This document shows, one piece after another, positions 1 through 64,000 of a stretch of 64,000 nucleotides of DNA. Origin of the DNA: Halopseudomonas aestusnigri. Its GTDB lineage: Bacteria; Pseudomonadota; Gammaproteobacteria; Pseudomonadales; Pseudomonadaceae. The position numbers and the translations under genes were made by a program. The notes beneath the pieces were generated by a model. The model worked only from the letters and a program-made list of their open reading frames with translations. It ran no database searches and was not told the DNA's origin. The stretch spans positions 45,461-109,460 of the forward strand of contig NZ_NBYK01000012.1 of assembly GCF_002197985.1 (NCBI RefSeq), in the 5' to 3' direction. Position 1 is the first letter of the stretch; the number at the start of each line of letters is the position of its first letter.

Positions 1-24
1 CGGCCATCCGCCTTGCATCTGATT

Positions 25-1254
25 CTAGCCAAAAAACCAATAACACACCCCAATGGCGGTAAGCATGCCGGCGAGGTCGGCCAGCAGGGCGCAGCCGAGG
101 GCGTGGCGCACGCGGCTGATGCCGACCGCGCCAAAGTAGACCGCCAGCACATAGAACGTAGTCTCAGTGCTGCCCTGGAAGGTCGCGGCCAATTGGGCTG
201 CGAAGCTGTCGACTCCGAAGGTATTCATGGTCTCGATCATCATCGCGCGTGAACCGCTGCCCGAGAGTGGCTTGATGAACGCGGTGGGCAGTGCGTCGAT
301 AAAGCGAGTGTCCCAGCCAAGCCCCTCTACCAGCCAGCGGATACCATCGAGCAGTGCGTCGAGCACGCCGCTGGCACGCAATACGCCAACGGCGACCAGC
401 ATGGCGACCAGAAATGGCAGCAGCGAGATGGAGACCTCGAAACCCTGCTTGGCCCCCTCGATAAAGCTGTCGTACACGTTGACCTTGCGCAGCGCTGCAA
501 TCAGCAAAAAGGCGATGACGATGCCGAACAGGGTGAGATTGCCCACCAGGGTCGAGGTAGCGGCCAGTGCTTCAGCCGACAATCCGGCCAGAACCGCCAG
601 CAGCAACCCGAGTGCTGCTGCTCCGGCGGCCAGATAGGCCAGCACCACAGGGTCCCAGAGTTTCAGCCGCTGTATCAGGGCAACGCTGAGCAGGCCAACC
701 AGGCTGGAGGCGCTGGTTGCCAGCAGAATCGGCAGAAATACTTCGGTCGGATCGCTGGCGCCCTGCTGGGCGCGGTACATAAAGATGGTGACTGGCAGCA
801 GGGTGAGTGATGAGGTGTTCAGCACCATGAACAGGATCTGCGCGTTGCTCGCCGTATCCTTGCTGGGATTCAGGCTTTGCAGAGCGTGCATGGCCTTGAG
901 GCCGATGGGGGTGGCGGCGTTGTCCAGCCCCAGCACGTTGGCGGCAAAGTTCATGGTGATATGACCGAGGGCGGGATGCCCGCTGGGCACCTCGGGCATC
1001 AGTCGGCGGAACAGTGGATCAAGCAGGCGCGCCATGACGGCAATCAGGCCAGCGCGTTCGGCAATCTGCAAAAAGCCCAGCCACAGGGTCATGGTGCCGA
1101 CCAGCACCAGAACGATCTCGACGCTGAGGCGGGCCATATCGAACAGTGCGGCGACCAGCCGGCTGAATACCTCGGCGTCACCCAGCCCCAGCCATTGCCA
1201 GAGCGCGGCGGCGAAGGCACTGAGGAAAAAACCAAGCCAGATCCAGTTGAGCAT
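25..1254 (-). CDS. Fused SpmA/SpmB-like nucleoside-recognition (Gate) membrane protein
   Basis: This 409-residue inner-membrane protein is almost entirely hydrophobic, with about nine to ten predicted membrane segments. It reads as two halves: an SpmA-like half holding the MNFAANVLGLDNAATPIG motif near residues 100-117, and an SpmB-like half holding FIKPLSGSGSRAMMIE near residues 325-341. Spore-forming bacteria encode the two halves separately; the fused form occurs in non-sporulating proteobacteria, where its substrate is unknown. The gene starts with ATG and ends at a TAG almost at the window edge. It lies 7 bp after the amidase gene on the same strand and is probably co-transcribed with it. 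The Gate family is clear; the transported ligand is not known. Confidence 0.8.
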   Translation of the reverse strand: MLNWIWLGFFLSAFAAALWQWLGLGDAEVFSRLVAALFDMARLSVEIVLVLVGTMTLWLGFLQIAERAGLIAVMARLLDPLFRRLMPEVPSGHPALGHITMNFAANVLGLDNAATPIGLKAMHALQSLNPSKDTASNAQILFMVLNTSSLTLLPVTIFMYRAQQGASDPTEVFLPILLATSASSLVGLLSVALIQRLKLWDPVVLAYLAAGAAALGLLLAVLAGLSAEALAATSTLVGNLTLFGIVIAFLLIAALRKVNVYDSFIEGAKQGFEVSISLLPFLVAMLVAVGVLRASGVLDALLDGIRWLVEGLGWDTRFIDALPTAFIKPLSGSGSRAMMIETMNTFGVDSFAAQLAATFQGSTETTFYVLAVYFGAVGISRVRHALGCALLADLAGMLTAIGVCYWFFG

Positions 1255-1261
1255 GGGCCTG

Positions 1262-2146
1262 TCAGTCCCCGCTGGCGCTGCAGGGGGGCAGGCGCGGAGG
1301 CAGGCTGTTGGCGTTCGGGTCGAACCACTGTGGCGTCGACTGGTTCAGCAGGATGCTGGCCTGGCCCGGTACCAGCGCGGCCAGAATGGCAGCGGTTTCG
1401 CTGTCGGGTATGCCGTCGAAGCGGGCGGGGCGAAAACGCATCTGGAACGCCGCAACCACGTTGCGGGTTGCCTCATCCAGTTCGCCATGCAACGGAACCT
1501 CATAGCCCCAGTCGTGCAGGGCGGTCTGGAACCAGCTGATAGCCGGTATACGCCCGCCCAGCCAGTGCTGCATGACGCGTTGACGCTGAGGGTCTGGGCC
1601 GACCGCGAGGCCGGCGTCGATCAGTTGCTGCCAGGGGAAAAGCGGCCCCGGATCGACCTTGCGCTGGGGAGCGATATCACTGTGTCCGAGCACATTCTCC
1701 GGGGTAATGCCGTGGCGTTGCTGGATGTCGCGCAGCAGTCGAATCAGCGCCTCAATCTGACGCGGATCCCAGGGCGGCCACTGGCGACAGCTTGCCTGGT
1801 CGATATAGCCCGGGTGCACCAACTCAATGCCGATCGAGCTGCTGTTGAGCCAGGTTCTGCCGCGCCAGCTGCTTTCTCCTGCGTGCCACGCCCGACGGTT
1901 CTCGTCGACCAGCCGGTAGATAACCGGATCATGGTCGCTGATCAGATAGTGGCTGCTGACGTCCTGCTCGGTCAGGGTATGCAGCGAGCGCTCGAACCCA
2001 GACGAGGTGTAGTGCAGGACGATATATTGGCTGCGACTGTCCTGGCTGCGAGCCTGATAGCGGTCATCAATAATGAGTGCCGGGCTGCAGGCGTTGAGCA
2101 GCGCCGCGCAGAAGAACAGCAGGGTAAGGCGCAGGGCATGGCTCAT
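1262..2146 (-). CDS. amiD: Lipoprotein N-acetylmuramoyl-L-alanine amidase (AmiD/AmpDh2 type)
   Basis: A zinc amidase that cleaves the bond between N-acetylmuramic acid and the stem peptide in peptidoglycan or anhydro-muropeptides. A lipoprotein signal ends in LLNAC with Cys20 as lipidation site, so it acts in the periplasm, probably anchored to the outer membrane. The Amidase_2 fold supplies the expected zinc ligands His45 (LHYT), His155 (GHSD) and Asp165 (VDPG). Residues of about 195-265 look like a C-terminal peptidoglycan-binding domain. Length (294 aa) fits the family. The start codon overlaps the stop of the upstream diguanylate cyclase gene by 4 bp, so translation is probably coupled. 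In P. aeruginosa the comparable gene is ampDh2. Confidence 0.88.
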   Translation of the reverse strand: MSHALRLTLLFFCAALLNACSPALIIDDRYQARSQDSRSQYIVLHYTSSGFERSLHTLTEQDVSSHYLISDHDPVIYRLVDENRRAWHAGESSWRGRTWLNSSSIGIELVHPGYIDQASCRQWPPWDPRQIEALIRLLRDIQQRHGITPENVLGHSDIAPQRKVDPGPLFPWQQLIDAGLAVGPDPQRQRVMQHWLGGRIPAISWFQTALHDWGYEVPLHGELDEATRNVVAAFQMRFRPARFDGIPDSETAAILAALVPGQASILLNQSTPQWFDPNANSLPPRLPPCSASGD

Positions 2147-3828
2147 GGTGAATCGGCGGCGACTATCCGGTTGCGGCCGGCTTCCTTGGCCTGGTACATG
2201 GCTCGGTCTGCGCGCTCGAAGGTGCTGTCCAGAGTGTCGCCTTCGCGGAACTCGGTGAAACCGATGGAGATGGTCACCGGCACCGGTTCGTTCTTGAAGT
2301 GGAACGGGGCGTGTTCAATCCCGTTGCGCAGCTCTTCCAGTGCGGTGGCTCCCTGCTCGGGCGTGACGCCCGGCATCAGGATGACAAACTCCTCACCACC
2401 AAAGCGGCCGATGAAGTCGGTCTTGCGCAGTCGCCGCGAGAGTTGCTGGGCAATCAGTCGCAATACCTTGTCGCCGGCCAGATGACCGAAACGGTCGTTG
2501 ATCGACTTGAAGTGATCCACGTCCAGCACCACCAGCAGCAAGCGGCCGCCATAGCGTTGCCAGCGCTCGTGTTCCTCTTCCATGCGGCGCTGCAGCCCGG
2601 CGCGATTGGCCAGCCCGGTCAGGCTGTCGATCATGGCCTGGCGGCGCTGCTCCTCCAGGTGGCGGCGGAAGGTCTGCGCTTCTACCTCCATCACCTGAAT
2701 GCGCTCGACCATGGTGGTGAGCTGTTGCGAAACCTTGTTGTCACGTTCCTCGCGCAGTTCACGGGCGCGGTCGATGTTTTTCAGCAGGGAGTTGAGTCGC
2801 AACTCCACATTGGCCTTGAGTGAGCTCAAATCGTCTGCGTCGCGCACGTTCTCATTGAGGTCGGCGACCTGGTTGCGAATATCGCCGGCCAGCTCCCGTT
2901 CCGCCTCAAGTGAGCCGTTGTAGTTGGTGTGCGCTTCTTCAAGATTGCCCTGGAACTGGCTAAGGCGCTGGTTCAACTGCTGCAGATAGCCTTCGAACTC
3001 TGCCTGGCGACTCTGCTGGGCACCCAGTATCAAGCCGGTCAGGCTGTCGAGCAGCGCAGCCAGTTCATACCAGTTGAGCCCGCGGCTGACCTGCTCACGC
3101 AGGCGGTCGCGAATGGTCTGCTGGGCTTCCATCACCTGCAGCTCGTTAAGCAGGCTCAGCAGGATAGACTCGATATGGGCGGCGACCTGGGAGAAGCTCT
3201 GCTGTTCTCCGCTGATCACACCTGTGATGGCCGGTTGCGCTGGTTCGACAGGCCCGGCCTGATCATCTTCGTGATGCGCGAGTTGTTCGCTCGCCTCGGG
3301 CATAGGGTCCGCCTGGCTGGGTTCATTGTCAGCGCGGCGTTCACCGCGACCGAACAGACGCCCCCACAGGCCGGCGGTTTCTGCTTCCGGCTCGGACTGG
3401 AGGATCTCGCCCTGCAACTGCTGAAGGTCTCCAAGAATGCTGTCGAGCTGGCGTGGCAGCTCACCCAGATCAGTCAGGCGGCGACCGAGCGTGCGCAGTG
3501 CCTTGGCTGCGTCCTTCGGCGGTTCGCTGTCCTGCAGTTGTTCGATGATGATCTGCAGGCTTTTGGCGATATTGCTGGCGCGCTCCTGACGTTTCTGGTC
3601 AGCGGTGAGTACCGCATGTTCCAGCTTGGGCAGCAGATCGGCCAGCATGCTGGGTGGTGCATCCGCCCGCAGGGCTCGACGCAACTCGTTCAGGCGCTTG
3701 TCCAGCAGGGGGTCGATGCCTGATGCGGCAATACTGACGCGAACCAACCCTCGCTTGAGCAGTTCCGTCTGCTCGCCGGGCTCAACAGTCAGGGAAGAGC
3801 CTTCGGCGATAGGGTGGATATCCGGCAT
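2143..3828 (-). CDS. Diguanylate cyclase with long N-terminal coiled-coil region
   Basis: This 561-residue protein makes cyclic-di-GMP from two GTP. The catalytic GGDEF domain fills the C-terminus, roughly residues 395-555, with the active-site motif GGEEF at 477-481 and an RxxD inhibitory site (RKTD, 468-471) exactly five residues upstream, so product inhibition is likely. No membrane segment or signal peptide is visible; residues about 40-395 are strongly charged, heptad-like and glutamine-rich, suggesting a dimerising coiled coil split by an acidic linker near 145-205. Position beside an AmpDh2-like gene resembles P. aeruginosa dgcH, but orthology is inferred from order only. It overlaps the amidase gene by 4 bp. 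Confidence 0.9.
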   Translation of the reverse strand: MPDIHPIAEGSSLTVEPGEQTELLKRGLVRVSIAASGIDPLLDKRLNELRRALRADAPPSMLADLLPKLEHAVLTADQKRQERASNIAKSLQIIIEQLQDSEPPKDAAKALRTLGRRLTDLGELPRQLDSILGDLQQLQGEILQSEPEAETAGLWGRLFGRGERRADNEPSQADPMPEASEQLAHHEDDQAGPVEPAQPAITGVISGEQQSFSQVAAHIESILLSLLNELQVMEAQQTIRDRLREQVSRGLNWYELAALLDSLTGLILGAQQSRQAEFEGYLQQLNQRLSQFQGNLEEAHTNYNGSLEAERELAGDIRNQVADLNENVRDADDLSSLKANVELRLNSLLKNIDRARELREERDNKVSQQLTTMVERIQVMEVEAQTFRRHLEEQRRQAMIDSLTGLANRAGLQRRMEEEHERWQRYGGRLLLVVLDVDHFKSINDRFGHLAGDKVLRLIAQQLSRRLRKTDFIGRFGGEEFVILMPGVTPEQGATALEELRNGIEHAPFHFKNEPVPVTISIGFTEFREGDTLDSTFERADRAMYQAKEAGRNRIVAADSP

Positions 3829-3881
3829 GGGTGCTCCAAGGATTGGTGTCTCAGAGATTATAGGTGATGCAAATGTTCTGA

Positions 3882-4739
3882 CTAGCCTTTACATAGGGGG
3901 GAAGGCAATTTGATATGCATGGCGACCGGCAGGTGGTCGGAAATGGCATGTGGCAGCACATCAACCTGCTCAACGCTGAGGCTGGGGCTGACGAGAATGT
4001 GGTCAAGTACACGCGCCGGCTTCCAGCTGGGATAGGTGCCGGGCAGGTCGGGCGCCTGGAGGTCAGCCCCTTTCAGTGGCGAGTGCTGCAGCAGATCTTC
4101 GGCGTGGGTGTTCATGTCGCCCATCAGGACGACGTGGCGGTGGTCGGCGATGCGTTCGCGCACGTAGGCGAGCTGGTTGGCGCGGCCCTTGGTGCTCAGT
4201 GCCAGATGCATCATGACCACCAGCAATGACTCCTCACCCTGGCCGAACTGGGTCAGGATGGCGCCGCGGCCCGGCAGAATGCCCGGCAGCTTGTGGTCTT
4301 CCAGCAGGTCCGGCGCATAGCGGCTCAGGAGCCCGTTGGAGTGCTGGGCGAAGCGGCCAAGATTGCGGTTCAATTGCTGGTACCAGTAAGGGAAACCGCT
4401 TTCCCTGGCCAGATGCTCAACCTGATTGACGAAGCCTGAGCGCAGGCTTCCGCCGTCGACCTCCTGCAGAGCAACAAGGTCAAACTCGTTGAGCAGCTGT
4501 GCGACCTTGCCCAACTGGTGCTGACGGCTGGCGCTGGGCAGCAGATGCTGCCAGCTGCGGGTCAGATAGTGATGATACTTCTGGGTGTTGATGCCGACCT
4601 GAATGTTGAAGCTCAACAGGCGGAGTATTTCCGGGAGTGGGCGCTGCTCTGTCTGGCACTGGCTGTTGATCCGCAGCTCACCCGGCGCCATATGGCCCCG
4701 GGTGGTGCGGGTCGAGCTGATGTTGCCGACTGACAGCAT
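3882..4739 (-). CDS. Endonuclease/exonuclease/phosphatase family protein
   Basis: This 285-residue protein has the DNase I/exonuclease III fold. Visible family motifs in order are LSFNIQVG (metal and fold start, about residue 42), ALQEVDGG (metal-binding glutamate, about 91), MMHLAL, LMGDMNTH (catalytic Asp/Asn, about 206), and SDHLPV near the end (catalytic Asp-His). No signal peptide is evident, so a cytosolic location is likely. The substrate cannot be read from sequence; members act on DNA, phosphoinositides or other phosphodiesters. It follows dsbA by 3 bp on the same strand and probably shares its transcript. The ATG at 4739 has a weak ribosome-binding site, and Met17 is an alternative start. 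Confidence 0.8.
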   Translation of the reverse strand: MLSVGNISSTRTTRGHMAPGELRINSQCQTEQRPLPEILRLLSFNIQVGINTQKYHHYLTRSWQHLLPSASRQHQLGKVAQLLNEFDLVALQEVDGGSLRSGFVNQVEHLARESGFPYWYQQLNRNLGRFAQHSNGLLSRYAPDLLEDHKLPGILPGRGAILTQFGQGEESLLVVMMHLALSTKGRANQLAYVRERIADHRHVVLMGDMNTHAEDLLQHSPLKGADLQAPDLPGTYPSWKPARVLDHILVSPSLSVEQVDVLPHAISDHLPVAMHIKLPSPLCKG

Positions 4740-4742
4740 GAT

Positions 4743-5381
4743 TTAGCCCTGCTTGGCCTGGCGCTCCTGCTCGACCAGGTACTCGGCAATTTTCAGCATG
4801 TTTTCGAAGGTACCGGCCATCTTGCCTTCGATGCGGTACTTGCCATTGACGATCAGGCAGGGAACGCCGGTAGCACGGTAGTCGCGGGCCAGACGACCAG
4901 CCTGTTCAATGCGACTCTTAACGCCGAACGAAGACCATGCGCGCTCGAACTGCTCGCCTGTAATGCCGTAGGGAGCGAGGAACTCGATCATCTCGTCGGT
5001 AGTTTGCAGCTGTTTCTTCTCGCGGTGGAGCGCGTTGAACACTGCATCGTGGGTTTCTTCCAGCTTGCCCAGACTTTCTAGGGTGTAGAACAGCTGTCCG
5101 TGGGTGTTCCACTGGCCGCCGAACATGGCAGGTACCGGGCGGAAGTTGACGTCTTCCGGCAGGGTCTTGGACCACTCCTCAATGGTTGGCTGGAAAGCGT
5201 AGCAGTGGGGGCAGCCGTACCAGAACAGCTCGGCAATTTCGATCTTTTCAGGATCCTGGGTCGGTGCCGGAGTAGGCAGGACCACGTAATGCACGCCTTC
5301 CTGATAGGTGGTTTCCTGGGCCTGGACCAGGGCAAGGCTGCCGAGCAGCCAGATCAGGGCAACGCTGAAAAACGCACGCAT
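4743..5381 (-). CDS. dsbA: Periplasmic thiol:disulfide oxidoreductase DsbA
   Basis: DsbA introduces disulfide bonds into exported proteins and is re-oxidised by DsbB. The protein carries a cleavable signal peptide (hydrophobic core about residues 3-20, ending AQA/Q) and the active site C57-P-H-C60 within FWYGCPHCYAF; the cis-proline loop appears as GVPCLIV. I place the start at 5381 rather than the upstream in-frame ATG at 5393, because GGAG lies seven bases before the downstream ATG and the resulting N-terminus is a normal signal peptide. The product is 212 residues, usual for the family. The nuclease-fold gene follows almost directly, and cytochrome c4 lies upstream behind its own terminator. 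Confidence 0.94.
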   Translation of the reverse strand: MRAFFSVALIWLLGSLALVQAQETTYQEGVHYVVLPTPAPTQDPEKIEIAELFWYGCPHCYAFQPTIEEWSKTLPEDVNFRPVPAMFGGQWNTHGQLFYTLESLGKLEETHDAVFNALHREKKQLQTTDEMIEFLAPYGITGEQFERAWSSFGVKSRIEQAGRLARDYRATGVPCLIVNGKYRIEGKMAGTFENMLKIAEYLVEQERQAKQG

Positions 5382-5494
5382 GTAGTTCTCCATAACGGGG
5401 TAGTGACAGGTTTCAGACCCGACAGTAGAGTAAAGATTCCGCGATTACCAGACGTAACTGTGGCGCGGTATTACCGTAGTGAAACGCGCATGCA

Positions 5495-5523
5495 AAAAGG
5501 GGTAGCCGATGGCTACCCCTTTT
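5495..5523 (-). terminator. Rho-independent terminator after cytochrome c4 gene
   Basis: On the minus strand a GGGGTAGCC / GGCTACCCC stem with a three-base loop is followed by TTTTT. It lies 20 bp past the cytochrome c4 stop codon and separates that gene from dsbA. Confidence 0.85.
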
Positions 5524-5543
5524 CATTGCAACAGTGCGCGCGC

Positions 5544-6152
5544 TTAACGCAGGCCCTGGATATAGCTGGCAACAGCCTCGATATCCTTGTTGCTGAGGCG
5601 GCTGGCAACGGTGCGCATGATCATGCTGTCGCCGTCGTTGGTACGGTTGCCTTCGCGGAAGTCGGTCAGCTGTTTGGCAGTGTACGCCGCGTGCTGGCCA
5701 GCCAGGTGCGGGTAGGCTGCCGGAGCGTTACCCTGACCGGTCGGGGAGTGGCAGCCGGTGCACGCAGGCAGGCCGGTTTCCAGGTTGCCGCCACGGAAGA
5801 TTTCTTCGCCGCGGGCTGCCAGCGCCGGATCAGCAACCCCGAGGGTGCCGGTCTGGGAGGCGTAATAGGCCGCCAGATCAGCCATGTCCTGTTCGCTCAT
5901 GCCGTCAAGAATGCCGGTCATCTCGATGACGTTGCGACGGCCTTCCTTGATGTCGGTGATCTGCTTGAGCAGGTAGCGCTCGCCCTGACCGGCCAGTTTC
6001 GGGAAGTTCGGTGCAGCGCTGTTGCCGTCTGCTCCGTGGCAGGCGCCGCAAACGGCAGCCTTGGCCTGGCCAGCTTCAGCATTGCCCTCAACAGCGTGCG
6101 CACCAGTGGCGACGCCCAGGGTCAACGCCAGACTAACGAGTAATTTATTCAT
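5544..6152 (-). CDS. Dihaem cytochrome c4
   Basis: A 202-residue periplasmic electron carrier. The signal peptide ends in GAHA about residue 20. Two class I cytochrome c domains follow, each with a CXXCH haem-binding motif: C35-G-A-C38-H39 and a second CTGCH near residue 132. Methionine axial ligands are plausible in each half (MTGILDGMS; SMIMRTVAS). Cytochrome c4 passes electrons from the bc1 complex or nitrogen-oxide metabolism to terminal oxidases, including cbb3 and aa3 types, which fits the oxidase cluster further right. The gene is monocistronic as far as can be seen, ending at a strong terminator. In P. aeruginosa it occupies the same place between dsbA and engB. Confidence 0.92.
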   Translation of the reverse strand: MNKLLVSLALTLGVATGAHAVEGNAEAGQAKAAVCGACHGADGNSAAPNFPKLAGQGERYLLKQITDIKEGRRNVIEMTGILDGMSEQDMADLAAYYASQTGTLGVADPALAARGEEIFRGGNLETGLPACTGCHSPTGQGNAPAAYPHLAGQHAAYTAKQLTDFREGNRTNDGDSMIMRTVASRLSNKDIEAVASYIQGLR

Positions 6153-6475
6153 CGGCTAATCCAATAACGGCTAAAAGAAAACGGTTGGCAGTGCCTGCAG
6201 TCCGGCCTTAATGACCGCGTTATCAAGGGCAGGCAGCCGTGATTGTTTGCCCCATGCTAGCGGCGCGCTGCGCAGGGTGCAATGGCTGAAATGCCGCACC
6301 CCGGGTCGCACCTGCGGCGCTTCTGGGTTCTCGGGCTGACCGACCATCAACTTGCGCCTGGGCGCGGGTCAATTGGTAAGTGCTTCCCATAACCGCGGCA
6401 TTATATACTAAGCCTGCCGCAAACGTGAATGTCATCAGTGCCCGGCTTTGGTATGTCGGCCCAAACGGAAATCCC
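6153..6475. other. Divergent intergenic region between cytochrome c4 and engB
   Basis: This 323-bp stretch separates two divergently transcribed genes and must hold both promoters. A TATACT hexamer at 6404-6409 inside an AT-rich patch could be the -10 of engB, but the -35 at the right distance is poor. No convincing gene or RNA element was seen. Confidence 0.5.
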
Positions 6476-7126
6476 ATGTCCTCGAGTACTCCACTTGTTT
6501 CTCTCTGCCAGCAGGCCACCTTTATCAAAAGCGCCAGTCTGGTTACCCAGTGCCCGCCTGACATCGGTCTGGAAGTGGCCTTTGCCGGACGCTCCAACGC
6601 CGGCAAGTCCAGCGCGCTCAATACGCTGACCCACGCCCGACTGGCGCGCACCTCCAAAACCCCCGGACGCACGCAGCTGATCAACTTCTTTCGGCTGGAT
6701 GACGAGCGACGGCTGGTGGATCTGCCCGGTTACGGCTACGCCAAGGTGCCGCTGGAATTGAAGGCGCATTGGCAGCAGCATCTGGACGCCTATCTCACCG
6801 GCCGTCACAGTCTGGCGGGCCTGGTGCTGGTCATGGATCTGCGTCATCCGCTGTCGGATTTCGATTGCATGATGCTGGAATGGGCTCGCAAGAGTGGTAT
6901 CCCGGCCCATGTACTGTTGAGCAAGGCGGACAAGCTCGCCTATGGTGCGGCCAAGAACGAGCTGCTCAAGGTGCAGGCGAGAATGCGCAAGGAGCTGCGT
7001 TCCGATGCCACAGTGCAGCTGTTTTCATCACCCAAGCGCCAAGGGGTTGAGCAGGCGCATGAGGTGCTGGCTGGCTGGCTGTTCCCGCCGGAGGCAGAGG
7101 CTGGGCTGGAAGAGCCGGAGTCCTGA
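6476..7126 (+). CDS. engB: Ribosome biogenesis GTP-binding protein EngB/YsxC/YihA
   Basis: A 216-residue TRAFAC-class GTPase needed for maturation of the large ribosomal subunit. Motifs seen are G1 GRSNAGKSS (residues 38-46), G2-region threonine in KTPGRTQ, G3 DLPGYGYAK (82-90) and a G4 written SKAD (149-152) in place of the usual TKAD, a conservative change. I start at ATG 6476, because the longer reading frame from 6380 adds about 32 residues not found in the family and the remaining length matches other Pseudomonas EngB proteins. It converges on polA with a small-RNA locus between, the arrangement known from enterobacteria (yihA-spf-polA). Confidence 0.93.
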
Positions 7127-7160
7127 GTCTCCGGAGTTGGCAAAAAAAACGTAAAAAAAA

Positions 7161-7192
7161 CCCCGAGCTTCTATGGGGAGGGAGGCTCGGGG
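7161..7192 (-). terminator. Terminator of the candidate sRNA
   Basis: CCCCGAGC/GCTCGGGG hairpin followed on the minus strand by TTTTTTTTAC (7160-7151). On the plus strand it lacks a T run, so it serves the minus-strand RNA. Confidence 0.85.
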
Positions 7193-7199
7193 TTCAACT

Positions 7200-7236
7200 A
7201 ACCGGGCTGTGCTAGGAAAGGGAGTGCCCGGTTTTT
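7200..7236 (+). terminator. Possible plus-strand terminator for engB
   Basis: AACCGGGC (7200-7207) pairs with GCCCGGTT (7226-7233), giving a hairpin followed by T residues on the plus strand. The same inverted repeat forms stem 2 of the minus-strand sRNA, so one sequence may serve both transcripts. Confidence 0.5.
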
Positions 7237-7293
7237 CTGCCAACACTAAATCACATCTAAGGAGCATGAATGGCTCTCAAGCCGTTCATAAGC

Positions 7294-7321
7294 TCTGACC
7301 GGGCAGGTTCGGGATAAGTTC
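7294..7321 (-). promoter_or_regulatory. Sigma-22/AlgU-like promoter of the sRNA
   Basis: On the minus strand GAACTT (7321-7316) is followed after 17 bases by TCAGA (7298-7294), close to the envelope-stress sigma factor consensus GAACTT-N16-TCTGA. The predicted start near 7288 gives an RNA of the expected length. P. aeruginosa ErsA is known to depend on this sigma factor. Confidence 0.65.
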
Positions 7322-7349
7322 AAAAAAAGTTTTAGATGGGTTGGTTATG

Positions 7350-7379
7350 AAAACGGCAGCGCTTAGGCGCTGCCGTTTT
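7350..7379 (-). terminator. Bidirectional terminator downstream of polA
   Basis: Perfect inverted repeat AAAACGGCAGCGC / GCGCTGCCGTTTT around a TTAG loop. It is flanked by A and T runs, so it can work in both directions; it ends polA on the minus strand and insulates the sRNA promoter. Confidence 0.85.
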
Positions 7380-7380
7380 C

Positions 7381-7452
7381 AGCCGCAAGCCGCAAGCCGC
7401 AAGCCACTCGGTGGTGGGTGATAGGGTTTGGCTTGAAGCTTGAAGCTGGCGG
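7381..7452. repeat. Paired short tandem heptamers
   Basis: AGCCGCA occurs three times in tandem (7381-7401) and, 30 bp further on, GCTTGAA occurs twice (7431-7444) followed by GCTGGCGG. Similar heptamer runs are scattered between genes in Pseudomonas genomes. They sit between the polA terminator and the polA stop codon. Function unknown. Confidence 0.6.
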
Positions 7453-7472
7453 TTCGGCCCAAAGGGCGGCCT

Positions 7473-10214
7473 TCAGTGCGCTTCGTCCCAGTTGTTGCCC
7501 ACACCGACCTCGACCACCAGCGGCACGTCCAGGTCTGCGGCCTGGCCCATGCGCTCCTTGAGTCCCTGGCTGACGGCCTCAATCTGGTCTTCGCGCACTT
7601 CCAGCACCAGTTCGTCGTGGACCTGCATGATCACACGGGCGTCCAGCGCGCTGTCGTCAAGCCATTGGGCGACTTTGATCATGGCGCGCTTGATGATATC
7701 GGCAGCGGTGCCCTGCATCGGTGCGTTGATCGCGGTGCGCTCGGCAGCCTTGCGCATGGCTTGGTTCTTGGCATGAATTTCCGGCAGGTACAGGCGGCGA
7801 CCGAACAGGGTTTCGACGTAGCCCTGCTCGCTGGCCTGCTCGCGGGTGCGTTCCATATAGCTCAGCACGCCCGGGTAGCGGGTGAAGTAGCGGTCAATGT
7901 AAGCCTGCGCCTGCTTGCGATCGACACCGATCTGTTTGGCCAGACCAAAGGCACTCATGCCGTAGATCAGGCCGAAGTTGATGGCCTTGGCGCTGCGGCG
8001 CTGGTCGGTGGTGACCTCATCCAGGTCCACGCCGAATACCTCAGCAGCGGTTGCGCGGTGCACATCAAGATCATGGCGGAAGGCGTCCAGCAGACCGGCA
8101 TCTTGCGCCAGATGCGCCATGATCCGCAGCTCGATCTGCGAGTAGTCCGCCGCCAGCAGTTTGTAGCCCTTTGGCGCGATAAAGGCTTGGCGAATGCGGC
8201 GGCCTTCGGCGGTGCGGATCGGGATGTTCTGCAGGTTCGGATCAGAGGACGACAGGCGCCCGGTTGCCGCCACCGCCTGATGATAGGAGGTGTGTATGCG
8301 CCCGGTACGCGGGTTGATCTGCTCCGGCAGGCGGTCGGTGTAGGTGCTCTTGAGTTTGCTGACGCTGCGATACTGCATGATCACCTGCGGCAGCTCGAAG
8401 CCTTGCTCGGCCAGCTCTGCCAGCACCGCCTCGGCGGTCGATGGCTGGCCCTTGGCGGTTTTCGACAGCACCGGCAGGCCCTGCTTTTCATACAGAATGG
8501 CGCCCAGTTGCTTGGGTGAGCCGAGGTTGAACTCCTCGCCCGCCAGCTCGAATGCCTGACGCTCCAGCGCGACCATTTTCTCGCCCAACTCGATGCTCTG
8601 TTCGCCGAGCAGTTTGGCATCGACCAGGGCACCGTTGCGTTCGATGCCGGCCAGTACCGGCATCAGCGGCATTTCGATTTCCTGCAGGACCTTGGCCAGC
8701 GATGGCTGTGGCTGCAGTTTGGCCCACAGGGCCTGGTGCAGGCGCAGGGTCACGTCGGCGTCTTCGGCGGCGTAGGGGCCGGCCTGTTCCAAAGCGATCT
8801 GGTCGAAGGTCAGTTGCTTGCTGCCCTTGCCGGCGATGTCTTCGAACTTGATGGTGCTCTGGCCCAGATACTTGAGCGACAGGCTGTCCATGTCGTGTCG
8901 GGTAGCGGTGGCATCGAGCACATAGGATTCGAGCATGGTATCGAAGGCGACGCCCTGCACGCAGATATCGTAATGGGCCAGCACATTGATGTCGTACTTG
9001 GCGTGCTGCGCGACCTTGGCCTTGGTCGGATCTTCCAGATAGGGCTTGAGTGCCGCCAGTACGGCGTTGCGGTCGAGCTGATCGGGGACGCCCATATAGC
9101 TGTGGGCGACCGGGATATAGGCGGCTTCGTTGGCTTCGACCGCCAGCGATACACCGACCAGTTCGGCGCGCTGGGCGTCAATGCTGGTGGTTTCGGTGTC
9201 AAAGGCGAACAGCTCGGCGTTCTTGAGCTTGTCGAGCCAGCGATCGAAATCGGCCTGTTCGGTGATGATCTCGTAGCGTTTCTCGGTTTCCGCGTTGGCG
9301 CCGTCAGTGCCATCGGCACTCGGGTCAGCCTTGGCTTCGCGCAACAGATCGTCCAGCCAGGTCTTGAACTCCATCTCGCGGTACAACGCGATCAACGCAT
9401 CGCGGTCAACTTCGCCCGGCATCAGGGCATCGACCTTTACCTCCAGCTCAACGTCCAGTTTGATCGTTGCCAACTGATAGGAGAGGTAGGCCATCTCCTT
9501 GTGTTCCTGCAGCTTCTCGGGCAGCTTCTTGGCGCCGCGAATCGGCAGTTCGGGCACCTTGTCGAGACTGTTGTAGATGACGTCCAGGCCGCCGCCGACA
9601 CCGGTCAGCAGGCCGAGCGCGGTTTTTTCGCCGACGCCGGGCACACCGGGGATGTTGTCGACCTTGTCGCCCATCAGCGCCAGGTAGTCGATGATCAGCC
9701 CCGGCCCGATGCCGAACTTGTCGTGTACGCCCTGAATATCCATCACCGTATTGGTCATGGTGTTGACCAGCGTGATGTGCTCATCGACCAGTTGGGCCAT
9801 GTCCTTGTCGCCGGTGGAGATCACGACCTCCCGGCCGGCGTCGGCGCTCTGCCTGGCCAGGGTGCCGATCACGTCGTCCGCTTCGACGCCTTCAACGCAT
9901 AGCAGGGGCAGACCCAGCGCGCGCACCGCCGCGTGCAGTGGCTCGATCTGGGCGCGCAGTTCATCGGGCATCGGTGGGCGGTGCGACTTGTACTGCTCGA
10001 ACATATGGTCGCGGAAAGTCGGGCCCTTGGCGTCGAAAACCACGGCAAAGGGGCTTTTCGGGTACTGCTTGCGCAAACTCTTGAGCATGTTCAGAACGCC
10101 CTTTACCGCGCCGGTGGGCTGGCCCTTGCTGGTGGTCAGCGGCGGCAGGGCATGGAAGGCGCGGTACAGGTAGGAGGAGCCGTCCACAAGAACGAGGGGG
10201 GTAGTGTCTGTCAT
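7473..10214 (-). CDS. polA: DNA polymerase I
   Basis: A 913-residue repair and Okazaki-processing polymerase with all three classical activities. The N-terminal 5'-3' exonuclease domain (about 1-300) shows GEKTALGLL and metal-binding aspartates such as [11 protein letters not shown]. The 3'-5' exonuclease domain keeps FDTETTSID and [13 protein letters not shown], so proofreading should be intact. The polymerase domain carries [12 protein letters not shown] (motif A), [14 protein letters not shown] (motif B) and [11 protein letters not shown] (motif C). Length is normal for gamma-proteobacteria. The gene is divergent from DUF2782-thrB and convergent with engB, and the sRNA locus lies downstream, as in related bacteria. 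Confidence 0.97.
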
Positions 10215-10286
10215 GCGTCAGGTCAACATTTCGAAGGCCAATGGGGCTAGAATGAGTGCATCATTCATGCAAAGGACAAGACTATC

Positions 10287-10571
10287 ATGATTCGCAAACT
10301 TGGCTTTGGATTGGCCGCGTTCCTGATGTTGGGCAGTGTTTCGGTCATGGCGCAGGACGCAGTTCCCACCGAACCCGAGGTCACCATCCGTCAGGAAGGT
10401 GATCGCACGGTCGAGGAATACCGGGTCAACGGCTTTCTCTATGCCATCAAGGTAACGCCGAAAACCGGCGCGCCCTATTACCTGGTGGCGGTGGATGAGG
10501 ACGGCAACTACGTGCGTTCCGACCAGCCCAATGGCCTGCGTATTCCGTCGTGGAAAATCTTCGAGTGGTGA
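10287..10571 (+). CDS. DUF2782 periplasmic protein
   Basis: A 94-residue protein with a signal peptide (hydrophobic residues 6-22, cleavage after VMA-Q). The mature part matches the short DUF2782 family found next to polA and thrB in Pseudomonas: an RTVEEYRVNGFLYAIKV core and a C-terminal LRIPSWKIFEW. The function is unknown; the product is probably periplasmic. An AAGGA ribosome-binding site lies at a good distance before the ATG. The homoserine kinase gene begins 8 bp after its stop, so the two are probably co-transcribed. Confidence 0.85.
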   Translation: MIRKLGFGLAAFLMLGSVSVMAQDAVPTEPEVTIRQEGDRTVEEYRVNGFLYAIKVTPKTGAPYYLVAVDEDGNYVRSDQPNGLRIPSWKIFEW

Positions 10572-10579
10572 GCTGAGGC

Positions 10580-11533
10580 ATGTCGGTTTTTACGCCGGTC
10601 AGTCGCGAGCAACTGGATGCCTTTCTTGACGGGTTTGAGGTCGGTCGGCTGATCGACGTTCAGGGCATCGAGGGCGGCAGCGAGAACAGCAACTTTTTCG
10701 TCAGCTGCACCGGCGGCGAGTTTGTGCTTACCCTGGTCGAGCGTGGCGATCCGCAAGGCCTGCCGTTTATCGTCGAATTGCTCGACTGCTTGCACCGGGC
10801 CGAGCTGTCGGTGCCCTACGCGGTCACTGATCGGCAGGGCGTGGCATTGCATCAGTTGAACGGTAAACCCGCCATGCTGCAGCCACGGCTGGCCGGTCGG
10901 CATGTCGAGCGGCCGGATGCGGCGCATTGCGAGGCGGTCGGACGCTGGCTGGCACAGATGCATGCAGCCACGGCCGCCAGCTCGCTGGAACGAACCAGTG
11001 AGCGCGGGCTGGCATGGATGCAGGATCAACTTCCACGGCTGTCTGCCCGGCAGTCTGCCGACCTGGAGAGCCTGTTGCAGGCGCTGCTGGATCGGATCGT
11101 TGCCTGGCGGCAGCAGTCGCCCGATCTGCCCCGTGCGGTGCTGCATGCCGACTTGTTCCGTGACAACGTCATGTTTGACGGCCATCACCTGAGCGGAGTG
11201 ATCGATTTCTACAACGCCGCCAGCGGCTGGGCACTCTATGACGTGGCCATCGCGGTGAATGACTGGTGTCTGGACGGTGCCGGTGCGCTGGAACCACGCC
11301 TCACCCGCAATCTGCTGGCGGGCTATGCCTCCCAGCGACGCTTTACCCCGGCCGAACAGGAGTGCTGGCCGGACATGTTGCGGCTGGCTGCGCTGCGCTT
11401 CTGGCTGTCGCGACATATCGCTGCGGACCAGCATGCCGGGCAGCCCGGCGTGCTGGTCAAGGATCCGGAGCACTTTCTGCAGCTGCTGCTGCGGCATCAG
11501 CAGGTGGATATCGGCTTGCCGCTTGCGCTCTAG
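10580..11533 (+). CDS. thrB: Homoserine kinase (APH-fold, Pseudomonas type)
   Basis: Phosphorylates L-homoserine with ATP in threonine synthesis. At 317 residues it belongs to the aminoglycoside-phosphotransferase-fold ThrB of pseudomonads, not the GHMP-kinase ThrB of E. coli. The N-lobe has EGGSENSNFFV (nucleotide loop), the catalytic loop reads VLHADLFRDNVMF (about 189-201), and the metal-binding motif is GVIDFYNAASG (about 206-216). It is cytosolic. It follows the DUF2782 gene closely, as in P. aeruginosa, where thrB also sits beside polA. Confidence 0.9.
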   Translation: MSVFTPVSREQLDAFLDGFEVGRLIDVQGIEGGSENSNFFVSCTGGEFVLTLVERGDPQGLPFIVELLDCLHRAELSVPYAVTDRQGVALHQLNGKPAMLQPRLAGRHVERPDAAHCEAVGRWLAQMHAATAASSLERTSERGLAWMQDQLPRLSARQSADLESLLQALLDRIVAWRQQSPDLPRAVLHADLFRDNVMFDGHHLSGVIDFYNAASGWALYDVAIAVNDWCLDGAGALEPRLTRNLLAGYASQRRFTPAEQECWPDMLRLAALRFWLSRHIAADQHAGQPGVLVKDPEHFLQLLLRHQQVDIGLPLAL

Positions 11534-11622
11534 CCGCCGCTCGGGTGAACCGCGCAGCAGTCGCGGGGTCATAGCGCAGTAGTGTCTACTGCCTCTTAAC
11601 CCTGTTGCGGAGTGTCTGCTGC

Positions 11623-12153
11623 ATGCTGACCGCCCACCTGCCGTCCGGCTACGTGCTCTCCAGCTATCTGCTGGATCGGTTACGGCGAGTGCCTGCAAAG
11701 GCATCCTGGCTGCTTGCGGCCGGCGTGCTGGGTGGTATCGCGCCCGACCTCGATATGTTCTATTTCCACTTCGTGGATATGGGCATGAAGCACCACCATC
11801 GCTATCCCAGCCACTGGCCGTTGCTGTGGTTCTGTCTTTTGGCTGTTGCGCTGCTTTGGACGCGGTGGCGACGACGTGCGGCGGGTGGCTGGTTGCTACT
11901 GGCCTTCAGCCTGGGCGGAATGCTGCATGTGCTGCTTGATACCCTGGCGGGCGACATCTGGTGGCTGGCACCCTTTGTTGACCAGCGTTACTCGCTGGTC
12001 ACCGTCACCGCCCGCTACAAACCCTGGTGGCTGAACTTTGTCATCCACTGGGTATTTCTGGTCGAGCTGGCAATCTGGGGATGGGCGTTGTGGCGCTGGC
12101 GTAGCAGGCGGCGCTGGATGCCGTCGGCAAGCGGGCCCATTGCTGGGCCCTGA
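11623..12153 (+). CDS. YdjM/DUF457-type inner-membrane protein, putative metal-dependent hydrolase
   Basis: A 176-residue protein with about four membrane segments. Charged and histidine residues cluster in a loop (IAPDLDMFYFH... then MKHHHRYPSHW, about residues 35-65) and a later MLHVLLDTL motif. This pattern of Asp/His in APDLD, HHHR and HxxLD is typical of the membrane 'metal-dependent hydrolase' family related to YdjM, whose activity is unproven. I start at ATG 11623, which has GGAG ten bases upstream; the TTG at 11605 would add six residues and overlap that site. It lies about 90 bp after thrB on the same strand. Confidence 0.75.
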   Translation: MLTAHLPSGYVLSSYLLDRLRRVPAKASWLLAAGVLGGIAPDLDMFYFHFVDMGMKHHHRYPSHWPLLWFCLLAVALLWTRWRRRAAGGWLLLAFSLGGMLHVLLDTLAGDIWWLAPFVDQRYSLVTVTARYKPWWLNFVIHWVFLVELAIWGWALWRWRSRRRWMPSASGPIAGP

Positions 12154-12165
12154 GACGTTGCTGAA

Positions 12166-12519
12166 TCAGAACATCCAGCCTGTCGGGTTCGGGTGCGCCT
12201 GTTGGCTGTCCAGCGCTTTCATGCCTTTGATGCAGCGCACAATCAGCCATACCATCCAGAACAGCAGGACCAGCCAGCCGATCACAACGACAGACAGGAT
12301 GGCGCCGATGAACAGGTACAGCGCACCGATCCAGAAAGTACGGATCTGGAACTGGTAATGGCTCTTGAGCCAGTCCGGTGCGCCGTCCTTGTTGACGTAG
12401 GCCAGGACCACGCCAATGATGCCGGTAATACCGATTACCAGGCCGACGAGATACAGAATGTAAACCAGTTTGGCGGAGCCGGTGTCGCTGTTGGTATTGG
12501 GTACAGTAGTGTCTGTCAT
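12166..12519 (-). CDS. DUF4870-like small membrane protein
   Basis: A 117-residue protein with a hydrophilic, threonine-rich N-terminus (about 1-17) and three membrane segments (about 19-42, 62-80 and 80-95). The order hydrophobic helix, short DWLKSHYQFQIRTFW loop, paired helices is that of the DUF4870/YtxA-like membrane family of unknown function. The ATG at 12519 follows GGAAG. It converges with the YdjM-like gene and is followed upstream by a lipoprotein gene on the same strand. Confidence 0.7.
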   Translation of the reverse strand: MTDTTVPNTNSDTGSAKLVYILYLVGLVIGITGIIGVVLAYVNKDGAPDWLKSHYQFQIRTFWIGALYLFIGAILSVVVIGWLVLLFWMVWLIVRCIKGMKALDSQQAHPNPTGWMF

Positions 12520-12591
12520 GCGTGCTTCCTTGTTGCCTGCTGTTGTTGATGTTTACTGCGTGTTTGCCGATCGCGGTTTCTGGTACTGCGA

Positions 12592-12927
12592 TCAGCGGGT
12601 TACGGTCCAGCCAGCGTCTGTTTCTGCCAGGGTGATGCTGGAGCGCTGAACATTGCGACCAACGAGGGGCGCGGTAAGGTCAACCTCTACATCGCAGCGG
12701 TAAACGTCGTCGCGCAACTCATCGCAGCCATGCAGCGTTACGTCGTGGATTTCGGTGCGCATGGCGTTTGCCATGTCCGCGCCAACCATGCTGGTGACAG
12801 CGCTGTTGGTCTGCTCCAGTTCCTTTTCCATCATGGCCTGGATATCGCCCTCCGAGGGCCCGCCGGAGCATGCGGTCAGGGTGATGACGCTGACCGCCAG
12901 AAAAAGACGTTTGGTAGTGGTGAGCAT
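12592..12927 (-). CDS. Small hypothetical lipoprotein
   Basis: The likely product is 111 residues beginning at ATG 12927. A lipoprotein signal (LAVSVITLTAC, lipidated Cys about residue 19) is followed by a short Gly/Ser linker and a helical region. A pair of cysteines in HGCDELRDDVYRCDVEVDL probably forms a disulfide, and the C-terminus is beta-rich. A longer reading frame reaches 13074, but its first 49 residues do not look like signal or coding sequence. I do not recognise a family. The fold is reminiscent of small periplasmic DUF lipoproteins; function unknown. Confidence 0.65.
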   Translation of the reverse strand: MLTTTKRLFLAVSVITLTACSGGPSEGDIQAMMEKELEQTNSAVTSMVGADMANAMRTEIHDVTLHGCDELRDDVYRCDVEVDLTAPLVGRNVQRSSITLAETDAGWTVTR

Positions 12928-13321
12928 GCAGATTTTTCTTAACGTGACGGGCGGGAACCAGTGTGACCGGTTGTTCAGGACGGTTGCCCCGATCAGGTAT
13001 GTGCGTGAGCAGGGGGGGAGCAGGTCAGCGGCGATGGCGATACCGGCAACTTTCAGGGGCGGCTGAAATCGCATCTGATGTCCTTATCATCTTGCTCCGG
13101 GTAGAGCGTTAATTTCATAGCGTTTGGCACGTGACATCGATGCGAGTCGCAGGCGCTGGCAGCCTCTGTGCCGAATTTGTCAGCAAGTCTGTCGGCAAGG
13201 TTAAGGCATTTTGATATTGCAGGTCTACAAATTGGCGTCAGCAAATTGCCTTTTGCTTGCGCATGGGCCGAACGCCGCGTCAGGGCATGGCGTTCGGTTT
13301 GTTTCGAAGCGGCGCCAGAGC
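12928..13321. other. Intergenic region between lipoprotein gene and znuA
   Basis: About 390 bp of lower GC with no convincing gene. It should contain the lipoprotein promoter and the 3' end of the znuA transcript. An inverted repeat CCGAACGCC (13268-13276) / GGCGTTCGG (13289-13297) lies 25-54 bp past the znuA stop. Its T run (TTTGTTT) is on the plus strand, so it is at best an imperfect terminator for znuA. Confidence 0.5.
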
Positions 13322-14227
13322 TCAGAGTTTCGTCAGGCAGCCGGCCAGGTTGTCGGTGAGGTTGGTCAGTAATGTGACATAGCCGTCCGCACCAACTGCA
13401 ATGTCGGCGCCCAGAGGATCAAGCTGGGCGGTTTCGACCGGCAGGCCTTCGGTCAGGCTGGCGATCAGCCGCGGGGTGAATTGGGGTTCGCTGAACACGC
13501 AGGCGCGGCCCGCGCTGCGCAGGTCTTCACGTAGGTCGTTGACGTGCCGTGCGCCCGGCTGGATCTCGTGGGCCAGGCTGAATACGCCGCGGTGTTCGAT
13601 GCCGAGGTATTCCTCCAGATAGCCGTAACCGTCGTGGAAGACGAAGTAGGGCTTGTTCTTGAGCGGGGCGAAGCGCGTGCGCAGCTGCGCCTGCAGAGTA
13701 CTGAGCTGTTGCTCGAAGCGATGCAGGTTGGCGTCCAGACGAGCTTCCTGTTCCGGGTAGAGCGGTGCCAGGTCGGTCTTCATCCAGCGTGCCAGCGTCA
13801 GGGCGTTATCGGGTGACAGCCAGATGTGCGGATCAAGGCTGCCGGCGTCGTGATCGTGATCGTGGTGCTCGTCGGCGTGTTCGGCGTGCTCCTCGTCGAA
13901 TTCGCGCAGGGTGAGGCTGGCAACCGCCATCAGTTCGCGGGCCCGGGCATTGTCGTGCAGCAGGCTGTCGAGGAAGCGCTCAAGGTCGGGGCCTATCCAG
14001 TAAATACGCTCCGCCTCGGCAAGGGCACGGCGATCGGAAGGTCTGAGTGCGAAGGCGTGTGGCGATACGCCCGGTGGCAGCAGTACTGCGGGCTCGTCGA
14101 TACCGTCGAGCAGAGCGGCGGTGATCTGCTGGATTGGCTTGATGCTGGTCATAATGCGGCTGTCTGCCATTGACGGAAAAGACAGCAGCAGGCCGGCTGC
14201 CAGGGCCAGCAGGGAGCGGATCGACAT
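13322..14227 (-). CDS. znuA: Zinc ABC transporter periplasmic binding protein
   Basis: The periplasmic receptor of the ZnuABC zinc importer. The product from ATG 14227 is 301 residues with a signal peptide ending PSMA-D. A histidine- and acid-rich loop (EEHAEHADEHHDHDHD) about residues 121-136 is typical of ZnuA, and conserved histidine positions appear as GVSPHAFALRP, DPHIWLSPD and VFHDGYGYLEE. A longer in-frame ORF to 14491 overlaps the divergent zur gene and is not used. The gene is divergent from zur-znuC-znuB with a Zur palindrome in the 105-bp gap, so zinc-responsive repression is expected. Confidence 0.93.
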   Translation of the reverse strand: MSIRSLLALAAGLLLSFPSMADSRIMTSIKPIQQITAALLDGIDEPAVLLPPGVSPHAFALRPSDRRALAEAERIYWIGPDLERFLDSLLHDNARARELMAVASLTLREFDEEHAEHADEHHDHDHDAGSLDPHIWLSPDNALTLARWMKTDLAPLYPEQEARLDANLHRFEQQLSTLQAQLRTRFAPLKNKPYFVFHDGYGYLEEYLGIEHRGVFSLAHEIQPGARHVNDLREDLRSAGRACVFSEPQFTPRLIASLTEGLPVETAQLDPLGADIAVGADGYVTLLTNLTDNLAGCLTKL

Positions 14228-14251
14228 GGGGAATACCTCGGGAAGCAGAGT

Positions 14252-14266
14252 TGTTATATGATAACA
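14252..14266. promoter_or_regulatory. Zur box between znuA and zur
   Basis: Perfect inverted repeat TGTTATATGATAACA (TGTTAT-N3-ATAACA), matching the Zur-type AT-rich palindrome. It lies 25 bp upstream of znuA and 67 bp upstream of zur, placed to control both divergent units. Confidence 0.85.
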
Positions 14267-14332
14267 GGTCATTGACCTCTGAAAAGTCCCGCTTGTCATT
14301 CGACTGCGGTACGCAGCCAGCGAGGCGTCAGC

Positions 14333-14827
14333 ATGAGCGACTCCACTACCCTTCCCGATCCGCAGCAGCCGCACAACCACGCGCATTGTGTCAGTCATGC
14401 TCTGAGTGCAGCCGAACAGGTGTGCGCCCGTGACGGCGTGCGTTTCACCGCCTTGCGCAAGCGTGTGCTTGAGCTGGTTTGGCAAAGCCATAAGCCCCTG
14501 GGTGCTTACGATATTCTGGAAACCCTGTCACGCGACGATGGTCGCCGTGCGGCGCCGCCGACGGTTTACCGGGCGCTGGACTTTCTGCAGGAGCAGGGGC
14601 TGGTGCATCGCATTGCCTCGCTCAATGCCTTCATCGGCTGCCCGAGTCCGGAGCACCGCCATCAGGGCCATTTTCTGATCTGCCTTAACTGCCATATTGC
14701 CATTGAACTGGAGGAAGCCGGGATCAGTGATGCCATCGCGGCAGCTGCCACAACCCACGGCTTTTCTGTCAGCAGCGAAACGGTCGAAATCAGCGGGCTG
14801 TGTGCCCAGTGTCAGGCGGCAGCATGA
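14333..14827 (+). CDS. zur: Zinc uptake regulator Zur (Fur family)
   Basis: A 164-residue zinc-sensing repressor. The winged-helix region reads [14 protein letters not shown]...[17 protein letters not shown] (about residues 37-90), as in Fur proteins. Structural-zinc cysteine pairs are visible as CLNCH (about 122-126) and CAQCQ at the C-terminus. The N-terminal 20 residues are histidine-bearing and variable. Its stop overlaps the znuC start (ATGA), so zur, znuC and znuB form one operon, probably autoregulated through the palindrome at 14252. In P. aeruginosa the equivalent gene is np20/zur. Confidence 0.93.
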
Positions 14828-15594
14828 GCGACGAGCTGCTGTCTCTCGGCAACGTCAGTCTGCGCCTGAATGCAACCGACGTGCTGGAGGGCGTGAACCT
14901 GAGTGTCAGGCGCGGCGAGATTGTCACGCTGATCGGTCCCAATGGTGCCGGCAAGACCAGCCTGGTACGGATTGTACTCGGCCTGCTCAAGGCGAGTGGC
15001 GGCAAGGTCTGGCGCCAGCCGCGCCTGCGCATCGGCTATATGCCGCAGAAGCTGCAGATCGATCCGTCGCTGCCACTGACGGTACTGCGTTTTCTGCTGC
15101 TGGTGCCCGGTACCAGGCGCCCGGCAGTCGAGGCGGCGCTGGCCGAAGTCGGCGCCGAGCACCTGATCGCACGGCCGTTGCAGCAGGTATCCGGTGGCGA
15201 GCTGCAGCGCATCCTGCTGGCGCGGGCATTGCTGCGCCAGCCTGACCTGCTGGTGCTGGATGAGCCGGTACAGGGTGTGGACGTTAACGGTCAGATCGAA
15301 CTGTATCAACTCATTACCCGGCTGCGTGACCGTTACGGTTGCGGCGTGCTGATGGTCTCCCATGATCTGCATCTGGTCATGGCCACCACCAACACGGTGG
15401 TATGCCTCAATCGTCACGTCTGCTGCTCGGGCCATCCCGAGCAGGTCAGCCTGGATCCGGCGTTTGTTGCCATGTTTGGCGAGCAGGCCAGTGCGCTGGC
15501 GGTCTACAACCACCATCACGACCACGCCCATGACCTGCACGGCGAAGTCGTACCCCACGAACACAGCCACGGACCTGACTGCAAGCATGCCTGA
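14824..15594 (+). CDS. znuC: Zinc ABC transporter ATP-binding protein
   Basis: The ATPase of the zinc importer, 256 residues from ATG 14824. Walker [10 protein letters not shown] (about 39-47), signature VSGGELQRI, and Walker [13 protein letters not shown] are intact, and the H-loop MVSHDLH follows. The C-terminus carries a histidine-rich tail ([12 protein letters not shown]...HEHSH) common in ZnuC of gamma-proteobacteria and probably binding zinc. The upstream in-frame ATG at 14800 lies within zur and is not used. It overlaps zur by 4 bp and znuB by 8 bp, indicating coupled translation. Confidence 0.94.
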
Positions 15595-16372
15595 TTTTCT
15601 TGTTTACGCGCTGTTGGCCGGTTTGGCGCTGGCGCTGGTAGCCGGTCCGTTGGGTTCCTTTGTGGTCTGGCGGCGGATGGCCTATTTCGGCGATACGCTT
15701 TCGCACTCGGCGCTGCTGGGTGTGGCGCTCGGCATGTTGCTGGACATTAACCTGACGCTGGCGGTGACGGTGGGCTGCGTTCTGATCGCGGTACTGCTGG
15801 TGGCGTTGCAGCACAAGGAGTGGCTCGCCAGCGACACCCTGCTGGGGATTCTCGCGCACAGTACCCTGTCACTCGGACTGGTGGTGCTGGCGCTGACCGA
15901 AAACGTGCGGGTCGACCTCATGGCCTACCTGTTCGGAGACCTTCTGGCGATCACGGCGACGGACCTGGCCTGGATGCTCGGCGGGCTGCTGATCGTGCTG
16001 GTGCTGATGAGCATGCTCTGGCGCAGCCTGCTGTCGATTACCGTTCACGAGGAGCTGGCACGGGTAGAAGGCTTGCCGGTAACGGCGATTCGGCTCGCCT
16101 TGATGTTGCTGATCGCCATCGTCATTGCGGTGGCGATGAAGGTGGTGGGCGTACTGCTGATCACCTCGTTGCTGATTATTCCGCCAGCGGCGGCCCAGCG
16201 TCATGCCCGAACACCGGAGCAGATGGCGCTGGGTGCCAGTGTGCTGGGCATGCTGGCGGTACTCGGTGGGCTGGCGTTGTCCTGGCAGCTGGATACCCCG
16301 GCAGGCCCTTCCATTGTGGTCTGCGCGGCTGGCATGTTCATGCTGGCGCTGGCGATTCCTCGCCGCGCCTGA
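15587..16372 (+). CDS. znuB: Zinc ABC transporter permease
   Basis: The inner-membrane channel of ZnuABC, 261 residues with about eight hydrophobic segments. Typical family stretches are [22 protein letters not shown] near the N-terminus and [15 protein letters not shown] near residue 190-205. The start at ATG 15587 overlaps the end of znuC; the much longer ORF in this frame is an artefact of the GC-rich znuC region. It ends 7 bp before the convergent sco gene, with no separate terminator visible. Confidence 0.93.
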
Positions 16373-16379
16373 GCGGATT

Positions 16380-17015
16380 CTATTCGGCGCCGATGATCCG
16401 AGGTAGCCACTGGGCCAGCTTTTCAGTGTTCAGTGGCGGGCGGATAAAGCCGACATAGCGGCCGTTCGGGTCGACGATGACGACCTGGCCGCTGTGATCG
16501 ACCAGGTAATTTTCGCTGCTGGTGTCTGGTTCGATATAGGCAATCGACAGGGCCTTGGCCAGTGTTGCCAGTTGCTCGGACTCGCCGGTTGCACCAGCGA
16601 AGCCGGCACTGAAGAAGTTCAGATAGGTCGTGATCTGTTCTGGTGTGTCGCGGTTGGGATCAACGCTGACAAAGGTGACCTGCAATTGGCTGCGAGTGGC
16701 CTCGGGCAGTTTCTGCATCAATTGGCGCAATTCGGCCAGCGTGGTCGGGCAGATGTCCGGACAGAAGGTATAGCCAAAGAACAGCAAATCCCACTGGCCG
16801 GTCAGGTTATCCCGTCCCCAGGGCTGGTCTGTTGCGGATCGCAGGCTGACATCGGGTATGGGGCGGGGGCTGTCGAACAGGTAGATGCCCGCCTCCTGCA
16901 GCGCTGTGCGATCCAGCGGCGCCGGTTGCATCACCTTGTTGACGACTGCTCCCACTACCAGCGCAATGCTGGCCACACATACCAGTACGGTTTTCTGTAC
17001 CCCGGTCAAAGCCAT
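16380..17015 (-). CDS. senC: SCO1/SenC copper chaperone
   Basis: A 211-residue membrane-anchored thioredoxin-fold protein that helps build the CuA centre of cytochrome c oxidase. One N-terminal membrane segment (about 8-27) is followed by the copper motif [10 protein letters not shown] (CXXXC, about 76-80 from start 17015) and the distal histidine in [10 protein letters not shown] start at ATG 17015, since the ORF upstream runs inside ctaB. The gene overlaps the ctaB stop by about 10 bp. It is the last gene of the minus-strand oxidase assembly cluster. Confidence 0.9.
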
Positions 17016-17911
17016 CCAGCCACCTCGATATAGTGGTCCAGCAACAGGGCTACAAACAGCCACAGCAGGTACCACAGTGAATACTTGAAGGTCTTGATGG
17101 CCGCGTGCGGACGGCTGTCACGCAGCAGGGCGACAGCCCAGTCGATAAAGCGCAGGCCCAGCGCCACCGCGGCCACCAGATAGAGCGGGCCGCTCATGTG
17201 GATCACGAACGGCAACAGGCTCACAGCGAGCAGGATAAAGGTATACAGCAGAATATGCAGCTTGGTGTAGTGCTCGCCATGGGTAACCGGCAGCATCGGG
17301 ATGTCGACCTTGGCGTATTCTGCCTTGCGGTGGATGGCCAGCGCCCAGAAGTGCGGGGGTGTCCAGGCAAAGATGATCAGTACCAGCAGTAGCCCCTCGG
17401 CCTGAATCTGTCCGGTGACCGCGGTCCAGCCAAGCAGCGGCGGTGCGGCTCCGGCGACGCCGCCAATAACGATGTTCTGCGGCGTTGCGCGCTTGAGAAA
17501 GGCCGTGTAAATCAGTGCATAGCCGAGGAGCGACGCCAGTGTCAGCAGCGCCGTGAGCGTGTTGGTCCATGACAGCAGGACCGCCAGTCCGGCGCTGCCG
17601 AGCAGGATGGCGAACAGCACCGCGTTCAGCGGCTCGACCCGGCCTTGCGCCATTGGGCGCCGCTGGGTGCGGGCCATATGAATGTCAATCCGGCGGTCGA
17701 CCACATGGTTGATCGCCGCTGCCGACCCGGCGCACAGGGCAATGCCCAGATTGCCCAGCAGCAGGATACTCCAGGGTACCGCCTGCTCGCTGGCCAGCAG
17801 CATGCCGATGGCCGAGGTGATGATCATCAAAGCCACTACCTTCGGCTTGGTCAGCTCCAGATAGTCGCGCCAGCCAGCTCGGACCGGCACCGCTTGAGAG
17901 AGGCTCGCCAT
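17006..17911 (-). CDS. ctaB: Protohaem IX farnesyltransferase
   Basis: Converts haem B to haem O for aa3/bo3-type oxidases (CtaB/CyoE/COX10 family). The product from ATG 17911 is 301 residues with about nine membrane helices. The prenyltransferase signature is [14 protein letters not shown] (about 20-33), then [19 protein letters not shown] (about 76-94), and a later [29 protein letters not shown] strong GGGGGA ribosome-binding site precedes ATG 17911, so the upstream ATG at 17944 is not preferred. It lies between ctaA and senC on the same strand. Confidence 0.93.
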
Positions 17912-17974
17912 GGTCTGTTCCCCCTGTCGGTGCGTGCTGCGCACCTGTGTTGTTGTGTCTGGAGTATGGATGCC

Positions 17975-19021
17975 TCAGGCGTGACTCGCCAGTGAACGGC
18001 GTGGTCGTGCCTCCAGTCGGACCCGCACCGCTGCCGGCGCACGTACGCGATAGTTGACGGCCAGGGTGCACAGCAGCAGGAGTGCTGCCATGCCGTTATG
18101 CGCGACAGCCACCGCCAACGGCAGCGCTGCCAGTACGTTGGTGATGCCCAGGCCGACCTGGGCAGTCAGTGCCAGGCACAGCAGCAGCGCCAGACCGTGC
18201 AGGCGCGCGCGCCAGAGTTGCCAGCCGAGCAGCAGCACAACGAACGTGGTGATCAATGCGCCAAGGCGGTGGGTAAAATGGATCGCTGTCCGCCCCGGGC
18301 CTTCCAGCATGCCGCCCAGGTAGTTCGGGCCGATCTCCTGATGCAGCAGGTTGAAGCCGGTGTGGAAGTCCATCTCCGGCCACCATTCCCCGTGGCAGGT
18401 CGGCAGGTCGATGCAGGCCACCGCGGCATAGTTGGTGCTGGTCCAGCCGCCGAGCATGATTTGCAGGATGACCACCGCGAGTGCAAAGCGCGCCAGCAGG
18501 CGCAGTCTGGTGAGCGAGCGGGTGGGATGGAGTGCCGGTAGCCGGCCCGACAGGCGCAGTACCAGCAGCAACAGCAGGCTCAGGGTGGCGAAGCCGCCCA
18601 GCAAATGGGCGGTGACGACCTGCGGCCAGAGCTTGAGGGTCACGGTCCACATGCCGAACAGTGCCTGGCAGACGACAAGGGCAAGCAGCCCGACACACAG
18701 GCCGGTCGGGTAGCCGGGGTCGCGGCGCTGTCGGATACCAATCACGGCCAGGCCCAGAATCAGCAAGCCGAGGGTGCCGGCTGCGTAGCGGTGGATCATC
18801 TCCGCCCAGGCCTTGAAGGCTTCGACCGGGTCGTCCGGGAAGCGCAGCTGCGCCGTTTCCAGCGCATGATCGCTTTGCGGTACGGTCAGAAAGCCGTAGC
18901 AGCCTGGCCAGTCCGGGCAGCCGAGTCCGGCGTGTACCAGCCGGGTGTAAGCGCCAAGGATGACGACGATAAAGCACAGCAGCAGCCCTGCCAGTGCCAA
19001 GTTGTAGCCAGGTTTGCGCAT
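17975..19021 (-). CDS. ctaA: Haem A synthase
   Basis: The 348-residue COX15/CtaA protein oxidises haem O to haem A in the membrane. It has about eight helices in two similar halves. Conserved histidines appear in GAYTRLVHAGLGCPDWPGC (about 24-42), MIHRYAAG (about 76-83), TAHLLGG and THRLGAL; the paired cysteines CPDWPGC and ACIDLPTCHG are usual for the family. Together with ctaB it supplies haem A for the coxBAC oxidase encoded upstream on this strand. Confidence 0.93.
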   Translation of the reverse strand: MRKPGYNLALAGLLLCFIVVILGAYTRLVHAGLGCPDWPGCYGFLTVPQSDHALETAQLRFPDDPVEAFKAWAEMIHRYAAGTLGLLILGLAVIGIRQRRDPGYPTGLCVGLLALVVCQALFGMWTVTLKLWPQVVTAHLLGGFATLSLLLLLVLRLSGRLPALHPTRSLTRLRLLARFALAVVILQIMLGGWTSTNYAAVACIDLPTCHGEWWPEMDFHTGFNLLHQEIGPNYLGGMLEGPGRTAIHFTHRLGALITTFVVLLLGWQLWRARLHGLALLLCLALTAQVGLGITNVLAALPLAVAVAHNGMAALLLLCTLAVNYRVRAPAAVRVRLEARPRRSLASHA

Positions 19022-19024
19022 GGC

Positions 19025-19627
19025 TCAGCCCACCTTCGAGAGTTTCAGCAGACGCTTGAGGTCATCAAGCAGGTCTTTGCCGGGCTGACCGGCACTGTGA
19101 TGCAGCACCACACGGCCGAGTGGGTCGACCAGCCAGAGCTGCGGGCCGATCAGCCAGCTGTCTGGCTGGGTCTGCAGGCTGCGAAGATAGGCATTGCTGT
19201 CGAAGCGTGTACGCTGCAGGCGCGGAAATTCGGTTTCCAGCCGGGCCAGTTCATCGTCGCGCAGGGCGACCGGCGAGGCCAGGACATGCTCGACGCGGTC
19301 CGCTTCGCGGCCGACAGCCACATTGATCTGCCGGGCTTCGTGGATCAGCGCCATACATTCGCGTTCGCAGGCGCCGGTGTGGGTAACCAGCAGCCGCCAG
19401 GGTGCTCCATAGCCGATTGGCTCCAGCGCCAGTTGCCAGTCGCTGACCTGAATGGCCGGCTCGACCAGGGCGGATTTGTTTGAATGTGCCTGCGGCACAC
19501 CGATGCCGAAGTGCGCCATCAGCGCGGCGATCAGAATGGGTACGACCACGACACCGATGACGGCGAGCAGCTTTAGCTGGCCGCGTGGGCGTTGCCGGGT
19601 CCGGTCAGGCTCGGTCAGGCTCATCAT
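19025..19627 (-). CDS. Membrane-anchored oxidase-cluster protein, thioredoxin-like
   Basis: A 200-residue protein with one N-terminal membrane helix (about 20-40) and a periplasmic remainder. It resembles the hypothetical transmembrane protein found between SURF1 and ctaA in Pseudomonas oxidase clusters. The sequence THTGACERECMALIHEARQINVAVG recalls the CXXXC-type loop of Sco-like thioredoxin folds, but only a short C-E-R-E-C is present, so copper binding is speculative. Two adjacent ATG codons (19627 and 19624) follow GGGGGA. The start overlaps the SURF1 stop. Its exact role in oxidase assembly is unknown. Confidence 0.75.
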   Translation of the reverse strand: MMSLTEPDRTRQRPRGQLKLLAVIGVVVVPILIAALMAHFGIGVPQAHSNKSALVEPAIQVSDWQLALEPIGYGAPWRLLVTHTGACERECMALIHEARQINVAVGREADRVEHVLASPVALRDDELARLETEFPRLQRTRFDSNAYLRSLQTQPDSWLIGPQLWLVDPLGRVVLHHSAGQPGKDLLDDLKRLLKLSKVG

Positions 19628-20369
19628 TATTATTCCCCCGATGGTCGGGCCGGAAACCGGCCCAGATAAACAAAGCAATCAGCGCCGCAGCGAGGCTGAA
19701 CCACTGGACGGCATACCCGGTATGTCGGCTTGCGCTCATCGGCAGCGCTGGCCAGTCGAGTTGCAGTGCTGCCGCTGAACCCGCCCCAGTCAAACGGACG
19801 CTCCAGTCCTGCAGTGCAATGCCGGACTGCAGGCGTAAGGCTGCCAGGTCAAGCTGAGCTACCACGCAGTTGGCAGTGCCAGCCTCGCAGCGCCGGCTGC
19901 CCGGGCGCCAGCCGGTGCCGCTGTCTGGCAGTTTCTCTGCCAGCAGCTGCAGTTCTCCCGACGGCGTCTCGATCTGCGGCGCCTGACGGCGGTCCGGCCA
20001 GGGCAGCCAGCCGCGGTTAACCAGCAACCATTGGCCACTGGTGTCCTGAAAGGCCTGCAACACTTCTACTCCGGCTCGGCCGTCGCGGGTGCGATTGTCG
20101 AGCAGCCATATGTGCCGAGCCTCCAGCTGCCCGCGCAGAATCAGCGGTTGCCAGTCAGACGGCTGCGTTTGCGCGAACGCAGAGAGTGGCATCGCCGGGG
20201 TTTGATGCAGTGCGTCAATCGACGCCTGCATCTGCTGCTTTTCCGCCGCGCGCTGTAGCTGCCAGGTGCCAAGCGCGAGCAGTACCGGCAGCAGAGTCAG
20301 CGTGAACACCCACAGCGGCCAGCCAGGCGCAAAGCGGTGGCTGCGCGCGACTCGTTCAGCAAGCAGCAT
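19605..20369 (-). CDS. SURF1-family cytochrome c oxidase assembly protein
   Basis: A 254-residue protein with one membrane helix near each end (about 15-38 and 220-242) and a periplasmic domain between, the normal SURF1 layout. Recognisable stretches are LALGTWQLQRAAEKQQ, WLLDNRTRDGRAGVEV and LLVNRGWLPWPDRR. SURF1 assists haem A insertion into subunit I. It overlaps the downstream thioredoxin-like gene by about 23 bp and is divergent from the tiny DUF2909 gene. Confidence 0.9.
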   Translation of the reverse strand: MLLAERVARSHRFAPGWPLWVFTLTLLPVLLALGTWQLQRAAEKQQMQASIDALHQTPAMPLSAFAQTQPSDWQPLILRGQLEARHIWLLDNRTRDGRAGVEVLQAFQDTSGQWLLVNRGWLPWPDRRQAPQIETPSGELQLLAEKLPDSGTGWRPGSRRCEAGTANCVVAQLDLAALRLQSGIALQDWSVRLTGAGSAAALQLDWPALPMSASRHTGYAVQWFSLAAALIALFIWAGFRPDHRGNNNDEPDRA

Positions 20370-20421
20370 GGTGCGCCCTCGCTATACTTGAGCCCAACAT
20401 AACAACAAGAAGGGGACGCCC

Positions 20422-20634
20422 ATGTGGCTCAAACTGACCATTGTGATGCTGCTGGCGCTGATTGTGATCAGCCTGTTCAGCGGGCTGTTTTTTCTGATGA
20501 AGGACACGGATGGTCGCGGGCGGCTGGTAACCGCCCTGAGCGTACGCATCAGCCTGACGATCCTGCTGATGGGCCTGATCGCCTGGGGCTTCTGGTCCGG
20601 CAACCTGGTCTGGAATACGCCCTGGCTGCATTGA
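20422..20634 (+). CDS. DUF2909 twin-helix membrane protein
   Basis: A 70-residue protein with two membrane helices separated by a short polar turn (FFLMKDTDGRGRLVTALSVRISL), the DUF2909 signature. Its AAGAAGGGG ribosome-binding site precedes ATG 20422. It is encoded on the plus strand inside an otherwise minus-strand oxidase cluster, between SURF1 and coxC, and it ends 21 bp before the coxC stop. The family recurs at this position in pseudomonads, so a small accessory role with the oxidase is likely but not shown. Confidence 0.8.
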   Translation: MWLKLTIVMLLALIVISLFSGLFFLMKDTDGRGRLVTALSVRISLTILLMGLIAWGFWSGNLVWNTPWLH

Positions 20635-20655
20635 AAACGCCCCCGGCCGCATGGG

Positions 20656-21543
20656 TTAGAAAATGTAGACGAAGATGAACAGGCCGACCCAGACCACATC
20701 AACGAAGTGCCAGTACCAGCTGGCCGCTTCGAAGCCAAAGTGCTGTTGCGGCGTGAAGTGACCCTTGGTGATGCGGATCAGCATGATCGCCAAAATAAGC
20801 GTACCCATGGTCACGTGAGCGCCGTGGAAGCCGGTCAGCATGAAGAAGGTGGCACCGTAGATGCCGGAGTTCAGGGTCAGCCCAAGGTCGTGGTAGGCGT
20901 GCTGGTATTCCAGCGCCTGCAGAATCAGAAACACGGTGCCCAGTGCCACGGTCAGGCCAAGCCAGGCCTTGGTGGCGCCCCGCTTGTCGGCTCTCAGCGC
21001 ATGGTGAGCGAAGGTGACGGTGACACTGGAAGAAATCAGCAGGATGGTGTTGATCAGTGGCAGCTGCCAGGCGCTGATCACCTCTTTAGGGCCGGGGAAG
21101 GCTCCGGGATCAGGGTTGACCATCAGCGGCCATTGATAGACGAACTCGGGCCAGAGCATGTTGGTCACGCCCTTGTCGCCCTCACCACCGAGCCACGGTC
21201 CGGCGAAGGTACGCACATAAAAGAGTGCGCCGAAGAACGCGGCGAAGAACATCACCTCGGAAAAGATGAACCAGCCCATGCCCATACGGAAGGAACGGTC
21301 CATCTGCGGACTGTAGAGCCCCTCGCGGCTTTCCTTCACCACGTTGCTGAACCAGCCGAACATCATGTAGGCGATCATCAATGCACCGGCAAAGAAGATC
21401 CATCTGCCGAGGCTGCTGCCGGCGCCGGCGGCATCGCCATTCATCATGCTGCCGGCGCCAAACACCGTCAGCAGCAGGGCGACCGAGGCAATGATCGGCC
21501 ATTTGCTTTGGGCCGGAACGTAATAGGTTTCGTGATTGGCCAT
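20656..21543 (-). CDS. coxC: Cytochrome c oxidase subunit III
   Basis: A 295-residue subunit III of an aa3-type oxidase, with about seven membrane helices. Family marks include YYVPAQSKWPI near the start, GMGWFIFSEVMFFAAFFGALFYVR (about 92-115, with the conserved glutamate in SEVMFF) and GFHGAHVTMG followed by FEAASWYWHFVDVVWVGLF at the C-terminus. It lacks metal centres and stabilises proton pumping by subunit I. It follows ctaG in the minus-strand operon. Confidence 0.95.
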   Translation of the reverse strand: MANHETYYVPAQSKWPIIASVALLLTVFGAGSMMNGDAAGAGSSLGRWIFFAGALMIAYMMFGWFSNVVKESREGLYSPQMDRSFRMGMGWFIFSEVMFFAAFFGALFYVRTFAGPWLGGEGDKGVTNMLWPEFVYQWPLMVNPDPGAFPGPKEVISAWQLPLINTILLISSSVTVTFAHHALRADKRGATKAWLGLTVALGTVFLILQALEYQHAYHDLGLTLNSGIYGATFFMLTGFHGAHVTMGTLILAIMLIRITKGHFTPQQHFGFEAASWYWHFVDVVWVGLFIFVYIF

Positions 21544-21572
21544 CTGTTGTTCTCCTTATCCGGCAATCATGT

Positions 21573-22139
21573 TCAGTGAGCCTGGGCTGACGCGTTCGCC
21601 AGCTTGTCAGGCATCCGCTCCGATACATCAAACAGGGTGTAGGCCAACGTCAGGTGTTTCACATCGGTCGGCAGTGCCGGGTCGACAATGAAACGCACCG
21701 GCATCTCCACGCTCTCCCCTGGTTGCAACACCTGCTGGGTAAAACAGAAGCATTCGGTCTTGTGAAAGAAAGCGGCGGCCTTGGCTGGCGAGACGCTGGG
21801 AATGGCTTGCGCCACCATCGGCCGGTCAGTCGGGTTGTGGGCATAAAACAGCATCTCGCGGGTTTCGCCTGGATGCAGACTGAGTTGCTCTGCGTCCGGG
21901 TTGAAGTCCCATGCCATGCCCTGCGCCCGGGTAGCGACGAACTGCACCCGCAGGGTGCGGCTCTCGTCGATGTGCTCGACGTCCTGCCGATAGGCTGTGC
22001 CGCTGGTCTTGCCATTGATGCCCAGGGCATCGCACATCACGTCATACAGCGGCACCATCAGAAAACCGAAGGCAAACATGCCGATCACGGTCAGAACCAG
22101 ACGCGTTACTACCGGTTTGTTGGATTGCTGCTCGCTCAT
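21573..22139 (-). CDS. ctaG: Cytochrome c oxidase assembly protein CtaG/Cox11
   Basis: A 188-residue copper chaperone for the CuB site of subunit I. One N-terminal membrane helix (about 12-32) anchors a periplasmic immunoglobulin-like domain. The copper-binding CXC motif appears as TECFCFTQQVLQPGE near residue 125, followed by the conserved MPVRFIVDP. It lies between coxA and coxC, the standard position in this operon type. Confidence 0.94.
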   Translation of the reverse strand: MSEQQSNKPVVTRLVLTVIGMFAFGFLMVPLYDVMCDALGINGKTSGTAYRQDVEHIDESRTLRVQFVATRAQGMAWDFNPDAEQLSLHPGETREMLFYAHNPTDRPMVAQAIPSVSPAKAAAFFHKTECFCFTQQVLQPGESVEMPVRFIVDPALPTDVKHLTLAYTLFDVSERMPDKLANASAQAH

Positions 22140-22154
22140 GGCCAGCGCCTCCGG

Positions 22155-23738
22155 TCATTTCACCTCGGGGGGGGTGGTGAAGGTGTGATAGGGCGCCGGC
22201 GACGGCACCGTCCACTCCAACCCTTCTGCACCTTCCCAGGGGTTGGCCGCCGCCTTCGTTCCGCCCTTGATGCATTTGATGACGATGAACAGGAACAGCA
22301 GCTGGGTCACCCCGAACATGAAGGCGCCAACCGAGGAGATCATGTTGAAGTTGGCGAACATCACGTTGTAGTCGGGAATACGCCGCGGCATGCCAGCCAG
22401 CCCGACAAAATGCATCGGGAAGAACGCCAGGTTCATGCCGATGAAGCTCATCCAGAAATGGGTCTTGGCCAGTGTTTCGTCGTACATGTGGCCGGTCCAC
22501 TTGGGCAGCCAGTAGTAAGCCGAGGCGAAGATGCCGAAGATGGCGCCGGGCACCAGCACATAGTGGAAGTGCGCGACCACAAAGTAGGTATCGTGATATT
22601 GGAAGTCGGCCGGTGCAATGGCCAGCATCAGACCGGAGAACCCGCCGATGGTAAACAGGATGACAAAGGCCACGGCGAACAGCATCGGCGCTTCGAAGGT
22701 CAGCGCCCCCCGGAACATGGTGCTGACCCAGTTGAATACCTTCACCCCGGTGGGCACCGCGATCAGCATGGTCGCGTACATGAAGAACAGCTCCCCGGTA
22801 ATCGGGATGCCGACGGTAAACATGTGGTGCGCCCAGACGATGAACGACAGGAAGGCGATGGCCGCGGTGGCGTAGACCATGGAGGTGTAGCCAAACAGCG
22901 GCTTGCGGCTGAAGGCCGGAATGATCTGGCTGACCGCACCGAACGCCGGCAGGATCATGATGTAGACCTCGGGGTGACCGAAGAACCAGAAAATGTGCTG
23001 GAACATCACCGGATCACCGCCGCCGGCGGCATTGAAGAAACTGGTGCCGAAATGGATGTCCATCAGCATCATGGTTACCACGCCGGCCAGCACCGGCATG
23101 ACGGCGATCAGCAGAAAGGCGGTAATCAGCCAGGTCCAGACGAACAGCGGCATCTTCATCAGCGTCATGCCGGGTGCGCGCAGGTTGAGGATGGTGGCGA
23201 TGATGTTGATCGCGCCCATGATCGAGCTGATGCCCGCCAGGTGAATGGCGAAGATGAAGAAGGTGACGCTGGGCGGCGCATAGGTCGTCGACAGCGGTGC
23301 ATAGAAGGTCCAGCCGAAGTTCGGGCCGCCTCCCTCCATGAACAGTGTCGAGACCAGCAGCCCGAAGGCCATCGGCAGCAGCCAGAAGCTGAAGTTGTTC
23401 ATTCGTGGCAGCGCCATGTCCGGCGCGCCGATCATCAGCGGAATCATCCAGTTGGCCAGGCCGACAAAGGCCGGCATGACTGCACCGAACACCATGATCA
23501 GGCCGTGGGTGGTGGTCATCTGGTTGAAGTACTCGGGCTGCACCAGCTGCAGGCCCGGCTGGAACAGTTCGGCACGAATGACCATGGCCATCGAGCCGCC
23601 GAGCAGGAACATGGCGAAGCTGAACCACAGGTACATCGAGCCGATGTCCTTGTGGTTGGTCGTCAGCACCCAGCGCATCAGGCCCTTGGCCGGACCGTGG
23701 GCATGGTCGTGGTGATGGGTATCGATCACAGCACTCAT
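22155..23738 (-). CDS. coxA: Cytochrome c oxidase subunit I
   Basis: A 527-residue catalytic subunit with twelve membrane helices. It holds haem a and the haem a3-CuB centre. Haem and copper ligands are visible in MTTTHGLIMVF, FFGHPEVYIMILPAFG (CuB histidine and Tyr crosslink), WAHHMFTVG and VVAHFHYVLVPG. The D-channel start (GLANWMIPLMIGAPDMALPRMNN) and K-channel residues are present, so it is an ordinary A-type proton-pumping oxidase. The protein begins with a histidine-rich cytosolic tail. It is 10 bp downstream of coxB. Confidence 0.96.
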   Translation of the reverse strand: MSAVIDTHHHDHAHGPAKGLMRWVLTTNHKDIGSMYLWFSFAMFLLGGSMAMVIRAELFQPGLQLVQPEYFNQMTTTHGLIMVFGAVMPAFVGLANWMIPLMIGAPDMALPRMNNFSFWLLPMAFGLLVSTLFMEGGGPNFGWTFYAPLSTTYAPPSVTFFIFAIHLAGISSIMGAINIIATILNLRAPGMTLMKMPLFVWTWLITAFLLIAVMPVLAGVVTMMLMDIHFGTSFFNAAGGGDPVMFQHIFWFFGHPEVYIMILPAFGAVSQIIPAFSRKPLFGYTSMVYATAAIAFLSFIVWAHHMFTVGIPITGELFFMYATMLIAVPTGVKVFNWVSTMFRGALTFEAPMLFAVAFVILFTIGGFSGLMLAIAPADFQYHDTYFVVAHFHYVLVPGAIFGIFASAYYWLPKWTGHMYDETLAKTHFWMSFIGMNLAFFPMHFVGLAGMPRRIPDYNVMFANFNMISSVGAFMFGVTQLLFLFIVIKCIKGGTKAAANPWEGAEGLEWTVPSPAPYHTFTTPPEVK

Positions 23739-23748
23739 GGCAGGTCTC

Positions 23749-24873
23749 CTATTGGGCTTGTTTGGCGTTCAGCACGTCAACGGGGGCAAGCATCTCGCCG
23801 GTGTCATTGCCCCAGGCGTTCCGCTCGAAGGTGATGACAGCAGCGATGTCGACTTCAGACAGCTGCTTGCCGAATGCCGCCATGGCGGTGCCAGGTTTGC
23901 CGTGGAGCACGATATCGAGGTGGGCAGCCATGTCCTGGGTCACGATCGGGCTGCCCTTGAGCGCCGGGAACATTGGTGGCAGACCCTCACCGTTGGGCTG
24001 GTGACAGGAGGCGCAGGCGGTGGAGTAGACCTTCTCGCCACGCTCGACCAGTTCGTCGAGGGTCCAGGTCTTGTCACGCAGCTCGGCTTCCTTCGCCGCC
24101 GCCTCTTTCTGTTCAGCCAGCCAGGTGTCGTATTCATCCTGCGGCAGCACCTGCACCACGACCGGCATGAAGCCGTGATCCTTGCCGCACAGTTCGGTGC
24201 ATTGGCCGCGGTAGATGCCGGGTTCTTCAACCCGGGTCCAGGCCTCGTTGATAAAGCCGGGGATGGCGTCCTTCTTGACCGCAAAATCCGGTACCCACCA
24301 GGAGTGAATGACGTCGGAGGCGGTGACCAGGAAGCGGACCTTTTTGCCGACCGGAATAACCAGCGGGTTGTCGACCTCCAGCAGGTAGTCCGGGCTCTTG
24401 GCGCTGACGTTGGTGATTTCGTCGCGCGGCGTGGTCAGGGTGCTGAAAAAGCTGACCCCTTCGCCGACGTACTGGTATTGCCAGCGCCATTGATAGCCGG
24501 TGACCAGAATGTCGACGTCGGCTTCATCGGCGTCGTAGATATCGATCAGGGTTTTGGTGGCCGGAACCGCCATGACAATGAGGATGACCAGCGGGATGAC
24601 GGTCCAGAGGATTTCGACGCCGACGTGCTCGTGGAAGGTCGCCGGCTTGCTGTCATTCGATTTGCGGTGCATCAGCATCGACCAGAACATCACACCGAAT
24701 ACCACGACGCCGATGACGACGCAGATCCAGAAGATGGTCATGTGCAGATCGAACACGGACTGGCTGACGTCGGTGACGCCACGGCGCATGTTGATGCCCC
24801 ACTCGGCGTTGGCCGACAAGCCAAGCGCGCACAGGAACAGGCCAACAGGCCAGGTGATTGCTGCTCGCAACAT
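23749..24873 (-). CDS. coxB: Cytochrome c oxidase subunit II with C-terminal cytochrome c domain
   Basis: A 374-residue subunit II of the caa3-like type. A signal peptide ending SANA-E is followed by two membrane helices and a cupredoxin domain with the CuA motif YRGQCTELCGKDHGFMPV (CXXXCXXXH). A fused class I cytochrome c domain at the C-terminus has CASCH (about 290-294) and a methionine ligand later. The extra haem receives electrons from soluble cytochromes such as the c4 encoded at 5544. The start at 24873 has GGGGA upstream. It is the first gene of the oxidase operon. Confidence 0.95.
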   Translation of the reverse strand: MLRAAITWPVGLFLCALGLSANAEWGINMRRGVTDVSQSVFDLHMTIFWICVVIGVVVFGVMFWSMLMHRKSNDSKPATFHEHVGVEILWTVIPLVILIVMAVPATKTLIDIYDADEADVDILVTGYQWRWQYQYVGEGVSFFSTLTTPRDEITNVSAKSPDYLLEVDNPLVIPVGKKVRFLVTASDVIHSWWVPDFAVKKDAIPGFINEAWTRVEEPGIYRGQCTELCGKDHGFMPVVVQVLPQDEYDTWLAEQKEAAAKEAELRDKTWTLDELVERGEKVYSTACASCHQPNGEGLPPMFPALKGSPIVTQDMAAHLDIVLHGKPGTAMAAFGKQLSEVDIAAVITFERNAWGNDTGEMLAPVDVLNAKQAQ

Positions 24874-25277
24874 TCCCGGTTCCCCTTTTATTGTTGTTAT
24901 CACTTCCGGTGCACGGAATGAGGGGTATCTGGAGCAGGTACAACACTGCGCAGATACCCGAAACCGCAGGATGCGCAGCGCGAAGATCGCGATGAATCAC
25001 CCCCGGTCGGAACTCCCCCACAGGCTACCGACACAATCGAGTATAGACAGGGGTTTCGGCTTGGCAATGTTGCGTCTCACTGACAGCGAGCCGCGATAGT
25101 TGGAACGCGGGGAGGGTGTCCGCCCTGAGGTTGCTGTTATTACAATCGGGTCTAATGGCTCCTGATGAGTCACTTTGACGGAATGGGGTGCCTCTGCTAG
25201 CTTTTCTCGAAATGAGAATGATATCAATGTGCTGTTGGCCGCTTGCAGCATTCAGCCGTCGTTGTGGAGCGTGAAAC
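24874..25277. other. Divergent intergenic region upstream of coxB
   Basis: About 400 bp between coxB and a divergent gene of unknown function. It holds the cox promoter described separately. A stretch at 25210-25228 (AAATGAGAATGATATCAAT) loosely resembles a Fur box but is too degenerate to call. No other gene seen. Confidence 0.5.
25040..25067 (-). promoter_or_regulatory. Sigma-70 promoter of the cox operon
   Basis: On the minus strand TTGCCA (25067-25062) and TATACT (25045-25040) are separated by 16 bases, a good sigma-70 match. It lies about 165 bp upstream of coxB. Confidence 0.6.
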
Positions 25278-25922
25278 ATGAATATAACCGGCCTGAAACG
25301 CCGTATTGCCGATGCCATGGCGCAACCCGACTCGGTCGGGGCGATGCAGCGTTGGCTTGATTCCCGTCTGCCGGCCCTGCACCCATCGATCCGGGTGGAG
25401 AATAATCAGGTCGACACCCTGTACCGCTTTGTCCGGGCCTATATCGAGCAGGTGCCGGACGTGCTGGAAGCGGCAGCTGCAGTAGCGCAGGCAGCGCACT
25501 TGCGCGAGCGCATGCTGCCGGTGCTGAAGGTGGCGGAAGCCTTTGTCCTGCAGCCACCGGATTTGCCGAGTGAGCACAAGGGGTTGATCACCCTGCTGGA
25601 CGAAGCCTACCTCGCCCATCGACTGGTCGAGGAGGTCAACGATCGTTACGTCGTCAACGGCATTGCGCCGCTGATTCCGATGGATACCACGCGGGCCAAC
25701 CTGATTGTGCACCAACTGATGGGCGAGGGGTTTGCCAACCAGCTGGATACGGCGGTGGAAACAGCGGTGGCTGGCCTGCTGCCGGAGGATCTGTTTCAGT
25801 CGGAGCCGTTCAGGGCCTATCAGGCCAGTCAGGACCCGGCGCAGGTGCGCCGGTTATGGGCACAATGGCCCTGCATGTCCCGTCAGCTGGGGGTCGAGAT
25901 TGAGTTGCGCGGCGCGGCTTGA
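25278..25922 (+). CDS. Conserved-looking cytosolic protein of unknown function
   Basis: A 214-residue protein with no signal peptide or membrane helix. It is mostly helical by composition, with an arginine/lysine-bearing N-terminus (MNITGLKRRIADAMAQ), a central LPSEHKGLITLLDEAYLAHRLVEEVNDRYV stretch and a C-terminal cysteine in WPCMSRQLG. Codon use is like its neighbours, and a GGAGCGTG ribosome-binding site precedes the ATG, so it is a real gene. I do not recognise the family. It is divergent from the oxidase operon and convergent with yheV. Confidence 0.75.
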   Translation: MNITGLKRRIADAMAQPDSVGAMQRWLDSRLPALHPSIRVENNQVDTLYRFVRAYIEQVPDVLEAAAAVAQAAHLRERMLPVLKVAEAFVLQPPDLPSEHKGLITLLDEAYLAHRLVEEVNDRYVVNGIAPLIPMDTTRANLIVHQLMGEGFANQLDTAVETAVAGLLPEDLFQSEPFRAYQASQDPAQVRRLWAQWPCMSRQLGVEIELRGAA

Positions 25923-25958
25923 ACAGCAGCCGGCCCGTATTACGAGCCGGCTGCCCGG

Positions 25959-26225
25959 TCAGTCCTTCTTTTTCAAGCGCGGGTTGGGGAAGAACTGCAC
26001 CGTCTGACTGCTCGGCTTCTTTGGTACCTTGCGTGCCTCGTTGACCCGGGTGGTCAGCTCTTTGGGTACCGAGTTGCCGCGGGCATCCAGCGTGTCGGCA
26101 TAGCCGCACTCCACGCATTCGCGGTGCGGTACGCCATCTTCCTCGTACATCTTGATGGTATCCATCGCGCTGCACGCCGGGCAGACCGCGCCGGCGATGA
26201 AGCGCTTGATCGGTTGCTGGTTCAT
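25959..26225 (-). CDS. yheV: YheV-family putative zinc-ribbon protein
   Basis: An 88-residue protein with a four-cysteine zinc ribbon, CPAC (residues 15-18) and CVEC (about 37-40), then a basic tail ending LKKKD. The spacing fits the YheV/DUF2387 family. The start overlaps the prlC stop (ATGA), so it is translated with oligopeptidase A. The same pair is adjacent in other pseudomonads and in enterobacteria, suggesting a linked but unknown role. Confidence 0.87.
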   Translation of the reverse strand: MNQQPIKRFIAGAVCPACSAMDTIKMYEEDGVPHRECVECGYADTLDARGNSVPKELTTRVNEARKVPKKPSSQTVQFFPNPRLKKKD

Positions 26226-28264
26226 GCGGCTTCTCCGGTCAGGCCCGAGTGGCGCAGCAGCGGATCGATTGACGGCTCACGACCACGGAAGGCGACGAAC
26301 AGCGCCATCGGCGCTTCGCTGCCGCCACGGGCAAGAATGTTGTCGCGGAAGGCGCGGCCGGTCTCGGCGTTCAGCACCCCTTCCTCCTCGAAGCGCGAAA
26401 AGGCATCTGCCGACAGCACTTCTGCCCACTTGTAGCTGTAGTAACCAGCTGCATAGCCACCGGCAAAGATATGGCTGAAGCCATTCTGGAAGCGGTTGAA
26501 CGACGGTACCCTGATGACCGCAATCTCATCGCGAACCTGATCCAGTACCTGCTGCACGCTCAGCTCGGGGTGCTTGCGCACATGCAACTCAAAGTCGAAC
26601 AGCGAGAACTCGATCTGACGCAGCATGCCGAGGCCGGACTGGAAGTTCTTGGCCGCCAGCATCTTGTCCAGCAGGTCCTGCGGCAACGGCTCGCCGGTTT
26701 CATAGTGGCTGGAGATCAGCGCCAGGCCTTCCTGCTCCCAGCACCAGTTTTCCATGAACTGGCTCGGCAGCTCGACCGCATCCCAGGCCACGCCATTGAT
26801 GCCGCTGGCAGAGGCGTAGTTCACCCGAGTCAGCAAATGGTGCAGGCCGTGGCCGAACTCGTGGAACAGGGTGGTGACTTCGTCGTGGGTCAGCAATGCC
26901 GGCTTGCCGCCGACCGCCGGAGTGAAGTTGCAGACCAGATAGGCGATGGGGCGCTGCAGTGCGCCGTCGGGCAACAGGCGCCGGTCACGGCAGCCATCCA
27001 TCCAGGCGCCGCCGCGCTTGTTGGCGCGGGCATACAGATCAAGGAAGAAGCGGCCGATGACTTCGCCCTGCTCGATCACCTCGAACAGGCGCGCGTCCTT
27101 GTGCCAGCGCTCGAACTCGGCGACTTCGCGCAGTTCGATGCCATACAGTTTCTGGACGATGGCGAACATGCCGTTGATCACGGTATCGATCGGGAAGTAG
27201 GGACGCAGCATTTCCTGGGAAATGGCGTAACGCTGCTGGCGCAGCTGTTCGCTGTAGAAGCCAACATCCCAGGGCTGCAGGTCGTCGCAGCCCTGTTCTG
27301 CGGCAAAAGCCTTCAGGGCGGCCAGGTCCTGTTTCGCGAACGGCTTGCTGCGCTCACCCAGATCACGCAGGAAGCCGAGCACCTGATCGGTGCTTTCGGC
27401 CATCTTGGTCGCCAGTGACAGCTCTGCATAGTTGGCAAAACCCAGCAGCTCGGCCAGCTCCTGACGTAATACGAGAATCTCGTCGATCACCGGGCCATTG
27501 TCGAACTGGCCGGCGTTGGGGCCTTGATCGGAGGCGCGGGTACAGAAGGCGGTATAGACCTCCTGACGCAGGGCGCGGTCGGTGGCGTAGGTCATCACCG
27601 GGAAGTAGCTGGGGAACTCCAGGGTAATGAGCCAGCCGTCCAGCTCGCGGGCTTCGGCGGCCTGTTTGGCCTGCGCCAGCGCGGACTCGGGCAGGCCGTC
27701 CAGCTGGGCCGCGTCGGTGATGTGCTTGGTCCAGGCCTGGGTGGCGTCGAGCACCTGATTGGAGAAGGTGCTCTGCAACTCGGACAGACGCATCTGCAGC
27801 TCGCCGTAGCGCTTCTGCTGCTCCGGCGGCAGGGCGATGCCGGACAGCTTGAAGTCGCGCAGGGCGTGTTCAAGGATGGTCTGCTGGGCCTTGTCCAGCG
27901 TGGCGAACTCGTCGCTGGAGGCGAGCTGCTGGTAGGCTTCAAACAGCGCCTGATTCTGGCCCATCTCGGTGTAGTACTGGCTCAGCAGCGGCAGGCAGCT
28001 TTCATAGGCTTCACGCAGCTCGGGGCTGTTCATGACCGCATTGAGATGGCTGACCGGCGACCAGGCACGGCCAAGGCGTTCGCCCATGTCATCCTGCGGC
28101 TCGATCAGGTTGGCCCAGGTCCATTGCGCTGGAGGGTTGGCCAGCAGGGCATCGAGCTGTGCGCGGTTGTCAGCCAGAATCTGCTCTATGGCCGGTTTGA
28201 CGTGCTCGGCACGGATCTCGGCAAAGGGCGGCAGATCGTAGGGTTGCAGCAGCGGATTGGGCAT
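26222..28264 (-). CDS. prlC: Oligopeptidase A
   Basis: A 680-residue cytosolic M3-family zinc metallopeptidase that degrades short peptides, including cleaved signal peptides. The zinc motif is HEFGHGLHHLL (about 466-476), with the third ligand glutamate about 28 residues on in the ASGINGVAWDAVELPSQ region. Length matches E. coli PrlC (680). Starts at ATG 28264 and overlaps yheV by 4 bp downstream. It is divergent from the gamma-carbonic anhydrase gene, an arrangement shared with P. aeruginosa. Confidence 0.94.
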   Translation of the reverse strand: MPNPLLQPYDLPPFAEIRAEHVKPAIEQILADNRAQLDALLANPPAQWTWANLIEPQDDMGERLGRAWSPVSHLNAVMNSPELREAYESCLPLLSQYYTEMGQNQALFEAYQQLASSDEFATLDKAQQTILEHALRDFKLSGIALPPEQQKRYGELQMRLSELQSTFSNQVLDATQAWTKHITDAAQLDGLPESALAQAKQAAEARELDGWLITLEFPSYFPVMTYATDRALRQEVYTAFCTRASDQGPNAGQFDNGPVIDEILVLRQELAELLGFANYAELSLATKMAESTDQVLGFLRDLGERSKPFAKQDLAALKAFAAEQGCDDLQPWDVGFYSEQLRQQRYAISQEMLRPYFPIDTVINGMFAIVQKLYGIELREVAEFERWHKDARLFEVIEQGEVIGRFFLDLYARANKRGGAWMDGCRDRRLLPDGALQRPIAYLVCNFTPAVGGKPALLTHDEVTTLFHEFGHGLHHLLTRVNYASASGINGVAWDAVELPSQFMENWCWEQEGLALISSHYETGEPLPQDLLDKMLAAKNFQSGLGMLRQIEFSLFDFELHVRKHPELSVQQVLDQVRDEIAVIRVPSFNRFQNGFSHIFAGGYAAGYYSYKWAEVLSADAFSRFEEEGVLNAETGRAFRDNILARGGSEAPMALFVAFRGREPSIDPLLRHSGLTGEAA

Positions 28265-28392
28265 GGCGGGTATCCTGATTCGATCGATGACTTACAATGC
28301 GCCCATGGTAATCAACTCCGGCGCGCTTGGCATCGTGACTTCGTTAGAAGTTCTCAATGACGGCGATAGCCGCAAAATTCAAGGGTGATGCG

Positions 28393-28938
28393 ATGAACGT
28401 ACGTGGCTTCAGGGACTGGCAGCCGGTGCTGGGTGACCGGGTGTTTGTTGATCCGTCGGCGGTGGTATTGGGCGACGTGCACCTCGGTGACGATTGCTCG
28501 GTCTGGCCCGGCGCGATCATTCGTGGCGACATGCACAGCATTCGCATTGGTGCGCGTACCAGCGTGCAGGATGGCAGTGTGCTGCACATCACCCACGCGG
28601 GGCCGTTCAACCCGGATGGTTATCCGCTGAGCATCGGCGATGACGTGACCATTGGCCACAAGGTGCTGCTGCATGGCTGCAGCATCGGCAGCCGGGTACT
28701 GGTCGGCATGGGCAGCATTGTCATGGATGGCGCGGTGGTCGAAGACGAGGTGATCATCGGTGCCGGCTCTCTGGTGCCGGCCAAGCGCACACTGGAAAGT
28801 GGTTATCTGTATATGGGCAGCCCGGCCAAACAGGTGCGCCCGTTGACCGATAAGGAACGTGAGTTCTTCACCTACTCGGCGGCCAACTACGTACGGCTGA
28901 AGGATCAGCACCTGCTGGAAAACTGGGCCTCCAGCTGA
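28393..28938 (+). CDS. yrdA: Gamma-carbonic anhydrase-like hexapeptide-repeat protein (YrdA type)
   Basis: A 181-residue left-handed beta-helix protein built from hexapeptide repeats. Metal-binding histidines of the gamma-carbonic anhydrase family are visible in VLHITHAG, IGHKVLLHGC and the sequence around them. Members such as YrdA and CaiE-like proteins trimerise and bind zinc or another metal; catalytic activity is often not demonstrated. I start at ATG 28393 rather than 28357, because the shorter product aligns with YrdA and GGTG lies just upstream. Confidence 0.88.
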   Translation: MNVRGFRDWQPVLGDRVFVDPSAVVLGDVHLGDDCSVWPGAIIRGDMHSIRIGARTSVQDGSVLHITHAGPFNPDGYPLSIGDDVTIGHKVLLHGCSIGSRVLVGMGSIVMDGAVVEDEVIIGAGSLVPAKRTLESGYLYMGSPAKQVRPLTDKEREFFTYSAANYVRLKDQHLLENWASS

Positions 28939-28991
28939 GGCGGGCTTCGCTATACTGCATCGCTACGGACAGTCATCGGACAGGAAAGCCA

Positions 28992-30062
28992 TTGGATTCG
29001 GAGCACGGAATACATCGACGGGCGGCAGCCGGGCTGGAAGATTCTGCCCGGCGCTCATTGCTGCGTCTTATCTTCGCCTGCACTGGTGTCGTACTCTGCG
29101 GCTTTGCGCTGCTGCAGTTTGGCAATGACAATACCGGGCTGGCAACGCTGGAAATCATCGTTGGCCTGTTCCTGCTGTGGTCGGCCCGCACAGTCATGCG
29201 GGTCCGCTGGCTGACGCCCTGGATCTACGGCTACCTGTTGCCTACCTTCTGCTTTCAGCTCTATATCATGCTGATGCCCGAGGCGTCGGTTACCGCGTTT
29301 GTCTGGGTGTATATGGTGCCGGTGCTCGCCTATCTGCTGCTGGGGCGCCGTGCCGGATTGCTGCTGTCGATCCCGTTCATGGTCGCGGCCCTGCTGCTTT
29401 ATCTGTGGCGCTATGCCGACCCGGAATCGGCTGCCGGGCTGATTGATATCGGCAACGCTGTAATCTGCGGCCTGATGATTCTGCTGTTCGTGCACTTTTA
29501 CGAGGGCCGGCGCGCGGTGGCGCAGCAATCGCTGCAGCGCATGGCGGAAATGGATGGATTGACCGGTGTATTCAATCGCGCCCGTTTTCATCAGTTGCTT
29601 GCCCAGTGCATCGAGCAGAGTCAGCGCAGCAGCGACGAGTTTGCCCTGGTGCTGCTGGATGTCGATCATTTCAAGCAGGTCAATGACAGCTGGGGCCACG
29701 AAGCGGGCGACCGTGCCCTGCAGCACTTGTGCCGGGTGCTGGGGCAGCGCCTGCGCGGCACCGATGTGATCGGGCGGTTGGGTGGCGAGGAGTTCGGGTT
29801 GTTGTTGCGCAATACCGACGCGGTGGCTGCCGAACAACTGGTGCAGACGCTGTGCCAGCAGCTTGAGCGTTCGCCGCTGGTCTGGCAGGGCCAGGCGCTG
29901 CCGATTACGGCTACTTTCGGGGTGGCCTGCTGGCCCCGGGACGCACGTGATGCTGGCGGTCTGTACCGCTGCGCCGATCAGCGTCTCTACCGCGGCAAGG
30001 CCTACGGTCGCAATCGGGTGATCAGTTCCGGCGGAGCACTGTCGGTCAGCGATATTGCCTGA
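28992..30062 (+). CDS. Membrane-anchored diguanylate cyclase
   Basis: A 356-residue protein with about six membrane helices between residues 24 and 170, then a cytosolic GGDEF domain. The active site is GGEEF (264-268) with an RxxD inhibitory site (RGTD, 255-258) five residues before it. The N-terminal sensor resembles no family I can name with certainty; it is of the MASE kind. The start is a TTG at 28992 with AGGAAAG upstream; no ATG lies in frame before about residue 69, which would remove two helices. It ends at a hairpin terminator. Confidence 0.87.
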   Translation: MDSEHGIHRRAAAGLEDSARRSLLRLIFACTGVVLCGFALLQFGNDNTGLATLEIIVGLFLLWSARTVMRVRWLTPWIYGYLLPTFCFQLYIMLMPEASVTAFVWVYMVPVLAYLLLGRRAGLLLSIPFMVAALLLYLWRYADPESAAGLIDIGNAVICGLMILLFVHFYEGRRAVAQQSLQRMAEMDGLTGVFNRARFHQLLAQCIEQSQRSSDEFALVLLDVDHFKQVNDSWGHEAGDRALQHLCRVLGQRLRGTDVIGRLGGEEFGLLLRNTDAVAAEQLVQTLCQQLERSPLVWQGQALPITATFGVACWPRDARDAGGLYRCADQRLYRGKAYGRNRVISSGGALSVSDIA

Positions 30063-30116
30063 CGCCGTTTCGGCCAGAGGATTGGCAGACAATCAGGTCT
30101 GTGAATAGTAGGCCTG

Positions 30117-30145
30117 CCGGGGCTGGTAGCGGCCCCGGTTCGTTT
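30117..30145 (+). terminator. Terminator after the membrane diguanylate cyclase
   Basis: CCGGGGC (30117-30123) pairs with GCCCCGG (30132-30138), followed by TTCGTTT. Confidence 0.7.
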
Positions 30146-30204
30146 ATGATCCGGGGGTTCGCGGAGGTTTCCGCCCATTCACTCATTCATGCAAGAGGCA
30201 TCAC

Positions 30205-31227
30205 ATGTCTGCTCATATCAACCGCAAGATCGTGCTCAACAAGCGCCCGCAGGGCGAAATTCAGGATGGTGATCTGGTTCTGAAGGAAGAACCTGTTCGT
30301 GAGCTCAAGGATGGTGAGGTTCTGATCAAGACCCTGTGGCTGTCGCTTGACCCCTACATGCGTCCGCGCATGAACGACAGCAAGGGCTACATGGACCCGA
30401 TTGAAATCGGCGCGCCGATTGTCGGCGAAAGCGTTGGCCGCGTTGTCGAGTCCAAGTCTGAAAACTATGCAGTGGGTGACGTTGTGACTGTCTACTCCGG
30501 CTGGCAGGAGTACTGCATCATTCCGGGCAACGCCCCTATGGTTTACAAGATCAAGGATCAGGGCGTGCCGCTGCAGGCTTACCTGGGTGTGGCCGGTATG
30601 CCGGGCCGCACCGGTTACTGCGGTCTGATGTATGTGGGTAAGCCCAAGGCTGGCGAAACCGTCGTGGTTGCCGCTGCGTCCGGTCCGGTCGGTACCGTGG
30701 TTGGCCAGACCGCCAAGCAGGAAGGCTGCCGTGTTGTCGGCATCGCCGGTGGCCCCGAGAAGTGCCGCTATGTCGTGGAAGAACTCGGTTTCGACGCCTG
30801 CATCGACTACAAGGCCGGTAACCTGGATGCGGATTTGGCCGCAGCCTGTCCGAACGGCATCGACGTGTATTTCGAGAACGTCGGTGGCGAGGTAGCCAAG
30901 GCGGTAGCCAAGCTGATCAACCCGGGTGCCCGCGTGCCGATCTGTGGTTATGTATCGGCCTATAACGCCGAAGACCAGAGCAAGGTCGAAACCCCGTTCC
31001 ATATCTTTGGTGCGCTTGATCCCAAGCCGGAACACCGCTTCTTCCTGGTCACCGAATGGCAGGACAAGCATCAGGAAATCACTGCGCTGCTGGCTGGTCA
31101 GGTCGCATCGGGTGCGCTGAAGTACAGCGAGACCGTTGCCGAGGGTCTGGAGAACGCGGTTGAGGCGTTCAAGGGCATGCTCAAGGGCAAGAACTTCGGC
31201 AAGCAGCTGGTTCATATTGCCGACTGA
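30205..31227 (+). CDS. curA: CurA/YncB-like NADP-dependent oxidoreductase
   Basis: A 340-residue medium-chain reductase without zinc, reducing activated alkenes such as enals, enones or curcumin. The nucleotide fold reads VVVAAASGPVGTVVGQTAKQ (about 151-170) with AGGPEKCRYV for the NADP phosphate; DPYMRPRM and GYVSAYN are typical of the CurA group. Codon use is strongly biased to AAC, AAG, GGT and GTT, more than in neighbouring genes, suggesting high expression. The gene stands alone between two hairpins. Confidence 0.88.
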   Translation: MSAHINRKIVLNKRPQGEIQDGDLVLKEEPVRELKDGEVLIKTLWLSLDPYMRPRMNDSKGYMDPIEIGAPIVGESVGRVVESKSENYAVGDVVTVYSGWQEYCIIPGNAPMVYKIKDQGVPLQAYLGVAGMPGRTGYCGLMYVGKPKAGETVVVAAASGPVGTVVGQTAKQEGCRVVGIAGGPEKCRYVVEELGFDACIDYKAGNLDADLAAACPNGIDVYFENVGGEVAKAVAKLINPGARVPICGYVSAYNAEDQSKVETPFHIFGALDPKPEHRFFLVTEWQDKHQEITALLAGQVASGALKYSETVAEGLENAVEAFKGMLKGKNFGKQLVHIAD

Positions 31228-31238
31228 TGTTGTCGTAA

Positions 31239-31268
31239 CTATCTCGGGCGCTGCTGCGCCCGGGATAG
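31239..31268 (+). terminator. Hairpin after the CurA-like gene
   Basis: CTATCTCGGGCG pairs with CGCCCGGGATAG around a CTGCTG loop, 12 bp past the stop. The T tract behind it is poor. A second hairpin follows at 31285-31306 (TGCACACCC / GGGTTGTGCA). Confidence 0.55.
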
Positions 31269-31489
31269 TGCACTTCTCCTCTCCTGCACACCCTTCCGGG
31301 TTGTGCATATTCGCCTTTCTGGCGACGACTTTCTGACCAAATCGACGATTTTTGGTACAGAACCTGCAAGGCTCTGCACTATCCTGAGCCGCATGGCGCG
31401 AAACTGGTCGGCCGCTGCACCAGTGGGGTGCATGACCTGAGCAGTTGCGCTATCAAAGTGCCAGTTACCAAATGGAACAGGTATCTCCC

Positions 31490-34400
31490 ATGCCCATCCC
31501 GATGCTCGATGTTCTGTGGTTGGTTTTGTGTGCCGGACTGGTATTCAACATGCAGATCGGCTTTCTCTGTCTGGAGTCGGGGCTGACTCGCAGCAAAAAT
31601 GCCATCAACGTTGCGGTCAAGAACATGGCTGACCTGAGCGTTGCCATTTTTTGCTACTGGCTGTTCGGTTTCGGTTTGATGTTCGGGGCCACTGCCGGCG
31701 GCTGGTATGGCGAGGGCTTCTCCATGCTGCCCTTTGCCGATACCTGGCATTCGGCGTTCTTTCTGTTCCAGGCGATGTTCTGTACCACGGCAGCGACCAT
31801 CGTGTCGGGTGCCGCTGCCGAGCGCATGCGTTTTGCGTCCTATCTGCTGGTGACATTGATCATTGCCGGCTTCATTTACCCGCTGTTTGGTCACTGGGCC
31901 TGGGGCGGCGTCTTTGCCGATGGCCTTGGCTGGCTGGCCGAACGCGGCTTTGTCGATTTTGCCGGTTCTACCGTGGTGCACGGGGTAGGCGGCTGGGTGG
32001 CGCTGGCGGTAATTCTGATTCTGGGCCCGCGCCAGGGGCGTTTTGAGCAGGACCGGGACGGGCGCAGCATGCCCGGATCGAACCTGCCGCTGGCGATGCT
32101 GGGCGCGTTGATGCTGATGTTTGGCTGGTTCGGCTTCAACGGCGGCAGCACGCTGAGTTTTGATGGCCGGGTGCCGGGCATCATCGCCAACACGGTATTG
32201 GCCGCCATTGCCGGAACCCTGGGCGGCATGGTGATGTCCTGGCTGCGCTGGCGACTGGTCGATCCGGTCTACCCGCTCAACGGCATGATTGCCGGTATGG
32301 TTGCGGTAACCGCCGGCGCGCATGTTGTCGATGCGTCGGCTGCGTTCTTTATCGGCCTGATCGGTGCGGTCGTGATGTATATGGCGGACCGGTTGCTGCT
32401 TCGGTTTCAGATTGATGATGCGGTCGGTGCCGTGCCGGTGCACCTGGCCAGCGGTATCTGGGGCACGCTGGCGGTGGCGCTGTTCGCCGATCTGGGTGCG
32501 CTGGGCACCGGGCTGACCCGTAGCCAGCAGTTTATTGCCCAGCTGGAAGGGGTGCTGGTTGCCGGGGTGTGGGCCTTCGGGTTGACCTGGCTGCTGTTGC
32601 GCGCGGTCAATCGCTTCTGGCCGATGCGGGTAACGCCGGACGATGAGCTGGCTGGCCTGAACGTATCCGAGCATGGCGCCCGTACCGAACTGATCGAGCT
32701 GCTCGAAGCAATGGCCGCCCATCAGCGCGATGGCCGGTTTGAGCGGGATGTGCCGGTCGAACCCTTTACCGAGGTGGGCCAGATCGCGGCGCAGTACAAC
32801 AAGGTCATTCACGCCCTGCGCCGCGCCGTGGGCGTGACCCAAAGCATCATCCGTGACATTCGCGACGGCGTGGTTACCTGTAACCGGGACGGCATCCTTG
32901 CGACCTGCAACCCCGGAGCCGAGCGCCTGTTCGGGCTGCCCGCCGGTGCCCTGATCGGCCAGCCGATGGCGCGTCTGGTGGCGGAGCGTGACTGGTCTGG
33001 CCTGCCCTTGCCGGAAGCCGGCAGCGAGATCAAGCAGGAGGTGCTGTTCAGTCGCAACGACCATGATCAGTTTGTTGCCGAGTTGACGGTCAGCAGCGGG
33101 TCACTGGAGGACGACCTGTATACGTGCATGATCCGTGATATCACCGAGCGTCGGCGTATCGAGCAACAGCTGTTTCAGGAGAAGATGCTGGCGCAGGTGA
33201 CCCTGGCCTCGATCGGCGACGGTGTGATTACCACCGGTCCGGATGCGCGCGTGCGCTACCTCAACCCGATAGCGGAACAGCTGACTGGCTGGCGCGAGGC
33301 TGATGCGGCAGGAAAACCGCTGGATGAGGTGTATTGCCTGTTCGAGGAAAGCACCGGAGAAAAACTGCTCAATCCGGTCAGTGCCATGTTGCGGCGTTAC
33401 CGGCAGGCACTGAGCCGCCCGGCCGGCAGTATGAACCAGCTGCGCCGGCGTGATGGCAGCGAAGTGACGGTGCAGGATGCGGTGGCGCCGATCCGCGATG
33501 CCGAAGGGCACATCATTGGCGCTGTGCTGACCTTTCGCGATGTGACTGTCAACCGCCGGCTGGCGCTCGAGCTGTCTCATCAGGCAGCCCATGACACCCT
33601 GACCGGCCTGGTCAACCGCAAGGAGTTCGAGCGTCGGGTGGCCCAGGCGCTGCAGCGCGGGCCGGGCGCGCGCGTCGATCAGGTGCTGTGCTATATGGAT
33701 CTCGATCAGTTCAAGATCGTCAATGATACCTGTGGTCACGCGGCCGGAGACGAGCTGTTGCGGCAACTGGCCAAGCTGTTCCAGTCGCACATTCGCAGTT
33801 CAGACGTGCTGGCGCGCCTCGGTGGCGACGAGTTTGGCTTGCTGCTCAGTGGTTGCACGCTGGAAGAGGCCATTCCGGTGGTTGATGGCATCCGTGCGTT
33901 GGTCGAAGAGTACCGGTTCAGCTGGGAAGGGAAGACGTTTGCGGTCGGGGTCAGTATCGGCCTGGTCCAGATCGAAGAGCAGGTGGCCAGTCTCGATGTG
34001 CTGCTCAGCGCCGCAGACAGCGCCTGTTATGCGGCCAAGGACGCCGGTCGCAACCGTATTCACCTGTATCAGGCCGATGATGCGCAGATGCAGGAGCGGC
34101 GCGGTGAGATGCAATGGGTCAATCGCTTGCGTCAGGCACTGGATGCCGATCTGCTGCGGCTCTACGTGCAGCCCATTTACGCTATCAGCGAGCGCGAGAC
34201 CCAGCCTGGCTATGAGGTGCTGGTGAGAATGCTTGGTGAGGATGGTCGTATCATCCCGCCGGGAGCGTTCATGCCGGCTGCCGAGCGCTATGATCTGGCG
34301 TCGGCCATCGACCGTTGGGTGGTGGGCAACTTTCTGGCCTGGCTCGGGGATTACAGCCGACGGCATGGCGTTGCACTGGGCAGCTACTCGATCAACCTGT

Positions 34401-34879
34401 CGGCGGCGTCGATTGGTGAGGAGAGTTTTCTCGACTTCGTGTTGGCGGCGATCGAACGTCACGGCGTGCCAGCCCAATTGATCTGCTTCGAGATTACCGA
34501 GACCAGTGCCATTGCCAATCTGAACAAGGCCATCGTCTTTATGCAGCGGCTAAAGGATATCGGCTGTCAGTTTGCGCTGGATGACTTTGGCTCGGGACTG
34601 TCGTCGTTCGCGTATCTCAAGTCGCTGCCGGTGGATTTTCTGAAGATCGACGGGGTGTTCGTCAAGGACATCGTGGCGGATCCGATTGCCCGGGCGATGG
34701 TCGCGTCGATCAATACCATCGGCCACGAAATGGGCCTGCAGACGGTTGCCGAGTTTGTCGAAACCGAGGCCATTCTGGACCAGCTGCGCGAGCTGGGGGT
34801 GGACTATGCCCAGGGTTATTTCCTCGGGCACCCGCAACCCTTGAGCGAGCTGGATGGCGTGCGGATGATGCCGCGCTAG
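31490..34879 (+). CDS. Ammonium transporter fused to PAS-PAS-GGDEF-EAL
   Basis: A 1129-residue protein. Residues 1-375 form a complete Amt/Rh channel of about eleven helices. The pore twin histidines are H164 (DFAGSTVVH) and H318 (VPVHLASG); the gate-region phenylalanines (LFQAMF, MFGWFGFNGG) are also present, so conduction looks possible. A linker (about 390-445) leads to two PAS domains (about 450-550 and 565-690). A GGDEF domain follows with intact GGDEF at 778-782 and RSSD inhibitory site at 769-772. The C-terminal EAL domain has EVLVR, NLSA, EITET, DDFGSG, KIDG and QGYFLG, so phosphodiesterase activity is likely. ATG 31490 has AGG upstream; 31472 and TTG 31445 are alternatives. Confidence 0.9.
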   Translation: MPIPMLDVLWLVLCAGLVFNMQIGFLCLESGLTRSKNAINVAVKNMADLSVAIFCYWLFGFGLMFGATAGGWYGEGFSMLPFADTWHSAFFLFQAMFCTTAATIVSGAAAERMRFASYLLVTLIIAGFIYPLFGHWAWGGVFADGLGWLAERGFVDFAGSTVVHGVGGWVALAVILILGPRQGRFEQDRDGRSMPGSNLPLAMLGALMLMFGWFGFNGGSTLSFDGRVPGIIANTVLAAIAGTLGGMVMSWLRWRLVDPVYPLNGMIAGMVAVTAGAHVVDASAAFFIGLIGAVVMYMADRLLLRFQIDDAVGAVPVHLASGIWGTLAVALFADLGALGTGLTRSQQFIAQLEGVLVAGVWAFGLTWLLLRAVNRFWPMRVTPDDELAGLNVSEHGARTELIELLEAMAAHQRDGRFERDVPVEPFTEVGQIAAQYNKVIHALRRAVGVTQSIIRDIRDGVVTCNRDGILATCNPGAERLFGLPAGALIGQPMARLVAERDWSGLPLPEAGSEIKQEVLFSRNDHDQFVAELTVSSGSLEDDLYTCMIRDITERRRIEQQLFQEKMLAQVTLASIGDGVITTGPDARVRYLNPIAEQLTGWREADAAGKPLDEVYCLFEESTGEKLLNPVSAMLRRYRQALSRPAGSMNQLRRRDGSEVTVQDAVAPIRDAEGHIIGAVLTFRDVTVNRRLALELSHQAAHDTLTGLVNRKEFERRVAQALQRGPGARVDQVLCYMDLDQFKIVNDTCGHAAGDELLRQLAKLFQSHIRSSDVLARLGGDEFGLLLSGCTLEEAIPVVDGIRALVEEYRFSWEGKTFAVGVSIGLVQIEEQVASLDVLLSAADSACYAAKDAGRNRIHLYQADDAQMQERRGEMQWVNRLRQALDADLLRLYVQPIYAISERETQPGYEVLVRMLGEDGRIIPPGAFMPAAERYDLASAIDRWVVGNFLAWLGDYSRRHGVALGSYSINLSAASIGEESFLDFVLAAIERHGVPAQLICFEITETSAIANLNKAIVFMQRLKDIGCQFALDDFGSGLSSFAYLKSLPVDFLKIDGVFVKDIVADPIARAMVASINTIGHEMGLQTVAEFVETEAILDQLRELGVDYAQGYFLGHPQPLSELDGVRMMPR

Positions 34880-35247
34880 CGACCGGCAGGAGGCTGCGGT
34901 TCGGCGCGTGTCCATAACCAGAGCGCAACGCAACAGAGAAATGGCGGCAGGCTCCAGCGCAGCCAGTCGGGGGCGGGCAGCAGCCAGATCATGACTACGC
35001 TGCTGAGCATCAGCAGACTTGCGGCCCATTTCGCCTGCCGCGGAACAGCGCGGCGCGTACGCCAGTCACGAATCAGCGGGCCGTAATGCGGGTGCAGCAG
35101 CAGGCGGGCCTCCAGCTCCGGCCAGCCGCGTGCCGAGGCCCAGGCGGCGACCAGCAGAAAGGGGGTGGTGGGCAAACCGGGAACCACGACACCGATGGCG
35201 CCGAGGGCGACGCACAGTGATGCCAGTGAGCGCCAGAACCAGATCAT
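34876..35247 (-). CDS. ybaN: YbaN/DUF454 inner-membrane protein
   Basis: A 123-residue membrane protein with about four hydrophobic segments. The DUF454 signature GVVVPGLPTTPFLLVAAWASARG (about 19-41) and a following HPHYGPLIRDW are clear. Function is unknown. It converges with the Amt-fusion gene, the two overlapping by 4 bp at their stop codons. Confidence 0.85.
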   Translation of the reverse strand: MIWFWRSLASLCVALGAIGVVVPGLPTTPFLLVAAWASARGWPELEARLLLHPHYGPLIRDWRTRRAVPRQAKWAASLLMLSSVVMIWLLPAPDWLRWSLPPFLCCVALWLWTRAEPQPPAGR

Positions 35248-35345
35248 GGGCTGGCCGGTTGGGAACAGATGAAGTAGGGCATGGCTGTCGATCCGCAGAA
35301 CTCGGGGTCAGCTTATCTCGAAGTGCCAGCGCATGTCTCGGCGGC

Positions 35346-36044
35346 TCAGGGCAACCAGATACGAAATTCGCCACCGCCCAGCGCGCCGCCATTGCTCAGG
35401 GCGATATGCCCGCTGTTGCCGTTGCGTTGATGCAGCTCGGCGATGCGCTGGCCAAAATACAGGCCCAGACCGGTACTGCCGGTGCTCATGTTGATGCCGA
35501 GAATATAGTCGGACTGGTTTTCCAGCATTGCTGGCGGGTAGCCGCTGCCATCGTCGCTGATGGTGATGACCAGTTGATCGCCGTCCATCGCTGCGCGCAG
35601 GTGGATAGCCGAGCGGGTGTAGCGAATCGCATTGTTGATCACGTTGCCCACCACCGAGCCGACCAGTTCGGCATCAAAGAATCCCATCAGACCGAATTCA
35701 TCGACCTCGTAGGTCCCTTCGATATGACGCGAGCGCAGGATGTCGTGGTGGCGCGCCAGCTGATCCTCAAGGAACTCCTCCAGCTCGAGATAGCTCGGCC
35801 GCAGCGGCAACTGATTGACCCCCAGCTTGTACAGGCCAAGCATCTGCACCAGCATGCCGTTCAGTCGCAGGAACTCGTATTCGATGACGCCGCGCTCGGT
35901 GCTGTCGTGCTCGTTGGCGGGCAGCCGCTCGACCAGTTGCCCGTAGGACTGCATCAGCAGCCCCAGCGAATTCTTCATGTCGTGAACGGTGGAGGCGATG
36001 ACGGTGGAGAAATCCAGCGATTGCTCCTCGGGTGCGTCGCTCAT
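35346..36044 (-). CDS. Soluble sensor histidine kinase
   Basis: A short kinase of 232 residues with no membrane segment or PAS domain. The phosphorylation site is in ASTVHDMKNSLG (about residue 18). The ATPase domain shows an N-box NVINNAIRYT (about 134), G1 ISDDGSGYPP (about 164-173) and G2 STGLGLYFG (about 190). With no sensor domain it must receive its signal from a partner, most simply from the response regulator encoded directly upstream, whose stop overlaps its start by 4 bp. Confidence 0.86.
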   Translation of the reverse strand: MSDAPEEQSLDFSTVIASTVHDMKNSLGLLMQSYGQLVERLPANEHDSTERGVIEYEFLRLNGMLVQMLGLYKLGVNQLPLRPSYLELEEFLEDQLARHHDILRSRHIEGTYEVDEFGLMGFFDAELVGSVVGNVINNAIRYTRSAIHLRAAMDGDQLVITISDDGSGYPPAMLENQSDYILGINMSTGSTGLGLYFGQRIAELHQRNGNSGHIALSNGGALGGGEFRIWLP

Positions 36045-37645
36045 AGCGATTCGGCCTTTTCGCGCAGCTTGTTGTAGCGTTCGAATCGCGGGTCACCGGG
36101 TGGCATGTTGCGGACCCGCTGCAGGCAGTCGAGGCATTCTTCGCGCAGCGCCGGGTCCGGAGCACTGAGCAGCAGGCGCAGCAGCGACTGTGCGGTGTTG
36201 AGCGCATAGCTGATATTGCGCGGCTGCAGCGCCAGTGCGTTGCGAAATGCCTCCAGCGCCTGCGGAAACTGCTTGCCCTGATAGAGCTGCATGCCTTGCC
36301 GGTTCAGTTCCATGGCCTGGTCACCGCCACGCAGGATATCCGGGTCGCTGGTCTGTTCGGCGATGCCGGCCATGACCTTGGGGTCGTCGCCATAGATTTC
36401 GGCACAGCTGCTGAGCACCTGGTCGGCCTGGGCCTCCTGGCCAAGCGCGCGCAGCTGCGCTGCGACCTGCAGCGCGGTATCGGCGGCAAAGAAGTCTTCC
36501 ATGTTGGCCAGACGCTCGGCCGCGTTTTTCGCCATCTGGGCGGCGTCTGCAGTCTTGCCTGCTCGCTGGAGCGCCGTGGCCTGCAACAGCTCTCCGCGGG
36601 CGGCCAGGGCATCGTTGTCGCGCCAGCTGCTGTTCAGATCGTCCATGGTCTGGCGAATCTCCAGCAGCACCTTGGGGCCGGGAGCGCTGTCACCGGCCTG
36701 CGCGCACAGACTGTCGGCCAGACTCAGGTGATGCTCGGGATCACGGAAGGCAGAGTGGCGGCCCAGGTTGACTGCCTGACGGAAGGCGCGCACAGCCCTG
36801 TCCGGGTCCTGGTTGGCGCGGGCAAGCCGTCCCAGCTCGGCCTGACGCTGCGGGTTGTTGGGCGAGATCTTGACCGCCTGCTCGAGAAAAACCTGTGCCT
36901 TGAGCTGCTCGCCGCGCACCTGTTTGGCGCGGGCGAGTCCGTCATACAGCGTGGGCAGCATCGGAAACTGGCTGATGCCCTGCTCGTAGAGCGCCTCGGC
37001 GCGGTCCAGATGGCCGCGCTCAAGCAGGTGCCCGGCCAGCATGACCAGCGCCCAGGGCAGTGGACGCTCATCGATGATGGCCTGCAGCAGGGTCTGAAGT
37101 TCGGCATCGCGTCCGAGTGCGGCCAGGGCGTTGGCCCGGTAGCGCTGGCAGAGCGGGGCAAGACGCGGCTGATTTGCCAGCAGGGTGTCGCAGGCGGCCA
37201 GCACGCCGGCCTGATTGCCGGCAGCCAGCGCATCAAGAATGGGCGCCAGCACCTGCTTGCGCTCAACCAGGCGATCAAGTCGCTGCTGCAGGCTGGCACG
37301 ATTGAAGGGCTTGGTCAGATAGGCATCGGGTTCATATTCCAGCGCCGCCATGACCATGGCCTGACTGCTCTCGGCAGTGACCATGACGAAAATGCAGTGC
37401 GGGCCTATCAGCTTGCGCTGATGCAGCTCCTCAAGCACCTGCTGACCATTCTTGCCATCGCCCAGATTGTAGTCATGCAGGATGATGTCATAGCGGGTCT
37501 TGCCGCACAGCGCGATTGCTTCTGCCCCACTGGCGGCGACATCGATATGCTGTGCGCCCATCTGGGTCAGCATGGCCTTCACCGACGAGCGGAAGTCGCT
37601 GAAGTCGTCGACGACCAGAAAGCGCTTGTTGCTGTAGACGATCAT
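36041..37645 (-). CDS. Response regulator with TPR repeats
   Basis: A 534-residue protein. An N-terminal receiver domain (about 1-125) has the acidic pair VVDDF, a phospho-acceptor aspartate in IILHDYNLGDG (about residue 54) and the lysine in YLTKPF. The rest is helical with tetratricopeptide-type repeats (LLERGHLDRAEALYEQGIS, LGRLARANQDPDRAVRAFRQAV, ALEAFRNALALQPRNISYALNTAQ), a protein-protein interaction scaffold rather than a DNA-binding output. Start is ATG 37645; the ORF upstream to 37702 lacks support. It forms a two-gene unit with the histidine kinase that overlaps its stop. Confidence 0.85.
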   Translation of the reverse strand: MIVYSNKRFLVVDDFSDFRSSVKAMLTQMGAQHIDVAASGAEAIALCGKTRYDIILHDYNLGDGKNGQQVLEELHQRKLIGPHCIFVMVTAESSQAMVMAALEYEPDAYLTKPFNRASLQQRLDRLVERKQVLAPILDALAAGNQAGVLAACDTLLANQPRLAPLCQRYRANALAALGRDAELQTLLQAIIDERPLPWALVMLAGHLLERGHLDRAEALYEQGISQFPMLPTLYDGLARAKQVRGEQLKAQVFLEQAVKISPNNPQRQAELGRLARANQDPDRAVRAFRQAVNLGRHSAFRDPEHHLSLADSLCAQAGDSAPGPKVLLEIRQTMDDLNSSWRDNDALAARGELLQATALQRAGKTADAAQMAKNAAERLANMEDFFAADTALQVAAQLRALGQEAQADQVLSSCAEIYGDDPKVMAGIAEQTSDPDILRGGDQAMELNRQGMQLYQGKQFPQALEAFRNALALQPRNISYALNTAQSLLRLLLSAPDPALREECLDCLQRVRNMPPGDPRFERYNKLREKAESL

Positions 37646-37784
37646 GATTTCGCCATATTCCTGCCGTTGAATGCCGAATGTCAGTTTAGACCCTTGGCGC
37701 AAGTATACAGTGAAATCAAAGAGCCACTATTGATCCACTCTGCAGAATGGCAAATCGGGCCGCTCGCCTGCAGCCGGCCTGTAC

Positions 37785-38453
37785 TCAATGCCGTCTGACG
37801 ATTGCGTCGGATTCGATGACATGCTGGCCGACCGGCGCCATCAGGGCCGCCTGCAGCATCGCCGCTGCGACGTCGCCAGCCTTGACCGCGCGCAGCCGTT
37901 TCGGGATCACCGGCTTGAAGGTACGCGACAGCAGCAGACCAACCAGCTCTCCCGGTCGGTTCTCGGCGCGGGCACCGTCGAGCAGGGACGGCCGAATCAG
38001 GGTCAGGGAACGAAAATCCATGGCCGCCAGATCCTGCTCCGCTTCACCCTTGACCCGCAGATAGAACGAGCCAGACCGCGGGCTGGCGCCCAGCGACGAA
38101 TTCAGCACAAAGGTTCGCGTGCCGGCGCGGCGGGCGTGACGGGCACAGGAGACGACATAGCCGCGATCCACCGCGCGGAAGGCGTCTTTGGAGCCGGCGT
38201 TCTGGCGGGTGGTGCCAAGGGCGCAGATGGCGGCATCGGCCTGCCACCAGTCGGCGTCTTCGGGCAGCGCTGCGAAATCGACCTGCGGGTTGTCGAGGTG
38301 GCTGTAATGCCTGACCGCCATGGGCAGCGGCGAGCGACTGGGTGCGACGACCCGGCTGATCGCCGGGTTGACCAGCGCCTGACGCAGTACCTCCATGCCA
38401 ACCAGCCCGCTGCCGCCGAGTACCAGCAGGGTCTTGCCGTTGCTTGCTTCCAT
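37785..38453 (-). CDS. NAD(P)-binding oxidoreductase-like protein
   Basis: A 222-residue Rossmann-fold protein of the atypical short-chain dehydrogenase group (HTATIP2-like). The cofactor motif is VLGGSGLVGMEVLRQAL (about 11-27). A second conserved stretch is ICALGTTRQNAGSKDAFRAVD (about 75-95), and YLRVKGEAEQDL provides the catalytic-like Tyr...Lys pair. The substrate is not known. It stands alone, opposed to the DUF533 gene. Confidence 0.8.
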   Translation of the reverse strand: MEASNGKTLLVLGGSGLVGMEVLRQALVNPAISRVVAPSRSPLPMAVRHYSHLDNPQVDFAALPEDADWWQADAAICALGTTRQNAGSKDAFRAVDRGYVVSCARHARRAGTRTFVLNSSLGASPRSGSFYLRVKGEAEQDLAAMDFRSLTLIRPSLLDGARAENRPGELVGLLLSRTFKPVIPKRLRAVKAGDVAAAMLQAALMAPVGQHVIESDAIVRRH

Positions 38454-38620
38454 TCTGCTCCCCCGATGACGCCTGTTCGTTAAGGTTCAGTTAAGCGCAA
38501 GTTGGGCATGCTGCCTGCGCCGGACGGAAAAATACGGCAACAAAGTTCGGCTTGGTTGCCATGAGTGCTCGGACTCACTCTGTGGTCCAAGCAACTGACA
38601 TGCCATTGACGGAGAAGTCC

Positions 38621-39307
38621 ATGAATACCCGAAGCCTGCTTGATCAACTGTTGAAGTCTGCCAGCGGGGCCCTGTCCGGCGCAGGCGATGCCGCGCCCTC
38701 GGCCAAGGGGCAATCGAGCTCGAACGCGCTGGGAAGCCTGCTGACCGGTGCTGGCGGCGGGGCGCTGGCAGCGGGTGCGGTAGGCCTGCTGCTGGGCAGC
38801 AAGAAGGCACGCAAAATGGGCGGCAAGGCGGTCAAGTATGGTGGTCTTGCGGCTCTGGGCGTGGTTGCCTACAAGGCCTGGCAGCATTGGCAGCAAAATA
38901 GTGCCAGTGCGCCACAAGGCGAGCCGCAGACGGTGGACCGGCTGCCTGCGCCGCAGGCCGAGCAGCATAGCCATGCGATATTGCGGGCGCTGATTGGTGC
39001 CGCCAAGGCGGACGGGCATATCGACGACCGGGAGCGGGAGCTGATTGATGGCGAAATCGCCCGGTTGACCGGTGACGCGCAGCTGCATGCCTGGTTTGAC
39101 GCCGAGCTGAGCAAACCGCTGGATCCGACCGAAATTGCCCGCGCGGCACAGACGCCGGAGATGGCGGCCGAGATGTATCTGGCCAGCCTGCTGGTGGTTG
39201 ATGAGCAGAATTTCATGGAGCGGGCGTACCTGCAGGAGCTGGCGACTCAGCTGAGGCTGGATCCGCAACTGCGCACCGAATTGGAGCGTCAGGCAACCGC
39301 CGTCTGA
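38621..39307 (+). CDS. DUF533/TerB-like protein (YebE type)
   Basis: A 228-residue protein. Its N-terminus is glycine- and alanine-rich with one hydrophobic stretch (LLTGAGGGALAAGAVGLLLG, about 41-60) and a second short one. The C-terminal half is a TerB-like helical domain with HAILRALIGAAKADGHIDDREREL (about 126-149), holding acidic residues typical of this fold. I start at ATG 38621, which has GGAG upstream. The stop abuts the convergent cadR stop with no gap. Function unknown; some relatives respond to envelope stress. Confidence 0.82.
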   Translation: MNTRSLLDQLLKSASGALSGAGDAAPSAKGQSSSNALGSLLTGAGGGALAAGAVGLLLGSKKARKMGGKAVKYGGLAALGVVAYKAWQHWQQNSASAPQGEPQTVDRLPAPQAEQHSHAILRALIGAAKADGHIDDRERELIDGEIARLTGDAQLHAWFDAELSKPLDPTEIARAAQTPEMAAEMYLASLLVVDEQNFMERAYLQELATQLRLDPQLRTELERQATAV

Positions 39308-39754
39308 TCAGTGCCGGTGGCTGCGACCAACATGCGAGTCCGCATCGGGGGGGCTCACGCTGCCACTGGTTTGCAGCTGGGCGATGATGCCGCAGTGGTC
39401 AACATCATTATCGTCGTGACACTGCCGGCGTAGCTCCAGCAGTTGCTGCTGCAGCTGATTCAGTGCCGCAATGCGCTCGCCGACGTGCTCAATGTGCGCT
39501 TCGATCAGGCCGTTTACATCGCCACAGCTTGCCTCTGGCTGGCGGCGCAGCTGAAGCAGCTCGCGGATCTCGTTGTGGGTCATGTCCAGCAGACGGCAGT
39601 TGCGAATGAACACCAGCTGCTCGACATGGCGCTCGCCATACTGACGGTAGTTGCCCTCGCTGCGTTGCGGTTCCGGCAGCAGGCCTTCACGTTCGTAGTA
39701 ACGAATGGTCTCTACCGTACAGTCGGTGCGGCGTGCCAATTCTCCGATTTTCAC
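39308..39754 (-). CDS. cadR: Cd/Pb-responsive MerR-family activator CadR
   Basis: A 148-residue MerR-family regulator. The helix-turn-helix is MKIGELARRTDCTVETIRYYEREGL, followed by a dimerisation helix. Cysteines 77, 112 and 121 match the metal site of CadR proteins, and the C-terminus is histidine-rich (DADSHVGRSHRH), a feature of Pseudomonas CadR. It is divergent from the cadA efflux gene and should activate it by untwisting the long-spacer promoter at 39775. Confidence 0.92.
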   Translation of the reverse strand: MKIGELARRTDCTVETIRYYEREGLLPEPQRSEGNYRQYGERHVEQLVFIRNCRLLDMTHNEIRELLQLRRQPEASCGDVNGLIEAHIEHVGERIAALNQLQQQLLELRRQCHDDNDVDHCGIIAQLQTSGSVSPPDADSHVGRSHRH

Positions 39755-39774
39755 AGGTACCTCCCGGGCAGGCT

Positions 39775-39806
39775 TGACTCTGTAGTGGCTATAGGGTTTT
39801 TACTTT
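39775..39806 (+). promoter_or_regulatory. MerR-type promoter and CadR operator of cadA
   Basis: -35 TTGACT (39775-39780) and a -10-like TTACTT (39801-39806) are 20 bp apart, longer than normal, as in MerR-controlled promoters. An imperfect palindrome ACTCTGTAGTGGCTATAGGGT (39778-39798) fills the spacer, closely like known CadR boxes. Confidence 0.8.
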
Positions 39807-39830
39807 GCCCTAAAGTTGCCCGGAGGTCAC

Positions 39831-42014
39831 ATGTCTGCCCAACATTCGCATGATCACGCCACGCCTGCCCCCTGCTGCGGCGCAGCGCCAGCTACCCCGA
39901 CGGACCCGGTGTTTGCGCCGGGCGCGGGGGAGCAGGTCAGTCGCATTCATATCGAACAGATGGACTGCCCCACTGAGGAGCGGCTGATTCGTCAGCGTCT
40001 GACCGGCATGGCCGGTGTCGGTACGCTGCATTTCAATCTGCTGCAACGGGTATTGTCGGTAAGCCATCTGCCCGAGCGGCGCGAGGCGGTGCTGACGGCG
40101 ATAAACGAGCTGGGTTTCAGCCCCCGGTTACTGGTCGATGACCATCGGCCGGAGGCCAGCGCCGGCAAGCCCTGGTGGCCGCTGGCGCTGGCGGGTGGTG
40201 TTGCGTTACTGGCCGAGATCGTTCACTTCGCCTCCGGGCCGGTCTGGCTTGGGGCGTTGCTGGCACTGCTGGCGATTGCCCTGAGTGGCATCGACACCTA
40301 CCGCAAGGGCTGGGTGGCCCTGCGTCACCGCACGCTCAATATCAATGCACTGATGAGCATTGCGGTCACCGGCGCGGTGCTGATCGGGCAGTGGCCGGAA
40401 GCAGCCATGGTGATGGTGCTCTTTGCCATCGCCGAGCATATCGAAGCCCGGTCGCTGGGGCGGGCGCGCGAGGCGATCAGCGGCCTGCTGGCGCTGGCGC
40501 CGGAGCAAGCCAGTGTGCAACTTGAGGACGGCAGCTGGGCGGTACGTGCCTCCAGTGACGTTGCCCTGGGTGCCCGGGTTCGGGTCCGGCCGGGGGAGCG
40601 CATCGCGCTGGACGGTGAGGTGGTCAGCGGACGCTCGGCGGTCAACCAGGCGCCCATTACCGGTGAGAGCATGCCGGTCGACAAGCAGCAGGGCGATCCG
40701 GTCTTTGCCGGCACCATTAACCAGAATGGCACACTGGAATACCGCGTTACCGCAGTGGCCGGGCAGACCACCCTGGCGCGCATCATTCATGCGGTAGAGC
40801 AGGCCCAGAGCGACCGGGCGCCGACGCAGCGTTTCGTCGACCGCTTCGCCGCCATCTACACGCCGGTCGTCTGCCTGCTGGCGCTGCTGATGGCAGTGCT
40901 GCCGCCGCTGTTAACCGATGCCGGTTGGTACGAGTGGATTTATCGGGCGCTGGTATTGCTGGTGGTGGCCTGCCCCTGTGCGCTGGTGATCTCGACCCCG
41001 GTGACCATTGTCAGCGCACTGGCGGCGGGCGCCCGGCGGGGCCTGCTGATCAAGGGTGGCGTGCACCTTGAACAGGGTGGTCAGATCGATCTGGTCGCCC
41101 TCGACAAGACCGGCACCCTGACCGAAGGGCGCCCGGTACAAACCGACTTCCAGCTGCTGGCCGGCAGTGACGCCGATGCGGCGCAGCAACGGGCCGCAAG
41201 TCTGGCCGCGCGCTCGGATCACCCGGTGTCGCGGGCCCTCGCCAACGCCAACAGCCTGCCTCTGCTGACGGTGGACGACTTCGCTGCCTTGCCGGGGCAG
41301 GGCGTCAGCGGGCTGATCAACGGCGAGCACTATTGGCTGGGCAACGCGCGGCTGGCCGAGGCCCGCGGTTTGCTGAGCGCCATGCTGCAGGAGCGTCTGG
41401 GGCTGCTCGAACGGGAGGGCAAGTCGCTGGTACTGCTGATTGGCGAGGATCAGGTGCTTGCCCTGTTCGCCGTAGCCGACACCCTCAAACGGGGCAGCCG
41501 CGACGCCATACGCCAGCTCCATACACTGGGTGTGGAGAGCATTATTCTCAGTGGCGACAACGCCCCGACGGTGCAGGCAATCGCTACCCAGGTTGGTATT
41601 GACCGGGCATATGGCAACCTGTTGCCGGACGACAAGCTGGCGCTGATTCGCCAGGCCCGCGCCCGCGGCAAGCGCGTTGCCATGGTTGGTGACGGCATCA
41701 ACGATACTCCGGCGCTGGCTGCTGCCGATATCGGCTTTGCCATGGCTGCAGCCGGCAGCGACAGCGCAATTGAAACAGCCGATGTTGCGCTGATGGATGA
41801 CGACCTGCGCAAGCTGTCGGCGTTTATCAGCCTGTCGCGGCGCACTCTGCGCGTCCTGCGGCAAAATATCTGGCTGGCTCTGGGTATCAAGGCGGTGTTT
41901 GTTGCCCTGACGCTGACCGGCTCGGCAACCATGTGGATGGCGGTGTTTGCCGATATGGGCGTCAGTCTGCTGGTGGTGTTCAACGGCCTGCGGCTATTGC
42001 GTTACCCGCTCTAG
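39831..42014 (+). CDS. cadA: P1B-type Cd/Zn/Pb-exporting ATPase
   Basis: A 727-residue heavy-metal efflux pump. An N-terminal histidine/cysteine-rich segment (SAQHSHDHATPAPCC) precedes one HMA domain whose metal loop reads MDCPTEE. The membrane metal site is C381-P-C383, as in Zn/Cd ATPases. The phosphorylation site DKTGTLTE begins at D425, and GDGINDTPALAAADIGFAM forms the hinge. I start at ATG 39831, with GGAGG six bases upstream. It is divergent from cadR, whose operator lies in its promoter. Confidence 0.95.
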   Translation: MSAQHSHDHATPAPCCGAAPATPTDPVFAPGAGEQVSRIHIEQMDCPTEERLIRQRLTGMAGVGTLHFNLLQRVLSVSHLPERREAVLTAINELGFSPRLLVDDHRPEASAGKPWWPLALAGGVALLAEIVHFASGPVWLGALLALLAIALSGIDTYRKGWVALRHRTLNINALMSIAVTGAVLIGQWPEAAMVMVLFAIAEHIEARSLGRAREAISGLLALAPEQASVQLEDGSWAVRASSDVALGARVRVRPGERIALDGEVVSGRSAVNQAPITGESMPVDKQQGDPVFAGTINQNGTLEYRVTAVAGQTTLARIIHAVEQAQSDRAPTQRFVDRFAAIYTPVVCLLALLMAVLPPLLTDAGWYEWIYRALVLLVVACPCALVISTPVTIVSALAAGARRGLLIKGGVHLEQGGQIDLVALDKTGTLTEGRPVQTDFQLLAGSDADAAQQRAASLAARSDHPVSRALANANSLPLLTVDDFAALPGQGVSGLINGEHYWLGNARLAEARGLLSAMLQERLGLLEREGKSLVLLIGEDQVLALFAVADTLKRGSRDAIRQLHTLGVESIILSGDNAPTVQAIATQVGIDRAYGNLLPDDKLALIRQARARGKRVAMVGDGINDTPALAAADIGFAMAAAGSDSAIETADVALMDDDLRKLSAFISLSRRTLRVLRQNIWLALGIKAVFVALTLTGSATMWMAVFADMGVSLLVVFNGLRLLRYPL

Positions 42015-42152
42015 AGTGGGTCTGCGACGAAGAAAAAATTGTCAGAAGGTGGTGTTTTTTGCTGGACGTGTAGCAATTTCTGCAACAGACTGTTCTCCGC
42101 TAACAAAAACAAGATTGGCGCATCTCTGCCGGAGGTGCGCAAGGAGAAAGAC

Positions 42153-42308
42153 ATGACACGCCGCTATTCCGCGTGGCTGATGCCAGCTGTGCTTGCGGTG
42201 GCCTTCAGTGCCGCCACCCTGATCGTTTCCGAGCAGTCCGACCTGCCTGCGACTTCCTTTTCCAGTATTCCTGCCGTCTTTGTCAGCGATATTTTCAGCC
42301 GTTTCTGA
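42153..42308 (+). CDS. 51-residue hydrophobic peptide of unknown function
   Basis: A tiny gene after cadA with a strong ribosome-binding site (AAGGAGAAAGAC) before ATG 42153. The product begins MTRRYSAWLM and has one hydrophobic helix (about 8-24), then a short tail ending VSDIFSRF. It could be a single-pass membrane peptide or carry an uncleaved signal. A hairpin terminator directly follows, so it appears to be a real, separately terminated transcript. No family recognised. Confidence 0.6.
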   Translation: MTRRYSAWLMPAVLAVAFSAATLIVSEQSDLPATSFSSIPAVFVSDIFSRF

Positions 42309-42321
42309 TCCTCATCGTTGT

Positions 42322-42349
42322 GCGCCCGACAACAAGTCGGGCGCTGTCT
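42322..42349 (+). terminator. Terminator after the 51-residue peptide gene
   Basis: GCGCCCGAC (42322-42330) pairs with GTCGGGCGC (42336-42344) around a five-base AACAA loop, followed by TGTCTT. Confidence 0.75.
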
Positions 42350-42412
42350 TGGTGACTTGCTGCGACATCGCCGCCATTCCGCCCTGTGCATCGCGCTGCT
42401 AGACTTCGCCGC

Positions 42413-42793
42413 ATGTTATCGACTAATCCCCATCGCTCTCTGTTTACCTGGTTGCTGTATATCAGCATCCTGCTCAATGTGCCGACCTGTGGTCTGTTGC
42501 ACGGGCAGATGCTGGGCATGCAGCTCAGTGGTGTGGGCGTGGTGTTTTGTTCTATTGGCAATGCCTCTATTGATCTGGCTGCGGAGGATGGGGCCGCCGA
42601 CGCTGCGGCCATGATGAGCTTCAGCTGCCCGGTCTGCGGCAGTGTCAATCTGGCAATCGGCCTGCTGTTCGTCCTGCTCTGGCTGCGGTTTTTGCCTCGT
42701 CCGCGCTTGCCTATGGTGCGCTCGGCGCTGCGCCGCGTGTCACCGCGCTGTGTCTGGCCTCCGGCCAACCCCCGCGCCTCTCCGTTGTTCTGA
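42413..42793 (+). CDS. DUF2946-like membrane protein
   Basis: A 126-residue protein. One hydrophobic segment near the N-terminus (FTWLLYISILLNVPTCGLLHG) and one near the C-terminus (LAIGLLFVLLWLRFLP) flank a middle region with FSCPVCGS, a CXXC pair that could bind copper or another metal. Layout and position just before a TonB receptor gene fit the DUF2946 group. ATG 42413 is preferred over the GTG at 42386 by comparison with this pattern, though its ribosome-binding site is weak. The receptor gene follows 90 bp later. Confidence 0.65.
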   Translation: MLSTNPHRSLFTWLLYISILLNVPTCGLLHGQMLGMQLSGVGVVFCSIGNASIDLAAEDGAADAAAMMSFSCPVCGSVNLAIGLLFVLLWLRFLPRPRLPMVRSALRRVSPRCVWPPANPRASPLF

Positions 42794-42883
42794 CCTTATC
42801 CGGCGTTTATTCGACGCCACCCTGTGTCTCGCTGCGCCGTTGTGTTGCGTCGGCGAGCTTGTGTTTCTGTCAGGACAATACCA

Positions 42884-45046
42884 ATGAAATATTCGCGATA
42901 TTCCCTTTGCGGCGCGCTGCTGTGCGCCCCTGTTTTTTTTGTGCATGCTGAAAATGCCATCGACCTGCCGACCTTGACCGTAACCGGCAAGATTCATCGG
43001 ACAACCGACCTGCAGCTTGATACCCCTGCCGAGTCCGGTTCGCGGCTTGGCCTGACGCCGCGGGAAACGCCCGCCTCGGTCAGCGTGGTTGGCCGTGAGC
43101 AGATCGAACAGCGTGATGCGCTGGATACCCAGGACATTCTCTCCGGGGTGCCGGGCGTCACCGCTGCGTCGCCGCCCGGTCAGGCCGGTTTTGTGTCCTG
43201 GCGCGGCTTTACCGGCGCGCAGGTGACGCAGATGTTCAACGGCATCACCGTGCAGTACGACAGCATTGCCGCCCGCCCGGTCGACAGCTGGATCTATGAC
43301 CGCGTTGAGGCCATCGGCGGCGCTTCCAGCTTTCTCAATGGTGCCGGCGGGGTTGGCGGCTCGATCAACTACATCACCAAGCTGGCCGACCCGAGCGAGT
43401 CGTTTCGCGAGGCGCGCATCCGCTATGGCAGCTTTGACAGCCGTGAGCTGGCGCTGGGCGTCAATCAACTGCTGACCGAGGGGCCGGTACGCAATACCCT
43501 GCGGCTGGATATCAGCCAGACCGACAGCAACGGTTGGGCTGACCGCGAAGAGCGCAGCGCCTTTACCGGCGCGCTGTCGCTGCGCACCGATTTCAGCGAA
43601 CGGCTGTCGCATACCCTGGCGCTGGAGTATCAGAACGAGCAGGTCGACAGCCCCTACTGGGGCACCCCGGCGCTGCAGCCGCTGGGTGGCGAGATGAAGA
43701 TCGATGACAGCCGCCGCTTCGAGAACTACAACGTCGAGGACGGGCGCTACGAGCAGCGGGTGCGCTGGCTGCGCTCGATCACCGAGTATCAGCTCAGCGA
43801 CCAGACCCGCCTGCGCAATACCTACTATCACTACAACACCCAGCGCGATTACCGCAATCTGGAGCGCTACACCTATACCGCCGACAACAGCCAGATCAGC
43901 CGCTCGGCTGCGCTGCTACAACGCCACGATCAGGAGCTGAACGGCAACCGCGTCGACCTGCTGCATGAAGGCATGCTCTGGTCACGGCGCAGCGACTGGT
44001 CGCTGGGGCTGGACTATAGCCACAACGTGCAGACCCGCTACCCGCGCTCGATCTCGGCGGTATTTGATGTGGTGGACCCGGATCACTTCAATCCGGGCCG
44101 GTTCTACGATATTCCCGGTATGACCCCCGGCCACGATCCGCAGCGCACCAACGAGGTGGATACCTGGGCACTGTACCTGGAAAACCGCACCGAGCTGACC
44201 GACCGGCTGGCGCTGATCAGCGCCCTGCGTCACGACTGGATCGACCTGGAGGTCACCAACCATCAGACGCCGTCGGCGACCAACCCGGCATTTTTCAGCC
44301 AGACCTACGAGCCGACCACCGGTCGTCTGGGCCTGGTCTACCAGCTCACGCCGGCAGCCAACGTCTATGTGCAGTACAGCACGGCGGCGGACCCGCCGTC
44401 CGGTATTCTCACCACCGCCAGTTTCAATCAGGTGCAGGACTTTGATCTGACCACCGGCGAGCAGTGGGAAATCGGCAGCAAGCTGGATTTCCTCGACGGA
44501 CGCGGCTCGGCCACCCTGTCGCTGTATCAGCTGGAGCGTGAAGATCTTTCCACCGCGGACCCGAACAACCCGGGTCAGACCCTGCCGGTCGGCAAGCAGT
44601 CAGCCCGTGGCATCGAACTGGCAGCGGCGCTGCAGGTGACCGACAGCGTGCGCGCCGAGGGCAACATGGCCTGGGTCGATGCCGAGTACGACGAGTTTAA
44701 TGCCAACGTCGGCGGCAGCGCAGTGTCCTACGCGGGCAACCGGCCGAGCAACGTACCCAAGCGGGTCGCCAACCTCTGGCTGACCTGGGCACCAGTCAGC
44801 GACTGGCAGCTGGGCCTGGATACCCGCTATGTGTCCTCGGTTTATGCCGATTCGGCCAATACCCTGTGGGTGCCGTCCTACACCCTGTTTGGGGCGCATG
44901 TGCGTTATCAGCTCAGCGCCGAGACCGAGCTGACCCTGCGTGGGCGCAACCTGACTGACGAGATATACGCCCGTCAGGCGGGCAGCAGCATGCTGTATCT
45001 CGGCGTACCGCGCAGCGTCGAGCTGAGCCTGCAGACGCGTTTCTGA
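42884..45046 (+). CDS. TonB-dependent siderophore-type receptor
   Basis: A 720-residue outer-membrane receptor. A signal peptide ending VHA-E is followed by a TonB box-like LPTLTVTGK (about residues 28-36), a plug domain (RETPASVSVVGREQIEQRD...GGVGGSINYITK), and a 22-strand barrel ending in LSLQTRF with the terminal phenylalanine needed for barrel insertion. No N-terminal signalling extension is present, so it does not drive a surface-signalling sigma factor. The plug resembles hydroxamate/ferrichrome-type receptors; the ligand is not determinable here. ATG 42884 has AGGA upstream. Confidence 0.9.
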   Translation: MKYSRYSLCGALLCAPVFFVHAENAIDLPTLTVTGKIHRTTDLQLDTPAESGSRLGLTPRETPASVSVVGREQIEQRDALDTQDILSGVPGVTAASPPGQAGFVSWRGFTGAQVTQMFNGITVQYDSIAARPVDSWIYDRVEAIGGASSFLNGAGGVGGSINYITKLADPSESFREARIRYGSFDSRELALGVNQLLTEGPVRNTLRLDISQTDSNGWADREERSAFTGALSLRTDFSERLSHTLALEYQNEQVDSPYWGTPALQPLGGEMKIDDSRRFENYNVEDGRYEQRVRWLRSITEYQLSDQTRLRNTYYHYNTQRDYRNLERYTYTADNSQISRSAALLQRHDQELNGNRVDLLHEGMLWSRRSDWSLGLDYSHNVQTRYPRSISAVFDVVDPDHFNPGRFYDIPGMTPGHDPQRTNEVDTWALYLENRTELTDRLALISALRHDWIDLEVTNHQTPSATNPAFFSQTYEPTTGRLGLVYQLTPAANVYVQYSTAADPPSGILTTASFNQVQDFDLTTGEQWEIGSKLDFLDGRGSATLSLYQLEREDLSTADPNNPGQTLPVGKQSARGIELAAALQVTDSVRAEGNMAWVDAEYDEFNANVGGSAVSYAGNRPSNVPKRVANLWLTWAPVSDWQLGLDTRYVSSVYADSANTLWVPSYTLFGAHVRYQLSAETELTLRGRNLTDEIYARQAGSSMLYLGVPRSVELSLQTRF

Positions 45047-45092
45047 TGCAATCGTGCCGCCGGCCCTGCTGGCCGGCGGTCAGGAGATTCCG

Positions 45093-46550
45093 ATGAAACG
45101 TTATCTGTATTTATGGCATCGCTGGCTCGGCATTGTCCTGTGCCTGTTTATGGCCATGTGGTTCTTCTCGGGCGTGGTGATGCTCTATGTCGGCTACCCC
45201 AAGCTGACCCCTCGTGAGCATCTGGCGCACCTGCCGGCTCTGCCAGTTGAGGGCTGCTGTGCTGCACCGGTGAGGGCTGGCGCCGACTGGCCCGAAGGGC
45301 TGACCCTGAGCAGCATCGGCGGGGAGCCGGTGTACCTGCTGTCACGGTCAGGCCAGGCTGCGCAGGTGCTTGACGCGCTAACAGGAATTCCTGCCGGGCC
45401 GGTGGATGCGGAGCGGGCGCTGGCGGCCGCTGACCAGTTCGCACCGGGAGCACCGGCCGAGCTGCAAGCACTGATCGACGAAGACGCCTGGACCCACTCG
45501 CGGGCGCTGGACGCTGACCGGCCGCTCTACCGTATTGCGCTGCACGACGCTCAGCGTCGGCTGATTTATGTATCCAGTCAAACCGGTGCAGTGGTGCGCG
45601 ATGCCACCGGCACCGAGCGGGTGTGGAACTGGGTCGGTACCTGGATTCACTGGCTGTATCCGCTACGCGGTAATGTGCTGCAGCCGATCTGGACGGACAC
45701 CGTGATCTGGCTGTCGCTGGCTGCCACCTTGATGGGGCTGCTGGGCATGATCATTGGTGTGCTGCGCTGGCGTCGACGACGCTACCGCAGCGGCAGTCAT
45801 TCGCCCTACCGTGGCTGGGCACGCTGGCACCACCTTACCGGTCTGGTGGCCGGGGTGCTGCTGATTTGCTGGATCTTCAGCGGATTGATGTCAATGAACC
45901 CCTGGGGCATTTTCAGCCGCGCACCAACCCTGGCCGTAGCTGCGTACAGCGGCTCGCCAGAGCCGCCTGCCCAGACGGATGTTGGCGATGTGCTGCGGCG
46001 CCTGCAGGTGGGTGGCTGGCAGCCGGTCGAGCTGCAATGGCGGCGGATCGGTGGCCGCTACTGGGTGAGCGCAAGCAACGCGGCCGGTGAGCAGCGGGTG
46101 CTGGACCTGCAGACTGGTGCGCTGGTCGGGCAGCTGCCGCGTGAACTGCTGCAAGCGTCGATTGCGGCCATGGCGCCAACGCAGCAGGTGCAGTTCGAAT
46201 GGCTGACGGCCCACGATTTCTATTACTACCCGCGCGCCGAGCACAGCATGCTGGGGCACCTGCCAAAACCCTTGCCGATGTTACGTGCCCGTTTCGCCGA
46301 TGGCCGTTGGGTGGAGGTTGACCCGGCGACCGGCGCGCTGCTCGGTCAAAGCAGTCCGGCGCGGAGGGTTTCGCGGGTACTGTTTGCGCTGCTGCACAGT
46401 TGGGACTGGTTGCCGCTGCTGGATCATCGGCCATTGTGGGATGTTTGGATGGTCGGCTTCAGTCTGGGTGGCATGCTGATCAGCGTCAGCGGTGTTGTGA
46501 TTGGTTATCGGCGGTTGCGGCCGGGACGGCGCCGCACGGTGAGGAGCTGA
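45093..46550 (+). CDS. PepSY-associated inner-membrane protein
   Basis: A 485-residue membrane protein with four main helices (about 8-30, 205-232, 258-280, 445-470) and large periplasmic loops. It has paired PepSY-like domains and the usual RWHHLTGLVAGVLLICWIFSGLMSMNPWG motif and closing HSWDWLPLLDHRPLWD. Such proteins next to TonB receptors probably act as ferric-siderophore reductases, with conserved histidines carrying haem or electrons. ATG 45093 has AGGAG upstream; the receptor stop is 46 bp before, so the two are one operon. Confidence 0.85.
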   Translation: MKRYLYLWHRWLGIVLCLFMAMWFFSGVVMLYVGYPKLTPREHLAHLPALPVEGCCAAPVRAGADWPEGLTLSSIGGEPVYLLSRSGQAAQVLDALTGIPAGPVDAERALAAADQFAPGAPAELQALIDEDAWTHSRALDADRPLYRIALHDAQRRLIYVSSQTGAVVRDATGTERVWNWVGTWIHWLYPLRGNVLQPIWTDTVIWLSLAATLMGLLGMIIGVLRWRRRRYRSGSHSPYRGWARWHHLTGLVAGVLLICWIFSGLMSMNPWGIFSRAPTLAVAAYSGSPEPPAQTDVGDVLRRLQVGGWQPVELQWRRIGGRYWVSASNAAGEQRVLDLQTGALVGQLPRELLQASIAAMAPTQQVQFEWLTAHDFYYYPRAEHSMLGHLPKPLPMLRARFADGRWVEVDPATGALLGQSSPARRVSRVLFALLHSWDWLPLLDHRPLWDVWMVGFSLGGMLISVSGVVIGYRRLRPGRRRTVRS

Positions 46551-46618
46551 GTGCGGTTGCGGGGTCGGTCTTGCCAGCTCTGACGGATTTCCGGCTCGCG
46601 TTGCCGGGGTTCGCTGCC

Positions 46619-46646
46619 GGCGGCGTACCCGGCAGGGTACGCCGCC
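46619..46646. terminator. Strong hairpin between convergent genes
   Basis: GGCGGCGTACCC (46619-46630) and GGGTACGCCGCC (46635-46646) form a perfect 12-bp stem with a GGCA loop. It sits between the PepSY gene and the convergent lipoprotein gene. The T run is absent on both sides, so it is a likely but imperfect bidirectional terminator. Confidence 0.6.
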
Positions 46647-46671
46647 TTGCAGACCGGGATTATGGCCTGAT

Positions 46672-46881
46672 TCAGCGCTCCATAATCTGTTTGACGCTGG
46701 ATGCGGGAATGGCTTGTTCGCGGCCTTCATCATCTTCGAACATGTACATTCCGGTGTCCTCATCGAGTTTGGGTTTGCTGTCGGTGGCGATTATCTCGCC
46801 ACTGGTAGTGCTGATGATGTACTCGCTGGAGCAGCCAGCCAGAGCAACGGTGCACAGTAACGCCGGGATCAGTGGTTTCAT
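46672..46881 (-). CDS. YgdI/YgdR-family small lipoprotein
   Basis: A 69-residue lipoprotein. The signal ends in ALAGC with lipidated Cys about 17, then SSEYIISTTSGEIIATDSKPKLDEDTGMYMFEDDEG, the Sm-like beta fold of the YgdI/YgdR (DUF903) family. These proteins sit in the cell envelope and their role is unknown. The ATG at 46881 is unambiguous; convergent with the PepSY gene. Confidence 0.87.
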   Translation of the reverse strand: MKPLIPALLCTVALAGCSSEYIISTTSGEIIATDSKPKLDEDTGMYMFEDDEGREQAIPASSVKQIMER

Positions 46882-46979
46882 CGGGCAGGGCCTTCGCTGG
46901 GGCAGTGCGCATCACACCTGTGGTGCGCTTCACCATGAACGTTAGCCGCTGCTTCAGAGGGTTGCCACAGACTGCAGGC

Positions 46980-47834
46980 TCAGGTGTTCACCGCGTCAGG
47001 ATCGATTGAGGCGCCGGCCCCCAGCTGCGCGCGCTGTTGGGCGAGTTTCGCCCCTTCGGCAGCGGTAAAGGCGAAGGTGCGCTCCGGGTCGCTCGCGCGC
47101 ATCTGCAACGCCATCAGCTCCATACCTTCGGCAACAACGATGTCGTGCTTGCCGGCGCTCAGACCTTCAATGATGGTGCGCGCGGCGTCGTCAGGATCGA
47201 TACCGTTGTCGATGTTGGCGTCCGACCGGCCGCGTGCATTCCCGCCGCCCTCCAGCGCGTTGGCGGCAATGGCGGTGCGCACCGAACCGGGAATGATCAC
47301 GCTCACGCCAATGCCGTAGGCCTGCTCGACTTCGGCGCGCAATGCCTCGAAGTAGCCGACTACCGCGTGCTTGGCACCGCAGTAGCCCGTGCGCAGGGGC
47401 GCGCCGAGCTTGCCGGCAACCGAGCTGACCACCGCCAGCTGACCGCTGCCCTGCTCGACCAGGCGTGGCAGCAGCAACTGGGTCAGGGCAACCGGCGCGA
47501 GATAGTCGACTTCCATCAACTGGCGATAGACCTGCAGGCTGGTATCCAGCGCAAGGCTGCGCTGACTGATCCCGGCGTTGTTGATCAGCAGATCAATGCG
47601 GCCACGCCAGCCCCAGGCCTGCTCGACCAATGCCGGCAGGCGGTCGTAGTCGGTGGTTTCGAAGGGCAGTACCAGGGTGCGCTCGGGCGCCACGGCGGCC
47701 AGAGCCTGCAGCGCGTCGGCGCGGCGACCGGACAGGATTACCTCGGCGTCCTGTGCCAGCATGGCCCTGGCCAGCGCTTCACCGATGCCTGAGGAGGCGC
47801 CGGTGATCCATACCACTCTGGATGCGAAACTCAT
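46980..47834 (-). CDS. Short-chain dehydrogenase/reductase
   Basis: A 284-residue classical SDR with N-terminal cofactor motif VWITGASSGIGEALARAML (about 8-26), NNAGISQRS, and catalytic Ser-Tyr-Lys in VVSSVAG...TGYCGAKHA. The arginine in LSGRRAD suggests NADP(H) preference. It resembles membrane-associated DHRS7-like members. Substrate unknown. Starts at ATG 47834. No operon partner is evident. Confidence 0.85.
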   Translation of the reverse strand: MSFASRVVWITGASSGIGEALARAMLAQDAEVILSGRRADALQALAAVAPERTLVLPFETTDYDRLPALVEQAWGWRGRIDLLINNAGISQRSLALDTSLQVYRQLMEVDYLAPVALTQLLLPRLVEQGSGQLAVVSSVAGKLGAPLRTGYCGAKHAVVGYFEALRAEVEQAYGIGVSVIIPGSVRTAIAANALEGGGNARGRSDANIDNGIDPDDAARTIIEGLSAGKHDIVVAEGMELMALQMRASDPERTFAFTAAEGAKLAQQRAQLGAGASIDPDAVNT

Positions 47835-47947
47835 CTTCTTGTTCTCCTGTTATGGTCGTGCCGCGACTGGCCCGGCCGGGCGTTCACCATAGGGAGACAG
47901 GCAGGAAGGAATCTGTCGCCGGGGCGACAGTCTGCAACGGCAGGATC

Positions 47948-47986
47948 AGGTCCTGACCGGACGCATGGCGCGTCCGGACAAGACCT
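47948..47986 (-). terminator. Hairpin after the secreted helical protein gene
   Basis: Inverted repeats AGGTC/GACCT and CCGGACGC/GCGTCCGG make a long hairpin just past the 47995 stop codon on the minus strand, but no T tract follows. A moderate candidate. Confidence 0.45.
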
Positions 47987-47994
47987 GAAGGCGC

Positions 47995-48711
47995 TCAGTT
48001 GAGCGCGGCGAGGATCGACCGCAGCTGGCCGGCGTCCACCTGATTGGCGTTGGCCAGGCTCAGGAACGACTGGCTGGTGCCGCTCCAGGCGTTGATCAGG
48101 CTGGGCAGATTGCGGGCCACGGAGCTGGCCTCACTGATGCTGCGGGTCAGCTCACCGGCGGCCATCGGGTTGGACAGCAGCGAGCCGGCACTGCCCTTGG
48201 CGCTGTCCAGCCAGCTCTGGAACGCGCCGCTCAGCAGCGAGCCTTCCTTCAGACCGTTCTGGTAGAAGGGAATGGCCTCGGCCAGCGTGCTGCGGTTTGC
48301 CCCGCTCAGTGTGCCGCCCTGTGCGAGCAGGCCCTGAATCAGTGCCTGGTTGCTGCTGGTCAGCTCGGTGTCAGCGGCGATCGATGCCGTGTCCGTGTTT
48401 GCCCCCTGTGCATAGTTGGCGGCCGCAGCCAGCGTGCGACTGGCGATGTCGGTTTGCCCCGTCGCTTCCAGGGTTTTGGCCTGGGCCATCAGCATGTTGT
48501 TCATGCTCGCGTTGAAGCGCTGCATCAGCAGATCCTGCTGCTGGGCCAGGTTTTCGGCACCGGCGGCTTCGCCACCTTGCGCTGCTGTGTTCAGCGCTGC
48601 GCCTGCGGCGGCCTTCAGCGAGTCCAGACCAAATGCCTGAGCCTGACTGGCGGCCAGCATGCCGGCGGCGATCAGGCTCAGCAGGCCTGCGTGGATGCGG
48701 TTGTTCTTCAT
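47995..48711 (-). CDS. Secreted alpha-helical protein of unknown function
   Basis: A 238-residue protein with a signal peptide ending AQA-F. The mature part is rich in Ala, Ser, Leu, Gln and Asn with no cysteine, and is almost certainly helical (LAQQQDLLMQRFNASMNNMLMAQAKTLEATGQ, then repeated LxxA patterns). It is probably periplasmic or extracellular. I do not recognise the family. It lies downstream of the DUF1329 operon terminator and so has its own promoter in the gap above. Confidence 0.7.
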   Translation of the reverse strand: MKNNRIHAGLLSLIAAGMLAASQAQAFGLDSLKAAAGAALNTAAQGGEAAGAENLAQQQDLLMQRFNASMNNMLMAQAKTLEATGQTDIASRTLAAAANYAQGANTDTASIAADTELTSSNQALIQGLLAQGGTLSGANRSTLAEAIPFYQNGLKEGSLLSGAFQSWLDSAKGSAGSLLSNPMAAGELTRSISEASSVARNLPSLINAWSGTSQSFLSLANANQVDAGQLRSILAALN

Positions 48712-49027
48712 CTTTCCATATTCTCCTGAATGGGGCTCCGTCGTGGATTTGCGTCGTTCCAGAGGTCCTTCCTGCAGTGCTGCTGGCGTGCTGCAAAGGC
48801 AATGGCAAAGCGGGTCTACCTGACGCAGCGCGCACTCTACCCGATTCGAGCGCTCGGCGGGAGCAGGTGCAGTTGATAGATGCTGACTGGTTATCGGGCC
48901 GTGAGTACTTGGGCGAGGCGGAGCAGCGTCTGCGGGATGAGCGTCGTCTACTCACCGCCATGCCGTAATAAACCAAAAAAAGCCCGCGTTGCGCGGGCTT
49001 AATACGGAGCAGTGCCGGTGTTGCTGA
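48712..49027. other. Gap between the secreted protein gene and the DUF1329 operon
   Basis: 316 bp holding the operon terminator at 48980-49000 and, presumably, the promoter of the secreted helical protein gene. Plus-strand codons about 48860-48968 look partly coding-like and end in TAA TAA, but no start codon or ribosome-binding site supports a gene. Confidence 0.5.
48972..49000 (-). terminator. Terminator of the DUF1329-DUF1302-RND-YCF48 operon
   Basis: Reading the minus strand, AAGCCCGCG/CGCGGGCTT around a three-base loop is followed by TTTTTT. It is 28 bp past the DUF1329 stop. Confidence 0.88.
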
Positions 49028-50347
49028 TCAGTTCCCGGTGGCGCGCATGTGCTGAACGCTGAACATGTCCGGGGTGCTCAGGCTGGGGTCGACCTGGCCC
49101 TTGAATTGGCCGGTGGTGCAGTGCATGGCCTGTACGTCGATCATGCTGAAGCTGTCGTCAATGGATACGCCACTGCCCTGGTTGGCAGGCAGGTGGTGGT
49201 CCGGGTGGGCCTGGCCGATGGTGAAGGTTTTCCACATGCTGCCCTTGCGGTCATAGGCCACGGTGCGCGGGATGGTGAAGGTCTGGGCATCCATGAAGTG
49301 CACGCGGCGGGACAGCGGGTGGCTGCCGTCGACCGGGGTGGCCTCCACTTCGTAGACCTTGCGCAGCTGCCAGGTGATGTTCGGGAAGCAACCGCCCTTG
49401 CCGGAGAACGCCACGACCTGATAACCGTCGCTGTCCTGATGGGTTTCGGTATCGAGTTGCAGCTCGTTGTGGTTGTAGAAGGGCATGAGCATGTAACGGG
49501 TGCCCTTGTAGGCCCAGTTCATGTCGGAAATACGGCCGTTGTAGCCCTCGAAGTCTTCGATCATCAGATCGGAACCCAGGAAGGCGTCGGTGACCTGACC
49601 GGTGGCCAGGCGGCGTACGCGGCGCTGAAAGCCCAGATACAGCCAGGAGTTGTCGCGCTTGAGGTCGTCCATGGCACGGTGGATGAGCAGTTGGGTGTTG
49701 CGCACATCATGCGGCTCGAGCACCTGCACGTAGATACCGCGGAACAGCTCCGACGGGTTGGGCGTGATCGCCGGCAGCGGCTCCTGATTGACCCGGCCGG
49801 TGAAGTTCAGGAAGTGAAAGTTGAACTTGATGGTGCGCTCAACCTTGTCGGTGTTCATGTCCCGATACTTCCAGTAGAACGGGTAGATGGCGGCGCTGTC
49901 GCCCCAGTTGTAGCCGTACTTGTAATTCCAGGCGAGTTTCTCGCCGGCACGCGGATCGTTGGCATCCGGCTCTTCCGGGAATGGCCGTCCGGCCTGCCAG
50001 CCGTTCAGCTCGCCGGGCTTGGCACCCAGACTGACGTTGCCTAGACCCGCCCGGCTGGCTTCCACGTAGTTGGGATGAAGGTCGAAGGAGGTGGTCTCGC
50101 CGACCTTGATTTCAACCCAGCCCTGTTCGATGAAGTTGTAGAACGCCGGGTCGATGATGTCCCGGAACTGGGCAACGTTGGCCTGATTGATGGTCATGCC
50201 GGTGGTGAGCCCCGGTGCGCTGGGCGCGGACTCACGATAGGGATAGAAGCTGTTGTCGACGACATCGGCCTGGGCCTGCGCGGTGCAGGCAATCGCCAGT
50301 GCCGTCAGTACGCCGGCCAGGATACGGGTGTGCTTGTTGTTGTTCAT
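49028..50347 (-). CDS. DUF1329 periplasmic protein
   Basis: A 439-residue exported protein with signal peptide ending AQA-DVV (about residue 27). The mature sequence has DUF1329 marks: the MTINQANVAQFRDIIDPAF region, the YRDMNTDKVERTIKF stretch and the KGCFPNITWQLRKVYEVEATP region. The family is uncharacterised; by its length and beta-rich pattern it looks like an outer-membrane lipoprotein-carrier (LolB-like) fold that could shuttle a hydrophobic ligand. It is the last gene of a four-gene operon and follows DUF1302 by 13 bp. Confidence 0.85.
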   Translation of the reverse strand: MNNNKHTRILAGVLTALAIACTAQAQADVVDNSFYPYRESAPSAPGLTTGMTINQANVAQFRDIIDPAFYNFIEQGWVEIKVGETTSFDLHPNYVEASRAGLGNVSLGAKPGELNGWQAGRPFPEEPDANDPRAGEKLAWNYKYGYNWGDSAAIYPFYWKYRDMNTDKVERTIKFNFHFLNFTGRVNQEPLPAITPNPSELFRGIYVQVLEPHDVRNTQLLIHRAMDDLKRDNSWLYLGFQRRVRRLATGQVTDAFLGSDLMIEDFEGYNGRISDMNWAYKGTRYMLMPFYNHNELQLDTETHQDSDGYQVVAFSGKGGCFPNITWQLRKVYEVEATPVDGSHPLSRRVHFMDAQTFTIPRTVAYDRKGSMWKTFTIGQAHPDHHLPANQGSGVSIDDSFSMIDVQAMHCTTGQFKGQVDPSLSTPDMFSVQHMRATGN

Positions 50348-50360
50348 GCTGTTCTCCGAA

Positions 50361-52250
50361 TCAGAAGCTGTAGCGGACGGTCAGTTGCAGTTCGTCCTGG
50401 TTTTTGGCCATGCCCAGCGGGCCGGCGCGGAAGCGACCCAGCGGCTCATAACCGGTCAGCCCCAGGCTGAAACCTTCGGGGTGGCCCGGATAGGCGGCGG
50501 TGAAGGGATCCCAGGGGTTGCAGGTGCGGCAGTCATCGAACTTGTTGGCACCGCTGCCGACCTTCAGGTTGGCGCCCCCGATGACCCGCAGGTTGTCGCT
50601 GACCAGCCATTCGATGCTCGGTGCGATGGTGGTGGCGCCGGCGCGGAAGTCATGCGCAGCCAGCAGTTGCGGGCTCAATCGGTCATTCATCCACCAGCCC
50701 TTGACCAGCAGGGTGCCGATCCAGTTGGCTTTCCAGTCCGGCATGCCGACCCGGCCCAGGGCCCGACGCTCACTCTGGTACTCGTGGATGTGCTGGCCAA
50801 AGATCTGACCCGAGAACAGGAAGGCGCGGCGGCTGTTGAGCCACGGCAGGAAGATGTTCTTGTCGGCACCGACCACATAGCGGGTGACGTTGCTCTCCGA
50901 GAACAAACGGGTCTGCATGGTGTTGGCGAACTCTTCCCCTTCGGTGTGGGCGAGTTCGACGCGGAACACGGTATCCAGCGCCTGGGCGTAGTAGTCCAGC
51001 GAGCCGCCGATCAGGTTGACGCGGGGGAAGTGGATGTCGAACGCGATCAGGTAGGGCCAGATGCCGGTCTCACCGGTGAACCCGTTCTGCGCCGGAATAC
51101 CGCCGCGCAGCGAGGGCAGCTGGCTGCGATAGGTGAGGGCGTTGAGCGAGAAGCCAAGGTCGCGATAGACACCTTCAAGCTTGATGCCGAACTGGGTGTT
51201 GGACAGGCTCCAGTCAGGCATGTGCGCCTCGCGGATACCGATCTGGCCGGGGCCGAAGTCGGTCGCAATCGAGCCATTGGCGAAGTTGGCGACGGTGCCG
51301 CCGTGCTCCCAGAGTGTGTTCATGCCGCGGAAGAAGCAACCCGCGTCGAGAATCACGTTGGGCGAACCGCATTGGCCGATGTTGTGCGGACGGAAGCGGT
51401 CGAAGTTCCAGACGAAGGAGACGTTCAGGTCGTCGAAGATGTCGCCGGCGCCCATGCGGTAGTCGGATTTGACGATCCACATCGGGATGCGGATGTCTTC
51501 CAGCTCGTCGTAAATATTGTTGCGCGAGAAGTCGACCGGGTTGATGACGTCCAGCACCCGGAACAGGTCGGTGCGGCCCCAGATGACCTGTTGTTTGCCC
51601 AGGCGGGTGCTGAGGATATGGCCGTTGTCGAAGCTGTAGTCGAAGTCGACGTACAGTTCGCGAATGAAGTCGAGCCGGTCATTGAACTCGGAGAAGCGCA
51701 GGTCGTTGGTGTCCTGATCCAGGTAGCCGTTGATACAGCCGCGGCTGTCGACATCACAGGGCCGCACCGGGACGCCGAAGGCGACGCCGCCGCTGGTGCT
51801 GTGCAGGTTCTCGCCGAGCACAATCATGCCCTTGTTGGGGTGATCGGCCACATTGAAGGTGTTGGGCAATTGCAGACCGCCACCGTGGGGCACACTGGTG
51901 CTGCCGCCGAAACCGCTGGTGTTCTCCAGGCGAATGCTGCCGCCGGCGCTGCGGCCGTACTCGCTGCTGTTGAGGTCGTAGACCCCGTCGTAGCTGCCAC
52001 GAAATACGCCGTTCCAGGAAACGTTGCTGAAGATGCCGAGTTCGCCGAACTCGCGCTCGGCGTTGATCTGCACCGTGTTGCGAAATTTCGACAGCCCGGC
52101 GGAGTCACGCACGTAGGTCGCGTTCTCGTAGAAGCCGGTTATCTCGGTTTCCTCACTGGCGATCGCAGCGCTGAGCGGGCTCAGCAACAGCCCGGTGCCA
52201 CTCGCCAGAGCGAGGCTCCAGCGTCCGAGGCCTTTTATTTTTGTTTGCAT
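50361..52250 (-). CDS. DUF1302 outer-membrane beta-barrel protein
   Basis: A 629-residue protein with a signal peptide (cleavage about 31, AIA-SEE). The mature protein alternates hydrophobic/polar strands throughout and ends in LQLTVRYSF, the C-terminal aromatic signature of outer-membrane barrels. Stretches such as RLGKQQVIWGRTDLFRVLDVINPVDF are characteristic of DUF1302. Two cysteine pairs (PCDVDSRGC, DDCRTC) may form loop disulfides. It would provide the outer-membrane channel of the operon. Sequence-based substrate prediction is not possible. Confidence 0.88.
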   Translation of the reverse strand: MQTKIKGLGRWSLALASGTGLLLSPLSAAIASEETEITGFYENATYVRDSAGLSKFRNTVQINAEREFGELGIFSNVSWNGVFRGSYDGVYDLNSSEYGRSAGGSIRLENTSGFGGSTSVPHGGGLQLPNTFNVADHPNKGMIVLGENLHSTSGGVAFGVPVRPCDVDSRGCINGYLDQDTNDLRFSEFNDRLDFIRELYVDFDYSFDNGHILSTRLGKQQVIWGRTDLFRVLDVINPVDFSRNNIYDELEDIRIPMWIVKSDYRMGAGDIFDDLNVSFVWNFDRFRPHNIGQCGSPNVILDAGCFFRGMNTLWEHGGTVANFANGSIATDFGPGQIGIREAHMPDWSLSNTQFGIKLEGVYRDLGFSLNALTYRSQLPSLRGGIPAQNGFTGETGIWPYLIAFDIHFPRVNLIGGSLDYYAQALDTVFRVELAHTEGEEFANTMQTRLFSESNVTRYVVGADKNIFLPWLNSRRAFLFSGQIFGQHIHEYQSERRALGRVGMPDWKANWIGTLLVKGWWMNDRLSPQLLAAHDFRAGATTIAPSIEWLVSDNLRVIGGANLKVGSGANKFDDCRTCNPWDPFTAAYPGHPEGFSLGLTGYEPLGRFRAGPLGMAKNQDELQLTVRYSF

Positions 52251-52263
52251 TGGCAGTTCCTCA

Positions 52264-54729
52264 TTACAGTGGGATAGGGCAGGACGAGTCGAACTCAGCC
52301 TGCCCCGTTATCAGCGCCCCGACAGGCTGCGGGGCACTGGCTGCCGGGCGATCGGCATGCAGGATGCCATCCTCGTCGGCGTAGACATCGGTGATGAAGC
52401 GCGGGCGCATCACCAGCACCCAGGAGGGCACCAGCAGCATGGCGGCCAGGCCGTTGATGACGATCATCACGCACAGCAGCATTGCCGCGTCGGACTGGAA
52501 GCGCAGGTCCGACAGCAACACCCACATGACGATGCCGGCCATCAGGGTGACGGCGGTGAAACTGATGGCCATGCCGGTGGTGGCGATCGCCTGGCGAACG
52601 GCATCCACCAGCCTGCCGCTCTTGGCCATTTCCTCGCGGATGCGGTCCATCATGTAGATCGAGTAGTCGATGCCCACACCAATGCCGACGGCGATGACCG
52701 GCACGGTGTTGATGTCGATGTTGAGTCCGGCCAGGCCCATGTAGGCGTAGGTAAGGGTGGTCGCGAAGGTCATCGCCAGCAGCATCATCAGCCCGGCGTG
52801 CCAAGAGGTGTAGAACAGCATCACGAAGGCGAAGATCAGCAGAAATACCAACGGCAGCACGACCAGATTGGTTTCGAAGGCCGACTCGTTCATGGCCGCG
52901 GCAACGCCGAGGGTGCCGCCGGCCAGCCGGATGGTCAGGCCTTCAACCTGGCCGTCGTGTTCGGCGATCCATTCGCGCGCCATGTGAATGGCACGACGGA
53001 TGGTCTCGCCCTGGCGATCCTTGTAGTAGAACACCAGGTTGGCGATGCGATCGTCGGTATCGTTGAACTCGTTCAACGCCCCGGGAATCGGGCTCGACGC
53101 CATATAGGTAAACATCAGCCCGCCGACGTAGTCCGCTTCATGGGGGATCTGGAACCAGCGTGGATCGTCGTTGTGCATCAGCCGGTTGACCTGCTTGATC
53201 AGGTCCGGCAAACCCTTGCTGCCACCGACCGCCGGATCGGCCAGCATGTGCGCCTGCAAGTCTTGCAGGGCGCGCAGTACCTCGGGTTTTTTCAGCCCGC
53301 CTTTCTCGGCGTGTTCGGCGATGATGTACAGCTCTTCGGAGCCGGGGAAGCGGTCATTCACTTCCTTGGACGACAGGTTGTAGTCGTGGTCGGGGTAGAG
53401 GATGGGTGAACCCGGCTCCGAGTCGCCGATACGTACCTGGGAGGCGGCGACCAGACCCAGGGCAATGGCCAGCGCGGCAGCGCCAAGCACGACCCGCGCC
53501 GCGCCCGGACGGCTGACGGTGCGGGCACAGGTGGCGCCGATATGGCGCAGGAAGGTTTCCTTGATCTCGGGGTTTTTCGGTGTCGGCAGGATCGACAGCA
53601 GCAGCGGTACGCCAATCAGCACGGTCAGGATCACGGTCATCGCCCACAGCGAGGCATAGACGCCCAGCTTGGTATTCAGGGCAATGGAGCCGATGGCGAT
53701 CAGCGACAGGCCTACGGCGTCGGAGACCACGCCAAGCGAGCCCGGGCGGAACAGGCTGTCAAAGGTCGCCCTGGCCGCTTTCGGGCCGTTGCCAAGAACA
53801 CGCACCTCGGCGTAGTAGCGCTCGACCAGTTGCACCCCGTGGCTCATCGCCCGCGCGGCAATCAGGAAGGGAATAACCAGCCCCAGCGGATCCAGGTTGA
53901 AGCCCAGCAGGCTGATGATGCCCAGACCCCAGATGGTCGAGATCAGCACGCCGCCAAGGGGAATCAGCACCCCGTAGGCCTTGCGGAAATGGAACACCAG
54001 CAGCGACAGCATGATCAGCACGGTAAAGATGAAGATCTGCAGAATCTGGTCCATGTAGGTGTAGGCCCAGCCCACCAGCACCGGCTGGCCGGTGGCATAC
54101 AGGGTGACGCCATTGCCGCTTTCCGCCTCGCGCAGGGCCTGCAACTGGGCGAAGGTGGCGGCGTAGTCGAGCTGGCCTTCGATCAGTTGCGCCTTGACCA
54201 GCGCCATCTTGAAGTCGGAGGACACCAGCGGGCCGTAGATGCGCGGGTTGGCGGCTACATCCGCGCGCATCTGCGCTAGTTGCTCATCGCTGTAGTTGCC
54301 GTTTTGCGCGTCAAAGTAGGGCTCGGAGTTGATCGAGCCGACCTCGGTCAGCCAGATCTTGCGCGAGTTGCGGTGGGTGACGCTGGTCACCAGGTTGTGG
54401 TTGACGCCGGGCAGGTTGTCGACGGCCTGGGTGACCCGGTCAATGGTGGCCAGGTTGGCGTTGGAGAAAATGTCACCGTTGTCGAAGGCGACGCCCACGA
54501 CCAGCACGTTGGCCCCGCCGAAGCTGTCCTTGATGCTGTTGTGCAGCTCGATATAGGGGTGTTCCTGCGGCAGCAGATCGGCAAAGTCGGTATAGATTTT
54601 CAGCCCCGGTATGCGCAGCGCAAACAGCAGGGTCAGCAGGGCGATGGCGGCCAGCACCTTGCGTGGATTGTTGAACATCCACACCTCAAGACCGTGCATG
54701 GCATGGGTAAAACGATGTAATCCAGACAT
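52264..54729 (-). CDS. RND/MMPL-family transporter
   Basis: An 821-residue inner-membrane transporter with twelve predicted helices in two halves: helix 1 near 22-42, helices 2-6 near 240-400, helix 7 near 425-445, and 8-12 near 640-780. Two large periplasmic domains lie between. Sequences GIGVGIDYSIYMMDRIREEM and GLVIPFLIAARAMSHGVQLVERYY are typical of MmpL/HpnN-like RND proteins that move lipids or hydrophobic molecules. No canonical membrane-fusion partner gene is present. It is 9 bp after the YCF48-like gene. Confidence 0.9.
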   Translation of the reverse strand: MSGLHRFTHAMHGLEVWMFNNPRKVLAAIALLTLLFALRIPGLKIYTDFADLLPQEHPYIELHNSIKDSFGGANVLVVGVAFDNGDIFSNANLATIDRVTQAVDNLPGVNHNLVTSVTHRNSRKIWLTEVGSINSEPYFDAQNGNYSDEQLAQMRADVAANPRIYGPLVSSDFKMALVKAQLIEGQLDYAATFAQLQALREAESGNGVTLYATGQPVLVGWAYTYMDQILQIFIFTVLIMLSLLVFHFRKAYGVLIPLGGVLISTIWGLGIISLLGFNLDPLGLVIPFLIAARAMSHGVQLVERYYAEVRVLGNGPKAARATFDSLFRPGSLGVVSDAVGLSLIAIGSIALNTKLGVYASLWAMTVILTVLIGVPLLLSILPTPKNPEIKETFLRHIGATCARTVSRPGAARVVLGAAALAIALGLVAASQVRIGDSEPGSPILYPDHDYNLSSKEVNDRFPGSEELYIIAEHAEKGGLKKPEVLRALQDLQAHMLADPAVGGSKGLPDLIKQVNRLMHNDDPRWFQIPHEADYVGGLMFTYMASSPIPGALNEFNDTDDRIANLVFYYKDRQGETIRRAIHMAREWIAEHDGQVEGLTIRLAGGTLGVAAAMNESAFETNLVVLPLVFLLIFAFVMLFYTSWHAGLMMLLAMTFATTLTYAYMGLAGLNIDINTVPVIAVGIGVGIDYSIYMMDRIREEMAKSGRLVDAVRQAIATTGMAISFTAVTLMAGIVMWVLLSDLRFQSDAAMLLCVMIVINGLAAMLLVPSWVLVMRPRFITDVYADEDGILHADRPAASAPQPVGALITGQAEFDSSCPIPL

Positions 54730-54738
54730 GTCGGTTCC

Positions 54739-55734
54739 TCAGTCAGCGCTGGCCGCCAGGGCCTTTGGGAGTTGAATATTCAGCAGCGTGCCGCGCCCGC
54801 CGGCCGCCAGCAGATGCTGCTCGGGCACGAGCAGACCGGCACGCAGATACAGGGGCTGATTGGGCGTGGCCAGCGGCTGCCAGCGGCTGCCGTGCAGGTT
54901 GAGTACGGTGGTGTTTTCGCCGAGGGCATAGAGTGCGTTGCCATCACTGACAAAGCCGAAGATCGGCGCTTCGGTGCCGCTGGGCTGCTTGCGCCAGGTT
55001 TCTCCGGCATCGCGGGTGTGCCAGATGAAGCCGTTCAGCCCACCGACCCAGCCTTCATCGAGGTCGCGGAAGAAGCTGGCGTGGGGGTAGAACTCGTCAG
55101 GCAGGCTGCCGGCCGGCTCCCAGCTGATCCCGGCGTCGCGGCTTTGATAGACCAGTCCGTATTCGCCGGTTACCACGGCGTGCTCGGCGTCGATGAACTG
55201 CAGGGTAGTGAGAATGGCGTCCTCATCCAGACTGGATTCGTCCCAGCTGGCGCCCTGGTCTGCACTGTGCTGCAGGGTGCTGAAACTGCCGACCGCCCAC
55301 CAGCTGCCGTCCGGCGCGCAGGCGGTTGCCATCATCTGCTCGCTGCTGGGCAGTGAGTGGCTGCTCCACTGGCTGGCATCCGGGCTGCCGTGCCAGAGCT
55401 GGTTGTCGAAACTCAGGGCGATGAAACTGCGGTCCGGACACACATCCAGATCGACCAGACTCATGCTGGTCGGTAGCGGCTGGCGTTGCCAGCTGGTGCC
55501 CTGATCACTGCTGCGCAGCACCACGCCATCGTTACCGACGATGAGGGTGGTTTCACCATTGCTGGCCATGGCCTGGTAGAAGTCGGTGCGTTGCAGGGCT
55601 TCGCTGTGCTGGCGCTCTACCGCGTCCAGATTCAGCGGCGCCTCGCAGCCGGTCAGGAGCATCGAGCAAGCCAGTCCGGCAAGCAGATGCCGACGACCCG
55701 GCGCACCTCGGAGAGGTGTTGGTATGTCAAACAT
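54739..55734 (-). CDS. YCF48-like BNR-repeat lipoprotein
   Basis: A 331-residue lipoprotein. The signal ends in LLTGC with lipidated Cys30, so it is anchored in the envelope. The rest is a beta-propeller with repeated Asp-box motifs SSDQGTSW, SADQGASW, SRDAGISW and TRDAGETW. It resembles the photosystem II assembly factor YCF48, a family found in many non-photosynthetic bacteria beside RND genes. It is the first gene of the operon; ATG 55734 has GGTGA upstream and lies about 44 bp below a predicted sigma-54 start site. Confidence 0.85.
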   Translation of the reverse strand: MFDIPTPLRGAPGRRHLLAGLACSMLLTGCEAPLNLDAVERQHSEALQRTDFYQAMASNGETTLIVGNDGVVLRSSDQGTSWQRQPLPTSMSLVDLDVCPDRSFIALSFDNQLWHGSPDASQWSSHSLPSSEQMMATACAPDGSWWAVGSFSTLQHSADQGASWDESSLDEDAILTTLQFIDAEHAVVTGEYGLVYQSRDAGISWEPAGSLPDEFYPHASFFRDLDEGWVGGLNGFIWHTRDAGETWRKQPSGTEAPIFGFVSDGNALYALGENTTVLNLHGSRWQPLATPNQPLYLRAGLLVPEQHLLAAGGRGTLLNIQLPKALAASAD

Positions 55735-55788
55735 GGTATGTCACCAATCAGGGTTTTATTTTTATTCACGGAGCGACAGAGGCTCGGT

Positions 55789-55804
55789 AGCAAGCGCTGT
55801 GCCA
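55789..55804 (-). promoter_or_regulatory. Sigma-54 promoter of the YCF48-RND-DUF1302-DUF1329 operon
   Basis: On the minus strand TGGCACAGCGCTTGCT (55804-55789) has GG and GC exactly ten bases apart and matches the sigma-54 consensus TGGCAC-N5-TTGC fully. The predicted start is near 55778, about 44 bp before the ATG. Confidence 0.88.
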
Positions 55805-55821
55805 GCGCTTTCGCATAATTC

Positions 55822-55834
55822 CAACTGGCTGATT
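55822..55834 (-). promoter_or_regulatory. IHF-like site in the YCF48 operon promoter
   Basis: Minus-strand AATCAGCCAGTTG matches the IHF consensus WATCAANNNNTTR except one base, about 44-56 bp upstream of the predicted start, between promoter and operator. Confidence 0.45.
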
Positions 55835-55900
55835 GGTAACGGTTTTTTATTGGTTGGTGGTTTTTGCGCGGGAACCAAGCTGCGTTTCGGGCAGGGTAAT

Positions 55901-55916
55901 TTGATCAATTGATAAA
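55901..55916. promoter_or_regulatory. XylR/DmpR-type operator upstream of the YCF48 operon
   Basis: TTGATCAATTGATAAA differs at one position from the palindromic XylR/DmpR-type site TTGATCAATTGATCAA as I know it. It lies 123-138 bp upstream of the predicted sigma-54 start. A weaker copy (TTGCTGATTTGGTAAA, 55931-55946, 11 of 16) lies one helical-turn multiple further up. Confidence 0.75.
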
Positions 55917-56035
55917 AGTGCAGGCGGGGCTTGCTGATTTGGTAAAGCGCGGGTTCGGACTGGGTTGCTCTGACGGGTGAGAGGGCGCTCCTTGCCCGGT
56001 GCAAGGAGCTATTCGGGCGGGTAGTCGCTGCCGGG

Positions 56036-57751
56036 CTAGTGCTGTTCGCTCTCTTCCAGAATGCCGGACTTCTTCAGCCGATATGCCAGCGCCGGGCGTG
56101 TCAGCCCCAGCCTCCTGGCGGCCTCGGATACGTTTTGGCCGGCGTCCTCCATGGCGCGACGCATGAGACTGTTTTCGACCTCTTCCAGGCTGACGCCGGA
56201 GGTCAGAATCTGTGATACCCAGTCGCCTCCGGTGGCAATGTCGCTGCCATGGACGATGGTGCCGAAATCGTTCAGACGGTCATCGCAGGATGTCTCGATA
56301 ATCTCCGGGCTGACTGCGAACAGCGCGTCCTGGCTGATGCTCTCGTTGCTGTCGGTCAGAATCACGCCGCGTTCGATGACGTTTTCCAGTTCGCGGATAT
56401 TGCCTGGCCAGTGGTAGTTCAGGCACAGCTCCAGCGCCTTGTCCGACAGCCCCAGGGTGCGCTTCTGGTAGGCATGGTGCGATTTGCGCAGGAAGTGCTC
56501 GGCCAGCAGCGGAATGTCCTCCTGCCGCTCCCGCAGTGGCGGAATCTGAACCGGGAACACATTCAGGCGGTAGTACAGGTCGGCTCGGAAGCGCCCCTTT
56601 TCGACGGCATCGGCCAGGCTTTCGTTGGTGGCGGCAATCACCCGCACATCGATCTTGCGGGTATGCGAGTCACCTACCCGCTCCAGTTCACCTTCCTGCA
56701 GCACGCGCAGCAGGGTGGCCTGGGCCCTTGGCGGCAGTTCGATCACCTCGTCGAGAAAGATGGTTCCGCCATTGGCCCGTTCAAAACGGCCGGCACGTGC
56801 CTGGTGAGCACCGGTGTAGGCGCCTTTTTCAACGCCGAACAGTTCTGCCTCGATCAGATCGGGCGGGATGGCGGCGCAGTTGACGGCCACGAACGGCTTG
56901 TCGGCGCGCTCGCTGCGTTGATGCACACTGCGGGCAATCACCTCCTTGCCAACGCCGGTCTCGCCCAGCAGCAGCACCGAGACCTTGCCCTTGGCGGCCT
57001 TGTCGATGGTCTGGCAGACCTTTTTGTAGGCGCTCGACTGGCCGATGCCGTAGTACTGACCTTCCTGCTGATCCAGGTCGTTTTGCAGCGAACTCAGCCG
57101 CGATTGCAGGTCGTAAAGCTCCTCGATAATGGGGTCTTCCCTGAAGTAGCTTTTGAACTGCTCCGCGTCATCCCATTCCTCCGCCGGCTTGCCGACGATC
57201 AGGCAGCGCTCATCGCCGCAGCCGCGGCAGCTGACTTCGCGGAAGATGATTTCACGCCGCATGAATGAGGAGCTGTAGGCACAGGCATAGCCCAGCAACG
57301 ACCAGCAGGCGGGTTCATGCATCAGCCCCAATTCCGTCTGGCAAATCTCGACCTCGAACGAGTCTACCCACTCCAGCTCGCCATAGAAGTGGCCCTTCTG
57401 GTGGTCAAGATCAATCTGGATTGGCTTGACCTTGACCATGCCCTTGAGTGAATGCAGCTGCGGACCGACGAGGAATATATCGAGTTCGTTGTTGTGTGGC
57501 CTGAGTTTGCGAGCCAGCTCGGCATCCTTGAGTCCCGACTGGTAGCCCATGCGCAGAAAGAAGCCCTTGGCGCGCTCGATACCGAGGGTGTTTACCAGCT
57601 CACGCCGGAAGCTGGCCATGGCGGACACCTGCATCAGCAGCATGCGCTGCTCGGCAAACCAGATTTTGCCGTCCGTGCTCTGAAAGCGGATCTGCTCGGT
57701 CAGATCGTGATAGTCCGAATACTGCAGGTGCGGCTTGTAGCTGGTCGCCAT
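56036..57751 (-). CDS. dmpR: Sigma-54-dependent phenol-responsive activator (DmpR/XylR family)
   Basis: A 571-residue activator. The N-terminal sensor (about 1-210) includes a XylR N domain and a V4R domain with a cysteine cluster (C149, C157, C175, C178, C183; CRGCGDERC) expected to hold zinc beside the phenol pocket. A B-linker (about 212-235) leads to the AAA+ domain with Walker A GETGVGKE (263-270), the sigma-54 loop GAYTGA (310-315, not the common GAFTGA), Walker B IFLDE, and sensor arginines in [21 protein letters not shown]-type helix-turn-helix ([22 protein letters not shown]) ends it. It faces away from dmpK, and a sigma-54 promoter lies at each end of the locus. Confidence 0.92.
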
Positions 57752-57853
57752 GATGCATTAGCCCCTGTTGTTTTTGTTGGGCGTTTTGCGCTGTCTCACA
57801 ACATGCTGTGACGCGCTGAGTGTCTCGGCATCTTGACGCTGTCTGCGGTTAAA

Positions 57854-57873
57854 AATCAACCAAATGATTAATT
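57854..57873. promoter_or_regulatory. Possible distal DmpR site
   Basis: AATCAACCAAATGATTAATT, an imperfect palindrome matching the DmpR-type site at 11 of 16 positions. It lies 217-236 bp upstream of the predicted dmpK start, further than usual, so only weak support. Confidence 0.35.
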
Positions 57874-57926
57874 GGCCAAAGGGGGCGTCGCGCTGGGTGA
57901 GCATTTGCTGACATGCGCAGCGCTGT

Positions 57927-57942
57927 TTCATCAAATCATCAA
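57927..57942. promoter_or_regulatory. DmpR-type operator upstream of dmpK
   Basis: TTCATCAAATCATCAA matches the XylR/DmpR-type site at 13 of 16 positions and lies 148-163 bp upstream of the predicted start, within the usual window for these enhancer sites. Confidence 0.65.
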
Positions 57943-58021
57943 ATTCCCTTCGCGATTCCCCCCGCTGCCGAGCGTTTCCGGTGAGGCAGTTTATCAATGG
58001 GAAAAAATAAAAAGTCTTGAA

Positions 58022-58034
58022 TATCAATTGGTTG
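58022..58034 (+). promoter_or_regulatory. IHF site in the dmpK promoter
   Basis: TATCAATTGGTTG is a perfect match to WATCAANNNNTTR. It lies 56-68 bp upstream of the predicted start, between enhancer and promoter, where IHF bends DNA in related promoters. Confidence 0.75.
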
Positions 58035-58063
58035 AATTCTTATTTCGCGCCGTTATCGCTGGC

Positions 58064-58079
58064 TGGCATAGCCGTTGCT
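58064..58079 (+). promoter_or_regulatory. Sigma-54 promoter of the dmpK operon
   Basis: TGGCATAGCCGTTGCT, with GG (58065-58066) and GC (58077-58078) ten bases apart. Predicted start near 58090, 27 bp before the dmpK ATG. Confidence 0.88.
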
Positions 58080-58116
58080 GTAGGTCTGCTCACAACAACA
58101 AGCACGGTGAAGCCCT

Positions 58117-58368
58117 ATGAGCCAGACCGCCCAAAGCTTTGACCAGATGACCCGCTGGATTCGGGTACGCAGCGAACCGGACGCCCGCTTTGTCGAGTTC
58201 GACTTTGCCATCGGTCACCCCGATCTGTTCGTCGAACTGGTGCTTCCGAAAGACGCTTTCGTTCAGTTCTGCAAACACAACCAGGTTGTTCACATGGATG
58301 AGGCCATGGCCCGTCAGGTTGACGAGGACATGGTGAAGTGGCGCTTCGGCGAGAAAGGCCAGCGCTGA
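58117..58368 (+). CDS. dmpK: Phenol hydroxylase assembly protein
   Basis: An 83-residue protein, first gene of the operon. It belongs to the DmpK/PhK family needed to produce active phenol hydroxylase, probably by helping iron loading into the oxygenase, while not needed for catalysis by the finished enzyme. The motif RWIRVRSEPDARFVEFDFAIG is typical. ATG 58117 has GGTGAAG upstream. Confidence 0.9.
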   Translation: MSQTAQSFDQMTRWIRVRSEPDARFVEFDFAIGHPDLFVELVLPKDAFVQFCKHNQVVHMDEAMARQVDEDMVKWRFGEKGQR

Positions 58369-58413
58369 TTCCGATCCGACACACCCCTACAAAAACAAAA
58401 CGGTACGGTTGTC

Positions 58414-59415
58414 ATGAGCATTGAAATCAAAACCAACTCGGTGGAGCCGATTCGGCACACCTACAGCAACATCAAGCGCCGCTTTGGCGACAAGCCTGCC
58501 TCGCGCTATCAGGAAGCCAGCTTCGATATCGAGGCGACCACCAACTTCCATTACCGCCCCCTGTGGGATGCCGAGCACGGTCTGAATGACCCGACCCGCA
58601 CTGCCATCCGCATGGCCGACTGGTACGCGGTAAGCGATCCGCGCCAGTTCTTTTACGGTGCCTACGTGCAGAACCGCGCCAAGATGCAGGAGGCCGCCGA
58701 GCACAGCTTCAGCTTCTGCGACAAGCGCAATCTGCTGACCCGCATGCCGGAGGCGCTGCAGGAAACTTTGCTGCGTCTGCTGGTGCCGCTGCGCCATATG
58801 GAGCTGGGCGCCAACATGAACAACAGCAGCATCGCTGGCGATGCGGTGGCCGGCACGGTCACCCAGATGCACATCTATCAGGCCATGGACCGCCTGGGCA
58901 TGGGCCAGTACCTGTCGCGCATTGCCCTGCTGATCGACGGCAGCACCGGCGAGGCTCTGGATCGCTCGAAGACCTACTGGATGGAAGACGTACTCTGGCA
59001 GCCGCTGCGCAAGCTGGTTGAGGACAGTCTGGTGGTCAAGGACTGGTTCGAGCTGACCGTACTGCAGAACCTGCTGATCGATGGCCTGCTGTACCCGCTG
59101 ATGTATCACAAGTTCGATCAGTGGCTGGCGGAGCAGGGGGCCGAGGATGTCTCGATGCTCACCGAGTTCATGCGTGACTGGCACGCCGAATCCTGCCGCT
59201 GGGTCGATGCCATGCTCAAGACCGTGCGCGCGGAAAGTGATGCCAATGCCGAGCAGCTGCAGCGCTGGATTGCCCACTGGCAGCCGCGGGTCATCGCTGC
59301 CCTGCAGCCGCTCGCCAACGCCAGCGTCGGTGTCGCAGCGCTGGACGAGGTGGTTGGCCAATTCGACCAGCGGCTGAAGAAGCTCGGCTTGGTCGCCGAG
59401 GAGGTCGCCGCATGA
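58414..59415 (+). CDS. dmpL: Phenol hydroxylase beta subunit
   Basis: A 333-residue beta subunit of the multicomponent phenol 2-monooxygenase. It is a ferritin-like helical protein lacking the metal ligands and supports the alpha subunit in the (alpha-beta-gamma)2 oxygenase. Typical stretches are SVEPIRHTYSNIKRRFGDKPASRYQEASFDIEATTNFHYRPLWD and FYGAYVQNRAKMQEAAE. It overlaps dmpM by 4 bp (ATGA), so translation is coupled. Confidence 0.94.
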   Translation: MSIEIKTNSVEPIRHTYSNIKRRFGDKPASRYQEASFDIEATTNFHYRPLWDAEHGLNDPTRTAIRMADWYAVSDPRQFFYGAYVQNRAKMQEAAEHSFSFCDKRNLLTRMPEALQETLLRLLVPLRHMELGANMNNSSIAGDAVAGTVTQMHIYQAMDRLGMGQYLSRIALLIDGSTGEALDRSKTYWMEDVLWQPLRKLVEDSLVVKDWFELTVLQNLLIDGLLYPLMYHKFDQWLAEQGAEDVSMLTEFMRDWHAESCRWVDAMLKTVRAESDANAEQLQRWIAHWQPRVIAALQPLANASVGVAALDEVVGQFDQRLKKLGLVAEEVAA

Positions 59416-59684
59416 GCCAGCTCGCCTTCATCGTTTTTCAGGACAACGACAACGCCCGCTACCTGGTAGAGGCGATTGCCGAAGACAACCCCCACGCCGA
59501 AGTGCAGCACCACCCGGCCATGATCCGCATCCAGGCTGAAAAGCGCCTGGTAATCAACCGTGCCACGGTTGAGGAAAAGATCGGTCGCGAGTGGGACGTG
59601 CAGGAAATGCTCCTGGACGTGATCAGCATCGGCGGCAACGTGGATGAGGATGAAGACCACTTCATCCTCGAGTGGAAAAACTAG
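59412..59684 (+). CDS. dmpM: Phenol hydroxylase coupling/effector protein
   Basis: A 90-residue cofactor-free effector (MmoB-like) that couples electron delivery to oxygen activation at the oxygenase. Family motif NDNARYLVEAIAEDNPHAEV and the SIGGNVDEDEDHFILEW ending are clear. It overlaps dmpL at its start and ends 10 bp before the dmpN ATG. Confidence 0.94.
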   Translation: MSQLAFIVFQDNDNARYLVEAIAEDNPHAEVQHHPAMIRIQAEKRLVINRATVEEKIGREWDVQEMLLDVISIGGNVDEDEDHFILEWKN

Positions 59685-59694
59685 GAGACCCCTC

Positions 59695-61239
59695 ATGGCT
59701 ACCAAGAACAAGAAGCTCAGCCTCAAAGACAAGTACCAGTACCTGACCCGCGACATGGCCTGGGAACCGAGCTACCAGAAGAAGGAAGATATCTTCCCCT
59801 ACGAACGCTTCGAGGGGATCAAGATCACCGACTGGGACAAGTGGGAGGATCCCTTCCGCCTGACCATGGATGCCTACTGGAAGTATCAGGCCGAGAAAGA
59901 GAAGAAGCTGTACGCCATCTTCGACGCGTTCGCCCAGAACAACGGCCACCAGAATATTTCCGATGCGCGCTACGTCAACGCCCTCAAGCTGTTTCTGACC
60001 GGTGTTTCGCCGCTGGAATATGGCGCGTTTCAGGGCTACGCCAAGGTTGGCCGGCATTTCAGCGGTGCCGGTGCGCGGGTAGCCTGCCAGATGCAGTCGA
60101 TTGATGAGCTGCGTCACGTGCAGACCCAGCTGCACGCCATGAGCCACTACAACAAGCACTTCAACGGCCTGCACGATTTTGCCCACATGCACGACCGGGT
60201 CTGGTTCCTGTCGGTGCCCAAGTCGTTCTTTGACGACGCTCGCTCGGCTGGCCCGTTCGAGTTTCTGACGGCCATTTCGTTCTCGTTCGAATATGTGCTG
60301 ACCAACCTGCTGTTCGTGCCGTTCATGTCCGGCGCGGCGTACAACGGCGATATGGCCACCGTGACCTTCGGCTTCTCGGCGCAATCGGACGAGGCCCGTC
60401 ACATGACTCTGGGCCTTGAGGTCATCAAGTTCATGCTCGAGCAGCACGAGGACAACGTGCCGATCGTGCAGCACTGGATCGACAAGTGGTTCTGGCGCGG
60501 TTACCGCCTGCTGAGCCTGGTCAGCATGATGATGGACTACATGCTGCCCAACAAGGTGATGTCCTGGAAGGATGCGTGGGAGGTCTATTACGAGCAGAAC
60601 GGCGGCGCCCTGTTCAAGGATCTGGAGCGTTACGGCATTCGCCCGCCCAAGTATCAGGACGTGGCCAACGACGGCAAGAACCACATCAGCCATCAGCTGT
60701 GGTCGACCTTCTATCAGTACAGCCACGCCACCAACTTCCATACCTGGTTGCCCAGTGCCGCGGAAATGGACTGGCTGTCCGAGCAGTACCCGGACACCTT
60801 CGACAAGTACTACCGCCCGCGCTTCGAGCACTGGCAGAAGATGCAGGACAAGGGTGAGCGTTTCTACAACAACACCCTGCCGCAACTGTGCCAGGTGTGC
60901 CAGGTGCCGACCCTGTTCACCGAGCACGGCGATCCGACCCAGCTGAGCCTGCGCACACTGGAGCACGAGGGCGAGCGTTATCACTTCTGCTCGGATGGCT
61001 GCTGCGACATTTTCAAGTACGAGCCCGAGAAGTACATCCAGTCCTGGTTGCCGGTGCACCAGATCTATCAGGGCAACTGCGAGGGGGCAGACGTCGAGAC
61101 CGTGGTCTCGAAGTACTACCACATCAATATCGGCCAGGACAATTTCGACTACGTGGGTTCGCCGGATCACCAGCGCTGGCAGGCGATCAAGGGCAATCGG
61201 CCGCTCGGGGGCGATGACGACTCCCGGGACGCCGCCTGA
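59695..61239 (+). CDS. dmpN: Phenol hydroxylase diiron alpha subunit
   Basis: The 514-residue catalytic subunit that hydroxylates phenol to catechol with O2. The expected diiron ligands are all present: E108, E138 and H141 (DELRH), E199, E233 and H236 (DEARH). The C-terminal region holds a CQVCQVP and CSDGCC cysteine set that may bind zinc. Start at ATG 59695, with AGGAG upstream; the longer frame from 59644 lies inside dmpM and is not used. Length is usual for DmpN/PhN. Confidence 0.96.
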   Translation: MATKNKKLSLKDKYQYLTRDMAWEPSYQKKEDIFPYERFEGIKITDWDKWEDPFRLTMDAYWKYQAEKEKKLYAIFDAFAQNNGHQNISDARYVNALKLFLTGVSPLEYGAFQGYAKVGRHFSGAGARVACQMQSIDELRHVQTQLHAMSHYNKHFNGLHDFAHMHDRVWFLSVPKSFFDDARSAGPFEFLTAISFSFEYVLTNLLFVPFMSGAAYNGDMATVTFGFSAQSDEARHMTLGLEVIKFMLEQHEDNVPIVQHWIDKWFWRGYRLLSLVSMMMDYMLPNKVMSWKDAWEVYYEQNGGALFKDLERYGIRPPKYQDVANDGKNHISHQLWSTFYQYSHATNFHTWLPSAAEMDWLSEQYPDTFDKYYRPRFEHWQKMQDKGERFYNNTLPQLCQVCQVPTLFTEHGDPTQLSLRTLEHEGERYHFCSDGCCDIFKYEPEKYIQSWLPVHQIYQGNCEGADVETVVSKYYHINIGQDNFDYVGSPDHQRWQAIKGNRPLGGDDDSRDAA

Positions 61240-61301
61240 CCTTTCACAACACCCGGCCCCGACCGACAGGTCGGGGCGACAACAAGAACAAGGTGATCTC
61301 C

Positions 61302-61661
61302 ATGAGCGTTAAAGCCCTTTATCAATACAGCGCCGAACCGCGTGACCTGCAGGCCAACTTCAATGGCATGCAACTGGTCTATCTGTACTGGCCGAACCAT
61401 CTGCTGTTCTGTTCGCCGTTTGCCTTTCTGGCGTCGCCCGAGATGAGCATGGGCGAGTTCTGCGAGCAGGTTGTGCGCCCGGCCATTGCCGCCCACCCGC
61501 AGGCCGCCGGCCTGGACTTTGGCCAGGCCCAGTGGCAGCTCAACAATCAGCCGTTCAGCCCGGACCCTGCGCTCAGCCTGGCGCAGAACGGGGTGGCGCA
61601 CAAAGCGCTGCTGACCCTGCGCGTGCCCGGCCTTGACGGTATCGCCGGCGGCGCAATCTGA
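61302..61661 (+). CDS. dmpO: Phenol hydroxylase gamma subunit
   Basis: The 119-residue third oxygenase subunit, with the DmpO pattern VKALYQYSAEPRDLQANFNGMQLVYLYWPNHLLFCSPFAFL. No cofactor is expected. ATG 61302 has AAGGTG upstream; a GTG at 61293 is possible but less likely. It lies 62 bp past dmpN and 10 bp before dmpP. Confidence 0.92.
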   Translation: MSVKALYQYSAEPRDLQANFNGMQLVYLYWPNHLLFCSPFAFLASPEMSMGEFCEQVVRPAIAAHPQAAGLDFGQAQWQLNNQPFSPDPALSLAQNGVAHKALLTLRVPGLDGIAGGAI

Positions 61662-61671
61662 GGAGGCGGTC

Positions 61672-62733
61672 ATGAGCTATACAGTCACGATTGAGCCGAC
61701 CGGCGAACAGATTGAGGTCGAGGAAGACCAGACCATCCTCCAGGCCGCGCTGCGTCAGGGTGTCTGGCTGCCGTTCGCCTGCGGCCACGGCACCTGCGCG
61801 ACCTGCAAGGTGCAGGTGCTGGAGGGCGACGTGGATATCGGCGAGGCCTCGCCGTTCGCGCTGATGGATGTCGAGCGCGACGAAGGCAAGGTGCTGGCCT
61901 GCTGCGCCACGGTGCAGAGCGATGTGACCATCGAAGCCGATATCGATGTGGATGAAGACTTCGAGGGCTATTCGGTAGAGGACTACCGGGCCACGGTCAG
62001 CGAACTGCTGCCACTGTCACCGACCATTTTGGGCGTGCGCCTGAAGCTGGATCGCGCGATGCAGTTTCAGGCTGGCCAGTACATCAACCTGGAACTGCCG
62101 GGCATTGAGGGCAGCCGTGCGTTCTCGCTGGCCAATCCGCCGAGCCGGCCGGACGAGGTCGAGCTGCATGTGCGGCTGGTCGAAGGTGGCGCAGCCACCG
62201 GCTACATCCATCAGCAACTGAAGGTGGGTGATCAGCTGTCGCTGTCCGGACCCTACGGCATGTTCTTTGTGCGCAACTCGCAGCCGGGCGATCTGATCTT
62301 TATTGCCGGCGGCTCGGGGCTGTCCAGCCCGCAGTCGATGATTCTCGACCTGCTGGAGCAGGGCGACAGCCGCCAGATCACCCTGTTTCAGGGCGCGCGC
62401 AACCGCAGCGAACTCTACAACGCCGAGCTGTTCGAGCAACTGGCTGCCAGCCACGCCAATTTCACCTACGTACCGGCGCTCAGCCAGGCGGCCGATGACA
62501 GCGAGTGGCAGGGCTTCCGTGGCTATGTGCACGACGCTGCCAAGGCGCACTTTGACGGCCGTTTTGCCGGTCACAAGGCCTACCTGTGCGGCCCGCCGCC
62601 GATGATCGATGCGGCTATTACCGCCCTGATGCAGGGCCGGCTGTTTGAGCGCGACATCTTCATGGAGCGTTTCTACACCGCCGCCGACGGTGCAGAGGAC
62701 ACCCAGCGCTCGGCGCTATTCAAGCGGATCTGA
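61672..62733 (+). CDS. dmpP: Phenol hydroxylase reductase
   Basis: A 353-residue NADH reductase passing electrons to the diiron oxygenase. A plant-type 2Fe-2S ferredoxin domain (C37, C42, C45, C77) is followed by a ferredoxin-NADP reductase-type domain with RAFSLANPP for FAD and GGSGLSSPQ then CGPPPMIDA for NADH. The normal FAD motif RxYS is here RAFS, a conservative change. Starts at ATG 61672 with AGGAGG upstream. It completes the six phenol hydroxylase genes in the order K-L-M-N-O-P. Confidence 0.95.
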   Translation: MSYTVTIEPTGEQIEVEEDQTILQAALRQGVWLPFACGHGTCATCKVQVLEGDVDIGEASPFALMDVERDEGKVLACCATVQSDVTIEADIDVDEDFEGYSVEDYRATVSELLPLSPTILGVRLKLDRAMQFQAGQYINLELPGIEGSRAFSLANPPSRPDEVELHVRLVEGGAATGYIHQQLKVGDQLSLSGPYGMFFVRNSQPGDLIFIAGGSGLSSPQSMILDLLEQGDSRQITLFQGARNRSELYNAELFEQLAASHANFTYVPALSQAADDSEWQGFRGYVHDAAKAHFDGRFAGHKAYLCGPPPMIDAAITALMQGRLFERDIFMERFYTAADGAEDTQRSALFKRI

Positions 62734-62832
62734 ATCCGGGACGTGAAAGCCGGCCCCCGGCTGCGCATTGCCGCAGTGACAGGTGAAAGGGCTCTCACGT
62801 GAGCAAACGAACGGCAGTCGAGAATAACAACG

Positions 62833-63162
62833 ATGACTGACACATTCGAAATGACCGAGCTGGTCAGAGGCCTGCGCTTCAACTGCGCAAGCGATCACTC
62901 GCTGCTCAAGGCGATGGAGCTGGCCGGCAAGCGCTGCATTCCGGTGGGCTGCCGCGGCGGTGGCTGCGGCCTGTGCAAGGTCCAGGTGGTCAGCGGCGAG
63001 TTCAGCTGCGGGCCCATGAGTAAAAAACATGTAGACGAGGCATCGCGCCGCTGCGGACGGGTACTGGCCTGTCGGGTCTATCCGCGCAGTGACCTGAGCT
63101 TTGAATATCGGCCAGCGCCCGAGCTGGCAGGCACCAACAACAATTCCAATGAGGTGATGTGA
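62833..63162 (+). CDS. dmpQ: DmpQ/XylT-type 2Fe-2S ferredoxin
   Basis: A 109-residue chloroplast-type ferredoxin with ligands C40, C45, C48 and C80 (CX4CX2CX31C). It reduces and re-activates the iron of catechol 2,3-dioxygenase after oxidation by substrate analogues such as 4-methylcatechol. It lies 99 bp after dmpP and its stop overlaps the start of the dioxygenase gene by 1 bp (TGATG), the usual pairing. Confidence 0.93.
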
Positions 63163-64000
63163 TGAGAAAAGGTGTGATGCGTCCCGGTCACGTGCAGATC
63201 CGGGTACTGGATGCCGAAGCCGCCCTGAAACACTATCGCGACCTGGTCGGCCTGATCGAAACCGACCGTGACGAGCAGGGCCGGATTTACCTGAAAGCCT
63301 GGACCGAAGTCGACAAGTTCTCGCTGGTGCTCAATCCGTCCGATGAACCCGGCATGGATTTCATGGGCTTCAAGGTGGTGGACGAGGCAACGCTGGTGCA
63401 GCTGGAGCAGGACCTGCTCGCCTGGGGCTGCCCGGTCGAGCACATTCCGGCCGGCGAGTTGCGCGGCTGTGGCCGCCGCATTCGCTTTGTCGCCCCCAGC
63501 GGGCACACGTTTGAGCTCTATGCCGAGAAGGAATATACCGGCAAGTGGGGTGTCACCGAGGTCAACCCGGAGGCCTGGCCAATGGACCTCAAGGGCATGC
63601 GCGCGGTGCGTTTCGACCACTGCCTGATGTATGGCGATGAGCTGGCGGCCACCTACGATCTGTTCGTCAATGTGCTCGGGTTTTACCTGGCCGAGCAGGT
63701 GCTGGACGAGAACGGCGACCGCATCGCCCAGTTCCTCAGTATCTCGACCAAAGCGCATGACGTGGCCTTCATCATGCATCCCGAGAAGGGCAAGTTTCAT
63801 CACGCCTCGTTCTTCCTCGAAACCTGGGAGGACGTGCTGCGCGCCGCCGACCTGATCAGCATGACCGATACCTCGATCGACATCGGACCGACTCGCCACG
63901 GCCTGACCCACGGCAAGACCATCTACTTCTTCGACCCCTCCGGCAACCGCAACGAGGTGTTCTGCGGCGGTGACTACAACTATCCGGACCACAAACCGGT
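63162..64000 (+). CDS. dmpB: Catechol 2,3-dioxygenase (truncated by window end)
   Basis: An extradiol dioxygenase that opens catechol to 2-hydroxymuconic semialdehyde, starting the meta pathway. 279 complete codons are visible; full-length family members are 307 residues, so the rest lies beyond the window. Iron ligands H153, H214 and E265 are present, with H199, H246 and Y255 as second-sphere residues. The sequence is close to DmpB/XylE. ATG 63162 follows AGGTGATG of dmpQ and is not preceded by a separate promoter. Confidence 0.96.

Follow-up and report, generated by a model that had tools for sequence, protein, structure and literature searches.

A conserved sigma-54 promoter of XylR/DmpR type in front of a YCF48-RND-DUF1302-DUF1329 operon in Halopseudomonas aestusnigri: a candidate link between phenol breakdown and envelope transport

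In the window of this study, a stretch of 64,000 nucleotides of Halopseudomonas aestusnigri DNA, a gene for a DmpR-like sigma-54 activator has phenol hydroxylase genes on one flank and, across a gap of 301 bp, an operon for a YCF48 protein, an RND/MMPL transporter, a DUF1302 protein and a DUF1329 protein on the other. The locus raises the question whether this gap carries a promoter that answers to the adjacent activator and, if so, what a transport operon would contribute to a phenol regulon.

Layout of the promoter region and its neighbours

In the direction of the YCF48 gene the gap contains a weak operator, an operator with a single mismatch, an IHF-like site and a sigma-54 promoter, all of which face the operon (Table 1). 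Mismatches were counted against the consensus sequences TTGATCAATTGATCAA for the XylR/DmpR operator and WATCAANNNNTTR for IHF. An IHF site between operator and promoter is a feature of XylR/DmpR-controlled sigma-54 promoters. The end of UAS2 is separated from TGGCAC by 96 bp, and relative to a transcription start inferred near 55778 this operator comes to lie at about -123 to -138 and the operator pair at about -123 to -168. The near-perfect palindrome, the one-mismatch IHF site, the full promoter with correct -24/-12 spacing and the operator-to-start distance of 123-138 bp, all described in the first-pass annotation, were recovered when the sequence was read again. XylR/DmpR-type promoters have been defined by a pair of palindromes with centres 29-42 nt apart and 100-200 nt upstream, and the spacing of the XylR and DmpR operators is quoted there as three helical turns (PMC6449761); the pair in the window fits this definition in distance and position, its distal site being weak. 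A role of the site in the transcription of dmpR itself was rejected, since it sits at the 3' end of dmpR and points away from it.

Table 1. Features of the promoter region and of the adjoining genes (positions in the window)
Feature	Position	Strand	Remarks
Distal operator UAS1, TTTACCAAATCAGCAA	55931..55946	-	weaker; 5 mismatches; exactly 30 bp from UAS2
Proximal operator UAS2, TTTATCAATTGATCAA	55901..55916	-	1 mismatch vs XylR/DmpR palindrome TTGATCAATTGATCAA
IHF-like site, AATCAGCCAGTTG	55822..55834	-	1 mismatch vs WATCAANNNNTTR, by reading the sequence
Sigma-54 promoter (-24/-12), TGGCACAGCGCTTGCT	55789..55804	-	perfect TGGCAY-N5-TTGCW, GG/GC spacing
YCF48/BNR-repeat protein, operon gene 1	54739..55734	-	PSII_BNR PF14870 5.9e-17
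RND/MMPL (HAE3-like) inner-membrane transporter	52264..54729	-	PF03176 2.8e-23; TIGR00921 HAE3 7.2e-36, below cut-off
DUF1302 protein, probable outer-membrane barrel	50361..52250	-	PF06980 6e-42; barrel by analogy with AmeA and PP_0765
DUF1329, LolA-like periplasmic protein, final operon gene	49028..50347	-	PF07044 4.3e-73, PF17131 9.9e-16
Terminator-like hairpin at operon end	48980..49000	-	stem of 9 pairs plus T-run
DmpR/MobR-type sigma-54 activator	56036..57751	-	XylR_N, V4R, Sigma54_activat, HTH_8
dmpK-promoter operator, TTCATCAAATCATCAA	57927..57942	+	3 mismatches; sigma-54 site 121 bp further on
dmpK sigma-54 promoter, TGGCATAGCCGTTGCT	58064..58079	+	sigma-54 site in 11/11 dmpK-side gaps read
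Multicomponent phenol hydroxylase region	58117..62733	+	dmpK, beta, alpha, reductase examined; PF02332 in beta and alpha; reductase 61633-62733

The four genes of the operon follow each other at distances of 9-13 bp, and Pfam matched their products to the families named at first reading (PSII_BNR, MMPL/RND, DUF1302 and DUF1329). The RND protein reached 123.5 bits with the HAE3 model TIGR00921, whose cut-off is 351.9, and its gene has its best named match in Halopseudomonas pachastrellae (99%) in a scan of genome contigs from which records of the own genome were possibly left out. Searches of solved structures returned distant RND relatives only (MmpL3, SecDF) and LolA-like fragments, and AlphaFold2 models of the DUF1302 protein (mean pLDDT 30.2, 14 sequences) and the DUF1329 protein (38.3, 12 sequences) were too poor for use. 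The scan for terminator-like hairpins found five sites against 5.0 in shuffles, so that the hairpin at the end of the operon is to be judged by its position and stem length. Past this hairpin, positions 47995-48711 (-) encode a protein of 238 aa that begins like a signal peptide and matches no Pfam or NCBIfam model. On the plus strand, dmpK and the phenol hydroxylase genes are followed by meta-cleavage-type genes that continue past the end of the window, and an operator with a sigma-54 site precedes dmpK, in line with the phenol hydroxylase promoter that had been annotated on this flank.

The activator has the XylR_N-V4R sensor, the sigma-54 AAA+ domain and the Fis-type HTH (HTH_8) that its designation as dmpR-like implied. 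With the MobR model NF041906, of the 'exception' type, it scored 718.5 bits (4.6e-216) at a cut-off of 999 and is therefore named DmpR/MobR-type rather than MobR. Its best solved relative is chain 6iy8 (residues 17-479, E 5.2e-246), deposited as CapR, which we take to be a DmpR structure; MopR sensor structures match as well. In DmpR, His100 (Tyr in XylR) and Trp128 position the phenol hydroxyl (PMC7264223), and both residues are present here and invariant across the seven sequences of alignment A2. Two pocket positions named in the same source differ when the alignment is read by eye (Tyr90 to Leu, Val113 to Ile), and for this reason the effector range may be slightly different from that of DmpR.

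UAS2 is the sole operator in the 64 kb with no more than one mismatch, the other sites listed having three. TGGCAY-N5-TTGCW is found three times (55804-, 58064+, 38605-), and a sigma-54 site combined with an operator of at most three mismatches in two places only, on the YCF48 side and in front of dmpK. The site at 38605 (-) was rejected as a third target because its best operator has eight mismatches; this sigma-54-like sequence, TGGCATGTCAGTTGCT, lies within a 262-aa ORF without a Pfam match. In the own genome (3.83 Mb, 30 contigs) the pattern ATCA-N90..120-TGGCAY-N5-TTGCW gave two matches against one for the reversed control; the second precedes a UreD gene (PF01774, 9.6e-50), and the best operator there has six mismatches.

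Conservation in the genus, the family and wider relatives

Orthologues of the YCF48 protein (at least 65% identity) are present in 13 of the 37 genomes of the genus, and orthologues of the activator (at least 78%) in exactly these 13. The block phenol hydroxylase-dmpR-YCF48-RND-DUF1302-DUF1329 is kept over the stretch fetched at 11 of these 13 loci, and two are cut by contig ends. For the alignment of the gap 12 of the 13 genomes were used, one (G012) being left out since its gene block is split between contigs. The motif TGGCA(C/T)-N5-(T/A)TGCT with GG and GC is present in all 12 aligned gaps, and in its full form TGGCAY-N5-TTGCT in 11 of them. Among five diverged members of the genus the mean pairwise identity amounts to 100% in the promoter (ten letters) and 87% in the operator, with 36% in the spacer between them, and a perfect TTGATCAATTGATCAA operator is found in four genomes (G025, G035, G013, G005). 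In one further genome (G023, locus L030, 12791-14996) the match to DUF1302 is split into two parts separated by a residue gap.

Within the family (298 genomes) the YCF48 protein was found in 22 genomes (E<=1e-40) and the activator in 55 (E<=1e-170), with all 22 of the former among the latter. As 33 of the 55 activator-bearing genomes lack this YCF48 protein, the cassette is probably dispensable for growth on phenol. At nine family loci outside the genus the sigma-54 promoter is present throughout and an operator with at most four mismatches at seven; loci L066 and L067 have a perfect promoter and a best operator with five mismatches. Gene order is kept at eight of the nine. At the ninth (G183, which matches P. 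chengduensis locus L113) the activator gene is about 10 kb away and convergent, and operator and sigma-54 promoter still stand before YCF48. P. chengduensis (L072/L113) and one MAG (L106) carry a second DUF1329 copy (67-68%) right after the operon.

A scan of genome contigs with the RND alignment A3 gave 138 relatives, of which the best 80 were kept; they are partly the same records as the genus and family genomes and include Halopseudomonas, Marinobacter, Pseudomonas/Stutzerimonas, Alteromonas, Paraglaciecola, Neptuniibacter and Marinobacterium. Alignments A3 and A4 do not include locus L073, in which the RND and YCF48 frames are broken. A composite was defined as an operator with at most four mismatches plus a promoter with at least six of seven letters and GG/GC, thresholds that were chosen after the genus alignment was seen. 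Upstream regions were usable at 78 of the 80 loci, one being cut by a contig end (L080) and one dropped for faulty extraction (L150). The composite precedes YCF48 at 60 of these 78 loci among the best 80 of 138 relatives (60/79 if L150 is counted): at 46 of 46 usable loci in the group L076-L122 and at 14 of 32 in L123-L155. The loci share descent, so that these counts are not counts of independent events. The first-pass annotation had made its claim depend on the conservation of operator and promoter in related genomes with the same genes; with the sigma-54 core in all 12 gaps aligned for the genus and the composite at every usable locus of L076-L122, comparative genomics supports the predicted place of the operon in the regulon of the phenol activator.

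When the best 80 loci were scanned on both strands (3,256,546 strand-bases), 115 composites were found, of which 60 precede YCF48, 47 precede dmpK (together 107 of 115) and eight lie elsewhere. Where the stretch contains an activator gene (at least 50% identity) or one of the genes for dmpK, alpha and beta, 53 loci have the composite and nine do not; where it contains no such gene, the numbers are seven and nine, and each of the seven genomes with a composite but no linked gene encodes a homologue of the activator, with 57% identity or more, elsewhere or past the end of the stretch. The 18 composite-less loci among the 78 were all re-read, and ten of them, unlinked or weakly linked, lack a good operator as well as a sigma-54 site that points towards the operon. 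Of the two cassettes in Neptuniibacter sp. CAU 1671, the one beside the phenol hydroxylase (L130) carries the composite and the other (L142) does not. On an RND tree of 81 rows, built by a quick method and with the two loci of unreadable upstream region (L080, L150) entered as 'none', the composite requires 10 changes compared with 17.9 in shuffles, none of 500 being as low, and the clade of the window is composite-positive in 47 of 48 cases, with L080 as the sole exception. Of the 60 promoters with a composite, 40 have their best operator pair at a spacing of 29-31 bp, in agreement with the three helical turns given for XylR and DmpR (PMC6449761), and seven have no pair. Between operator and promoter, 43 of the 60 have an IHF-like site that deviates at no more than one position, compared with about 10 of 60 for mononucleotide shuffles.

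The own genome contains eight DUF1329 genes, on contigs C1, C3, C4, C12 and C21, all above the Pfam cut-off, with the window copy scoring lowest. That the composite goes with any DUF1329 cassette was rejected, as it is absent at the seven other loci (about 4.1 kb each). At six loci, several of them from Porticoccaceae (L147, L148, L149, L151, L152, L154), dmpK and the YCF48 operon point away from each other with no activator gene in between; operator-like sites with at most five mismatches occur at five of the six, and a sigma-54 site facing YCF48 at L148 and L152 only.

Regulation of the operon and its presumed function

It is highly probable that positions 55735-56035 form a regulatory region through which the activator and sigma-54 would co-induce the operon and the phenol hydroxylase. 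Regulation is very likely on the evidence of sequence, synteny and conservation; binding, phenol dependence, complex formation and the direction of transport are inferred. The DmpR/MobR-type activator, with a phenolic effector bound, would occupy the two operators three helical turns apart, and IHF-assisted looping would allow it to meet the sigma-54 RNA polymerase at the promoter. The four genes would then be switched on together with the phenol hydroxylase on the other flank of the activator gene. Their products most probably form a trans-envelope RND (HAE3) system like AmeABCD that would clear the membrane or the periplasm of toxic hydrophobic aromatics, be it the substrate or intermediates. 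Export of toxic aromatics, or tolerance towards them, is by analogy the function we somewhat favour, and to regulation and export together, as the best explanation of the locus as a whole, we give odds of roughly two in three. It counts against this explanation that phenol itself is not very hydrophobic.

The analogy is taken from Castellaniella defragrans, in which the same four components, DUF1302 (AmeA), DUF1329 (AmeB), a COG4447/YCF48-like protein (AmeC) and an HAE3 RND protein (AmeD), are encoded in a catabolic island, in the order ameABCD in contrast to YCF48-RND-DUF1302-DUF1329 in the window; that system concerns monoterpenes instead of phenol, and the available part of the report mentions no sigma-54 activator (PMC6394551). 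Deletion of ameABCD lowered monoterpene tolerance and increased Nile Red accumulation (PMC6394551), and with the components in common this makes export the leading functional guess. For the regulatory arrangement the closest experimental precedent is EtpR of Aromatoleum aromaticum EbN1, an XylR_N-V4R sigma-54 activator whose gene is flanked by a catabolic cluster and a putative solvent-efflux cluster; each of the two has sigma-54 motifs and requires EtpR and its effector in vivo, and the pathway is the anaerobic one for p-ethylphenol (PMC4630880). AphR, of the DmpR group, is predicted to control adjacent operons with COG4447, COG1033, PF07044 and DUF1302 in Burkholderia sp. 383, with a suggested role of the cassette proteins in solvent stress; that study covers Betaproteobacteria only and links AphR to the cassette in one genome, AphS or AphT in others (PMC6449761). 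A DUF1302/DUF1329 pair is drawn near a phenol hydroxylase and a sigma-54 regulator in Zoogloea oleivorans (PMC7012976), and for refinery phenol degraders the available part of the report describes the dmp operon with dmpR and does not mention the cassette (PMC7285258). The dmpK side of the window shares its operator type and its sigma-54 promoter with the DmpR/dmp operon; the window differs from that system in a second target operon, encoding transport, on the opposite flank.

These precedents divide the claim of a linked, undescribed function. It stands insofar as no report of a gammaproteobacterial link between DmpR and the cassette was found in the full-text literature searched, most subscription journals being outside its scope. 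It does not wholly stand for the link as such, since in one betaproteobacterium a DmpR-family activator had already been predicted to control the same four families, and control of a neighbouring 'efflux' cluster by EtpR had already been shown. The locus is accordingly filed as an unusually well-conserved gammaproteobacterial case of a sensor-linked transport operon, with EtpR as an experimental and AphR as a predicted precedent.

The rival explanations concern either the cargo or the regulator. With the regulation unchanged, the operon may serve the uptake or passage of hydrophobic aromatic or lipid-like substrates or a remodelling of the outer membrane, which we regard as rather unlikely. 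The common view is that phenol needs no transporter to enter cells, and this speaks against uptake. Uptake, or else lipid traffic, is the main rival because PP_0765/PP_0766 (DUF1302/DUF1329) of P. putida are required for growth on Tween 20, for which substrate transport was proposed (PMC10866462), and because a 'Nanopod' cluster (DUF1329, YCF48, MMPL), highly expressed in a benzene degrader, was proposed to transport benzene (PMC13101534). The deletion of ameABCD, the sole deletion study of a full cassette that was found, points the other way, as lower tolerance and more dye suggest export (PMC6394551).

That another sigma-54 activator of the XylR/DmpR group, and not the adjacent one, is the main regulator of the operon is improbable. 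Several of the bacteria searched do carry more than one activator homologue, and operators are alike within the group (PMC6449761), but the own genome, searched with the activator at E<=1e-100, returned the activator itself as the only match. At 43 of the 46 usable loci L076-L122 YCF48 is preceded on its own strand by the activator gene, and the operator on the YCF48 side resembles that of dmpK. It is hardly credible that the motifs are due to chance or to passive hitch-hiking of old intergenic sequence. Many species share the synteny of the entire block, and neighbours are therefore not independent witnesses; against this reading, promoter and operator are kept where the spacer falls to 36% identity, the composite is kept after rearrangement, and it appeared in none of 3160 dinucleotide shuffles of the homologous upstream regions, among which the 40 shuffles of the faulty locus L150 remain.

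Co-regulation with probable export is thus the reading we retain, and judged by sequence comparison the switch for phenol breakdown seems to turn on a transport operon as well in dozens of marine and soil relatives, probably as a protection against the toxic growth substrate. A wider proposal is offered tentatively, as possible: a two-armed DmpR-type master switch across Pseudomonadaceae, Marinobacter, Alteromonadaceae and Oceanospirillaceae that would drive both the phenol hydroxylase and a four-protein trans-envelope machine moving the aromatic substrate or an upstream hydrocarbon (benzene, toluene, alkylphenols). If this were true, the breakdown of a toxic nutrient and its traffic across the envelope would be wired together as one conserved unit. 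Cassettes of DUF1302, DUF1329, YCF48 and HAE3-RND proteins occur in several degraders of hydrocarbons and aromatics, and a conserved cognate sensor indicates the class of compounds that probably induces this subfamily, which makes the substrate of the cassette directly testable. The data also suggest that in many environmental bacteria a second operon is among the targets of the DmpR-type phenol regulon, a point of relevance to biosensors, bioremediation and solvent-tolerant hosts.

Loci in which dmpR is followed by other genes

The position downstream of dmpR is not exclusive to the cassette. Ten dmpR loci without an adjoining cassette were examined, including the second dmpR copy of G106 (L173), a genome whose cassette is elsewhere, and at three of them (L166, L167, L170) an operator and a sigma-54 site lie directly 3' of dmpR before other genes. 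Behind these composites are genes for a protein of about 200 aa without a Pfam match followed by an aldehyde dehydrogenase, and for a catechol 1,2-dioxygenase. The slot downstream of dmpR seems to have taken up second targets more than once. At L172 a composite is found from about 4812 (+), 1.5 kb past dmpR, where it precedes a run of alcohol dehydrogenase, aldehyde dehydrogenase and desaturase genes.
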